Source: Betaproteobacteria bacterium
Lineage (GTDB): Bacteria; Pseudomonadota; Gammaproteobacteria; Burkholderiales; Casimicrobiaceae
Direction of reading: 5' to 3'
DNA: 43,921 nucleotides
Assembly (NCBI GenBank): GCA_005881895.1
Contig: VBCG01000023.1
Span: 1 to 43,921 of the forward strand
In this document: piece after piece, positions 1 through 43,921 of the stretch
Layout: the number at the start of each line of letters is the position of its first letter
How positions within the stretch are numbered: position 1 is the first letter of the stretch
The notes under the pieces: model-generated
What the model was told of the DNA's origin: nothing
Database searches by the model: none
Seen by the model: the letters and a program-made list of their open reading frames with translations, nothing else
Position numbers and translations under genes: made by a program

Positions 1-23
1 CGTCGGCGCCGATGCGCAAGACG

Positions 24-1901
24 TCACGTACCGCTCGATTTCGTCCACGAGTCCTTGAGAGTGACGGTACGGTTGAAGACCGGATGGCGTGCGTCGTGGT
101 CGACGATATCGGCGACGAAATAGCCGTGCCGCTCAAATTGCATGCGCTCTTCGGGCGATGCCGCAACCAACGCCGGCTCGACGCGCGCGGTGATCACGCG
201 CTTCGATTCCGGATTCAGGTCGTCGAGAAAATCGCGTTCGGGGACGTCCGCTGTCAGATCATCGTCACCCGCCACGACGAACGCGGGCGTGGGCACCGTA
301 GGCCCAAGGGGCTCGATCGCTTCACTGCGCTCGCCCGAGGGCGTACGAGCGCCGGGATAAGGTACCGCGAAGAGCCGATCATAGAGGCGAACTTCCGCAG
401 GAACCGCGTGCGCGATCGAAAGCCAGTGGATGTTGCCCTTGACTTTGCGCGTGTCAGCGCCGGGCGTTCCACTTCTTGTCGCGGGATCGTACGTGCAATG
501 AACGGCGATCACGATGCCGCTTGCGTCCTTGTCGACGTGCGTGCAGCGGACGATGTACGCATAGCGCAGACGAACTTCGGCGCCCGGCGCGAGCCGGAAA
601 TAGCCCTTCGGCGGATACTCGCTGAAATCGTCGCGTTCGACCCATAGCTCGCGCGAAAACGGCAGCGCACGCTTCCCGAGCTCGGGCTTTTGCGGATGAT
701 TCGGTGCATAGCACTCTTCGTGCGCACCGTCCGGGTAGTTGTCGATGACGAGCTTCAGCGGATCGAGCACGGCGATACGGCGAAGCGCGCTCGCGTTCAA
801 ATCCTCGCGCATCGCGTCTTCGAGCACGCCGATATCAATCCACGAGTCGGACTTCGAAACGCCGGTCCGTTCGGCCGCGAGCCGAAAACCTTCCGGCGTG
901 AATCCGCGGCGGCGCGCACCGACAATCGTGGGCATCCGCGGATCGTCCCAGCCATCGACAAAATTCTTCTCGACGAGCTCGATCAGCCGGCGCTTTGACA
1001 GCACGACATAGGTGAAATTGAGGCGCGCGAATTCGTATTGCTGCGGCAGCGGCCGCTCGAGCTGTCCGCCATCGGCCAACCTTTCGATGATCCAGTCGTA
1101 CAGCGGACGATGGTCCTGGAATTCGAGCGTGCAGATCGAATGCGTGATGCGCTCGAGCGCGTCAGAGATCGAATGCGTGAAATCGTACAGCGGATAGATG
1201 CACCACTTGTCACCGGTGCGGTGGTGCGTCGCGTGGCGAATCCGGTAGATGGCAGGATCGCGCAGGTTGATGTTCGGGCTCGCCATGTCGATCTTGAGGC
1301 GCAGCACGTGCGCGCCGTCGGCGTACTCACCCGCGCGCATGCGGCGAAAAAGATCCAGGTTCTCGGCGACGCTGCGCTCGCGATACGGACTGTTGATGCC
1401 CGGCTCGGTAAGCGTCCCGCGCGTTGCGCGCATCTCTTCGGCCGACTGACTGTCGACATACGCGAAGCCGTGCTCGATAAACCATTCGGCAAAGCGGTAG
1501 AGATGATCGTAATAGTCGGATGCGTGGTAACGATGCGGACCCCAGTCGTATCCGAGCCAGCGGACCGCTTCGGCGATCGAATCCTCGTATTCGACGTCTT
1601 CCTTGAGCGGATTCGTGTCATCGAAACGCAGATGGCAGACGCCGCCGTTCTCCGCGGCAAGGCCGAAATTCAATACGATCGACTTGGCATGACCGAAGTG
1701 CAGGTAGCCGTTGGGCTCCGGCGGAAAACGAGTGACGACGCGTCCGCCGTACTTTCCGCTGCGGTTATCCTCCGCAATGATCGTCCGCAGAAAGTTTGCG
1801 CCGACGCTTTCGCGCGCGGTTTTCGCTCCGCGCTTGTCGTTCGGTGTTGCCGTCGCGAGTGCGATCGCCTCACCGCTTGCATGTGGCGGTGCAGCATTCA
1901 T
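24..1901 (-). CDS. glnS: Glutaminyl-tRNA synthetase
   Basis: Cytosolic class I aminoacyl-tRNA synthetase that charges tRNA-Gln with glutamine. The 625-residue product has the class I HIGH-type motif HFGH at residues 68-71 (in PPEPNGYLHFGH) and the KMSKS-type motif VLSKR at about 300-304. The GlnRS beta-barrel anticodon-binding domain follows, ending in FNRTVTLKDSW. It is about 70 residues longer than E. coli GlnRS. About 33 residues are an N-terminal tail before the conserved NFLRTIIAED. About 35 more are inserted in the distal barrel after FAVPYPGA, before FLDDLNPES. The ATG at 1901 is the only methionine upstream of the conserved core, but no clear Shine-Dalgarno precedes it; a 16-bp palindrome lies there instead. 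Identification is secure; the exact start is less so. Confidence 0.97.
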   Translation of the reverse strand: MNAAPPHASGEAIALATATPNDKRGAKTARESVGANFLRTIIAEDNRSGKYGGRVVTRFPPEPNGYLHFGHAKSIVLNFGLAAENGGVCHLRFDDTNPLKEDVEYEDSIAEAVRWLGYDWGPHRYHASDYYDHLYRFAEWFIEHGFAYVDSQSAEEMRATRGTLTEPGINSPYRERSVAENLDLFRRMRAGEYADGAHVLRLKIDMASPNINLRDPAIYRIRHATHHRTGDKWCIYPLYDFTHSISDALERITHSICTLEFQDHRPLYDWIIERLADGGQLERPLPQQYEFARLNFTYVVLSKRRLIELVEKNFVDGWDDPRMPTIVGARRRGFTPEGFRLAAERTGVSKSDSWIDIGVLEDAMREDLNASALRRIAVLDPLKLVIDNYPDGAHEECYAPNHPQKPELGKRALPFSRELWVERDDFSEYPPKGYFRLAPGAEVRLRYAYIVRCTHVDKDASGIVIAVHCTYDPATRSGTPGADTRKVKGNIHWLSIAHAVPAEVRLYDRLFAVPYPGARTPSGERSEAIEPLGPTVPTPAFVVAGDDDLTADVPERDFLDDLNPESKRVITARVEPALVAASPEERMQFERHGYFVADIVDHDARHPVFNRTVTLKDSWTKSSGT

Positions 1902-2350
1902 TTCGGTTTGTTCATGAACAAAGTCCGGAGGAATCCATTCTACCCGGAGCGCGCCTGCGCATCAGTTTGCGGCTTACGAGGGGAAACCAATGAGTCCATG
2001 GAAAACCGCGCCAGACAACGGTCTCAGCCCATCGCGCCGCCTTCGCGCGATGACGTTGTCCACATTTCCTGTGGATGGCAATGTGCATATCTTGTAAATT
2101 CGAGCGCTAAGTAGTGCGGTGGCCATTGAAAAGGTTGCAATGCCTAAATTCGCGTCGATTGTTTGTAATGTCGTATCAATGTGTTGCCGTTCGCTACCCA
2201 TGCGGCGCGACGCCTCATCGGCTGGTGAATCTGACAGAAGATTACCGACAGGTGACAATCGCGAGACAATGTTGCGTCCTGGACAAAGGCGTTGTGCTGC
2301 AGTTGCACTGTCGAAGTAACCGTCGCGCAAATTTGGATTGATATTCCATT
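1902..2350. other. Divergent glnS/xseA intergenic region, no gene seen
   Basis: This 449-bp stretch separates divergently transcribed glnS and xseA and should hold both promoters. I found no convincing coding region: the reading frames that span it have no recognisable motifs or ribosome binding sites. No clear -35/-10 pair stands out. The only structured item is the palindrome next to the glnS start. Confidence 0.6.
1907..1922. promoter_or_regulatory. Perfect 16-bp palindrome just upstream of the glnS start
   Basis: TTTGTTCATGAACAAA is perfectly self-complementary and ends five bases before the glnS start codon, where a Shine-Dalgarno would normally sit. It could be a protein-binding site or a leader hairpin. 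Nothing else in the window supports a specific regulator. Confidence 0.35.
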
Positions 2351-3727
2351 ATGTTGAATGAATTCCCGTCGCCGCCGTCGATGCCATCCGGACCTGGCAA
2401 CGGACCCTATTCGCCGCCGCCCGTGTTACCGGTTTCGCTGCTGGTGTCCTCGGCGCGGCTGCTGCTCGAGCGTCAACTCGGCCTCGCATGGGTCGCCGGC
2501 GAGATCTCGGATTGCAGGCGCGCCACGTCCGGGCATCTGTACTTCAAGCTCAAGGACGCCGCGGCGCAGGTGCAATGCGTGTTCCTGCGCTACAAGGCAC
2601 AGGGCGTTGGGTTCGAGCTGAAGAACGGCCTTGCCGTGGAAGTGCGTGCAACGCCGTCGATCTACGAAGCGCGCGGTGAATTTCAGCTCAACGTCGAAAC
2701 GATCCGGCTCGCGGGGATGGGCGCGCTCTATGAGCGATTCGTCAAGGTGAAAGAACGGCTCGAAGCGGCCGGATGGTTCAGCGAAGCGCGCAAGCGGCGT
2801 CCACCGGCTTATCCGCGCGCAATCGGCATCGTGACGTCGCCGCGTGCGGCCGCATTGTCGGACGTGCTGACGACCCTGTCCCGGCGTTCCCCCGCCTCCC
2901 GAATCGTCGTCTACCCTGCGTCGGTTCAGGGCGATGCGGCCGCCGCGGAAATTGCCGCCGCCATTGCGCTTGCAAACCGGCGGCGCGAGGTCGACGTGTT
3001 GATCGTGTGTCGCGGCGGCGGTTCGTTCGAAGATCTGTGGCCGTTCAACGAGGAGATCGTGGCGCGCGCGGTGCTCGAATCGGCAGTGCCCGTCATTTCT
3101 GGCGTCGGCCATGAAACCGACTTCACGATTTGCGATTTTGTCGCCGACCTGCGCGCCCCGACGCCGACGGCGGCAGCCACGCTCGCGGTGCCGGATCGCG
3201 CTGCGCTGGCGCACCGGCTCGAGCAGATCGCGCGGCGGATCATGCGCATGACGGAGCACACGCTGTCTTCGCGCATCCAGCGCGTCGATCATGCGTCGCA
3301 ACGCTTGATTCACCCGGCCGCGCGTCTGGCTCAGCAGCGCGAGCGGACTGCCGCGCTCGGACAGCGGATGGCGCGGGTGTGGCGGCATCGGTTCGCTTCC
3401 GATCAGCGCGCGGCGGCAAACCTCTGCGGCCGACTCGTGCGCGAACTGCGCGCGCCGCTGCCGCAGACTGCCCGCCTTGCCAGCGCGATCGAGACGTGGC
3501 GGCGCCGCGGTCGAGAGCGAATCGCGCGCCATGCGGTCCGCTTGGACGCGCTGGCACAAAGTCTGGCGCACTTAAGCCCTGAGGCGGTCCTCACACGCGG
3601 CTATGCGCTCGTCACCACGCTCGAGGGCACGGTGGTGTTCGATGCAAAGCAAGTCGCGCCCTCCGACACGGTGCTGTTGCGGTTTGCACGCGGTGGCGCG
3701 GAAGCGACGATCACGCGCAGCGAATAA
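2351..3727 (+). CDS. xseA: Exodeoxyribonuclease VII large subunit
   Basis: Catalytic subunit of exonuclease VII, which with XseB degrades single-stranded DNA from either end in repair and recombination. The 458-residue protein begins with the OB-fold nucleic-acid-binding domain (VSLLVSSARLLLERQLG, WVAGEISD, SGHLYFKLKD). The catalytic domain follows, with the family signatures AIGIVTSPRAAALSDVL, VDVLIVCRGGGSFEDLWPFNEE, SGVGHETDFTICDFVADLRAPTPTAAA and, near the C-terminus, TRGYALVTT. Length fits the family (about 450). The ATG start has no strong ribosome binding site. The gene is convergent with aroC, and only a palindromic repeat separates their ends. xseB is not in the window. Confidence 0.97.
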   Translation: MLNEFPSPPSMPSGPGNGPYSPPPVLPVSLLVSSARLLLERQLGLAWVAGEISDCRRATSGHLYFKLKDAAAQVQCVFLRYKAQGVGFELKNGLAVEVRATPSIYEARGEFQLNVETIRLAGMGALYERFVKVKERLEAAGWFSEARKRRPPAYPRAIGIVTSPRAAALSDVLTTLSRRSPASRIVVYPASVQGDAAAAEIAAAIALANRRREVDVLIVCRGGGSFEDLWPFNEEIVARAVLESAVPVISGVGHETDFTICDFVADLRAPTPTAAATLAVPDRAALAHRLEQIARRIMRMTEHTLSSRIQRVDHASQRLIHPAARLAQQRERTAALGQRMARVWRHRFASDQRAAANLCGRLVRELRAPLPQTARLASAIETWRRRGRERIARHAVRLDALAQSLAHLSPEAVLTRGYALVTTLEGTVVFDAKQVAPSDTVLLRFARGGAEATITRSE

Positions 3728-3793
3728 TAGGGTCAGACTCCACTTTCCCGACGCCAACCAATCGGCCACCCCGGAAAGTGGAGTCTGACCCTA
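3728..3793. repeat. Palindromic repeat with TAGGGTCAGACTCC core (copy 1)
   Basis: Perfect 21-bp inverted repeat (3728-3748 with 3773-3793) around a 24-base loop. It begins at the base after the xseA stop codon. Its right arm supplies the TAG stop of aroC (3791-3793 read on the minus strand). There is no T-tract, so it is not a classical terminator, although the RNA hairpin could protect both 3' ends. The arm matches the arm of the element at 27831-27902 at 19 of 21 positions, so this is a dispersed element, probably REP-like. Confidence 0.85.
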
Positions 3794-4957
3794 CGCTTCG
3801 TCGGGATCGGGATTGTCCACCGCGGATGCGACCCGACGTCGCGCGGCAATGACCTCCGATGGCGCGGCGCCGGCAATTCGCGGCGTCGCCACGCGAACAT
3901 CGGCGTTCTGCGCTCGATGGCGGAGCGCGTGATCGATGAGTACGATCGCGAGCATCGCCTCGGCGATCGGCGTCGCGCGTATCCCGACACAAGGATCATG
4001 GCGGCCGTGCGTATTGACGATGACCGGCCTTCCCGCTTTGTCGATCGATGCGCGATCGAGACGAATCGAAGAAGTCGGCTTGACCGCGATCGCGACGATG
4101 ATGTCCTGACCGGTCGAAATGCCGCCAAGGATGCCGCCCGCCTGATTCGACAGAAAACCCTCAGGCGCCATCTCGTCGGAATGCTCGGTGCCCTTTTGCG
4201 CGACGGCCCCGAAGCCGGCGCCGATCTCGACCCCCTTGACGGCGTTGATGCTCATCATCGCGTGCGCGATGTCGGCGTCGAGTTTGTCATCGACGGGCTC
4301 ACCCCAGCCGACCGGAACGCCCGACGCAACGACTTCGATCCGCGCACCGCAGGAATCACCGGATTTGCGAAGCGCGTCCATGAAAGATTCGAGGTCACCG
4401 ATGCGCGATGCATTCGCGGCGAAGAACGGATTTGCGTCGACGTGCGCCCAGTCCTCGAACGGAACGATGTTGGGACCGAGCTGCGTCAGATGGCCACGGA
4501 TCGCGACGCCGTACCGTTCACTCAGCCACTTGCGTGCGATCGCCCCGGCGGCGACGCGTACAGCCGTTTCGCGCGCGGATTGACGCCCTCCGCCGCGATA
4601 GTCGCGGATGCCATATTTTTGCCAATACGTGTAATCGGCGTGACCGGGACGAAACGTGTCGGCGATATTCGCGTAGTCTTTGCTGCGCTGGTCCTGATTG
4701 CGGATCACGAGCGCGATCGGCGTTCCAGTCGTTCGACCTTCGAATACGCCTGACAAGATCTCGACCGTGTCGGGCTCGCGCCGCTGACTCACGTGGCGGG
4801 ACGTCCCGGGCCGCCGCCGATCGAGATCGTGCTGAATGTCGGCTTCGGTGAGCGCGAGCCCCGGCGGGCAACCGTCGACGACACAGCCGATCGCCGGTCC
4901 GTGCGACTCGCCGAAGGATGTGACGGCGAATAGTCTGCCGATAGTGTTGCCGGACAT
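3791..4957 (-). CDS. aroC: Chorismate synthase
   Basis: Final step of the shikimate pathway: FMN-dependent conversion of 5-enolpyruvylshikimate-3-phosphate to chorismate in the cytosol. From the chosen ATG the 388-residue protein starts [20 protein letters not shown]. It contains the family signatures [88 protein letters not shown] and [18 protein letters not shown]. The frame stays open another 72 codons upstream, but that part has no family similarity, so the start at 4957 is preferred despite a weak ribosome binding site. The stop codon lies inside the palindromic repeat shared with the xseA end, so the last residues (roughly DNPDPDEA) may be shaped by the repeat. Confidence 0.96.
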
Positions 4958-5210
4958 GGACGAAAAAGCGCTCGGGGCGCGTGCGCCGACTATAGCACGC
5001 AGCATTTGCCCTTTCGGACGACGCCCAAGCGGTGATGTCGGCAATGCGCCTCTTGGAAAAATTGCACGCGTCACGCGAAGGATTTGCTGGCACGGCGCAG
5101 TCACATGCGATTCACATTGAATGTTCATCCGTGAACGCCTGCGTACCGCTGGCGGCATGAATCTTGATTGCAAGAAGCTGTGGCTTCATGGCAGCGATGG
5201 AGAATACGAA

Positions 5211-5498
5211 ATGTCGAACAGCCGATGTGTTTCGCGCCGGACGTTCATCGGCGGCGCGGCGTTGCTCGCCGGTGCGGCGGCGACGCCTGGATTGATCGTG
5301 ACTCAGACGGCGCTTGCGCAGCAGAAAGTGCCGCCAGCGAGCGTCAAGTATCAGGACAAGCCCAACGGAAAGCAGCAGTGCAACAACTGCCTGCAGTTCG
5401 TTCCGGGCAGTACGCCCACCGCGATGGGCACGTGCAAGGTCGTCGACGGAACGGTCAGCCCGAGCGGCTATTGCATTATCTGGGTTGCGAAGCCGTAG
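5211..5498 (+). CDS. High-potential iron-sulfur protein (HiPIP), Tat-exported
   Basis: Small periplasmic electron carrier with a [4Fe-4S] cluster. From the ATG at 5211 (GGAG nearby) the product has 95 residues. The N-terminal twin-arginine signal (SRRTFIGGAALLAG) ends near ALAQ at about residue 37. The mature domain has the HiPIP pattern of four cysteines, C57-x2-C60, C75 and C88, within QCNNCLQF, GTCKV and GYCIIW. In-frame starts further upstream would put 30 unrelated residues before the Tat signal. HiPIPs carry electrons between cytochrome bc1 and terminal oxidases or photosynthetic reaction centres; no partner is encoded nearby, so the partner is unknown. Confidence 0.93.
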   Translation: MSNSRCVSRRTFIGGAALLAGAAATPGLIVTQTALAQQKVPPASVKYQDKPNGKQQCNNCLQFVPGSTPTAMGTCKVVDGTVSPSGYCIIWVAKP

Positions 5499-5514
5499 CA
5501 GAAAAGCGAGCGCA

Positions 5515-5970
5515 TCAGGTCCATACGCGTGACAGCGCGTCTCGCAGAGGCCGCTTGAGCCGATGCGCAATGTCGCGATTCGTTTGCGCCTGTGTCAGGA
5601 TTTCCTCGTATCTCTCGACGCTGATGCCCTCTTTCTCGACCGCCTGCACCATCTCGTGCAACGCGGCCGCTTCGAGCTGCTGCTCTTCGTCGGGCGTGTT
5701 CGCCGCCTGCAGCTTCGGTATGTAAGAGTCATTGATGCGATGGACTTCCACCACCGCACCGGCAAACGATTTCAATTCGGCGTCGCTGTACGCCGCCGTC
5801 TGCTCGGCGGGCGATGCTCGATCGTCGGAGGATTCCGGGGAAGGCAGCCTCCGTTCCGTGGAAGGCGGCGTTTGCTCCGACGGCGATGACGGCGACTGTC
5901 CCGCCGAAGCCGACAACGGCGCGGCGCCGATGGCAGCGAACGTCAATGCAAAGATGGTTGATCGAATCAT
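5515..5970 (-). CDS. DUF4168-type exported protein
   Basis: Predicted periplasmic protein of 151 residues, function unknown. A signal peptide (MIRSTIFALTFAAIGAAPLSASA) is followed by a Ser/Pro/Glu-rich linker of about 40 residues. A mostly helical domain comes next: YSDAELKSFAGAVVEVHRIN, then EMVQAVEKEGISVERYEEIL and a C-terminal IAHRLKRPL. This matches the DUF4168 pattern as I know it. The ATG at 5970 is chosen because it starts the signal peptide; the open frame extends 23 codons further without similarity. The gene is convergent with the HiPIP gene, 16 bp away. Confidence 0.75.
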   Translation of the reverse strand: MIRSTIFALTFAAIGAAPLSASAGQSPSSPSEQTPPSTERRLPSPESSDDRASPAEQTAAYSDAELKSFAGAVVEVHRINDSYIPKLQAANTPDEEQQLEAAALHEMVQAVEKEGISVERYEEILTQAQTNRDIAHRLKRPLRDALSRVWT

Positions 5971-6102
5971 GTCGGGCTCATTGCTTCGTCGCGGATTCGT
6001 AGCACACGGTGCGCCGTTCCAGGTTGCGACCGCGCGCACACAGTGAAGTTCCGGTCATGCGCGCCCGACGGCGCGTGAGCTTCAGACGCGGGAAATGTCG
6101 CG

Positions 6103-7482
6103 TCAGCGTGCGTCCGACGATCGATCGGTAGGACTCTCCGGCGTGGGCCGGTTACGCATCTGCCGAGACAACGAAAAGGCCATCCATCCGAGCACCGCTG
6201 CTGCGAGCACCAGGCTTCCCCAGAGAAGCCAACGTTTGGTATCGATCGGTTGCTTGAGCGCAGCGCTTTCCGGCACGGCGTTCACAGCGCCCGTACGCGC
6301 CGGCGGAAACGACGCCGGCGTGCGCTTCGCCCGGTCGTAACCCGGCACGAGCGTTTCGATCGAAAGCGCGCTCGGATTAACGCGCGCGCTGCCGTAAGCG
6401 AGCTCGAATGGGCCTTTGCCGCGCGCGGCGAACACGATCACGCCGGGATACCAGCCAAAAGAGAGTTGCGGCGCTTGCGCACCTATCCCGCCGGCTTTTG
6501 GATCGACGCTCGCTTTCCAATAACGATACTCGCCGCCATTGATGGCCACGGGCGCGTTCGTCGTCTCGCCGCCATCCTGTCGCAAACGATAGAAAACCGT
6601 CGATGCGACCGGATGCCATTCGTCCGCTGTGGTGGCGCGAACGAACAACTGCGTCGGTGCCACAGTGTTTTGTTCCGGCAACAGTAACGTGACGCGATCG
6701 ATAGGAAACCTCCCGCCGAGATCGAACTCGAACGCACCCGACTGATCGCGAACCGGACTGCCTGTCGCTTCGCGCCACTGCCGCGGCGCTTCAACCTCGC
6801 GATCGGCGGCCTCACCGCGCACCGACGCAAATTCCGGCGTCACACGCAGGAATTTCGCACGGGCGGGCGGCAACTCGATGCGATCGCGCGTCAAACGCCG
6901 GCCGCCGAACTCGAGCGCAAGGAGGGGCGCACCGGCGACGAGCGTGCGCCAGCTCACGAGATCATCGCTCGCGTCGACGCGAACACGCGTGGTGGTATTC
7001 GCGCTGGGCGGCAGCGACATCGTCAAGGCCGCGAGCGGCTCGTTCGCGTCACTGGAGTCGACCAGATAGCCTGCCAATCGCTCGGCTGGGACCGCTTTGC
7101 CGTCACGTGTCGAAAGATCGACCGTGGTTCCGGCCGATGTTCGACGAACGGTGATCGCGAGATCGCCAAGATCTTGCCGCGCCGACTCGGCGCGCAACGG
7201 AAAGATTGGCAACTCGACTGCGGCGCCTGCCTCACGTCCCGGAGCAGATCGGGGCATGAACGCAAACGCCACGGGAGCTCCTTCGCCATTGAACACACGT
7301 AGGTCGCCCAAGTCGCGGCGCACAGCGCTTTCATAGACTGGCGCAGGAAGCTCGACGCGAAAAAACGCGGTGTCGCCCTCATTGACCAGCGGGATGCGGT
7401 AGGCAAAGTCCGCAGGCGCTTCGGCGTGCGCCGCCATTGCGGCGACGGCTATGCACGATGCTACGACGTGGCGGCGAATCAT
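6103..7482 (-). CDS. DUF3999 family exported/membrane-anchored protein
   Basis: A 459-residue protein of unknown function. The N-terminal signal sequence (MIRRHVVASCIAVAAMAAHA) is followed by FAYRIPLVNEGDTAFFRVELPAPVYESA. The large extracytoplasmic beta-rich region includes RFLRVTPEFASV and LGGRFPIDRVTLLLPEQN. Near the C-terminus a single membrane segment (WLLWGSLVLAAAVLGWMAF) is followed by a short basic tail. This order fits DUF3999. The start is fixed by the overlap with the upstream gene: its ATG shares the sequence ATGA with the TGA stop of the DUF2339 gene, a typical sign of translational coupling. The two probably act together in the envelope, but no activity can be named. Confidence 0.85.
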   Translation of the reverse strand: MIRRHVVASCIAVAAMAAHAEAPADFAYRIPLVNEGDTAFFRVELPAPVYESAVRRDLGDLRVFNGEGAPVAFAFMPRSAPGREAGAAVELPIFPLRAESARQDLGDLAITVRRTSAGTTVDLSTRDGKAVPAERLAGYLVDSSDANEPLAALTMSLPPSANTTTRVRVDASDDLVSWRTLVAGAPLLALEFGGRRLTRDRIELPPARAKFLRVTPEFASVRGEAADREVEAPRQWREATGSPVRDQSGAFEFDLGGRFPIDRVTLLLPEQNTVAPTQLFVRATTADEWHPVASTVFYRLRQDGGETTNAPVAINGGEYRYWKASVDPKAGGIGAQAPQLSFGWYPGVIVFAARGKGPFELAYGSARVNPSALSIETLVPGYDRAKRTPASFPPARTGAVNAVPESAALKQPIDTKRWLLWGSLVLAAAVLGWMAFSLSRQMRNRPTPESPTDRSSDAR

Positions 7483-10271
7483 GACATTTCCTCTTTGCGA
7501 CGCGGCGGAACCGGCGCGAGATAACCGATCAGGAGCAACAGCAGGCCGACGCCGATGAACGATACGATGCGTTCGATGCCGCCGATGCGCGACAAATCGA
7601 CGACGAACAGCTTGACAACGACGATGGCCAGGAGCGTCGCGCCGGCCACCCATCCCGCACGCGCCGCGCGGCGGTTAGCGAAGACCATCACGGCGAGCGC
7701 AATGATCGACCATAGCAGCGACAGCGCCGCCTGCACGAGCGTCGAATGCCACATGGCATCGAACGCCCACGGTACGCCAGCCCAGTGGTGAATCGTGCGG
7801 AGGACGATCGCGTTGGCCCAGATGAATATCAGCGCTGCGGGCACGCCATAAAGCAACTCGCGGGGTGGCCACGTACGGATGTCGATGCCCTGCTGGGCGA
7901 GTCTTTGTGTCCACAGCGCGAGCGATGCGCCGATCAATCCAAGCGTGAGGTCGAGCGGATTGATGAGCGGGACGAACGGCAACGGCGCCGGATTGCCGTC
8001 GTGCGCCAGATTGACAAGCAACGAGAAGATCAACGCCCATGCGACGAGCACGAACGCCGCAAAGACCAGATACGCGCGCCGATGCGTCGCAAATGGCCAC
8101 GATTCGCGTGGCGACAGCTGGCAGATCAACATCAGCGCAAGCGCAGGCATGAGACCCCAGGCTGCGACGCTCCATGCGTTGCCGCTGCCGACAAACTCGC
8201 GCGCGAGCCAACCCGTCTCGTGCGCGGCCAGCAGCGTCACGAGCACAACGAGTCCTGCGTGTCCGGCATTGGTGACCCATGAATCGCTCGGGGAAGCGGC
8301 ATCCCGATCGAACATGCGCAACAACTCGAACGATGTCAGCACCGCGAATGCCCATGCGAAGGCGCCGCCATGGGCGAACAAGTGCCCGCCGACGTTGGCC
8401 GCGTGCGTGATCCCGCCGAGCGCGCACAACAGCAGGAGCGGCATGAGCAGTCGCGCAGCAATGCGGGCGAGCCGCCACTGAAGCCAGCGTGCGGCGAATG
8501 CGAACGCCAATCCGGTCACGGAGAGGAAGGCGATGGTGAAGGCGAGCTGTAGATCATTGCGGACGAAGCGATCGATCTCACGCCCTCCGGCGACGAGCCA
8601 CCAAATGCCGCCCCATGCGAATACGATGGGCGCAATCCCGCTTTCCAAACGCCGCAGCCGCTCCGCATTTCTTCCGATGCCCAACGCCGATAGCAAACCG
8701 GCGACAGCAATCAGCGCTGCGCCGACGAATTCGCTGTTCAAGACCGGTCGAGCGGCCGAGGTCGTATGTCCGATCAATGCCATCGATCCCATGCCGAAGG
8801 CAACGCCTGCCGCGACCTGCAACAGAAGACCGAAGACGCGCGCGGCCAAGCGATCCTGGCGAACGCCGACCCACACGATGGCTGCGCCTTCGAGCGCCCA
8901 CGTTGCCGACGTCCAGCGAGCATCGAACGCCAGCGGCACGGCGAGCGTCGCAAAAACGACGCCGAGCGCAAGAAACGATTCGACGAGCAAACGCAAATCT
9001 TCGCGCTGGCGGCCCCATAAGAATCGGGCGAGCACGAGATAGAGCGCAGACGCGGCCACTGCACTTGCGGCCATGCCAAACTCGTATTGGCGGACCAGCG
9101 CCTGTTGCAACCCTGCCGCGACGAGTGGCGTGCCGAATACGATCGTTCCGTCGACGTAATGCTTGACTTCAACCGAACGCTTGAGCGCGTAGAGCACGGC
9201 GATGCTGACGTAGAACAGGAAGAACACGATGAGAAACGGCTCCGTCGTGGCGAAATCGGCTGGGCGATAACGCGTCACCCCCCACAACGTGCCGATGATG
9301 AACGTGCACGCGAAGCCCAGCAGGTTCAATAATCGCCAGGCCTTGAACCACGCGACGAAGAAGATACCGGCGTTCAACAGCGCGTAATACGAAAAGAGCA
9401 CAACGTGATTGCCCGACCCGCTGGACGTGAGAATCGGCGCGAAAAAGCCGCCGACAACGCCGACCGCGGCAAGCGCGATCGCGTCCTGGCGCACGGCGAG
9501 CCAGCTCGACAACGCGGCGATGACAAACAAGAGCGCAAACGCTGCGCCCGGGGGCAGCAGCGCATAGAGCTTGAGCGCGGAGAAGACGGTGAGATACAGC
9601 ACGCCGACGCCGCCGCCTTGCAGGATCATTGCGTAGGCCGTGCGGCGCTCGCGTAACCGCCATCCAAGGACAAGTAACGCGACGCCGCCGAGCGCCACCC
9701 CTGCCACGCGCAACTCGATCGGGACGGTGACGTGCTCGGCCGCATACTTGAGGAGAAAGCCGACGCCGATGAAGAGCACGATGATGCCGACGCGCGCCAG
9801 CGTGTTGCCGCCGGTGATCCACGCCCAGATGCGATTCGGTTGTCCAGGCGCGCTCGCGCCATAGGCCGGCGCTGGAGGAACCGTGCTTGCTGCGGCGATC
9901 GACGTCGTGGGCGCAACGTCCGTCGATATCGGCGGTGTTTGCGGCATTGGCGCATGCTCCGCGGCGATATCCGCGCTCGGTGCCGAGGGAGGAATGCTGG
10001 CTGCTGGCGGCGCAACAGGCTGCGTCGGTCGCGTGAGCCCGGCCCGTTCGAGCGCAGCCTCGACTCGCGCGAGACGCTCCTCGAGCACCACAAGACGTGT
10101 CGCATTGACATCGGCAGCGGATGGCGCCGGCTGTGCGGATCGCTTCTGCCACGCGTTGAGCAAGAGGCCGGCGATGAGGCCGACGAACGCACCGCCTAGC
10201 AGCGCATCGAAATTGTGCCCAAGCCAAAGTCCGACGACTGCGCCAACCAACAATCCAATGATCGGCATCAT
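7479..10271 (-). CDS. DUF2339 family polytopic membrane protein
   Basis: Very large integral membrane protein (930 residues) of unknown function. It starts MMPIIGLLVGAVVG with a glycine-rich membrane hairpin. A short coiled-coil-like segment (LVVLEERLARVEAALERAG) and a Pro/Ala-rich linker lead to NRIWAWITGGNTLARVGIIVLFIGVGFLLKYA, a conserved DUF2339 entry region. Many hydrophobic helices follow, clearly more than 20. The C-terminus (IGYLAPVPPRRKEEMS) is cytoplasmic-looking. The start at 10271 has a GGAGG ribosome binding site about 7 bases upstream; the 29 open codons before it have no similarity. It overlaps the DUF3999 gene by four bases. Confidence 0.88.
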   Translation of the reverse strand: MMPIIGLLVGAVVGLWLGHNFDALLGGAFVGLIAGLLLNAWQKRSAQPAPSAADVNATRLVVLEERLARVEAALERAGLTRPTQPVAPPAASIPPSAPSADIAAEHAPMPQTPPISTDVAPTTSIAAASTVPPAPAYGASAPGQPNRIWAWITGGNTLARVGIIVLFIGVGFLLKYAAEHVTVPIELRVAGVALGGVALLVLGWRLRERRTAYAMILQGGGVGVLYLTVFSALKLYALLPPGAAFALLFVIAALSSWLAVRQDAIALAAVGVVGGFFAPILTSSGSGNHVVLFSYYALLNAGIFFVAWFKAWRLLNLLGFACTFIIGTLWGVTRYRPADFATTEPFLIVFFLFYVSIAVLYALKRSVEVKHYVDGTIVFGTPLVAAGLQQALVRQYEFGMAASAVAASALYLVLARFLWGRQREDLRLLVESFLALGVVFATLAVPLAFDARWTSATWALEGAAIVWVGVRQDRLAARVFGLLLQVAAGVAFGMGSMALIGHTTSAARPVLNSEFVGAALIAVAGLLSALGIGRNAERLRRLESGIAPIVFAWGGIWWLVAGGREIDRFVRNDLQLAFTIAFLSVTGLAFAFAARWLQWRLARIAARLLMPLLLLCALGGITHAANVGGHLFAHGGAFAWAFAVLTSFELLRMFDRDAASPSDSWVTNAGHAGLVVLVTLLAAHETGWLAREFVGSGNAWSVAAWGLMPALALMLICQLSPRESWPFATHRRAYLVFAAFVLVAWALIFSLLVNLAHDGNPAPLPFVPLINPLDLTLGLIGASLALWTQRLAQQGIDIRTWPPRELLYGVPAALIFIWANAIVLRTIHHWAGVPWAFDAMWHSTLVQAALSLLWSIIALAVMVFANRRAARAGWVAGATLLAIVVVKLFVVDLSRIGGIERIVSFIGVGLLLLLIGYLAPVPPRRKEEMS

Positions 10272-10299
10272 CTTGGGCCTCCCCTGCCCGTGTTGTGCT

Positions 10300-12183
10300 C
10301 TATCGTTCGACGCCGCGTAGTGCCAGCACGCGGGCCTGCAACTGTTCCGGCGCAACATCCGCCGCCGGCACCGGCGGCGCGATCACCAGGCCGATGCGGG
10401 AAAATACACCGCGCAAGCTTCGCATGGCCTTGCCATTGTGCGAACGCGAGAAGAAGCTTCCCCACAGACCGCGCAGCGCCATCGGAATCACCGGGACGGG
10501 CGTCGTTGCCACCATCTGCTGGACGCCGGGCCGAAACGGATTGAGCTCGCCGGTTTCGGTGAGCTTGCCCTCCGGGAATATGCCGACGATCTCGCCGGCC
10601 GACAGCGCTTTCGCCGCCTCCGCGAACGCCCGCTCCTTCAATGTCGCATCTTCCTTCGCCGGCGCAATCGGTATCGTTCGCATCGTGCGAAAAATGAACG
10701 ACAGCACCGGAATCCGGAAGATGCGATGGTCCATCACGAAGCGGATCGGCCGGCGCACGCACGCGGCGATCACCACCGGGTCGACGTAGCTCACGTGGTT
10801 GCAGACGAGAATGCACGGGCCTTCCTCGGGGATGTTATCGAGCCCTTCCGCGCGCACGCGATAGAACGTATGCACGAGGAGCCACGCGAGAAAGCGCATC
10901 AGGAACTCGGGCACGAGCGTGTAGATATAGAGCGCGACCGCCGCGTTCATCACGCCGACGACGAGGAAGAGCTGCGGAATCGTCAGCCCGGCCTTCAACA
11001 ATCCGATTGCGATCACGGCGGAAACGACGATAAAGAGCGCGTTCAGGATGTTGTTCGCGGCGATGATCCGCGAACGGTGCGTCGGCGCAGAGCGTTGCTG
11101 GATCAGCGCGTAGAGCGGCACGATGTAGAAGCCGCCGAACATCCCGAGCAACAGGATATCGGCGCTCACGCGCCAGTGCTGCGGCCATGGCAGAAACGCG
11201 TCGAGACCGCCTTGGCCCACGGCGCTCATTTGCCGCGTGGCGAGCCACAGATCAAGCGCAAACAGCGTGAGGCCGATCGAGCCGAAAGGCACCAGTCCGA
11301 GCTCGACCTTGCGACCCGACATCCGCTCGCACAGCAAGGATCCTGCGCCGATGCCGATCGAAAACGTCGCGAGCAGGAACGTGAAGACGTGCTCGTCGCC
11401 GCCCAATACGTCGCGCGTGAACACGGGCAGTTGCGCGAGATAGATCGCGCCGTAGAACCAGAACCATGAGATGCCCAGCATCGATCGCCAAACGACGATT
11501 TCCGTTTGCGCGAACCGGAGGTTTTTCCAAGTCTCGGTGATGGGATTCCAGTTGATCCGGAGATCCGGTGCCGGCGCCGGTGTTGCGGGAATCGCACGAC
11601 TGATGAGCCAACCGGCGATCGCGATGGCGGTACCGAGCGTGCCGGCCAACAGAGGCCCGCCGGGCTTGATCGCGACGACGAGGCCGCCTGCGATCGTGCC
11701 GAGCAGAATGGCGACGAACGTGCCCATCTCGACCATGCCGTTGCCGCCGACCAACTCCTCAGTCTTGAGCGTCTGCGGAAGGATCGCGTACTTGACCGGA
11801 CCGAACAGCGTCGAGTGCACGCCCAGAAGCGCGAGAGCCAGAAACAGCAGGATGACGCTGCGTTGCCAGAAGCCGGTGAGCGCGATGATCATGATCGCAA
11901 TCTCGAGCAGCTTGATCAGCCGAATCAGCCGCGATTTCTCGTACTTGTCGGCAAGCTGGCCAGCCGTTGCCGACAGCAACACGAAGGGAACGATGAAGAT
12001 TGCACCGATCAGATTGACGATCATTCCAGCATCAACGGATGTGAGCGACGCGGCCTCGAACGCGACGAACACGACAAACGCATTTTTGAAGACGTTGTCG
12101 TTCGCTGCGCCCAGAAATTGCGTCCAGAAGAACGGGGCGAACCGGCGTTGTCGCAGCAAGTCGAATTGATTGGGCGCGTGCAT
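10300..12183 (-). CDS. LplT-like MFS transporter fused to a PlsC-type acyltransferase
   Basis: Inner-membrane fusion protein (627 residues) predicted to flip lysophospholipids inward and re-acylate them. Residues up to about 410 form a 12-helix MFS domain (RFAPFFWTQFLGAANDNVFKN, FGPVKYAILPQ, LFGGFYIVPLYALIQ-type signatures). The rest is an acyltransferase with the catalytic HX4D motif in VCNHVSYVD and the substrate motif IFPEGKLT. E. coli makes LplT separately from the two-domain Aas; here transporter and acyltransferase are joined and the acyl-ACP synthetase domain is absent. The ATG at 12183 begins the conserved part; an in-frame ATG at 12219 would add 12 residues. It lies 37 bp after an ArsR-family gene on the same strand, so is probably co-transcribed and controlled by it. 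Confidence 0.88.
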   Translation of the reverse strand: MHAPNQFDLLRQRRFAPFFWTQFLGAANDNVFKNAFVVFVAFEAASLTSVDAGMIVNLIGAIFIVPFVLLSATAGQLADKYEKSRLIRLIKLLEIAIMIIALTGFWQRSVILLFLALALLGVHSTLFGPVKYAILPQTLKTEELVGGNGMVEMGTFVAILLGTIAGGLVVAIKPGGPLLAGTLGTAIAIAGWLISRAIPATPAPAPDLRINWNPITETWKNLRFAQTEIVVWRSMLGISWFWFYGAIYLAQLPVFTRDVLGGDEHVFTFLLATFSIGIGAGSLLCERMSGRKVELGLVPFGSIGLTLFALDLWLATRQMSAVGQGGLDAFLPWPQHWRVSADILLLGMFGGFYIVPLYALIQQRSAPTHRSRIIAANNILNALFIVVSAVIAIGLLKAGLTIPQLFLVVGVMNAAVALYIYTLVPEFLMRFLAWLLVHTFYRVRAEGLDNIPEEGPCILVCNHVSYVDPVVIAACVRRPIRFVMDHRIFRIPVLSFIFRTMRTIPIAPAKEDATLKERAFAEAAKALSAGEIVGIFPEGKLTETGELNPFRPGVQQMVATTPVPVIPMALRGLWGSFFSRSHNGKAMRSLRGVFSRIGLVIAPPVPAADVAPEQLQARVLALRGVER

Positions 12184-12220
12184 TGGAAATCCCGGGTAGG
12201 CGTGCCTGGCGAACCGCACA

Positions 12221-12541
12221 CTAGCGATTCGTGAAGCGGGCGTCGAGATAATCTTTCACGGCATCGAGCGCGGCGCGCACCGTCTCGGGCGAGGGCCAGT
12301 ACCACACTTCTTTGCCAATCTTTTCACAACGCAGAATGCCGGCCTCGCGAAGAACGCGCAGATGATGCGCAACCGCAGAGCGCGACAATGGCGAAGCACC
12401 GACGATCTGACCGACCGACAAGCGTTCGCCGTCATCGAACATCAGAATGATCCGTTGGCGATGCGGGTCGCCGAGCGCCGTAAAGATGCGGGCGGTGGGC
12501 TGCCACACTCGCGGCAATGCGTGTGCGTATGACTGACGCAT
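12221..12541 (-). CDS. ArsR-family winged-helix transcriptional regulator
   Basis: A 106-residue DNA-binding repressor-type protein. The winged-helix domain spans most of it: IFTALGDPHRQRIILMF, the recognition helix region SPLSRSAVAHHLRVLREAGIL, and a wing with EKIGKEVWYWPSP. The only cysteine is in LRCEKIG, so the usual metal-sensing cysteine pairs of ArsR/SmtB are missing and the inducer is unlikely to be arsenic or cadmium. The ATG at 12541 has a good ribosome binding site (GGTGGAG). It is the first gene of a unit with the MFS-acyltransferase. An operator-like palindrome lies 65-80 bp upstream, which suggests autoregulation. Confidence 0.88.
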   Translation of the reverse strand: MRQSYAHALPRVWQPTARIFTALGDPHRQRIILMFDDGERLSVGQIVGASPLSRSAVAHHLRVLREAGILRCEKIGKEVWYWPSPETVRAALDAVKDYLDARFTNR

Positions 12542-12605
12542 CCGTTACTCCACCCTTCCCGGCAAACATTGCGCGTAGCCCATCATGGGCGGCCTCGGAC
12601 TATCA

Positions 12606-12621
12606 GACTAGATATTTAGTC
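12606..12621. promoter_or_regulatory. Operator-like palindrome upstream of the ArsR-family gene
   Basis: GACTAGATATTTAGTC is an AT-rich inverted repeat (GACTA/TAGTC arms, 14 of 16 bases symmetric) in an otherwise GC-rich divergent region between the arsR-type gene and thyA. Its size and AT-rich centre resemble ArsR/SmtB operators. Assignment to this regulator is inferred from position. Confidence 0.5.
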
Positions 12622-12776
12622 ATATAGTCGCGAAGTCTACCAAGCCGCGACGCACTGTCAAGATACCGCCTGTCGGACGGGATGAGCGGCGCGGCCGTAG
12701 GTCGATCGCGCGGATCTCGTGTCGATCCGATAAAATCCGCTGGCGTCGCACTATTCCGTGTTGGGCTCTCTTCGAT

Positions 12777-13571
12777 ATGCAGGTCTACCTCGATTTCATG
12801 CGCCACGTGCGCGAGCACGGTCATCGCAAGGACGACCGGACCGGCACTGGGACGCTGTCCGTGTTCGGCTATCAGATGCGGGTCGACCTGCGTCGTGGAT
12901 TTCCTTTACTGACGACGAAGAAGGTCCATACCAAATCGATCATTCATGAGCTGCTGTGGTTTCTGCGCGGCGAGACCAACGTCCGTTCGTTGCAAGCCAA
13001 GGGCGTCACGATCTGGGATGAATGGGCGGACGGGAACGGCGATCTCGGGCCGATTTATGGATACCAGTGGCGCAGCTGGCCGGCCCCCGACGGCTCGCAT
13101 ATCGATCAGATCGCGCAAGTATTGGCAGAGATTCGGCGCAATCCGAATTCGCGCCGTTTGATCGTCTCGGCATGGAACGTCGCCGACATTCCGCGAACGA
13201 AATTGCCGCCGTGCCACGCGTTCTTTCAGTTCTACGTGGCGGACGGCCGCTTGTCCTGCCAACTGTATCAACGCAGCGCCGATATCTTTCTCGGTGTGCC
13301 GTTCAATATCGCTTCGTACGCGCTTTTGACGCACATGATGGCGCAGCAAAGCGATCTCGATGTGGGCGATTTTGTCTGGACCGGCGGCGATTGCCACTTG
13401 TACCTGAACCACATGGAGCAGGTCGAAACGCAACTGGCGCGAACGCCGCTGGCGCTTCCCAAGCTCGTCATCGCGCGCAAGCCTTCATCGATCTCGGACT
13501 ACCAATTCGAGGACTTCGCGTTCATCGGCTACGAGCCGCATCCGGCAATTAAGGCGCCAGTAGCTGTTTGA
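12777..13571 (+). CDS. thyA: Thymidylate synthase
   Basis: Makes dTMP from dUMP with 5,10-methylene-tetrahydrofolate, releasing dihydrofolate that FolA recycles. The 264-residue length equals E. coli ThyA. Signatures include [36 protein letters not shown], the active-site segment [12 protein letters not shown] with catalytic Cys146, [24 protein letters not shown] and [11 protein letters not shown]. The C-terminus ends IKAPVAV as expected. folA normally follows thyA directly in proteobacteria; here it is 4.7 kb downstream. A series of long hairpins begins seven bases after the stop. Confidence 0.98.
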
Positions 13572-13577
13572 GTAGAG

Positions 13578-13735
13578 GGCAGCGGGCAGGGCGCGTCTTA
13601 CGCGCTCGGATGTCCGCAAACGCCCGCCTACGGGCACCCGGCGCGGCTTCGTCGTCGACCCAACGACTTCCTCGCCGCGCCACCCGTGACGGCGGGCGCG
13701 TCCACTCGCGCTCTCGCCGCGCCCTGCCCGCTGCC
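13578..13735. repeat. Long nested hairpin element A downstream of thyA
   Basis: A 158-bp GC-rich segment that can fold on itself almost end to end. The outer arms are a perfect 18-bp inverted repeat (13578-13595 with 13718-13735). Inner perfect helices pair 13621-13628 with 13691-13698, 13640-13646 with 13675-13681, and 13651-13655 with 13663-13667. There is no T-tract. Reading frames crossing it are very Arg/Ala-rich and look like artefacts. Confidence 0.8.
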
Positions 13736-13736
13736 T

Positions 13737-13787
13737 TCGAAGCGCTGTGCCGACGCGACACGAAAGGCGCAGCGTTGGACGCTTCGA
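13737..13787. repeat. Short hairpin element B
   Basis: Inverted repeat TCGAAGCG (13737-13744) with CGCTTCGA (13780-13787), extended inward by a 7-of-8 match (GCTGTGCC with GGCGCAGC). It sits between the two longer hairpins and shares the TCGAAGCG end sequence with element C, so the three may be one composite element. Confidence 0.6.
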
Positions 13788-13802
13788 TTCATCACCGGCG
13801 CC

Positions 13803-13977
13803 TCGAAGCGGGGTGAGCCGCTGCGCGAAGGGCGCCTGTGGCGCAGTCGGCGAAGCGGGCGGCGCGGCCGTGTCGGCGGCGTTGGGTCGACGCTCGCGGC
13901 CGCGCCGGGATGTCCCGCTTTGACGACGTGGGTGCGGCACGCCGAAGCCCTTCGCGCAGCGGCTCATCCCGCTTCGA
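13803..13977. repeat. Long nested hairpin element C
   Basis: A 175-bp element with 31-base arms (13803-13833 and 13947-13977), complementary at 30 of 31 positions. It also has a perfect inner 10-bp pair (13861-13870 with 13897-13906). Together with elements A and B it fills nearly all of the 400 bp after thyA. No transposase or coding function is seen. Confidence 0.8.
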
Positions 13978-13994
13978 GACGGATGCGACGAACC

Positions 13995-14027
13995 AAAAAA
14001 AAGCCCGCCGGGAGGAATTTAGCGGGC
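13995..14027 (-). terminator. Rho-independent terminator of the small unit downstream of glrR
   Basis: Read on the minus strand: GCCCGC, a 13-base loop, GCGGGC, then eight T residues. This is a textbook intrinsic terminator. The only minus-strand unit it can serve is the small gene at 14108-14269 with its 3' region, or read-through from glrR. Between the small gene and the terminator lie two further hairpins, including a perfect GCCGGAC/GTCCGGC stem at about 14087-14104. Confidence 0.8.
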
Positions 14028-14107
14028 AAGGGGGATTTCGATGGTCGAGGCGTCAAACCCTGCCCCGCGAGGGTGTGCCGGACAAACGTGTCCGGCGGCG
14101 CAAAAAT

Positions 14108-14269
14108 CTAAAAGACGCTGCGTGCTGCCGTAACGCGTTCGGCCAACTCCTCCAGTGCGGCCTGTTGCGCGTTCGTCTCGTCGCTGCGGCGGTCGTTTTT
14201 CGCTTCGCCCGCAGTCGCCGACTGGCCCGTAAGCCAGTAGTGAGCGAACTCGGGAGCAAACGATTCCAT
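14108..14269 (-). CDS. Small protein (53 residues) in a probable sigma54-dependent unit
   Basis: An unrecognised reading frame starting MESFAPEFAHYWLTGQ and ending LAERVTAARSVF. It has an ideally placed ribosome binding site (GAGG seven bases before the ATG). Third codon positions are mostly G or C, as in neighbouring genes. The product is soluble-looking, with an aromatic N-terminal part and an Ala/Glu-rich, probably helical C-terminal half (NAQQAALEELAERVTAARS). No family is recognised. It starts about 38 bases downstream of the expected start of a sigma54 promoter and is followed by an intrinsic terminator. The frame may be real, or incidental to a small RNA of about 310 nt from the same promoter. 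Confidence 0.55.
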   Translation of the reverse strand: MESFAPEFAHYWLTGQSATAGEAKNDRRSDETNAQQAALEELAERVTAARSVF

Positions 14270-14317
14270 CACGACGCCTCGATGTTGGATAACGCTACCT
14301 GCGCTTGCTTATTCCAA

Positions 14318-14333
14318 AGCAAGCGACATGCCA
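14318..14333 (-). promoter_or_regulatory. Sigma54 (RpoN) promoter, -24/-12 type
   Basis: On the minus strand TGGCATGTCGCTTGCT matches the RpoN consensus TGGCACG-N4-TTGCW at every defined position except one (C to T). GG and GC have the obligatory spacing. Transcription would start near 14307 and run toward the small gene and its terminator. RpoN promoters need an enhancer-binding activator; a gene for one (GlrR-type) lies immediately upstream. Confidence 0.7.
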
Positions 14334-14397
14334 TCCAATAGTCGAAGGAGTGTCCGCGCGACTTACGACTGCTTTTGCGGTGCTGAGCGGCGAATTC

Positions 14398-14443
14398 GAT
14401 GCTGCAATTGCACACGACACATTGAGGAGAGATGCTGCAATTG
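14398..14443. repeat. Pair of 13-bp direct repeats upstream of the sigma54 promoter
   Basis: GATGCTGCAATTG occurs at 14398-14410 and again at 14431-14443, 33 bp apart (about three helical turns). The first copy includes the palindrome TGCAATTGCA. Identical phasing of two copies suggests a DNA-binding protein; which one is unknown. Confidence 0.5.
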
Positions 14444-14459
14444 TCGCGATTCGCAGACG
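14442..14459. promoter_or_regulatory. Second GlrR-like site, near match
   Basis: TGTC-N10-GACG, one base off the TGTC-N10-GACA motif. It is centred about 143 bp upstream of the predicted sigma54 transcription start, at a distance normal for enhancer-binding proteins. It overlaps the end of the second direct repeat. Confidence 0.45.
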
Positions 14460-14506
14460 CTTGTTGTGGCGATTATGTTATCCCTATGATCCGCAATGAC
14501 TAAAAA

Positions 14507-14524
14507 TGTCGCTATTTGACGACA
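14507..14524. promoter_or_regulatory. GlrR-like binding site (TGTC-N10-GACA)
   Basis: Perfect TGTC-N10-GACA, the motif described for GlrR upstream of the enterobacterial glmY and glmZ genes. It lies 37 bp after the glrR stop and about 210 bp upstream of the predicted sigma54 transcription start. Confidence 0.6.
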
Positions 14525-14560
14525 GGAATGCTTTGTCTGGCCCAATCGCGGCCGACGAGC

Positions 14561-15916
14561 CTAGGCTTTGCCTTCTTTGAACATGGCCGGTTCGAGCCGG
14601 TGGCGCTGCAGCAGCTTGTAGAACTCCGTGCGGTTGCGCTTCGCAAGCTGCGCCGCCTGCGTGACGTTTCCCCCGGTTATCTTGAGAAGCCGCGCGAGGT
14701 AATCGCGTTCGAATGTTTTGCGCGCCTCTTCGAACGGCACCAGCGCGGCGGCGTCTTCCTTGAGCGCCTTCTGGACGAGCGACGCCGGGATGACGGGCGT
14801 CGGCGTCAAAGCGACCGCCTGCTCGAGCAGGTTCAAAAGTTGCCGCACATTGCCCGGCCAGGGTGCCGCAACCAGCGACGCCATCGCATCGGGCGCCAAC
14901 GTCGGCGCGGGCTTGCGATAACGCTCCGACAAATTGCGCAGAATGTGGGCCGCCAGAAGTGGGATGTCCTCGCGGCGCTGCGACAGCGACGGCAGGTGCA
15001 GCGAAACGACGTTCAGCCGGTAATAAAGATCTTCGCGGAAACGCCCGCTCGCCCGCTGTTCCTCGAGATCGCGATGAGTGGCCGATATCACGCGCACGTC
15101 CACGGGTATCGCCTGGGTCGATCCGACAGGTCTCACTTCGCTTTCCTGCAACACCCGCAACAACTTGACTTGCAACGGGAGCGGCATATCACCGATTTCG
15201 TCCAGGAACAACGTGCCGCGGTCGGCCGCTTGAAAAAGCCCCTTATGCGCGGCAATCGCGCCCGTGAACGCGCCGCGTGCATGCCCGAACAGCTCCGATT
15301 CGAGCAGCTCCGCTGGAATCGCGCCGCAATTTACCCCGACGAAAGGCTTTTCGCGACGTGAACTTGCCCGATGAATCGCCCGCGCGAGCAACTCCTTCCC
15401 GGTGCCCGAATCGCCATAGATCAGCACGCTCGCGTCGGAGTCGGCGACGAGCCGGGCCTGCCGCAACAAGTCCTCCATCTTCGGACTGCGCGTGATGATG
15501 CCTTCGCGCCACGCAGTCGCTTCGCTGTCGCCGACCGCGACGTCATCGCCGGACAGTTTGAGGGCGGCGGCAACTTTCTGAAGGAGATCCTGGCTGTCGA
15601 ACGGCTTCGTGAGGAAGGCGAATACGCCGCGTTGTGTCGCGTTGACGGCATCGGGAATCGTGCCGTGCGCGGTGAGAATGATGACCGGCATCGCCGGATG
15701 CTGCCGATGGATCGCCTCGAACAGCTGCAGCCCGTCGATGCCCGGCATCCGCATGTCGGTAATTACCGTTCCCGGACGAGCGATCGCGAGTGCCGCCAGC
15801 GCTGTCTCGCCGCTGTCCGCCGTGCGAACGCGATAGCCAGCCGACATGAGCCGGAGGCTGATCAACCGGAGCAGATCAGGATCGTCGTCGACGAGCAGAA
15901 TGTCGCCGGTGTTCAT
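14561..15916 (-). CDS. glrR: Sigma54-dependent response regulator, GlrR/QseF type
   Basis: Two-component activator of RpoN promoters (451 residues). The receiver domain (1-120) has the acidic pocket at D10-D12, phospho-acceptor Asp54 in VITDMRMPG and Lys104 in LTKPFD. The AAA+ domain (about 140-370) has Walker A GDSGTGKE (168-175), the sigma54-contact loop GAFTGA (215-220), Walker B LFLDEIGD and the arginine region FREDLYYRLNVVSLHLPSL. The C-terminal Fis-type helix-turn-helix includes GGNVTQAAQLAKRNRTEFYKLL. It is the third gene of an operon with a lipoprotein and the sensor kinase, the same order as E. coli glrK-qseG-glrR. A matching binding motif and an RpoN promoter lie directly downstream. 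Confidence 0.93.
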   Translation of the reverse strand: MNTGDILLVDDDPDLLRLISLRLMSAGYRVRTADSGETALAALAIARPGTVITDMRMPGIDGLQLFEAIHRQHPAMPVIILTAHGTIPDAVNATQRGVFAFLTKPFDSQDLLQKVAAALKLSGDDVAVGDSEATAWREGIITRSPKMEDLLRQARLVADSDASVLIYGDSGTGKELLARAIHRASSRREKPFVGVNCGAIPAELLESELFGHARGAFTGAIAAHKGLFQAADRGTLFLDEIGDMPLPLQVKLLRVLQESEVRPVGSTQAIPVDVRVISATHRDLEEQRASGRFREDLYYRLNVVSLHLPSLSQRREDIPLLAAHILRNLSERYRKPAPTLAPDAMASLVAAPWPGNVRQLLNLLEQAVALTPTPVIPASLVQKALKEDAAALVPFEEARKTFERDYLARLLKITGGNVTQAAQLAKRNRTEFYKLLQRHRLEPAMFKEGKA

Positions 15917-15934
15917 GGGAGGTATTCCATCGCG

Positions 15935-16672
15935 TCAGCGTCCACTTCCGCCGGCCCCGCCGCCGCCGCCGCCACCGCCACCGCTACGCACGCGATCGCG
16001 CATCAAGCTCCTTTCCATCTCACGCAACGCTTCAAGCTTCTGGATCACCTTGTCGGCCTTTTGCTGTTCGTCGTGGACGGCTTTTTGTCGCTCGGTCACC
16101 TGCGCCTGCAGCACCGCTGCAAGCTGCTTGATCGGCGTCGGTCCGGGGTCACTTTTCGCCACGTTTTCGAATAGCTGCAACGCGCGTTGATCGTCCGCCG
16201 GCGTCGCTCGAACCATCGTATAGAGCACGGCAAGGCGCACCCGATTCGCGTCGGAGCGCTGGCGCCCCAGGGCAGCCGAGGCGTTCGCGAGCTCTCGACG
16301 CAGGTCATCGACGGACATTCCGCCGTAACGCTGAAGATCGGCGAGGAGCGCGAGCAACTGCTGGTCCTCGGTCGGCTCAGCCGGCGGCGCCGGCGGCGCG
16401 GCAAACGCTGCAACGTTCGTGGGCGGCTCCCGCAACGGCTCCGGCGGGACCGCAAGCGGTTGGGATGTCGGTCGTTCCGGCGGCGAGGCGGGCGGTGGTG
16501 GAGGCTCGACGGGATCGATCGGCGGCGCCTCCGCGGCCGGCGTCATCGGCAAAATGGTCACCGACTCTGGCTCGTACTGCTCCTGTGGCGTCAATACGAC
16601 GGTGGGTTTCGTCGCGCAGCCGGCCATGAATACCGTGATCAATACCGCAAGCAGCACACGGCGAGCCGTCAT
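15935..16672 (-). CDS. Lipoprotein of the glrKR operon (QseG-like position)
   Basis: Predicted lipoprotein of 245 residues: signal peptide MTARRVLLAVLITVFMAGC with the lipobox ending at Cys19. A long Pro/Glu/Ala-rich linker (about 45-110) leads to a helical domain (DQQLLALLADLQRYGGMSVDDL, VRLAVLYTMV) and a coiled coil (QKAVHDEQQKADKVIQKLEALREM). The C-terminal tail is almost pure glycine. The ATG at 16672 overlaps the TGA of the kinase gene (ATGA), so translation is probably coupled. In enterobacteria the gene in this slot, qseG, encodes an outer-membrane lipoprotein that modulates the kinase. I infer the same role from position and architecture, not from clear sequence identity. Confidence 0.75.
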   Translation of the reverse strand: MTARRVLLAVLITVFMAGCATKPTVVLTPQEQYEPESVTILPMTPAAEAPPIDPVEPPPPPASPPERPTSQPLAVPPEPLREPPTNVAAFAAPPAPPAEPTEDQQLLALLADLQRYGGMSVDDLRRELANASAALGRQRSDANRVRLAVLYTMVRATPADDQRALQLFENVAKSDPGPTPIKQLAAVLQAQVTERQKAVHDEQQKADKVIQKLEALREMERSLMRDRVRSGGGGGGGGGAGGSGR

Positions 16673-18153
16673 TTGATGCCCGCCAACGTCACCGGCTTGG
16701 CGGCTGCGCTCTTCACCGAAAATGCGCCGGCCGCTAACGGCAGCGAAAGACGAAACCACGCGCCGTGTTTGCCGTCCGATCGCTGCAAAAGTTCGATGCG
16801 CCCGCCGTGCACGACTGCGTATTCGCGTGCGATCGCGAGCCCAAGGCCGGATCCTTTGACGCGGCCTTCGGCAGGCGCAGGTCCCTGGTAGAACGAATCG
16901 AAAATGCGCTCGCGATCGTCGAGCGCGACGCCGGGTCCTTCGTCGACGACGTCGAGAATCGCGTTCGACGCCTCGGTGCTAACGCGCAGCTCGATCGCGC
17001 CGGAGCGCGGCGAATATTTGATCGCGTTGGACACGAGGTTATCGACGACCGTGCGAATCTTCTCGGCGTCGCCAATGATGAGCGCCGGCTTGAGCTTCGT
17101 GTCGAACGAAATCATCCGCGCCAGCGCCGCCAGCTTTTGTTCGCGCAGCACGCGTGCAACGACGTCCGACAACGCGATCGGACCGAGCGTCACCGGTTCC
17201 ATCGCGCGGGTTTGATGATAGGCGAGCAGATCCTCGATCAGCTTCTGCAATTGCAGCGTGTTCTCGCGGACGATGCGGACGATATCCTGCTGCTCGGAAT
17301 TCAACTTGCCGCCGACGTTATCGCGAAGCAGCTCCGCACCTTCCCGAACGGCGGTAAGCGGCGTTTTCAATTCATGCGAGACGTGGCGCAGGAAGCGTGT
17401 CTGCTGTTGCTCGAGCTCGGACAGCCTTGCACGCAGCCATTCCAGCCGCTGACCCACATAGCGCAAATCCTGCGGGCCCGAAACGCGAATCGCATGCGTA
17501 AAGTCGGCGGTGCCCATTTGCCGAATCGCCTGATCGAGTTGCCGAATCGGCCGGGCGATCAGCACGGCAAACACGATCGCGAGCGCAATGGCAATCGCGA
17601 CGGTCGCGAGCCCGAACCAGAACCACTTCTCGCGCCCGCGGCTCGCGGTTTCCTGCAGCCGCTCGATCGCGTGCTGCGTGAGTTGATTCGTGGCTGCCGT
17701 CGCTTCACGTGTGCCGTCGACGAGCTTCGCGTATCCGTCGACGATTTGCGTGGCGATCTCGGGTGTACGCTTCGGTGACGTCAGGCTTTGATAGAGACGA
17801 TTCTCCTGGTCGGCGAGGTCATTGAGCGCCGCGATTTGCGACGGTTCCAGCGGCAGCGACGCGAGCTCCCGCGCCGCGACGCGGAAATCTTCACGCACGT
17901 GCGCGTAATCTTCGAGCAGCAAGTTGTCTTCGAGAATGAGGTGCTGGCGCGCAATGCGCTCGAGCGTCGCCGTCTGTTCGAACATCAGACGGCTCGTCCG
18001 CCCCGCTTGGGCCGCCTGCAGCACTTCCGTACCGGCCTGCGACGATAAGCGGTCGAGCGACAGGATCAATTCGGCGAGCGCGTAGACCAAGGGCAGGCTG
18101 ACCAGCAGGAAGCCCAGCAAGATGAACTTGAGGAACGAACGGGGGTAATACAC
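16669..18153 (-). CDS. glrK: Sensor histidine kinase, GlrK/QseE type
   Basis: Inner-membrane kinase of 494 residues. An N-terminal membrane segment (FLKFILLGFLLVSLPLVYALAEL) is followed by a helical periplasmic sensor region of about 145 residues. The second membrane segment (about 178-200) leads to HAMP (RPIRQLDQAIRQMGTADF). The dimerisation domain has phospho-acceptor His260 in RHVSHELKTPLTAVREG. The ATPase domain carries the N-box (DNLVSNAIKYS), G1 (DVVDEGPGV) and G2 (GSGLGLAIARE). It is first in the operon kinase-lipoprotein-regulator and is divergent from folA. E. coli GlrK/QseE reacts to envelope or hormone-like signals; the signal here is unknown. Confidence 0.92.
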   Translation of the reverse strand: MYYPRSFLKFILLGFLLVSLPLVYALAELILSLDRLSSQAGTEVLQAAQAGRTSRLMFEQTATLERIARQHLILEDNLLLEDYAHVREDFRVAARELASLPLEPSQIAALNDLADQENRLYQSLTSPKRTPEIATQIVDGYAKLVDGTREATAATNQLTQHAIERLQETASRGREKWFWFGLATVAIAIALAIVFAVLIARPIRQLDQAIRQMGTADFTHAIRVSGPQDLRYVGQRLEWLRARLSELEQQQTRFLRHVSHELKTPLTAVREGAELLRDNVGGKLNSEQQDIVRIVRENTLQLQKLIEDLLAYHQTRAMEPVTLGPIALSDVVARVLREQKLAALARMISFDTKLKPALIIGDAEKIRTVVDNLVSNAIKYSPRSGAIELRVSTEASNAILDVVDEGPGVALDDRERIFDSFYQGPAPAEGRVKGSGLGLAIAREYAVVHGGRIELLQRSDGKHGAWFRLSLPLAAGAFSVKSAAAKPVTLAGIK

Positions 18154-18175
18154 GCTGGATCGGCAGCTGTCTCGC

Positions 18176-18193
18176 TATAATCCGCGCGATTAT
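18176..18193. promoter_or_regulatory. TATAAT box and palindrome in the glrK/folA divergent region
   Basis: A perfect TATAAT (18176-18181, plus strand) overlaps an inverted repeat ATAATC-N5-GATTAT (18177-18182 with 18188-18193). It could be the -10 of folA, but no good -35 lies 17 bp upstream. The palindrome may be an operator for either gene. Confidence 0.35.
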
Positions 18194-18253
18194 GACACTC
18201 TCACCCTACTCGCGACGCCCTGGAAACGATACGCGGCTCGCGATGCTTGAGCG

Positions 18254-18763
18254 ATGCCTGCCGCGATCCGACCGGTTTTCGCAGTGATCGCGGCGGTCGC
18301 GAGCAACGGCGTCATTGGCATCGACGGTCGGCTGCCATGGCGGCTCCCCGATGACCTGAAGCGGTTTCGCGCACTCACGAGCGGTCACACCATCATCATG
18401 GGACGCAGAACTTGGGAGTCGCTGCCGCATGCGCTGCCCGATCGCCAGAACATCGTCGTCACGCGAACGCCTGGCTATTTCGCGGACGGTGCCGAGACGG
18501 CGGGATCGTTAGCCGACGCGCTGCCGCGAGTCCATTGCCCGGCGCCGACGTTCTGCATCGGCGGCGGAGCGCTCTACCGCGATGCGCTGCTCCTCGCCGA
18601 CGCGCTATATATCACCGAGATCGATCGCGCGTTTACCGGCGACGCGACGTTTCCGCCGCTCGATCGCGACCGATGGCTCGAAGTCGATCGCGAGCCGCAT
18701 ACGCTCGACGGTCCTGATGGGTTTGATTACGCGTTCGTCACTTTTCGGCGAATCGATAGATAG
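18254..18763 (+). CDS. folA: Dihydrofolate reductase
   Basis: NADPH-dependent reduction of dihydrofolate to tetrahydrofolate, which restores the cofactor used by ThyA. The 169-residue protein has the typical order: FAVIAAVASNGVIGIDGRLPWRLPDDLKRFRALT (with the active-site LPW and D-D-L), IIMGRRTWESLP for NADPH binding, the GGGALYRDAL loop and a C-terminal strand YAFVTFRR. The ATG at 18254 has only a weak ribosome binding site. Separation from thyA by the glrKR cluster is unusual. Confidence 0.96.
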   Translation: MPAAIRPVFAVIAAVASNGVIGIDGRLPWRLPDDLKRFRALTSGHTIIMGRRTWESLPHALPDRQNIVVTRTPGYFADGAETAGSLADALPRVHCPAPTFCIGGGALYRDALLLADALYITEIDRAFTGDATFPPLDRDRWLEVDREPHTLDGPDGFDYAFVTFRRIDR

Positions 18764-18804
18764 CGCCGCCCGGTAACATTCTCGCGTTGGCGAGGGAGAC
18801 AACG

Positions 18805-19377
18805 ATGTCTGAAGATACGTTTCACGTCCACGGCCCGCACGACCACGAGCTAGAGCATGCCGCGCATTCCCGCGATCCGTTTGCCGGTCGCATCGCGGTC
18901 ATGACGGCGATCTTCGCGACGGTCGGCGCGCTGTTCGGCTACATGAGCGGTGCGACGCAAAACGACGCGCTGCTCTACAAGAACGACGCCGCGATCAAGA
19001 AGACCGAAGCGTCCGATCAGTGGAATTTCTATCAGGCGAAGAGCAGCAAGCAAAACTTGGCCGAGCTCGGCGCCGTACTGGCGTCCGCCGACCAAAGCGA
19101 GAAGTTCCGCTCGGAAGCCAAGCGCTACGCGGACGAAAAAGCCGACATCATGAAAGAAGCGAAAAAATTCGAGGAGCAGGCCAAGGCGTCGGAGACCAAA
19201 AGCGAAGCATCGATGCACGTCCATCATCGATGGGCTCAAGCGACAACGCTCATTCAGATCGCCATTGCGCTCGCCGCGATCACGCTTCTGACGCGCGACA
19301 GTCGGCTCAAATATTTCAGTTATGCGGTCGCGGCCGTGTCGCTCGCGCTGGGCGCGCTGGCGACGCTGCACATCTGA
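18805..19377 (+). CDS. DUF4337 family membrane protein
   Basis: A 190-residue protein of unknown function. A His-rich N-terminus (FHVHGPHDHELEHAAH) precedes a first membrane helix (RIAVMTAIFATVGALFGYMSG). The long charged helical region (about 55-130) contains the family-typical ALLYKNDAAIKKTEASDQWNFYQAKS. Two C-terminal membrane helices follow (TTLIQIAIALAAITLLT and YFSYAVAAVSLALGALATL). The ATG at 18805 follows a clear AGGGAG ribosome binding site; an in-frame TTG 18 bases earlier is less likely. It may be co-transcribed with folA, 41 bp upstream. Confidence 0.85.
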   Translation: MSEDTFHVHGPHDHELEHAAHSRDPFAGRIAVMTAIFATVGALFGYMSGATQNDALLYKNDAAIKKTEASDQWNFYQAKSSKQNLAELGAVLASADQSEKFRSEAKRYADEKADIMKEAKKFEEQAKASETKSEASMHVHHRWAQATTLIQIAIALAAITLLTRDSRLKYFSYAVAAVSLALGALATLHI

Positions 19378-19385
19378 GTACATCC

Positions 19386-20925
19386 TTACCAAATGCCGAT
19401 GTGAATGCCGTGCGGCCGGTGAGCGTCGGTGCCGTCGTCGACTTCGCGGCCGGAAACCGTTGTGCGGCGCTTGGCGCTGGCTAGCCAGTCGAATAACCGC
19501 GTTCGCATTTCGGCGATCACCTTATCGTGGCCCGATCGCGCGCCCAGGTCGCGAGACTCCGCGGGATCCGCTTCGAGATCGAAGAACTGCGGTCGCATTC
19601 CGAGCCAATGGATGTATTTCCAGCGCGACGTACGTACCATCCAGGCGCGGCATTCGCCCACGTCGCGTGCAAGGACACGCCGAGCGCGCCGATAGCTGTA
19701 ATCGAGCTCGCCGAAGGTCGCATCGCGCCAGTTGGCCGATCCTGACCCGCGCGTCAGCGGCAACAGCGAACGGCCTTCGACACGATGCGACGGCAGGGAA
19801 ATGCCCAGTGTTTCGAGAATCGTCGGCACGACGTCGACGCCTTCGACAAAACGCAACTCCGGTTTCCCGCGCGTCGTGTCCGCCTGCGGCGACGGATCGT
19901 AGAGCAGAAACGGGACCCGGACGATCTCGTCGTAGAAGAGCTCCTTCTCGCCGAGTCCGCGATCGCCGAGGAAATCGCCGTGATCGGACGTGAAAATGAT
20001 CAGCGTGTCGCGCAGCCGTCCGCCTTCATCCAGCGCCTTCAACACGCGTCCGAGATGATGGTCGATCTGCGCGGCGAGGCCCATGTAGGCCGGGCGCACA
20101 TGGCGCGCCACGTCTTCGCGCGCGAAGCTCTTGCATTCGTCGTGCTCGCGATAAGCCCGCACGACGGGATGCTCGTCGGCGGTGCCGTCCTCAGCGCCGT
20201 GCTGAATCGGACCGACGTCGCCGCCTCGATAGACGGCATGCCACGGCGCCGGCGCAACATACGGCCAATGCGGCTTGACGTACGACAGGTGCAGCACCCA
20301 CGGATTGTCGTGTTGGGCTCGAATCCACTCGAGCGCGCGATCGGTCATGTACGCTGTTTCAGAATGCTCCTCGCGTACGCGAGAAGGCAGGTGAACGTTA
20401 CGCATCTGCCAACCGGATACGATCCGCGCGTCCTCCTCCATTGCGATCACGTAATCGCTCCATGGATCGGCGCTTCGATAGCCGTGGGCGCGAAGATAAT
20501 CGGCATAGCCGGATTCCGGTCCTGGCGGCGTGTGCCCATCGTAGCGATCGAGCACGACGAAGCCGCCCTCGCGGAGCAACGCGCCGCGCTCGGATTCGAT
20601 CTCGATGCCGAAGCGATCGAGCGCTTCGTAATCCGGAAGCACGTGCGTCTTGCCGGCCAGCGTCGCGACGCGACCTGCCGCGCGCAAATAGTCGCCCAAC
20701 GTAAGCTCGGCCGCCGACAACGGAACGCGGTTCCACGTCGCGCCATGCGAGCTCATGTAGCGCCCGGTGTAGAACGACATCCGCGATGGACCGCACACGC
20801 CGGATTGGACGAACGCATTGTCGAAACGCACGCCACGCGCTGCCAGCGAATCGAGGTGCGGTGTATGCACGCGCCCGCCGTAGCACGACAGATGATCGCG
20901 ACAGCACGTTGCGAACCGAGCTCAT
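19386..20925 (-). pseudogene. Sulfatase family gene with a disrupted N-terminus
   Basis: The main frame (19386 to a GTG at 20870, 494 codons) encodes most of a type I sulfatase. It has the modified-residue motif CGPSR in QSGVCGPSRMSFYTGR (Cys converted to formylglycine in active enzymes), HLSYVKPHWPY and the metal-site segment FTSDHGDFLGDRGLGEK. What should come before is split. Upstream codons in the same frame still read DHLSCYGGRVHTPHLD, typical of the family. The ATG at 20925, however, opens MSSVRNVL in another frame. The usual segment between the two, LFIMxDQLR with a metal-ligand Asp, is missing. This fits a small out-of-frame deletion at about 20900-20908. The protein is probably inactive; a start at GTG 20870 would still lack the metal site. 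Confidence 0.7.
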
Positions 20926-20963
20926 CGATCGATGCCTTTCCAAACGATCAAGCCGCGAGACAC

Positions 20964-21003
20964 GAACGCGGCATTTCCGCGATAATGCTCACTTGCCGCG
21001 TTC
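20964..21003. promoter_or_regulatory. Inverted repeat and possible -10 upstream of tRNA-Leu
   Basis: GAACGCGGCA (20964-20973) and TGCCGCGTTC (20994-21003) are perfectly complementary and flank GATAAT (20981-20986), a possible -10 for the tRNA, with a weak GAGACA -35. The repeat may be an operator-like site or chance. Confidence 0.3.
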
Positions 21004-21033
21004 GGGCGTTTTTCCGTCCGGACTCGCACACCG

Positions 21034-21119
21034 GCCGGGGTGGCGGAATGGCAGACGCAGCGGACTCAAAATCCGCCGCTGGCAACAGCGTGAGGGTTCG
21101 ACTCCCTCTCCCGGCACCA
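21034..21119 (+). tRNA. tRNA-Leu(CAA)
   Basis: Complete class II tRNA of 86 nt with genome-encoded CCA. The acceptor stem pairs GCCGGGG with TCCCGGC. The anticodon stem GCGGA/TCCGC encloses the loop CTCAAAA, giving anticodon CAA for UUG codons. A long variable arm (CGCTGGCAACAGCG) and the T-arm GAGGG-TTCGACT-CCCTC complete it. Confidence 0.97.
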
Positions 21120-21223
21120 AGCATGTCGACCGACGACGGCCGCTGGACGCTACGTCCGGGTGACTGCGTTGTCAATGCCGGCGAGTCGTGAGTGAGACGG
21201 TGCCGCCTGAGATCGGACGCCGC

Positions 21224-22273
21224 ATGAAATTGACGCTGTCCGATTTCGATTACGCGCTTCCGCCTGATTTGATCGCACAAGCGCCGGCGGACGAGCGGAC
21301 GTCGAGCCGGCTCCTGCACGTCGCTGGCGACGCGTTCGCCGATTTGCACTTTCGCGATTTGCCCGAGCTTATTGCGCCGGGTGATCTCCTCGTGCTCAAC
21401 GACACGCGAGTGATCCGCGCACGGCTTATCGGCCGCAAGCCGACCGGCGGACGCGTCGAGGCGCTGATCGAGCGAATCGTCGATCGCAATGAGGCGTGGC
21501 TGCAGATCAAGGCGAGCCACATGCCGAAGATCGGGTCGTCGATCGACTTTGCCGGGCGGGCGACCGCAACGGTGGTTGCGCGGGACGAGCGTTTGTTCCG
21601 ACTGCGCTTCGACATCGACGAACCGCTTCTCGAATGGCTCGAGCGGCACGGCGAAGTGCCGTTGCCGCCTTACATCACGCGGCAGATCGGCGATGACGAT
21701 GCGCGTCGGTACCAAACCGTGTACGCGCGGTACGCCGGCGCAGTGGCAGCGCCCACAGCCGGCCTTCACTTCGACACATCGATGCTGGCGGCGCTCGCGC
21801 GGCGCGGCGTGGGAACAGCGTTCGTCACGCTCCACGTCGGCGCGGGCACATTCTCGCCCGTCGAATCCAAGAACCTTTCGCAGCATCGAATGCATGCCGA
21901 AAGATTTGATGTTCCGGCGACCACAGCTCAAGCGATCGCGATCACGCGTGCTCGCGGCGGACGTATTCTGGCTGTCGGGACGACGACGTTGCGGGCGCTC
22001 GAGTCTGCGGCCGACGCTGGCGGCGGCGTGCAGCCCCTGACCGGCGAGACACGCCTCTTCATCATCCCCGGATTCCGCTTCCGCGTCGTCGATCGCCTGC
22101 TCACCAATTTTCATCTGCCGAAGTCGACGCTGCTGATGCTCGTGTCGGCGTTCGCCGGAATGGAAACGGTTCGCCGCGCTTATCGACATGCGGTCGCCAA
22201 GCGGTACCGTTTCTTCAGCTACGGCGATGCAATGCTCATCGATCGGACAGACGGCGATTCGGCGAATGGATAG
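21224..22273 (+). CDS. queA: S-adenosylmethionine:tRNA ribosyltransferase-isomerase
   Basis: Converts 7-aminomethyl-deazaguanine in tRNA to epoxyqueuosine using the ribosyl part of SAM, two steps after Tgt acts. From the ATG at 21224 the 349 residues begin MKLTLSDFDYALPPDLIAQ. They carry the family blocks DLLVLNDTRVIRARLIGRK, GHGEVPLPPYI-type segment (RHGEVPLPPYI), GAVAAPTAGLHFDT, FVTLHVGAGTFSPV and LTNFHLPKSTLLMLVSAFAG. The open frame extends 12 codons upstream, outside the family pattern. queA and tgt are usually adjacent; here a terminator and a secreted-protein gene lie between them. Confidence 0.96.
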   Translation: MKLTLSDFDYALPPDLIAQAPADERTSSRLLHVAGDAFADLHFRDLPELIAPGDLLVLNDTRVIRARLIGRKPTGGRVEALIERIVDRNEAWLQIKASHMPKIGSSIDFAGRATATVVARDERLFRLRFDIDEPLLEWLERHGEVPLPPYITRQIGDDDARRYQTVYARYAGAVAAPTAGLHFDTSMLAALARRGVGTAFVTLHVGAGTFSPVESKNLSQHRMHAERFDVPATTAQAIAITRARGGRILAVGTTTLRALESAADAGGGVQPLTGETRLFIIPGFRFRVVDRLLTNFHLPKSTLLMLVSAFAGMETVRRAYRHAVAKRYRFFSYGDAMLIDRTDGDSANG

Positions 22274-22296
22274 TGTCGCCCACGGGCGACATTTTT
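22274..22296 (+). terminator. Rho-independent terminator after queA
   Basis: TGTCGCC/GGCGACA stem with a four-base loop, directly after the queA stop and followed by five T residues. It should separate queA from the genes downstream. Confidence 0.75.
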
Positions 22297-22457
22297 GGGC
22301 GCCAATCGGGCGAAAACCGCAACAATAGTCACGGGTCGACGCCTGCCAATCGTCATCTCTCTTGGCGAATAGCGTGGAAACCGCTACTCTTGCCACCGTC
22401 GCAATCGTTGCGGAAATCGGCCTCGCACCCGTCGCGCACGTCGAAGTCCGCATTTCC

Positions 22458-24456
<1,999 letters not shown>

Positions 24457-24626
24457 TTGGCGGCAGGCGATGGCGGGATCGAAGCAAGGTCCCGTGATAA
24501 TCTTTGGTTTTCAAAGGCATCGACCGGCACAATCACCCGCACGGATACGTCCTGTGCAGCCGGAATGAGCGCCGTTGCGGCGAGTCGTAATCGCAACGCA
24601 CTACGTTAGCCATCGGAGGAGCTTTC

Positions 24627-24953
24627 GTGTTCATCACCCCTGCCTACGCACAGGCTGCGAGCGGCGCGTCGCAGACCGACACGCTGCTCACGTTCTTGCC
24701 GATGATCGCGATCTTTGCCGTGTTCTATTTCATGTTGATCCGGCCGCAGCAGAAGAAGGCGAAGGAAACGCGCGCGATGCTCGAATCGCTCGAAAAGGGG
24801 AATGAAATCGTAACCGCCGGCGGCATCGTCGGCAGGATTACCAAGCTCACCGACCAATACGCGGTCGTCGAGGTTGCCAACGGCGTCGAGATGACGGTGC
24901 AACGCGGCGCCATCTCCCAACTGCTGCCCAAGGGCACGATCAAGTCATTGTGA
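24627..24953 (+). CDS. yajC: Sec translocase accessory subunit YajC
   Basis: Small inner-membrane partner of SecDF in the Sec holotranslocon (108 residues). One membrane helix (LLTFLPMIAIFAVFYFMLI) is followed by the family signature RPQQKKAKE. A cytoplasmic domain contains GNEIVTAGGIVGRITKL and VEMTVQRGAI. It starts at GTG with a strong GGAGGA ribosome binding site seven bases away. secD begins 22 bp after its stop. Confidence 0.96.
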   Translation: MFITPAYAQAASGASQTDTLLTFLPMIAIFAVFYFMLIRPQQKKAKETRAMLESLEKGNEIVTAGGIVGRITKLTDQYAVVEVANGVEMTVQRGAISQLLPKGTIKSL

Positions 24954-24975
24954 TTGCCGCACGGCGCTCCGTTCA

Positions 24976-26844
24976 ATGAATCGTTATACGCTCTGGAAGT
25001 ACATCGTTATCGGCGTCGCGCTCGTCGTCGGGATCGTCTACGCATTGCCGAACCTGTTTCCCGATGCGCCCGCCGTGCAGGTATCGTCGTCGAAAACGGG
25101 CGTCAAGATCGATTCGACGTTGCTCGCAACCGTCGAGGACGCGCTCAAGAGCGCCGGCATTGCGTATCGGGGCGAGGTGCTGGATCCAACCGGTGTGAAA
25201 GTGCGTTTCGCCGATTTCGATACCCAGGTCAAGGCAAAGGAAGTGCTGCAGGGGAAGCTCGGCGACAACTATATCGTTGCGTTGAATCTCCTTTCATCGT
25301 CGCCGCAATGGCTCGCGTCGATCGGCGCCCTGCCGATGTATCTCGGCCTCGACTTGCGCGGCGGCGTGTATTTTCTGTTGCAGGTCGACATGAAGGGTGC
25401 GCTCGACAAGGCGGCCGACCGGTACACGACCGACATCCGCTCGCTGATGCGGGAGAAACGCATCGTCTATGGCGGTGTCGGGCGCGAGCAATCGAACGTC
25501 GTGCTCCGCTTCAAGGACGAGGCGGAACGGAACAAGGCGCGGATCGCTATCGAGACGGCATTTCCCGATCTCCTCGTCCGCGAACAGGATGCGGCGGGTG
25601 GCGAGCTCCGGTTGGTCGCAGGACTCAAGCCGGAGGCGCAAAAGCGCATTCAAGACGGCGCGGTCCAGCAAAACATCACTATTTTGCGCAACCGTGTCAA
25701 CGAGCTCGGCGTCGCAGAGCCCATCATTCAGCAGCAAGGCAGCGATCGGGTCGTCGTGCAACTGCCGGGCGTGCAGGACACAGCGCGGGCCAAGGATATT
25801 CTCGGGCGCACGGCTACGCTCGAAATCCGCATGGTCAACGATGAGCCCGGCGCGCTGGACCAAGCGCGAAGCGGGCAGATTCCGCTCGGCAACGATCTGT
25901 TCCAGGATCGTAACGGCGAGCCGATCCTCGTTCGGCGCCAAGTTGTGCTGACGGGGGATCGAATCAACGACGCACAGTCCGGATTCGACAGCCGCACCAA
26001 CGAACCCGCAGTCCACGTGAATCTCGACGGAACGGGGGCGCGCATCTTCAAGGAAGTCACGCGCGAGAACGTCGGCAAGCGGATGGCGATCGTGCTGGTC
26101 GAGAAAGGCAAGGCGGAAGTGATCACCGCGCCGGTCATTCGCGAAGAGATCGGCGGCGGGCGCGTGCAGATCAGCGGCCGGATGTCGACACGCGAAGCGA
26201 ACGACATCTCGCTGCTGATGCGCGCGGGCGCGCTCGCAGCGCCGATGGAAATCGTCGAAGAGCGCACCGTCGGTCCATCGCTCGGCAAGGAAAATATTCA
26301 GAAGGGATTCGACTCCGTCGTGTTCGGATTCTGCGTGCTGGCCGTTTTCATCTGCGTCTATTACCTGCTGATGGGCGTCATCTCGACGCTAGCGCTCTGC
26401 ATCAACTTGCTGTTGCTCGTCGCCATTCTGTCGATGCTCCAGGCCACGTTGACGTTGCCCGGCATGGCCGCCATTGCGCTTGCGCTCGGCATGGCCATCG
26501 ACGCCAACGTGCTGATCAACGAACGGATACGCGAGGAGCTCCGCTGGGGCGCGACACCGCATGCCGCGATCCAGGCGGGCTACGAGCGAGCCTGGAACAC
26601 GATTCTCGACTCGAACGTGACGACGTTGATCGCCGGCCTTGCGCTGCTGGCGTTCGGCACTGGCCCGGTGCGCGGCTTCGCGGTCGTCCACTGCCTCGGT
26701 ATCATGACGTCGATGTTCTCGGCGGTCTTCGTCTCGCGCGGTGTCGTCGCGTTGATTTACGGCAGTCGCAAGAAGCTCGAGAAGATATCGATTGGCCAAG
26801 TATGGAAGCCGGATCGCGCCGTGGTGCCGGCTGCCAAGACGTGA
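24976..26844 (+). CDS. secD: Protein translocase subunit SecD
   Basis: Inner-membrane protein (622 residues) that with SecF uses the proton gradient to pull exported proteins through SecYEG. A first membrane helix (YIVIGVALVVGIVYALPNLF) leads to a large periplasmic region with the P1 head (LGLDLRGGVYFLLQVDM, ILRNRVNELGVAEPIIQQQG). The base includes GRMSTREANDISLLMRAGALAAPMEI. The C-terminal helices hold VFGFCVLAVFICVYYLLMG and ALGMAIDANVLINERIREEL, the conserved D-x-N-x-L region needed for proton movement. Length is typical. Confidence 0.97.
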   Translation: MNRYTLWKYIVIGVALVVGIVYALPNLFPDAPAVQVSSSKTGVKIDSTLLATVEDALKSAGIAYRGEVLDPTGVKVRFADFDTQVKAKEVLQGKLGDNYIVALNLLSSSPQWLASIGALPMYLGLDLRGGVYFLLQVDMKGALDKAADRYTTDIRSLMREKRIVYGGVGREQSNVVLRFKDEAERNKARIAIETAFPDLLVREQDAAGGELRLVAGLKPEAQKRIQDGAVQQNITILRNRVNELGVAEPIIQQQGSDRVVVQLPGVQDTARAKDILGRTATLEIRMVNDEPGALDQARSGQIPLGNDLFQDRNGEPILVRRQVVLTGDRINDAQSGFDSRTNEPAVHVNLDGTGARIFKEVTRENVGKRMAIVLVEKGKAEVITAPVIREEIGGGRVQISGRMSTREANDISLLMRAGALAAPMEIVEERTVGPSLGKENIQKGFDSVVFGFCVLAVFICVYYLLMGVISTLALCINLLLLVAILSMLQATLTLPGMAAIALALGMAIDANVLINERIREELRWGATPHAAIQAGYERAWNTILDSNVTTLIAGLALLAFGTGPVRGFAVVHCLGIMTSMFSAVFVSRGVVALIYGSRKKLEKISIGQVWKPDRAVVPAAKT

Positions 26845-26888
26845 CGCAACCTCAATCGCGCCAATCTCGGATCGCCTAAGACAACGCC

Positions 26889-27833
26889 ATGGAATTCTTT
26901 AGATTCACGCGCGACATCCCGTTCATGCGGCACGCGCTCGTGTTCAACGTCATTTCGTTGGTCACGTTCCTGGCCGCCGTTTTCTTCCTGTCAACCCGAG
27001 GTCTCAATCTCGGCGTCGATTTCCGCGGCGGGACGGTCATCGAGGTTGCCTACGAGCACGCCGTCGACTTCAATCGTGTTCGCGGCGCAATCGACAAGCT
27101 TGCGCTGGGCGAATACTCGGCGCAAAGCTTCGGCAGCTCGAACACCGCCCTCATTCGGCTGCCGCTCAAGGAGGGCGTATCGAGCGCCCAGCTGTCGGAG
27201 CGCGTCATGACAGCGCTCAAGACCGACGATCCGACAGCCACGCAGAAGCGCGTCGAATTCGTCGGACCGCAGGTCGGCAAGGAGCTCTACGAAAACGGTG
27301 CGCTCGCGCTGCTGCTTGTATCGCTCGGCATCGTCGGTTATCTCGCGCTGCGCTTCGAATGGCGCTTCGCCGTCGCGGCGATCATCGCCAACCTGCACGA
27401 CGTGATCATCATTCTTGGGTTTTTCGCGTTCTTCCAGTGGGAGTTTTCGCTGCCGGTTCTAGCCGCCGTGCTCGCGGTCCTGGGCTACTCGGTCAACGAG
27501 TCGGTCGTGATCGCCGACCGGATTCGCGAGAATTTCCGCAAGATGCGCAAGGCCACGGTGATGCACGTCATCGACAGCGCGATCACGAGCACGATGTCGC
27601 GAACGATCATCACGCACGGCTGCACGTTGCTGATGGTGATGTCGATCTTCTTTTTCGGCGGGGAAACGCTGCATCACTTCGCGCTCGCGCTCGCGATCGG
27701 CATCTGCTTCGGCATCTATTCGTCAGCGTTGGTGATGGCGGCGCTCGTGATGTGGCTTGGCGTGTCGCGCGAAGATCTGGTGAAGCCTGACAAGAAGCGC
27801 AGCGGTCCCGAGGGCGAGAAGATTCTCCCTTAA
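26889..27833 (+). CDS. secF: Protein translocase subunit SecF
   Basis: Partner of SecD in the same complex (314 residues). It shows LNLGVDFRGGTVIEVAYE after the first helix, then VGPQVGKELYENGALALL. The helices carry FEWRFAVAAIIANLHDVIIILGFFA and GYSVNESVVIADRIRENFR, the SecF equivalents of the transport residues. SRTIITHGCTLLMV follows. It lies 44 bp after secD. Its stop codon is the first three bases of a 31-bp-arm palindrome. Confidence 0.97.
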   Translation: MEFFRFTRDIPFMRHALVFNVISLVTFLAAVFFLSTRGLNLGVDFRGGTVIEVAYEHAVDFNRVRGAIDKLALGEYSAQSFGSSNTALIRLPLKEGVSSAQLSERVMTALKTDDPTATQKRVEFVGPQVGKELYENGALALLLVSLGIVGYLALRFEWRFAVAAIIANLHDVIIILGFFAFFQWEFSLPVLAAVLAVLGYSVNESVVIADRIRENFRKMRKATVMHVIDSAITSTMSRTIITHGCTLLMVMSIFFFGGETLHHFALALAIGICFGIYSSALVMAALVMWLGVSREDLVKPDKKRSGPEGEKILP

Positions 27834-27902
27834 GTAGGGTCAGACTCCCTTTTCCGAACATCTGATCGCGAATGTTCGGAAAAGGGAGTCTGACCCTACT
27901 TA
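27831..27902. repeat. Palindromic repeat with TAGGGTCAGACTCC core (copy 2)
   Basis: Perfect 31-bp inverted repeat (27831-27861 with 27872-27902) around a ten-base loop. It includes the secF stop codon and ends six bases before the next start codon. Its core and adjoining bases match the element at 3728-3793, while the inner stem (TTCCGAACAT) and loop differ. The RNA would form a very stable hairpin that could stop 3' exonucleases or reduce expression of the next gene. Confidence 0.88.
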
Positions 27903-27908
27903 CGAAAA

Positions 27909-29114
27909 ATGCCCGACTTCCTTCCCACCTGGCCGCCCGTCACGAACAGCTTCACGTTGTTCGGGCTGTTGCTGCTCGCCGGACTGATCGGCGGCTGGAT
28001 TGCGGCGCGCACGCGTGTGCTTCCGTCGATCACCGGCTATATTGCCATCGGCTTTATTCTCGGTCCCGGTGTGCTTGGCTTGCTGAACGAGGAAGCGTTG
28101 CGCGATACGCGCATCTTCGCGGACATCTCGCTCGGACTCGTCGTGTTCGAGCTCGGCCGCCGCCTCGATCTGCAATGGGCGCGGCACGATCGGTGGTTGC
28201 TCCCGTCGGGACTTGCCGAGAGCCTGCTATCGTTCTGCGCGATGTTTGCACTGCTACGCTATTTCGATATCGCGCCGCTCGAAGCCGCGGTTGCCGCAAC
28301 CGTGGGCGTCGCCACGGCGCCGGCAGTTGTATTGCTCGTGGCTGCGGAGCTCAAGGCCGAAGGACCCGTCACAAGACGAGCGCTGTGGCATGTCGCGCTC
28401 AACAACATCATCGCGATGCTGGGCGTCACGTTGCTCTTGCCTTTTATCGAAGTCGGCGACGCTGGCTCGGCGTGGAGTCCAACCGGACGCGCGCTGTGGC
28501 TCGTCGCCGGATCGTTTTTGCTGGGCTACGCAGCGTTCTGGGTCGCGCGGCTGCTCGCGCGCTTTATCGGCAAGTCGGACGCGCCGCAGTTCATCCTGGT
28601 CGTCGGGATGATCGTGCTGACCGTCGGCGTCGCGCAGATGGGGCGCCTGTCGGTCCTGCTTGCGCTGCTCGTGTTCGGCGTGGCGGCGCGAAATTTCGAT
28701 CCGAACCACCGGCTGATCGATATCCGCTTTGGCCATGCAGCGCGCCTGTTCTTCGTCGTCCTCTTCGTGCTGACCGGCGCCACGCTGCGGCCCGAGCAAT
28801 TCGGTCCGATTGCCTGGATCGGTCTCGCGCTCGTCCTCGTCCGCTTGCTCGGCAAGGCTTTCGCGCTCTATCTGTTCGCATGGCCCGCGCGAATCTCGGC
28901 GCAACAAGCCGCGACGCTGTCGCTCGCGCTGACGCCGATGGCCGGTCTCGCGATCGGCATCACACAGCCGATCTATGACGTTGCGCCGGATTTCGGCGCG
29001 CGCCTTGCGGCCATCGTGGCGTCAGGCATTGCGATTTTGCACGTCATCGGACCCATCGCGACACGCTACGCGCTGGTCGCGTCCGGCGAGGGCGAGCAGG
29101 ACGCTCGCGACTAG
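27909..29114 (+). CDS. Cation:proton antiporter (CPA2/KefB-like membrane domain)
   Basis: Inner-membrane monovalent cation/H+ antiporter candidate of 401 residues with about 12 helices and no C-terminal regulatory domain. It contains LLLLAGLIGGWIAART, TGYIAIGFILGPGVLGLLNEE, ISLGLVVFELGRRLDLQW and ATVGVATAPAVVLLVAAE, the typical inverted-repeat core of the Na+/H+ exchanger fold. LFFVVLFVLTGATLRPEQ follows. The start lies six bases after a large palindrome, with no recognisable ribosome binding site, so translation may depend on secF or be weak. Substrate cannot be told. The next gene follows after eight bases. Confidence 0.85.
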   Translation: MPDFLPTWPPVTNSFTLFGLLLLAGLIGGWIAARTRVLPSITGYIAIGFILGPGVLGLLNEEALRDTRIFADISLGLVVFELGRRLDLQWARHDRWLLPSGLAESLLSFCAMFALLRYFDIAPLEAAVAATVGVATAPAVVLLVAAELKAEGPVTRRALWHVALNNIIAMLGVTLLLPFIEVGDAGSAWSPTGRALWLVAGSFLLGYAAFWVARLLARFIGKSDAPQFILVVGMIVLTVGVAQMGRLSVLLALLVFGVAARNFDPNHRLIDIRFGHAARLFFVVLFVLTGATLRPEQFGPIAWIGLALVLVRLLGKAFALYLFAWPARISAQQAATLSLALTPMAGLAIGITQPIYDVAPDFGARLAAIVASGIAILHVIGPIATRYALVASGEGEQDARD

Positions 29115-29122
29115 GGGCTGAC

Positions 29123-30238
29123 ATGGCGCCGCTCGAGTTCAAGCATTCGGAGGCTTTGACGATCGGCGTCGAGCTCGAGCTGCAGCTGGTCAATACGAGC
29201 GACTTCAACCTGGCGCCGGATGCGGACGATCTGCTGCGCCGCGCTGCGGGCGACTGGCACGCCGGCGAGCTGAAGCCTGAGCTCACGCAGAGCATGATCG
29301 AGATCAACTCGGGCGTTCACGAACGCTACGAAACACTGCTCGCCGAGCTCCGCACGACGCGCGACCGACTCGCGTCGCATGCACGCCAGATGAACGTCGC
29401 CATTGCCGGCGGAGGCACGCATCCATTCCAGAAGTGGAGGGATCGCAAGATCTATCCGACGGAGCGCTTTCTGACGGTCTCAAAGAAATACGGTTTCCTC
29501 GCCAAGCAATTCACCGTATTCGGCCAGCACGTGCACATTGGCTGCGCCAGCGCGGACGACGCAATCTATCTCAATCACGCACTCATCCGGTACTTACCGC
29601 ATTTCATCGCCCTTGCGGCGTCATCGCCGTTCTATCAGGGCGTCGACACGGCATTCGATTCCTCGCGCCTTTCGATCGTCAACACGTTTCCGCTCGCGGG
29701 CACGATGCCGTTCGTTGCCGATTGGCGCGCATTCAACCAGTACTTCCAGACGATGTACGAATTCGGGATCGTCAAGAGCATGAAGGACTTCTATTGGGAC
29801 GTGCGGCCCAAGCCCGAGTTCGGAACGGTCGAGATACGCGTGTGCGACACGCCTCTAACCGTCGATCGCGCGGCGCAGATCGCTGCCTACGCGCAAGCGT
29901 TGTCGCGCTGGTTATGGGCTGAGCGCGTCGATTGGGTCAATCCGGAGCTTTATCTTGTGCACAGCTATAACCGTTTCCAGGCGGCGCGCCATGGGCTCGC
30001 AGGGACGCTCGTCGATCATGCCACGCGGACCCCCATCGGCATCGCAGAAGATATCCAGCACACGTTGCGTGAGCTTTTTCCGCATGCGGTCGATCTCGCA
30101 TCGACTAACGCGCTCGAAGCAGTGCTCGCGATTGCACGTGGCGAGGGTAACGACGCTGCATGGTTGCGCAAGACATTCGCGGAGAAGACGACGTTACCGG
30201 ATGTCGTGCGCGAGCAAGCGGCGCGCTGGATGCAATAG
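29123..30238 (+). CDS. ybdK: YbdK-type glutamate-cysteine ligase-like carboxylate-amine ligase
   Basis: ATP-dependent carboxylate-amine ligase of the GCS2 family (371 residues). E. coli YbdK has weak gamma-glutamylcysteine synthetase activity; the true substrate is uncertain. Signatures: LTIGVELELQLVNTSDF at the N-terminus, LKPELTQSMIEINSG, AGGGTHPFQKW, FTVFGQHVHIGC and FGTVEIRVCDTPLTVDRAAQIAAYAQAL. Length is typical. It is probably co-transcribed with the antiporter. The final base of its stop codon is the first base of a MITE-like element. Confidence 0.9.
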   Translation: MAPLEFKHSEALTIGVELELQLVNTSDFNLAPDADDLLRRAAGDWHAGELKPELTQSMIEINSGVHERYETLLAELRTTRDRLASHARQMNVAIAGGGTHPFQKWRDRKIYPTERFLTVSKKYGFLAKQFTVFGQHVHIGCASADDAIYLNHALIRYLPHFIALAASSPFYQGVDTAFDSSRLSIVNTFPLAGTMPFVADWRAFNQYFQTMYEFGIVKSMKDFYWDVRPKPEFGTVEIRVCDTPLTVDRAAQIAAYAQALSRWLWAERVDWVNPELYLVHSYNRFQAARHGLAGTLVDHATRTPIGIAEDIQHTLRELFPHAVDLASTNALEAVLAIARGEGNDAAWLRKTFAEKTTLPDVVREQAARWMQ

Positions 30239-30411
30239 TGTGCTGAGTCAGAAGTTCCGAAGATAAAGAAGCGGATGAAATCGGCCGTCAGGCAAGGCGC
30301 GAGGTCGAAAGCGTACCTCGTGGTACGGTGAGACCGAGCAATGCAGCATGGCGGCCGCGCAGTGGACAATGAGCGCCGCGAACTATCAAGTGAATTTCTG
30401 ACTCGGCACAC
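30238..30411. mobile_element. MITE-like 174-bp palindromic element
   Basis: Terminal inverted repeats of 20 bp (30238-30257 and 30392-30411) match at 18 of 20 positions. The interior is itself structured, with a perfect CGTACC/GGTACG hairpin at 30312-30327 inside GGTC/GACC arms and GC-rich flanks. No reading frame fits it. It has the appearance of a non-autonomous insertion or dispersed intergenic repeat; no transposase is present and no clear target duplication was found. Confidence 0.65.
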
Positions 30412-30441
30412 CAGTACGTCGACACGCCGTCCGCGCCACCG

Positions 30442-31080
30442 ATGATTACAACGCTCCTTTATTCGCTGCTCGCGCTCGATCAGACGATTACGCAGCTGGC
30501 GAGCGAATATGGTCCGTGGCTCTACGGTCTCCTGTTTCTCGTGATCTTTGCCGAGACGGGCCTCGTTGTATTCCCGTTTCTGCCCGGCGATTCGATCCTG
30601 TTCATCGCCGGCACCGTCGTGGCCGTCGCCGATCTCAATATCCATGTGCTGGCGCTCGTGCTCGTCGCAGCAGCGGTTTTCGGCGACTCGGTCAACTATG
30701 CCGCCGGACATTACATTGGGCCGCGGGTATTCCATGAACCGGATTCGCGCTGGTTCAAACGCCAATACTTGTTGCGGACGCAGGCGTTCTACGACAAATA
30801 CGGAGGCATTACGATCATCATCGGACGCTTCGTGCCGATCATTCGCACGTTCGCGCCGTTCCTGGCCGGCGTTGCCGGGATGACGTACCCGCGTTTTTTG
30901 TCATACAACATCGTGGGCGGCGTGGCGTGGATCACGTCGCTTGTCTATGCCGGCTATCTGTTCGGCAACATTCCGTGGGTCAAGGAAAATCTGACGTACA
31001 TCGTCCTCGCGATTGTCGTCGTGTCGTTGATCCCGGCGGTGTCGACGTTCATCAAGGAAAGACGCGCGCGGTGGCCTTGA
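30442..31080 (+). CDS. DedA family membrane protein
   Basis: Polytopic inner-membrane protein of 212 residues. DedA proteins are linked to envelope homeostasis, and some act as undecaprenyl-phosphate or phospholipid transporters. It shows LLFLVIFAETGLVVFPFLPGDSILFIAG, VFGDSVNYAAGHYIG, FYDKYGGITIIIGRFVPIIRTFAPFLAGVAGM with the conserved arginines, and GGVAWITSLVYAGYLFGN. These are the family blocks in order. It stands alone after the MITE-like element and is convergent with the ABC binding-protein gene. Confidence 0.93.
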   Translation: MITTLLYSLLALDQTITQLASEYGPWLYGLLFLVIFAETGLVVFPFLPGDSILFIAGTVVAVADLNIHVLALVLVAAAVFGDSVNYAAGHYIGPRVFHEPDSRWFKRQYLLRTQAFYDKYGGITIIIGRFVPIIRTFAPFLAGVAGMTYPRFLSYNIVGGVAWITSLVYAGYLFGNIPWVKENLTYIVLAIVVVSLIPAVSTFIKERRARWP

Positions 31081-31106
31081 CGCTGCTCTGAACAGATCGG
31101 GATATG

Positions 31107-32111
31107 TCAGTCGATCAAGCGATCGGCGCGCAATAGAAGTGATTGCGGAATGACGATCTTCATGGCTTTCGCCGTCCTCATGTTGACCGCAAGCTCGAAT
31201 TTGGTTGGTTGCTCGACCGGGATATCGCCCGCTTTCGTGCCTCGCAGAATCTTGTCGATGAATCCGGCGGCGCGACGATAATTCTCGGCGGAGCTGGGCG
31301 AATACGACATCAGGCCGCCGGCCTCGACGTTCTCGGTGTTGGCGAATATCGCCGGTAGCCGCTGTGCCAGCGCAAGGTCGGCGAGTTGCGCCCGTTGCGT
31401 GAAAAATACGCCGCCCCCGATGTCGGAGACGAGCAGCGCCTCGGCCCCGCCAAGTTTGAGGGTTGCAAACGCAGCCTCCAGTTCCGCTGATGTGCGCAGC
31501 TCGACAACTTGGAGCGTAAGCCCCCGCGCTTGTGCCGCTTGCCGGGCATTCCTGACACTTAGCCGGTTCATTGCATTGGCCGCGCTTACCAGCAAACCGA
31601 TGCGCTTGGCGTCCGGCACCGCCTCGAGCAGCACCTGCAGATTCTTTCCTACCAACTCGGGAGTGAGGCGTGTCAGGCCCGTAATGTTGCCGCCGGGGTG
31701 CGCCAGACTCGCAACGAGGCCTAACTCGACTGGATCGCTCACGTTCAACATGACGATCGGGACGCTGCCAGCGACTTTGCTCGCTGCGAGTATTGCCGGA
31801 TCGATCGACACCGCGAGGACGTCGACCTTTTGTGCGACGAGGTCCCGCGCATTTGCGAGCAGCGTGCTCTCATCGGTCATGCCGCTGCCGGCATTCGTCC
31901 AGCGGTATTCCACGATGATATTGCGGCCTTCCAGGTAGCCGAATGCGGCCAGTCCCTCCTGGAACGCTTTCAGGAGGTGTGGCGCCGTGTCGGAAGACGG
32001 CCCCAAGTACCCGATGCGCCAGAGCTTGTTCGACGATTGCGCTTGCGCGACGAATGGCCGGATCGTCGCGCCAAGTGCAAGAACCGCCACCATTGCGTCA
32101 CGCCGGTTCAT
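31107..32111 (-). CDS. ABC transporter substrate-binding protein (TrpX-like, ABC_sub_bind family)
   Basis: Predicted periplasmic binding protein of 334 residues. The start MNRRDAMVAVLALGATIRPFV is an RR-containing signal peptide ending near AQAQ. The domain then runs LWRIGYLGPSSDTAPHLLKAFQEGLAAFGYLEGRNIIVEYRW, VPIVMLNVSDPVELGLVASLAHPGGNITGL and FANTENVEAGGLMSYSPSSAENYRRAAGFIDKILRGTKAGDIPVEQPTKFELAVN. This is the pattern of a family greatly expanded in betaproteobacteria. No permease or ATPase gene is adjacent, so it is an orphan. The start at 32111 is chosen for the signal peptide. It lies 50 bp after purB on the same strand. Confidence 0.88.
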   Translation of the reverse strand: MNRRDAMVAVLALGATIRPFVAQAQSSNKLWRIGYLGPSSDTAPHLLKAFQEGLAAFGYLEGRNIIVEYRWTNAGSGMTDESTLLANARDLVAQKVDVLAVSIDPAILAASKVAGSVPIVMLNVSDPVELGLVASLAHPGGNITGLTRLTPELVGKNLQVLLEAVPDAKRIGLLVSAANAMNRLSVRNARQAAQARGLTLQVVELRTSAELEAAFATLKLGGAEALLVSDIGGGVFFTQRAQLADLALAQRLPAIFANTENVEAGGLMSYSPSSAENYRRAAGFIDKILRGTKAGDIPVEQPTKFELAVNMRTAKAMKIVIPQSLLLRADRLID

Positions 32112-32161
32112 GCGACATTTTTCCCGGGGATTGCCAACCGTTCTTCGCTGATCCAAGCACG

Positions 32162-33604
<1,443 letters not shown>

Positions 33605-33605
33605 T

Positions 33606-33637
33606 TAAAAAGCCCCGGCCGAAGCGACCGGGGCTTC
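33606..33637 (-). terminator. Rho-independent terminator after the MHS transporter gene
   Basis: On the minus strand AGCCCCGG, a nine-base loop, CCGGGGCT and then a run of T residues. It lies 23 bp after the transporter stop and upstream of purB, so it isolates purB from the acs-side genes. Confidence 0.85.
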
Positions 33638-33659
33638 AAGGAGAGAACGTGGACGTCCG

Positions 33660-35285
33660 TCAGTCGGCGCGCCCGTACACGTGCTTTTCGTCCGCCACGA
33701 TGCTGGATCCCATCGTGTCCTTCAAGAACAGGAAGCCGATGACCACCGTCATCAGCGAGACGATGATCGGGTACCACAGCCCGTAGTAGATATCTCCCGT
33801 CGCAGCGACGAGCGCTGTAGCCAGCAGCGGCAAGTGATACGGCAACGACATTGACGTGTAGCGGATCCGCGTCGGAAAGAGCTCGACCAAGAACGCCGCG
33901 ATCGGCCCGTAGACCATCGTCACGTAGATGACCATGATGAACAGGATCAACAGCGTCATGCCCCAGTTGATCTGGTTCTTATCAGCTGCCGTCGGATACT
34001 TGAGGTCGGCCAACGCCTTTTTATACGCGGCCTCATTCCAGCCCTTGAGCTCCGTGGGACCGATCTTGGCCACGACGTTGTCGGCTGAGCTGGCCGGCAG
34101 ATCGGTCGACGTGAAGGACAGTCCCGCCTTGGTCAGGAAGTCCTTGGTCTTGTCGCAGTCGGAGAACTTCGACCATGGGCCGACGAAAATGTGGAAATGG
34201 CAGTCCTTCGCGGCCACCGTGATCGCGTTTGTCTTGGCGAACGATTCCAGCCCCGGATTAACGTAGTGTGTCAGACCCTGGAACAGCGGGAAGTACGTGA
34301 TCGCAGCGATGAGGCAACCCGCGAGAATGATCTTGAGCCGCCCGATCTTGTCGGACAGCCAGCCGAAGACGATGAAGAATGGCGTGCCGAGCACCAGCGA
34401 GACCCCGATTAGCGTGTAGGCTGTGGCGGCATCGACCTTGAGGGTGATGAGCAGGAAGAACAGCGCATAGAACTGACCCGTGTACCACACGACGCCCTGC
34501 CCGGCCGTCGCGCCCAGCAGCGCCAGCAGCACGTACTTGTTGTTCGGATACTTGAGGAAGCTGTCCGTCAGCGGCGCCTTCGAGCCTTTGCCTTCCGCCT
34601 TCATCCGCTGGAACACGGGGGATTCGTTCAACTTCAGGCGGATGTAGATCGAGAAGACCAACAGGACCAACGATACGAGGAACGGAAGACGCCAGCCCCA
34701 GTCGGAAAACTGCGCCGGCGTGAGCCAGCCGGTGAAGCGACAAAGTCCGATGATGATCAGCGCGAGGAACAGGCCGAGCGTCGCCGTCGTCTGGATCCAC
34801 GCGGTGTCGTAACCGCGCTTGCCTTCCGCCGCGTGTTCAGCCACGTAGGTTGCCGCGCCGCCGTATTCGCCGCCGAGCGCCAGACCTTGCAACAGCCGCA
34901 GCGACACCAGCAGGACGGGCGCCGCCCAGCCTATGGTCTGGAATGTCGGCAACAAACCGACTGCGAAAGTCGAGAAGCCCATCACGACGATCGTGACCAG
35001 AAACGTATATTTGCGGCCCACCAGATCGCCGATCCGCCCGAATACGAGGGCGCCGAATGGCCGTACGAGGAAACCGGCGGCATAGGTCGCAAACGCCGAT
35101 AACAGCGCTGCGGTGTCGTTGCCACTGGGAAAGAAGAGCGCCGCGAAAAATGGCGCAAGAACCGCGTATAAATAGAAGTCGTACCACTCGAAGACAGTCC
35201 CGAGCGACGATGCGAAAATGACCTTCTTCTCTTCTTTCGTGAAATCCTGCGTGTGACCTGGGGCCCGCGGTGCGACTGTGGCCAT
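33660..35285 (-). CDS. MFS transporter, metabolite:H+ symporter (ProP/MHS-like) with a soluble insert
   Basis: Inner-membrane symporter of 541 residues. It has the MHS hallmarks: SSLGTVFEWYDFYLYAVLAPFFAALFF at helix 1, RPFGALVFGRIGDLVGRKYTF (MFS signature loop), LRLLQGLALGGEYGGAATYVAEHA and FPTRIRYTSMSLPYH near the end. Between helices 8 and 9 (about residues 341-440) is a 100-residue hydrophilic insert with two cysteines (DCHFHIFVGP, SDCDK). This insert is absent from ProP and probably forms a periplasmic domain. The start at 35285 has a strong GAGGAGG ribosome binding site; upstream codons have no similarity. Position near acs suggests an organic-acid substrate, but this is inference. Confidence 0.85.
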   Translation of the reverse strand: MATVAPRAPGHTQDFTKEEKKVIFASSLGTVFEWYDFYLYAVLAPFFAALFFPSGNDTAALLSAFATYAAGFLVRPFGALVFGRIGDLVGRKYTFLVTIVVMGFSTFAVGLLPTFQTIGWAAPVLLVSLRLLQGLALGGEYGGAATYVAEHAAEGKRGYDTAWIQTTATLGLFLALIIIGLCRFTGWLTPAQFSDWGWRLPFLVSLVLLVFSIYIRLKLNESPVFQRMKAEGKGSKAPLTDSFLKYPNNKYVLLALLGATAGQGVVWYTGQFYALFFLLITLKVDAATAYTLIGVSLVLGTPFFIVFGWLSDKIGRLKIILAGCLIAAITYFPLFQGLTHYVNPGLESFAKTNAITVAAKDCHFHIFVGPWSKFSDCDKTKDFLTKAGLSFTSTDLPASSADNVVAKIGPTELKGWNEAAYKKALADLKYPTAADKNQINWGMTLLILFIMVIYVTMVYGPIAAFLVELFPTRIRYTSMSLPYHLPLLATALVAATGDIYYGLWYPIIVSLMTVVIGFLFLKDTMGSSIVADEKHVYGRAD

Positions 35286-35368
35286 CGAACGCCTCCTCAA
35301 AAATTTATCGGTCTGGTGCGGATATGACCGGGCATGGACCCGCGTTGTCGAAATCACAAATCCGCGGG

Positions 35369-35398
35369 AGTATAAGCTGGTTCGCCCAAGAGCAACAA
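35369..35398 (-). promoter_or_regulatory. Sigma70-type promoter of the MHS transporter gene
   Basis: On the minus strand TTGTTG, 18-base spacer, TATACT, about 85 bp upstream of the transporter start. It suggests separate transcription from the gene at 35484-35972. Confidence 0.5.
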
Positions 35399-35483
35399 TT
35401 CGACCTTCGCCGCAACTCAATGCGGCGGTGCACCATTAGGACGGTTTGGCTTACGCCGAGCGGCAGGCTCGTCCAGCCGCCGT

Positions 35484-35972
35484 TCAGGTGATTTCCAACA
35501 ATTCTCCGGTCCGCTCGATCAAGACGCCGGCGTCCGATTTCGGGAGCTTCTTCGTGAGCGATTGCGCATAATCGGGAAGCAGTGCCTTCAGGTCGGCGCG
35601 TGTCGCGCAACGCTCGAGCCGCAAAGTGAATAGAAAGGCGCGGATCCCGAGAGCGTCGACGATGGTGTCGTTCATGAATGCCTTCGCGATGCGAAAGCGC
35701 CCGACTTCGTCGATCACATCAACGGCGCCGGCTTTGTCGTCGTTGGCTGCAATCGCCGTTTCCGTTCCGAGCTCGACGACATAGCCGTCGGCGACGAGCT
35801 GCGCGAGCTGCTCGTACGTAGCGCCGATCTGGCTCGCTTGCTGCTCGATCTGCTCTGCCGACTTCGCGGGATCGATCAAGAAGAGCAGCGTGCGCACCTT
35901 GCCGCGCAAGTTCCTGCGGCCCTCAACGATCTCGCCATGCCCTTTCTCAGTTCGGGCGAAGCGTCGAGTCAT
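35484..35972 (-). CDS. Uncharacterised protein with a possible winged-helix domain
   Basis: A 162-residue soluble protein not recognised with confidence. The N-terminal part (about 1-70) runs RFARTEKGHGEIVEGRRNLRGKVRTLLFLID, AEQIEQQASQIGATYEQLAQLVADGYVVEL and could be a winged helix, with the last segment as its wing. After a linker, the C-terminal part (about 95-162) runs GRFRIAKAFMNDTIVDALGIRAFLFTLRLERCATRADLKALLPDYAQSL and is helical. It follows acs by 24 bp on the same strand and has an AGGA ribosome binding site, so is likely co-transcribed. A regulatory role linked to acetate use is a guess. Confidence 0.75.
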   Translation of the reverse strand: MTRRFARTEKGHGEIVEGRRNLRGKVRTLLFLIDPAKSAEQIEQQASQIGATYEQLAQLVADGYVVELGTETAIAANDDKAGAVDVIDEVGRFRIAKAFMNDTIVDALGIRAFLFTLRLERCATRADLKALLPDYAQSLTKKLPKSDAGVLIERTGELLEIT

Positions 35973-35996
35973 TTCGGCATCCTGGTTACAGCTGCT

Positions 35997-37976
35997 TTAC
36001 AACGCTTGCTTCAGTTGCTCCAATATTGCCGGATTCTCGAGCGTCGAAATGTCTTGCGTGATCTCCTCGCCCTTCGCGATAGAGCGCAGCAGTCGCCGCA
36101 TGATCTTCCCCGAACGTGTCTTCGGCAGATTGTCACCGAAGCGAATATCCTTGGGCTTCGCGATCGGACCGATTTCCTTGCCGACCCAGTCGCGCAACTG
36201 TTTGGCGACTTTTTCAGCGTCCGCGCCGGACGGCCGCGCCTGCTTCAATACGACGAACGCGCAGACGGCTTCGCCAGTCATCTCGTCAGGACGGCCCACG
36301 ACCGCCGCTTCGGCCACCATCGGATTCGCGACGAGCGCTGATTCGATTTCCATCGTTCCCAGCCGATGGCCGGAAACGTTCAGCACGTCGTCGATGCGAC
36401 CCATGATCGTGAAATAACCGGTCTCCTTGTCGCGCACCGAACCGTCACCGGCGAGATAAAGCTTGCCGCCAAGCTCGTCAGGGTAATACGACGTGCGGTA
36501 ACGCTCAGGATCGCCCCAGATCGTCCGGATCATTGCCGGCCATGGCCTTTTGATGACCAGAATTCCGCCATGCCCATTGGGCACTTCGTGACCGGTTTCA
36601 TCGACGATGGCCGCCATGATTCCGGGCAGCGCCTGCGTGCACGACCCGGGCACCGTCGTGGTAACGCCGGGCAGCGGCGAAATCAAATGGCCACCCGTTT
36701 CCGTTTGCCACCACGTATCGACGATCGGACAACGACCGCGACCGACGTTCGTGTGGTACCACATCCACGCTTCCGGATTGATCGGCTCGCCGACGGTGCC
36801 GAGCAAACGCAAGCTCGACAAATCGTAGTTCTTTGGCGCCGTCGCCGGATTCGCTTCGGACGCTTTGATCAGCGAACGGATGGCGGTCGGTGCGGTGTAA
36901 AACACGTTGACTTTGTGATCCTGGATGATCTTCCAGAATCGTCCGGCATCCGGATAAGTCGGTACGCCTTCAAACACGACTTCCGTCGCACCGACGGCAA
37001 GCGGACCGTATGCGATATACGTGTGGCCGGTCACCCAGCCGATATCCGCCGTACACCAGAAGAGATCGTCCGGCTTGATGTCGAACACCCAGCGCATCGT
37101 CAGCATCGCCCACAGCAGATACCCGCCCGAGCTGTGTTGAACGCCCTTTGGCGTGCCAGTCGATCCGGACGTGTAAAGAATGAAAAGCGGATGCTCGGCG
37201 CCAACCCATTCGGGTTCGCACGTGTCGGGCTGCTTGGCGACGATGTCGTGCATCCACAAATCGCGCGGCGCCGAGAACGCCACGTTGCCGCCCGTGCGTT
37301 TATAGACGATCACATTGCGGATGGCATCGCATCCACCCATCGCCAGCGCCTCATCGACGATCGCTTTGAGCGGAAGATGCTTGCCGCCGCGCGCCTGTTC
37401 GTCCGCGGTGATCACCGCGACCGCGCCGGCATCGATGATCCGCTCTTGCAGCGACTTCGCCGAAAAGCCGCCGAACACGACCGAATGCGTGGCGCCGATC
37501 CGCGCGCACGCCTGCATGGCGACGACGCCCTCGATCGACATCGGCATGTAAACGACGACGCGATCGCCTTTTTTGATGCCAAGCGACTTGAGCGCGTTCG
37601 CAAAGCGGCAGACGCGGTGATAGAGCTCCTGATACGTGACTTTTGTCGCTTTGCCGTCGTCGGCCTCGAAAACGATCGCGACCTTGTTGGCGTTGCCGTT
37701 CTGCAGGTTGCGCTCGAGACAGTTGTACGAGACGTTGAGTGTTCCGTCCTCGAACCACTTGTAGAACGGCGCCTTCGATTCGTCGAGCCCCTTCGTGAAG
37801 GGCTTCTGCCACAACAGCGTCTCGCGCGCGAGCCCGGACCAGAAGCCGTCGTAATCGGCTGCTGCTGCGGCATTCAGCCGCTCGAAGTCGGCTTTTTTGA
37901 TATTCGCCTGTGCGACGAACTCGGCGGACGGCGGAAATACCCGCAGTTCCCGCATCACGGATTCGATCTGAGCCAT
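35997..37976 (-). CDS. acs: Acetyl-CoA synthetase
   Basis: Activates acetate to acetyl-CoA via acetyl-AMP. The 659-residue protein has the ACS N-terminal block ([15 protein letters not shown]), the AMP-binding P-loop [57 protein letters not shown] for the adenine and acyl pockets, and [32 protein letters not shown] at the hinge. The C-terminal catalytic lysine is Lys624 in [12 protein letters not shown], the usual target of protein acetylation. The ATG at 37976 has a strong GAGGAGG ribosome binding site. It is divergent from the fumarase gene, which fits a shared link to acetate and TCA-cycle metabolism. Confidence 0.97.
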
Positions 37977-38080
37977 GCTTAGGACCTCCTCTCACCAATG
38001 ATACAAGACGTGGAAACGGGACGCTGTCAGCGCAATGCTAGAATTTTGCGCTGCATCAAATCGGCAGGGCGCTCATCCCC

Positions 38081-39601
38081 ATGGCAAAGATCCACCAGCA
38101 CGACCTGATTACCAGCGTCGCGGACGCTCTTCAGTACATTTCCTACTACCATCCGCAGGACTACATCACGGCACTGGCCGAAGCGTACGATGCCGAGCAG
38201 TCGCCGGCGGCAAAGGATGCGATCGCCCAGATCCTCACCAATTCGCGGCTGTGCGCGGAGGGCCACCGGCCAATCTGCCAGGACACCGGAATCGTCTGCG
38301 CCTTCGTCAAAGTCGGCATGGATGTCCAATGGGAAGGCGCCACGATGTCGGTCGCCGACATGGTGAACGAAGGCGTCCGGCGCGCCTATGTCCATCCGGA
38401 CAATAAACTGCGCGCGTCGATTCTGCACGACCCCGCGGGCAAGCGGATCAATTCGCGCGACAACACGCCTGCGGTCATCCATTTCGACGTCGTGCCAGGC
38501 GAAACGGTTGAAGTCAAGATCGCGGCGAAAGGCGGCGGGTCGGAGAACAAGGCAAAGTTCACGATGCTGAATCCATCCGACTCGATCGTCGATTGGGTCG
38601 TGAACACGGTACCGACGATGGGTGCGGGCTGGTGTCCGCCGGGAATGCTCGGCATCGGTATCGGCGGCAGCGCCGAGAAAGCGATGTTGCTCGCGAAGGA
38701 AGCGCTGATGGAGCCGATCGATCTCCACGAGCTGCGAGCGCGCGGTCCATCGAATCGGCTTGAGGAGATGCGTCTCGAAATTTACGACAAGGTCAATGCG
38801 CTCGGCATCGGTGCGCAGGGTCTCGGCGGATTGTCTACCGTCCTCGATGTCAAGATTCTCGATTATCCGACGCACGCGGCGAGCTTGCCCGTGGCCATCA
38901 TCCCCAACTGCGCCGCGACGCGTCACGCGCACTTCACGTTGGATGGCCGCGGCGCAGCGCGGCTCGATCCACCGGATCTTTCGCAATGGCCCGAAGTGCA
39001 GTGGACACCGGTTGCCGAATCGCGCCGCATCGACCTCGATACGCTGACACCGGCCGAAGTGGCGTCGTGGAAGCCCGGTGATCGCCTGCTCCTCAACGGC
39101 AAGATACTGACCGGCCGCGACGCAGCGCATAAGCGCATGACCGAAATGCTCGCGAAAGGGGAGTCGTTGCCGGTCGACTTTCGCAATCGCGTCGTTTACT
39201 ACGTCGGGCCGGTTGATCCGGTGCGCGATGAAGTCGTCGGTCCTGCGGGGCCGACCACCGCAACGCGGATGGACAAGTTCACCGACACGATGCTCGCCCG
39301 GACGGGCTTGCTCGCGATGATCGGCAAGGGTGAACGCGGCGCGGTGGCTGTCGAGGCGATTCGCAAGCACAAAGCCGCTTATCTGATCGCGGTGGGCGGC
39401 GCGGCGTATCTGGTATCGAAAGCCATTCGTGGGTCGAAAGTCGTCGGCTTCCCCGATCTCGGCATGGAAGCGATCTACGAATTCGACGTCAAGGACATGC
39501 CGGTCACCGTCGCCGTCGATGCTCGTGGCGAATCGGTGCACGAGTCGGGACCGCGTGAGTGGCGGCAAAGGATCGGGAAGATTCCGGTCGCCATCGGCTG
39601 A
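38081..39601 (+). CDS. fumA: Class I (iron-sulfur) fumarate hydratase
   Basis: Oxygen-sensitive [4Fe-4S] fumarase interconverting fumarate and malate, single-chain type with alpha and beta parts joined (506 residues). The three cluster cysteines are visible: Cys66 in RPICQDTGIVCAF, Cys185 in GAGWCPPGMLGIGIGG and Cys277 in IPNCAATRHAHF. The C-terminal beta part starts near LTPAEVASWKPGDRLLLNGKILTGRDAAHKR and contains VGPAGPTTATRMDKFTDTML. The ribosome binding site is weak. Which paralogue name (fumA or fumB) applies cannot be decided from sequence alone. Confidence 0.95.
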   Translation: MAKIHQHDLITSVADALQYISYYHPQDYITALAEAYDAEQSPAAKDAIAQILTNSRLCAEGHRPICQDTGIVCAFVKVGMDVQWEGATMSVADMVNEGVRRAYVHPDNKLRASILHDPAGKRINSRDNTPAVIHFDVVPGETVEVKIAAKGGGSENKAKFTMLNPSDSIVDWVVNTVPTMGAGWCPPGMLGIGIGGSAEKAMLLAKEALMEPIDLHELRARGPSNRLEEMRLEIYDKVNALGIGAQGLGGLSTVLDVKILDYPTHAASLPVAIIPNCAATRHAHFTLDGRGAARLDPPDLSQWPEVQWTPVAESRRIDLDTLTPAEVASWKPGDRLLLNGKILTGRDAAHKRMTEMLAKGESLPVDFRNRVVYYVGPVDPVRDEVVGPAGPTTATRMDKFTDTMLARTGLLAMIGKGERGAVAVEAIRKHKAAYLIAVGGAAYLVSKAIRGSKVVGFPDLGMEAIYEFDVKDMPVTVAVDARGESVHESGPREWRQRIGKIPVAIG

Positions 39602-39922
39602 ACCAAACGCCGCCTGTCGCCCAAGGCGCACGCGCGCGCGCTTTGCGGCATCGCAGGTGTATTCTCTCAATGCTGTTGGAACAAACACAGAGGGCGCCGC
39701 GGCAGCGTGGTACTCGAGTCACGCAAACCATGCCTTGCCACGCGCACCCCACAATCACGTGATGACCGCCGTTGAATCGTCGGGCGGCAGCTGCGCCCGG
39801 CGAACACCGCCTTCAACCGCGGCGGCGCGCTTTCGCGCGCCCCCGGCGGCCCGCCGACGCACGCGCGAAGGTTCTTGTAGCCCACCTATTGCGAAGTACC
39901 CCATCCGCTTGGTGGGGGTCCT
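39602..39922 (+). promoter_or_regulatory. Upstream region of the GGDEF-EAL gene with a possible SD-masking hairpin
   Basis: This 321-bp stretch has no supported gene. It includes a 16-base alternating purine-pyrimidine run at about 39626-39641. Near the start codon, the ribosome binding site GGTGGGGG (39911-39918) can pair with CCCACC at 39881-39886, or alternatively with ACCCC at 39898-39902. Either pairing could hold translation down until melted or bound. Confidence 0.35.
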
Positions 39923-42166
39923 GTGACGACCGTGCGCCAACGGTTACGCAAGCACTTGTCGCCGCTCGCGGCGGACACCGTCACCACGCTCAACCTCCCG
40001 CCGGTGCGTATGGGGCTTCTGACGAAGCTCAATCTGCTGACGGTCGGGTTGATCGCCCTTACGGCGTTGACGATCACCTCGTTCTATTTCTGGCAGCAAT
40101 GGCGTGACGATCAGCAGCAGTTGCGCGCACAAGGACGAACGGTACTCGCGATGCTCGCCGATGTCTCGGCGCCGGCGCTTGCCGCACAAAACAAGACGAG
40201 CATCGAACAGATTCTGGGCGGAATCGCCGGCGACGCCGACATCGCGTACGTCTCCGTGCATGACCAGAAGGGTGATCCCGTCGCCGAGCGGCGGATCGCG
40301 GCAAAGCTCGGCGATGAGCCATTGCCAGCGTTGCAGATCGCCGCGACACCGGACGCGTCGGCCGCCAACGGCGAACGAGCGATAGGCGGATTGCGCATTG
40401 TCGAGCTGATGACACCCATAACGTCTTCGGCGGGCGGGCCGCCGATTGGTTACATCCGGCTTGGCATGTCGGCGGACCGACAGCGGGAGAATCTTCGGAA
40501 CCACCTGCTCGGCGCATTGACGGTCGTCGGTTTGCTCGTTGTCGTCGCGGTGATTGCGACGCTTCTTCTCACCCGCCGGCTGGTCGCGCCGATGCGGCGG
40601 CTGATGCGCGCGGCGCGCGCCGTGGGCTCGGGCCGGCTCGACATCTACGTGCCCGCAAAGTCCTCCGATGAGCTTGGCCTGCTCACGCATACGTTCAACC
40701 ACATGACGCAGCGGCTCGCCGAATCGCAGGGCGAGGTCGCCAACTATCAACGGACGCTCGAAGAGAAGGTCACGCAGCGCACGAAGGAGCTCGAAGTCGC
40801 GACGGCCCACGCCTACAAGCTCGCGCAGCACGACATCCTCACGGGGCTGCCGAACCGTTCGCTACTCAATCAGCGGTTGCGGCAAATTCTGGCGCAAGCG
40901 CTTCGCGACGGCACGCAGGTCGCATGCCTCTTTCTCGACTTCGATAACTTCAAGCGGATCAACGATACGCTGGGTCACGACGCCGGCGACCAACTGTTGC
41001 AGGCGATCGCCCAGCGGCTGACGAAGGCCGTCCGTGAGAGCGACACCGTCGCGCGTCTCGGCGGCGATGAATTCGTGCTCGTGCTGCCGAGTCTCGGCGC
41101 CGCCGATGCGACATTCGAGGTGATGGCCGTGATCTCGCGCGTACGCGAAGCGTTCAAGGAGCCGTTCCGGCTGTCCGATCAAATCCCGACGCTGACCTGC
41201 TCGATCGGTGTCGCCATCTACCCGGTCGACGCACCGGACGCCGTGACGCTAATCAAGCAGGCGGATACGGCGATGTACTCGGCCAAGGAATCGGGGCGCA
41301 ACGCGTATCGCTTCTATACGGGCGACATGAATGCGCGAGTGCAAAAACGCCTGCAGCTCGAAACCGATATGCGCCGTGCGTTGATGGCTGACGAATTCTT
41401 CGTCGTGTACCAGCCGCAGATCGAGATGCAGACGGGGCGTCCCCGCGGCGTCGAGGCGCTCGTGCGCTGGCGCGATCCCGAACGCGGAATTGTCTTGCCG
41501 GCGGAATTCATCGCGATCGCCGAAGAGTCAGGAATGATTCAGGCGCTCGGCGAGCGCGTTCTCCACGACGCCTGCCGCCAGGTCGTGCAGTGGCATCGCC
41601 AAAACATGTTGCTGCGCCTGTCGGTGAACATGTCGGTGCAGCAGCTGCAGCACGAGAACTGGCTGTCGACCGTGCAGGATGCGCTGATGGAAAGCGGCCT
41701 GTCGCCGCATTTTCTCGAGTTTGAAATCGCCGAGAGCGTCATCATCACGCACGCCGAGAAAGCCGTTACGACGCTCGTCAAGCTGAAGCAAATGGGCATC
41801 TCGATCACCGTCGACGATTTCGGCACCGGTTATTCGAGCCTGTCGTATCTCGCGCGGTTGCCCATTCACGGCGTCAAGGTCGATCAGCGTTTCGTGCACG
41901 GCCTCGAGCAGAACAAGAACGACGAGGCGATCACGCAGGCGATCATCGCGCTGTCGCATTCACTCGGCTTACGGTGCACGGCCGAGGGCGTCGAAACCGA
42001 CGCGCAATTCAATTTTCTGCGTGCCCACGGCTGTGAGGAAGCGCAAGGATTTCTGATCACGAAGCCGCTCGCTGAAAATGATTTTCGCGGCTGGTGGGTC
42101 GCGCAGGAAACATCGTTTGCCGGTGTGCAGCGCCAGCCCGACTTGTGGCAGTCGCGGGCGGGCTAG
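39923..42166 (+). CDS. Membrane-bound GGDEF-EAL protein (cyclic di-GMP turnover)
   Basis: A 747-residue protein with both cyclic di-GMP synthesis and hydrolysis domains. A first membrane helix (about 33-55) and second (about 197-216) enclose a periplasmic sensor region of some 140 residues. HAMP (TRRLVAPMRRLMRAARAVGSGRLD) and a short coiled coil follow. The cyclase domain has an intact GGDEF at 380-384 and an RESD inhibitory site (371-374) five residues earlier. The phosphodiesterase domain has intact EAL at 511-513 and the conserved DDFGTGYSSLSYLARLP. Both may be active. Start is GTG at 39923 after a GGTGGGGG ribosome binding site; the first 29 residues precede the membrane helix. Its stop overlaps the stop of the next, opposite gene. 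Confidence 0.93.
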   Translation: MTTVRQRLRKHLSPLAADTVTTLNLPPVRMGLLTKLNLLTVGLIALTALTITSFYFWQQWRDDQQQLRAQGRTVLAMLADVSAPALAAQNKTSIEQILGGIAGDADIAYVSVHDQKGDPVAERRIAAKLGDEPLPALQIAATPDASAANGERAIGGLRIVELMTPITSSAGGPPIGYIRLGMSADRQRENLRNHLLGALTVVGLLVVVAVIATLLLTRRLVAPMRRLMRAARAVGSGRLDIYVPAKSSDELGLLTHTFNHMTQRLAESQGEVANYQRTLEEKVTQRTKELEVATAHAYKLAQHDILTGLPNRSLLNQRLRQILAQALRDGTQVACLFLDFDNFKRINDTLGHDAGDQLLQAIAQRLTKAVRESDTVARLGGDEFVLVLPSLGAADATFEVMAVISRVREAFKEPFRLSDQIPTLTCSIGVAIYPVDAPDAVTLIKQADTAMYSAKESGRNAYRFYTGDMNARVQKRLQLETDMRRALMADEFFVVYQPQIEMQTGRPRGVEALVRWRDPERGIVLPAEFIAIAEESGMIQALGERVLHDACRQVVQWHRQNMLLRLSVNMSVQQLQHENWLSTVQDALMESGLSPHFLEFEIAESVIITHAEKAVTTLVKLKQMGISITVDDFGTGYSSLSYLARLPIHGVKVDQRFVHGLEQNKNDEAITQAIIALSHSLGLRCTAEGVETDAQFNFLRAHGCEEAQGFLITKPLAENDFRGWWVAQETSFAGVQRQPDLWQSRAG

Positions 42167-42753
42167 GGCCGGAGGAGTTGAACACGCGTGTCGACGTCGC
42201 GCACGACGCCGGGGTCGTCGGTCGCTTCCAGCCGCAGCGTCGTCTGATTAACCTGCACGATCGCGCGCGCGCCTTCGTCGCCGGTCAATGCGGATAGCGC
42301 CGCGTAATGACGCTGCGCAAATCCGACTGGATGGCCACGCTCGCCGTCGTACGAAGGCGCAACGATGTCGGCGCCGCCCGCCAGAGCCGCAGCCAGCGTC
42401 CTGATCGTCGAGGGCCTGATCCAGGGCATATCGGCCAACGCAATCAGCCACGCATCGGCGTCCGGCGCCGACTGCACGCCGCAGGCGAGGCTCGCGCCCA
42501 TGCCCTCCTCCGCGCGAGCGCATTCGACGACGCGGGCGCCGGCATTGCGCAGCATTGTGGCGAGCGCTGCATCGCTCGGACGAACGACAGCAAGCGTTGC
42601 GGAAACGGCCGCGGCGAGATGACGGCACGCGGCGACGCCGATCGGCGTGCCGGCCTCGCAATCGTCCGTTGCGCGGGGGAGCGGTTCGAGAAGCTTGTCG
42701 CCGCCGAAACGCATGCTGCTTCCGGCGGCGAGGAGGATGCCGACTACGCGCAC
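42163..42753 (-). CDS. MocA-like molybdenum-cofactor nucleotidyltransferase family protein
   Basis: A 196-residue NTP-transferase. It has the nucleotide-binding start VVGILLAAGSSMRFGGDKLLEPL (L-A-A-G-x-S-x-R-x-G-x-x-K pattern), EEGMGASLACGV, the metal-binding segment ALADMPWIRPSTI, and GERGHPVGFAQRHYAALSALTGDEGARAIV. This is typical of MocA (CTP:molybdopterin cytidylyltransferase, serving xanthine-dehydrogenase-type enzymes). No molybdoenzyme gene is nearby, so the cofactor target is open. Start is GTG at 42753 with a weak ribosome binding site. It is convergent with the GGDEF-EAL gene, and the two share the four bases CTAG as their stop codons. Confidence 0.85.
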   Translation of the reverse strand: MRVVGILLAAGSSMRFGGDKLLEPLPRATDDCEAGTPIGVAACRHLAAAVSATLAVVRPSDAALATMLRNAGARVVECARAEEGMGASLACGVQSAPDADAWLIALADMPWIRPSTIRTLAAALAGGADIVAPSYDGERGHPVGFAQRHYAALSALTGDEGARAIVQVNQTTLRLEATDDPGVVRDVDTRVQLLRP

Positions 42754-42891
42754 GTCATTCGGGCGCGCCGAGGACGTGAAAAATCTCGCGCAGTTGCGCG
42801 CTCATCGGCATATTGAGACGTTCGCCCGTCGGCAGGCGGCTTTGGAACCAGCGGGACGTAGATGCCTTCGAGCTCGCGGGTTTCGGCAAGG

Positions 42892-43062
42892 GTTGGTCGC
42901 CGATCGTCCCATGTCGAGAAACTGATCGATTCCTATGATGAGCAGCAGACCCGCTTCGGGTATGTTGAAAAACGCGAGCGTTGCGGCGATCACGAAGGCG
43001 ACGAGCACGCCGGCGAACGTCCCGAACAAGATGTACGTCGTGAGAGTGCGTTTCTTTGCCAA
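42892..43062 (-). pseudogene. Remnant of a dicarboxylate/amino acid:cation symporter
   Basis: A TTG at 43062 with a GGGGG-rich ribosome binding site opens a frame whose beginning (KKRTLTTYILFGTFAGVLVAF) looks like helix 1 of the DAACS (DctA/GltP) family. It is joined directly to a segment typical of that family's C-terminal part: FFNIPEAGLLLIIGIDQFLDMGRSATN. About 350 residues between the two are missing, and after ATN the family sequence is lost in every frame. The frame nominally runs on to 42802 with Arg-rich residues. It looks like an internally deleted, decayed gene. Confidence 0.55.
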
Positions 43063-43168
43063 GCGTCCCCCTTGCCTGACGCCATTTCCCCAACGGCGGC
43101 GCTGCGCCCTCGCCGCCAATGATCAGTTTGCACCTTCTGTTTCGGCGTCGCACAATAAAGTTCGTAAA

Positions 43169-43921
43169 TTACTCCGGAAGGAGCCTGAACTTCCCGTCCT
43201 TCACCGTCACCAGCACGCGCGCCCGGTCGTCCATTCCGTTGTGATTGGTTGGCGACATGTTGAACACGCCCTGACAGCCGACGACTTCGTGTTGCTGCTC
43301 GAGTGCGTCGCGAAGCGCGGTTCGAAAGGCCTCGGTTCCAGGTTTTGCGACCTTGAGCGCAACCGGAATTGCGCGTTCGAGCAGGATGCCGGAATCCCAG
43401 GTGTTCGCACCAAACGTCGCCGGCACGCTGCCGAACTGTTTCTGGTAGGCCGCGATGTAATTCTGCGCAACCTTCTTCGTCGGATTGGCATCGGGAATCT
43501 CGTCGATCACCAGCATGGGGCCAGCTGCGAGTACCGTTCCTTCGACCTTGTCGCGGCCGAGCTTGATGAAATCCTCGGTCGCCACCGCGTGCGTCTGGTA
43601 GATCGGACCCTTAAAGCCCTGGTCGCGCAATGTGGCTTGCGGGAGCACCGCGGGTCCTCCGACCGCAGCGATCAACATCGCGTCCGGCTTCGCGCCGATC
43701 ATCCGCAGCGTCTGGCCGGTCACGCTTTGGTCGGTGCGATTGAAGCGTTCCGCGGCGATGACTTTGATGCCTGCTTTTTCAGCGAGCCCGCTGAACACCT
43801 TGAGCCAGTTGTCGCCGTACGGATCGGAAAACCCGATGAAGGCGACGGTCTTGACGTTGCCCTTCGTCATATGCTTCAACAATGCGCCGGCGATGAGATC
43901 ATCGTTCTGCGTCGTCTTGAA
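43169..43921 (-). CDS. Branched-chain amino acid-type ABC substrate-binding protein (partial)
   Basis: C-terminal 250 residues of a periplasmic binding protein of the LivJ/Peripla_BP_6 family; the N-terminus lies beyond the window edge, and the frame is open to the last base. Visible blocks are VKTVAFIGFSDPYGDNWLKVFSGLAEKAGIKVIAAERFNRTDQSVTGQ, KPDAMLIAAVGGPAVLPQATLRDQGFKGPIYQTHAVA and VPATFGANTWDSGILLERAIPVALKVAKPGTEAFRTALRDALE. This family binds amino acids, aromatic acids or amides; ligand unknown. The symporter remnant lies downstream on the same strand. Confidence 0.9.
   Translation of the reverse strand, partial: FKTTQNDDLIAGALLKHMTKGNVKTVAFIGFSDPYGDNWLKVFSGLAEKAGIKVIAAERFNRTDQSVTGQTLRMIGAKPDAMLIAAVGGPAVLPQATLRDQGFKGPIYQTHAVATEDFIKLGRDKVEGTVLAAGPMLVIDEIPDANPTKKVAQNYIAAYQKQFGSVPATFGANTWDSGILLERAIPVALKVAKPGTEAFRTALRDALEQQHEVVGCQGVFNMSPTNHNGMDDRARVLVTVKDGKFRLLPE

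Follow-up and report, generated by a model that had tools for sequence, protein, structure and literature searches.

In Enterobacterales, the GlrK-GlrR (QseE-QseF) two-component system is linked to the small RNAs GlmY and GlmZ, which are transcribed in the glrKR neighborhood from sigma54 promoters with paired TGTC-N10-GACA sites. QseF controls glmY through this site consensus, and glmY lies upstream of the kinase gene (PMC8745638). Three other systems offer precedents for anti-Shine-Dalgarno RNAs. In CcaF1-CcsR1-4 (CIN1) of Rhodobacter sphaeroides, a small protein gene followed by RNAs forms one transcript from an RpoHI/HII promoter (PMC10253847); NfeR1 is described as silencing mRNAs at ribosome sites through CCUCCUCCC motifs (PMC10746234); and S17 is processed from a longer transcript, which holds a putative 32-residue ORF, to a 67-nt form annealing at ribosome sites (PMC11722255). 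In the best-ranked part of the open-licence literature, no description of a betaproteobacterial GlrR unit was found, and a link from GlrR to a small RNA is described there only for enterobacteria, although absence is not proven by so partial a search.

The DNA stretch analyzed here (hereinafter the window, 43,921 nucleotides) encodes on its minus strand a glrK-like sensor histidine kinase (16669..18153, HisKA and HATPase_c domains) and, downstream of it, GlrR, a sigma54-dependent response regulator (14561..15916, Response_reg and Sigma54_activat domains). The NCBIfam GlrR model is the best match for the regulator at 641 bits, which is below its own cut-off of 763, with the runner-up at 424. 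Between the two, in the position of qseG (glrL), is a gene for a putative lipoprotein (15935..16759, minus strand) with a lipobox-like stretch recognized by eye; no Pfam or NCBIfam model matches this ORF above the cut-off, and its identity as qseG is inferred from position alone. The genome also encodes a RapZ homolog and RpoN, the lack of which would have refuted the first-pass annotation of this locus.

That annotation had placed a pair of GlrR sites, a sigma54 promoter, an open frame and a terminator immediately after glrR, and all four are present on the minus strand at the coordinates it gave. Site 1, TGTCGTCAAATAGCGACA, is a perfect TGTC-N10-GACA (14507..14524), and site 2, CGTCTGCGAATCGCGACA, is CGTC-N10-GACA, with one mismatch (14442..14459); the two are 65 bp apart, start to start. 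The predicted sigma54 promoter, TGGCATGTCGCTTGCT (14318..14333), deviates by one mismatch from TGGCACG-N4-TTGC, and transcription is expected to start near 14307, for which there are no expression data. A small ORF of 53 codons (14108..14269; ATG at 14269, stop ending at 14108) is preceded by GAGG 7 nt upstream, and the terminator hairpin GCCCGC..GCGGGC (14003..14027) is followed by 8 T (T-run 13995-14002). Two features were missing from the annotation: an IHF-like position between the GlrR sites (14479..14491, minus strand), degenerate in the window and better in relatives, and a conserved 3' RNA element (13995..14042, minus strand; alignment A2, RNA model R1) that consists of the single-stranded C-rich stretch AAUCCCCCUU and the terminator hairpin, with the anti-Shine-Dalgarno motif CCTCC in its loop (14011..14015). 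The covariance model R1 matches this element in the window with an E-value of 2.9e-10. The unit is bounded by the convergent thyA gene (12777..13571, plus strand; NCBIfam thymidylate synthase, above the cut-off). No minus-strand terminator was detected between the ORF and 14027 in a scan limited to loops of 3-8, and co-transcription of the small ORF with the 3' RNA element is inferred.

Two further sequence features of the window are recorded here as such. A 13-nt perfect direct repeat (14398-14410 and 14431-14443) lies between GlrR site 2 and the promoter. A second perfect TGTC-N10-GACA (22274-22291) directly follows the stop codon of the ORF 21188-22273, which is queA by reading of the sequence; this site is a near-perfect palindrome, which suggests a terminator stem.

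A homolog search covered 61 genomes, 37 of them, including the window, from the window's family (f1). Orthologs of glrR were identified in 33 of the 37; the best matches in the remaining genomes (G013, G021, G023 and G031, E-values 1e-86 to 1e-90) are taken, on sequence grounds, to be a paralog. Among 30 extracted family glrR loci, window included, 27 contain the site pair with at most one mismatch per site, and the spacing is exactly 65 bp in 24 of these 27 and 64, 66 or 67 bp in the others. The pair is accompanied by a sigma54 promoter with two or fewer mismatches in 26 of the 30 loci; in L022, a contig edge cuts the sequence off. Apart from this, the exceptions are L025 (genome G012), where a complete unit (L213) is separated from glrR by about 5 kb that contains other genes, and two loci of the genus g2 (L030 and L031), where the unit is carried elsewhere rather than beside glrR. 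Within this genus, some 30 kb separate the unit of G022 from glrR. The g2 units also have a weaker sigma54 match, with one or two mismatches; each site of G033 has one mismatch with a spacing of 66 bp, and the two sites found in G319 lie 107 bp apart.

An IHF-type sequence, WATCARNNNNTTR, is found within one mismatch in 64 of 74 inter-site spacers, compared with 314 of 3700 shuffles and 16 of 74 control segments, and 50 of those 64 matches are at offset 15 or 16 after site 1. In the window, the best match has three mismatches and lies elsewhere in the spacer, which counts against the interpretation favored below; the sequence at the fixed offset (14479..14491) also has three mismatches, counted by hand.

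Control by GlrR, as proposed in the first-pass annotation, is supported by the conserved paired sites and the presence of rpoN, and the same pattern also retrieves loci of the glmY/glmZ type as defined by a motif rule. The annotation had further stated that relatives with glrR and without the promoter and sites would speak against it. Such relatives do exist in part: G022, G028 and G033 carry the unit away from glrR, and, in a further set of 100 glrR loci, all but one from outside the family, 52 do not satisfy strict criteria for the unit. A search for a wider regulon, with one site and a sigma54 promoter at 62-92 bp, yielded nothing in the 37 family genomes, but this range says little because the unit's own gap between site and promoter is larger, 94-121 bp.

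Taken singly, the motifs are unremarkable in the 44-kb window: perfect upstream sites number 2 against 0.58 expected, with 9 of 100 shuffles having two or more, and sigma54-type sites with at most one mismatch number 1 against 3.24 expected. It is the combination that is remarkable. When the 600 bp following glrR were dinucleotide-shuffled 20,000 times, two sites 60-70 bp from each other, one of them perfect, arose once, and the full ordered set of pair, promoter, frame and terminator never did. The site-pair pattern matches 29 of the 37 family genomes and the same pattern reversed only one; in 24 genomes outside the family, the respective numbers are 8 and 3. Conservation across genomes, as far as sequence comparison can tell, is stronger evidence for the unit than the shuffle test.

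The small ORF was detected in 29 of the 37 family genomes, 23 of them in the first round and G005, G022, G027, G028, G012 and G033 thereafter, the last with a weak match (E-value 3.9e-5). Among 27 aligned sequences, the predicted proteins are 48-57 residues long and acidic (pI 4.1-5.0; 53 aa and pI 4.7 in the window), with a conserved C-terminus, LAERVxAARSxV, and the invariant residues M1, L42, A48, A49 and R50. In 12 chosen pairs, dN/dS is 0.11-0.49, and substitutions at the three codon positions in the first six pairs number 39/40/88. This pattern of substitutions identifies the ORF as a real protein gene under purifying selection, with translation itself being inferred. AlphaFold predicts a single helix with modest confidence (mean pLDDT 72, pTM 0.37). 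The window protein fits no Pfam, NCBIfam or PHROGs family, and the Pfam search gave no DUF1127 match at E-values up to 1. Searching 300 genomes of the order with the small protein retrieved 10 matches, 8 of them in family members; the 2 outside (G153 and G258) are weak, lie inside long open frames and were rejected. By sequence, then, the protein appears confined to one family, which counts against the favored reading, as does the absence of a Shine-Dalgarno sequence, by a simple pattern, from 10 of 22 orthologous ORFs.

The ORF and the RNA end do not always occur together. Three genomes (G026, G032 and G036) keep the promoter and the RNA end and have no small ORF, and four (G017, G022, G028 and G033) possess the ORF without an R1-type RNA end. 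Three of these four belong to g2 and have another CCUCC hairpin; in G017 (L009), the sites, promoter and ORF are kept and the C-rich end is missing, an observation unfavorable to the reading preferred here. The first-pass annotation had left it undecided whether the product was an RNA, a small protein or both; with the ORF under purifying selection and the 3' RNA end conserved independently, the answer is both, and it is very probable that the transcript yields two products. The lineages with only the RNA or only the protein provide natural controls for separating the two functions.

Alignment A2 comprises 27 3' ends (26 from the family and L166) that were picked by a pattern requiring CCTCC. 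Beyond this selection, the sequences share three features: the C-tract, the T-run, and either GCCC-GC or GCCC-AC together with its partner. Because the source sequences were picked for CCTCC, conservation measured on A2 or with model R1 is partly built in. The fair measure of CCTCC conservation is a scan for hairpins followed by a T-run in the window and 61 loci, which was not filtered for this motif: among the 26 family loci in which the promoter is present, 24 have CCTCC in the terminator loop, and only L008 and L009 do not. L008 (G002) does have the R1 match and the C-tract, with CCCCTCTCCC in place of CCTCC in the terminator loop, which counts against the favored interpretation; by eye, CCTCC is found there in a hairpin upstream of the terminator. 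The terminator stem consists of six pairs, with one compensatory change, from G-C to A-U, in 4 sequences. Since stem covariation is limited to this single pair, the case for an RNA function rests on conservation of the loop and the C-tract. In the predicted fold of the full window transcript, the C-tract is single-stranded and CCUCC is in a loop; the presence of CCUCC in an unpaired region is seen both in this fold and in the hairpin scan. The fold of the whole transcript is barely better than those of shuffled sequences (z -1.6, 9 of 100 as good), a further point against.

A search with R1 finds exactly one match with an E-value below 1e-5 in each of 28 of the 37 family genomes, and all 28 sit at the GlrR-site unit; under such strict filters, weak copies may be lost. 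This single-copy occurrence and the restriction of CCTCC loops, in the sampled loci, to sites downstream of glrR make a generic terminator unlikely. The 3' architecture of the genus g2 differs from the R1 type, which again counts against the preferred reading: an alternative hairpin with the loop TTTCCTCCCCCGGTC occurs in each of the six g2 genomes seen; where its stem varies, pairing is mostly preserved, and the fold is weaker in G319. The form with RNA only also occurs in two named metagenome genomes (L143 and L166).

The unfiltered scan identified 139 hairpin-plus-T-run sites. CCTCC is in the loop of 30, all downstream of glrR, with the window and L002 representing the same site, and in none of the other 109. 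Three of the 30 come from other families (f11, f12 and f24). The sample consists mostly of glrR loci and is a local background rather than a genome-wide test. Of 95 such sites in another 100 glrR loci, 8 have a CCTCC loop (three in f19, two each in f24 and f26, and one in f38, apparently by chance); all 8 loci fall short of the strict unit criteria, although seven of them show imperfect sites and a sigma54-type element. Three of four genomes of family f48 have weak R1 matches, G202 being without one, which counts against the interpretation. In two of the three (G126, E-value 1.4e-4; G083, 3.7e-4), a C-rich, CCUCC-containing 3' end follows a SlyB-like ORF, named by eye, with a sigma54-type promoter upstream and GlrR sites before it (one perfect in G126, an imperfect pair in G083); the unit of G083 follows kinase and lipoprotein genes, and its glrR-like gene was found on another contig. 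In the third, G165, the match is found some 2.9 kb downstream of glrR, past other genes, which is equally unfavorable. R1 matches in G054, G278 and f34 are read as other RNAs or chance.

Family f23 (L056, L318, L308 and L313) shows a glrR-adjacent transcript without a convincing ORF and with a CCCTCC-containing RNA; the sigma54 match of L313 is poor, and the frame named in L308 by the first-ORF rule is taken as fortuitous. The four f23 loci are similar in their 3' part around GAGTGCGCCTTG. Elsewhere, stretches ending in CACCCCTTCTACCCGCCTCCTCGGCGGGTATTTTTTT were noticed in L232/L235 (G069:C6), where they are in tandem, and L234 (G113:C18), with sigma70-like promoters by eye; they are possibly another CCUCC-loop RNA, and no GlrR-type unit is seen there.

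Across 84,980 species genomes, the pattern of paired sites and a sigma54 promoter occurs in at least 119 loci. Among the matches listed, 54 are of the GlmY/GlmZ type by the motif rule, invariably with a site spacing of 63; an ORF follows the promoter in 47, the C-rich RNA end is found in 5, the sigma54 core is missing from 11, and 2 are other. For the ORF, C-rich and other classes together, the GlrR C-terminal motif is upstream on the same strand in 47 of 54 listed matches. Those ORFs that can be recognized resemble genes for OpgG, for BON-domain proteins and for other secreted proteins. These classes rest on motif and first-ORF rules, not on homology searches, and the names opgG, BON, SlyB-like, EF-hand and bactofilin were assigned by eye from the translations. 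A survey of the order produced 126 glrR matches in 119 of 300 genomes, and 100 of these matches were fetched and scored; the remaining 26 comprise 9 from family f1, 13 order-level loci not scored by that rule and 4 that were left out (the second copies in G126, G152 and G259, and G318). The strict criteria are met by 48 of the 100, across 17 families, and several of the loci scored as having no unit show imperfect sites by eye. Additional promoters of this type were also encountered: L042 and L043 (G030 and G024) contain a second paired-site sigma54 promoter before a predicted secreted protein, and both genomes carry a second GlrR-like gene; L044 and L048 (G047 and G046) have such promoters before a WecG/TagA-like glycosyltransferase and a bactofilin-like gene, identified by eye.

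The description of the locus as GlmY-like holds for its control, that is, the paired sites and the sigma54 promoter, and fails for the RNA, which has no GlmY/GlmZ match and an anti-Shine-Dalgarno end. Rfam searches for GlmY and GlmZ were negative both over the whole window at the gathering threshold and over 13900-14600 with E-values up to 10, and without a covariance-model match homology is rejected; unlike those RNAs, the window unit encodes a protein, has a CCUCC loop and lies downstream of glrR. In its arrangement, the unit resembles, by analogy, CcaF1-CcsR of alphaproteobacteria: an alternative-sigma promoter is followed by a small protein gene and a CCUCC RNA element in one predicted transcript. 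The CcsR RNAs carry CCUCC motifs. The two differ in the promoter (RpoHI/HII versus sigma54 with GlrR), in the number of RNAs (four versus one) and in the protein, CcaF1 having DUF1127 whereas the window protein is acidic and without a Pfam match above the cut-off.

The RNA element itself has no match above threshold in Rfam 15. NfeR1/alpha-r14 ("cuckoo", RF02344) shares with it the CCUCC anti-Shine-Dalgarno motif in unpaired regions; it is alphaproteobacterial and has three motif-bearing hairpins. RF02344 scores 17.5 bits in the window against a threshold of 58.8 and, in 12 relatives at E-values up to 1, matches only L007, at 30.9 bits; membership is rejected as below the gathering threshold. 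S17/bdhR1, the Betaproteobacteria toxic sRNA (RF02278), is likewise a betaproteobacterial RNA ending in a terminator, with a sigmaA promoter as opposed to the sigma54 promoter of the window unit, and RF02278 has no match at the window locus at E-values up to 10, so that membership is rejected here too. There is a sub-threshold RF02278 match elsewhere in the window's genome (L062, G000:C197:20387-20450; 40.4 bits, threshold 50). Other sub-threshold Rfam matches at the locus (narK, anti-hemB with 17.9 of 49.5 bits, and isrK) are taken as chance.

These observations are, in our estimation, somewhat better explained than not by a GlrR/sigma54 transcript that yields a small protein and a trans-acting anti-Shine-Dalgarno RNA, with the reservation that there are no expression data and no target has been identified. 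Under this model, phosphorylated GlrR would bind both sites, about 65 bp apart, and IHF would probably bring them together by bending; binding and the role of IHF are inferences from the conserved sites and spacer. GlrR would then activate sigma54 RNA polymerase at a promoter just downstream of its own gene, with initiation, like expression, being inferred from the promoter sequence, to produce a single transcript of about 313 nt that is translated into an acidic helical protein of about 53 residues, whose role is conjectural. The 3' end, with its single-stranded C-rich stretch and CCUCC-loop terminator, would act as a short RNA or be processed to one by RNase E, and this RNA may pair with Shine-Dalgarno regions of other mRNAs, repressing them. 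The repressed mRNAs would most likely be envelope-related and the repression would occur during envelope stress; processing, action in trans and the targets are all inferred.

If the locus were just a GlrR-controlled small-protein gene, with the C-rich CCUCC end merely its terminator, the purifying selection on the protein, the ORF without the RNA end in G017 and the ordinary protein genes after such promoters in many other families would all be accounted for. This we regard as unlikely, given the three genomes that keep the RNA end and promoter without the ORF, the comparable, weakly matching end that follows another ORF in f48, and a loop CCTCC, unneeded by a terminator, in 24 of 26 family loci and in none of the other 109 hairpin-plus-T sites. 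The same three genomes have no ORF to regulate and on that account also weaken the idea that the 3' element acts on its own mRNA, by governing its stability or translation, and not on others. A role in cis is suggested by a 10-nt perfect complementarity between 14045-14054 in the 3' UTR and 14273-14282 over the ORF ribosome site, but this pairing beats shuffles at p <0.05 in only 2 of 22 loci; conserved pairing of the 5' and 3' UTRs is rejected as window-specific, and cis action is considered rather improbable. Neither this role nor a protein-only locus is excluded, and both remain open.

The two remaining alternatives fare worse against the data. The regulator and promoter architecture shared with glmY, and a RapZ homolog in the genome, would suit an RNA that, as GlmY does, acts as a decoy for a protein, RapZ being a hypothetical example; with no GlmY/GlmZ match at E-values up to 10 and a conserved part that is a C-rich terminator, this proposal has very little to recommend it. 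That the RNA is the sole product and the frame fortuitous is compatible with the three genomes that have the RNA without the frame, and is barely credible in view of dN/dS below 0.5 in 12 of 12 chosen pairs, the excess of third-position substitutions and the four genomes that retain the ORF without an R1-type RNA end.

Turning from these alternatives back to the transcript with a small protein and a trans-acting RNA, a broader generalization can be put forward, if only as a tentative and rather doubtful possibility. In Burkholderiales, the glrR-adjacent enhancer might be a fixed slot in which the coding product is swapped by lineage (small protein, SlyB-like, BON, EF-hand or OpgG) or absent, with the constant part in several lineages being an RNA end that bears CCUCC, or, in one family, a CCUCC RNA that stands on its own. 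GlrR would then be a general activator of anti-Shine-Dalgarno RNAs, and GlmY/GlmZ the enterobacterial version of the same RNA-controlling role.

If the favored interpretation is correct, the locus would add an RNA element that no Rfam 15 family matches above threshold and a small protein for which Pfam, NCBIfam and PHROGs have no model. The link from GlrR to small RNAs would extend to Burkholderiales, and the output of a widely conserved envelope two-component system would become directly testable.
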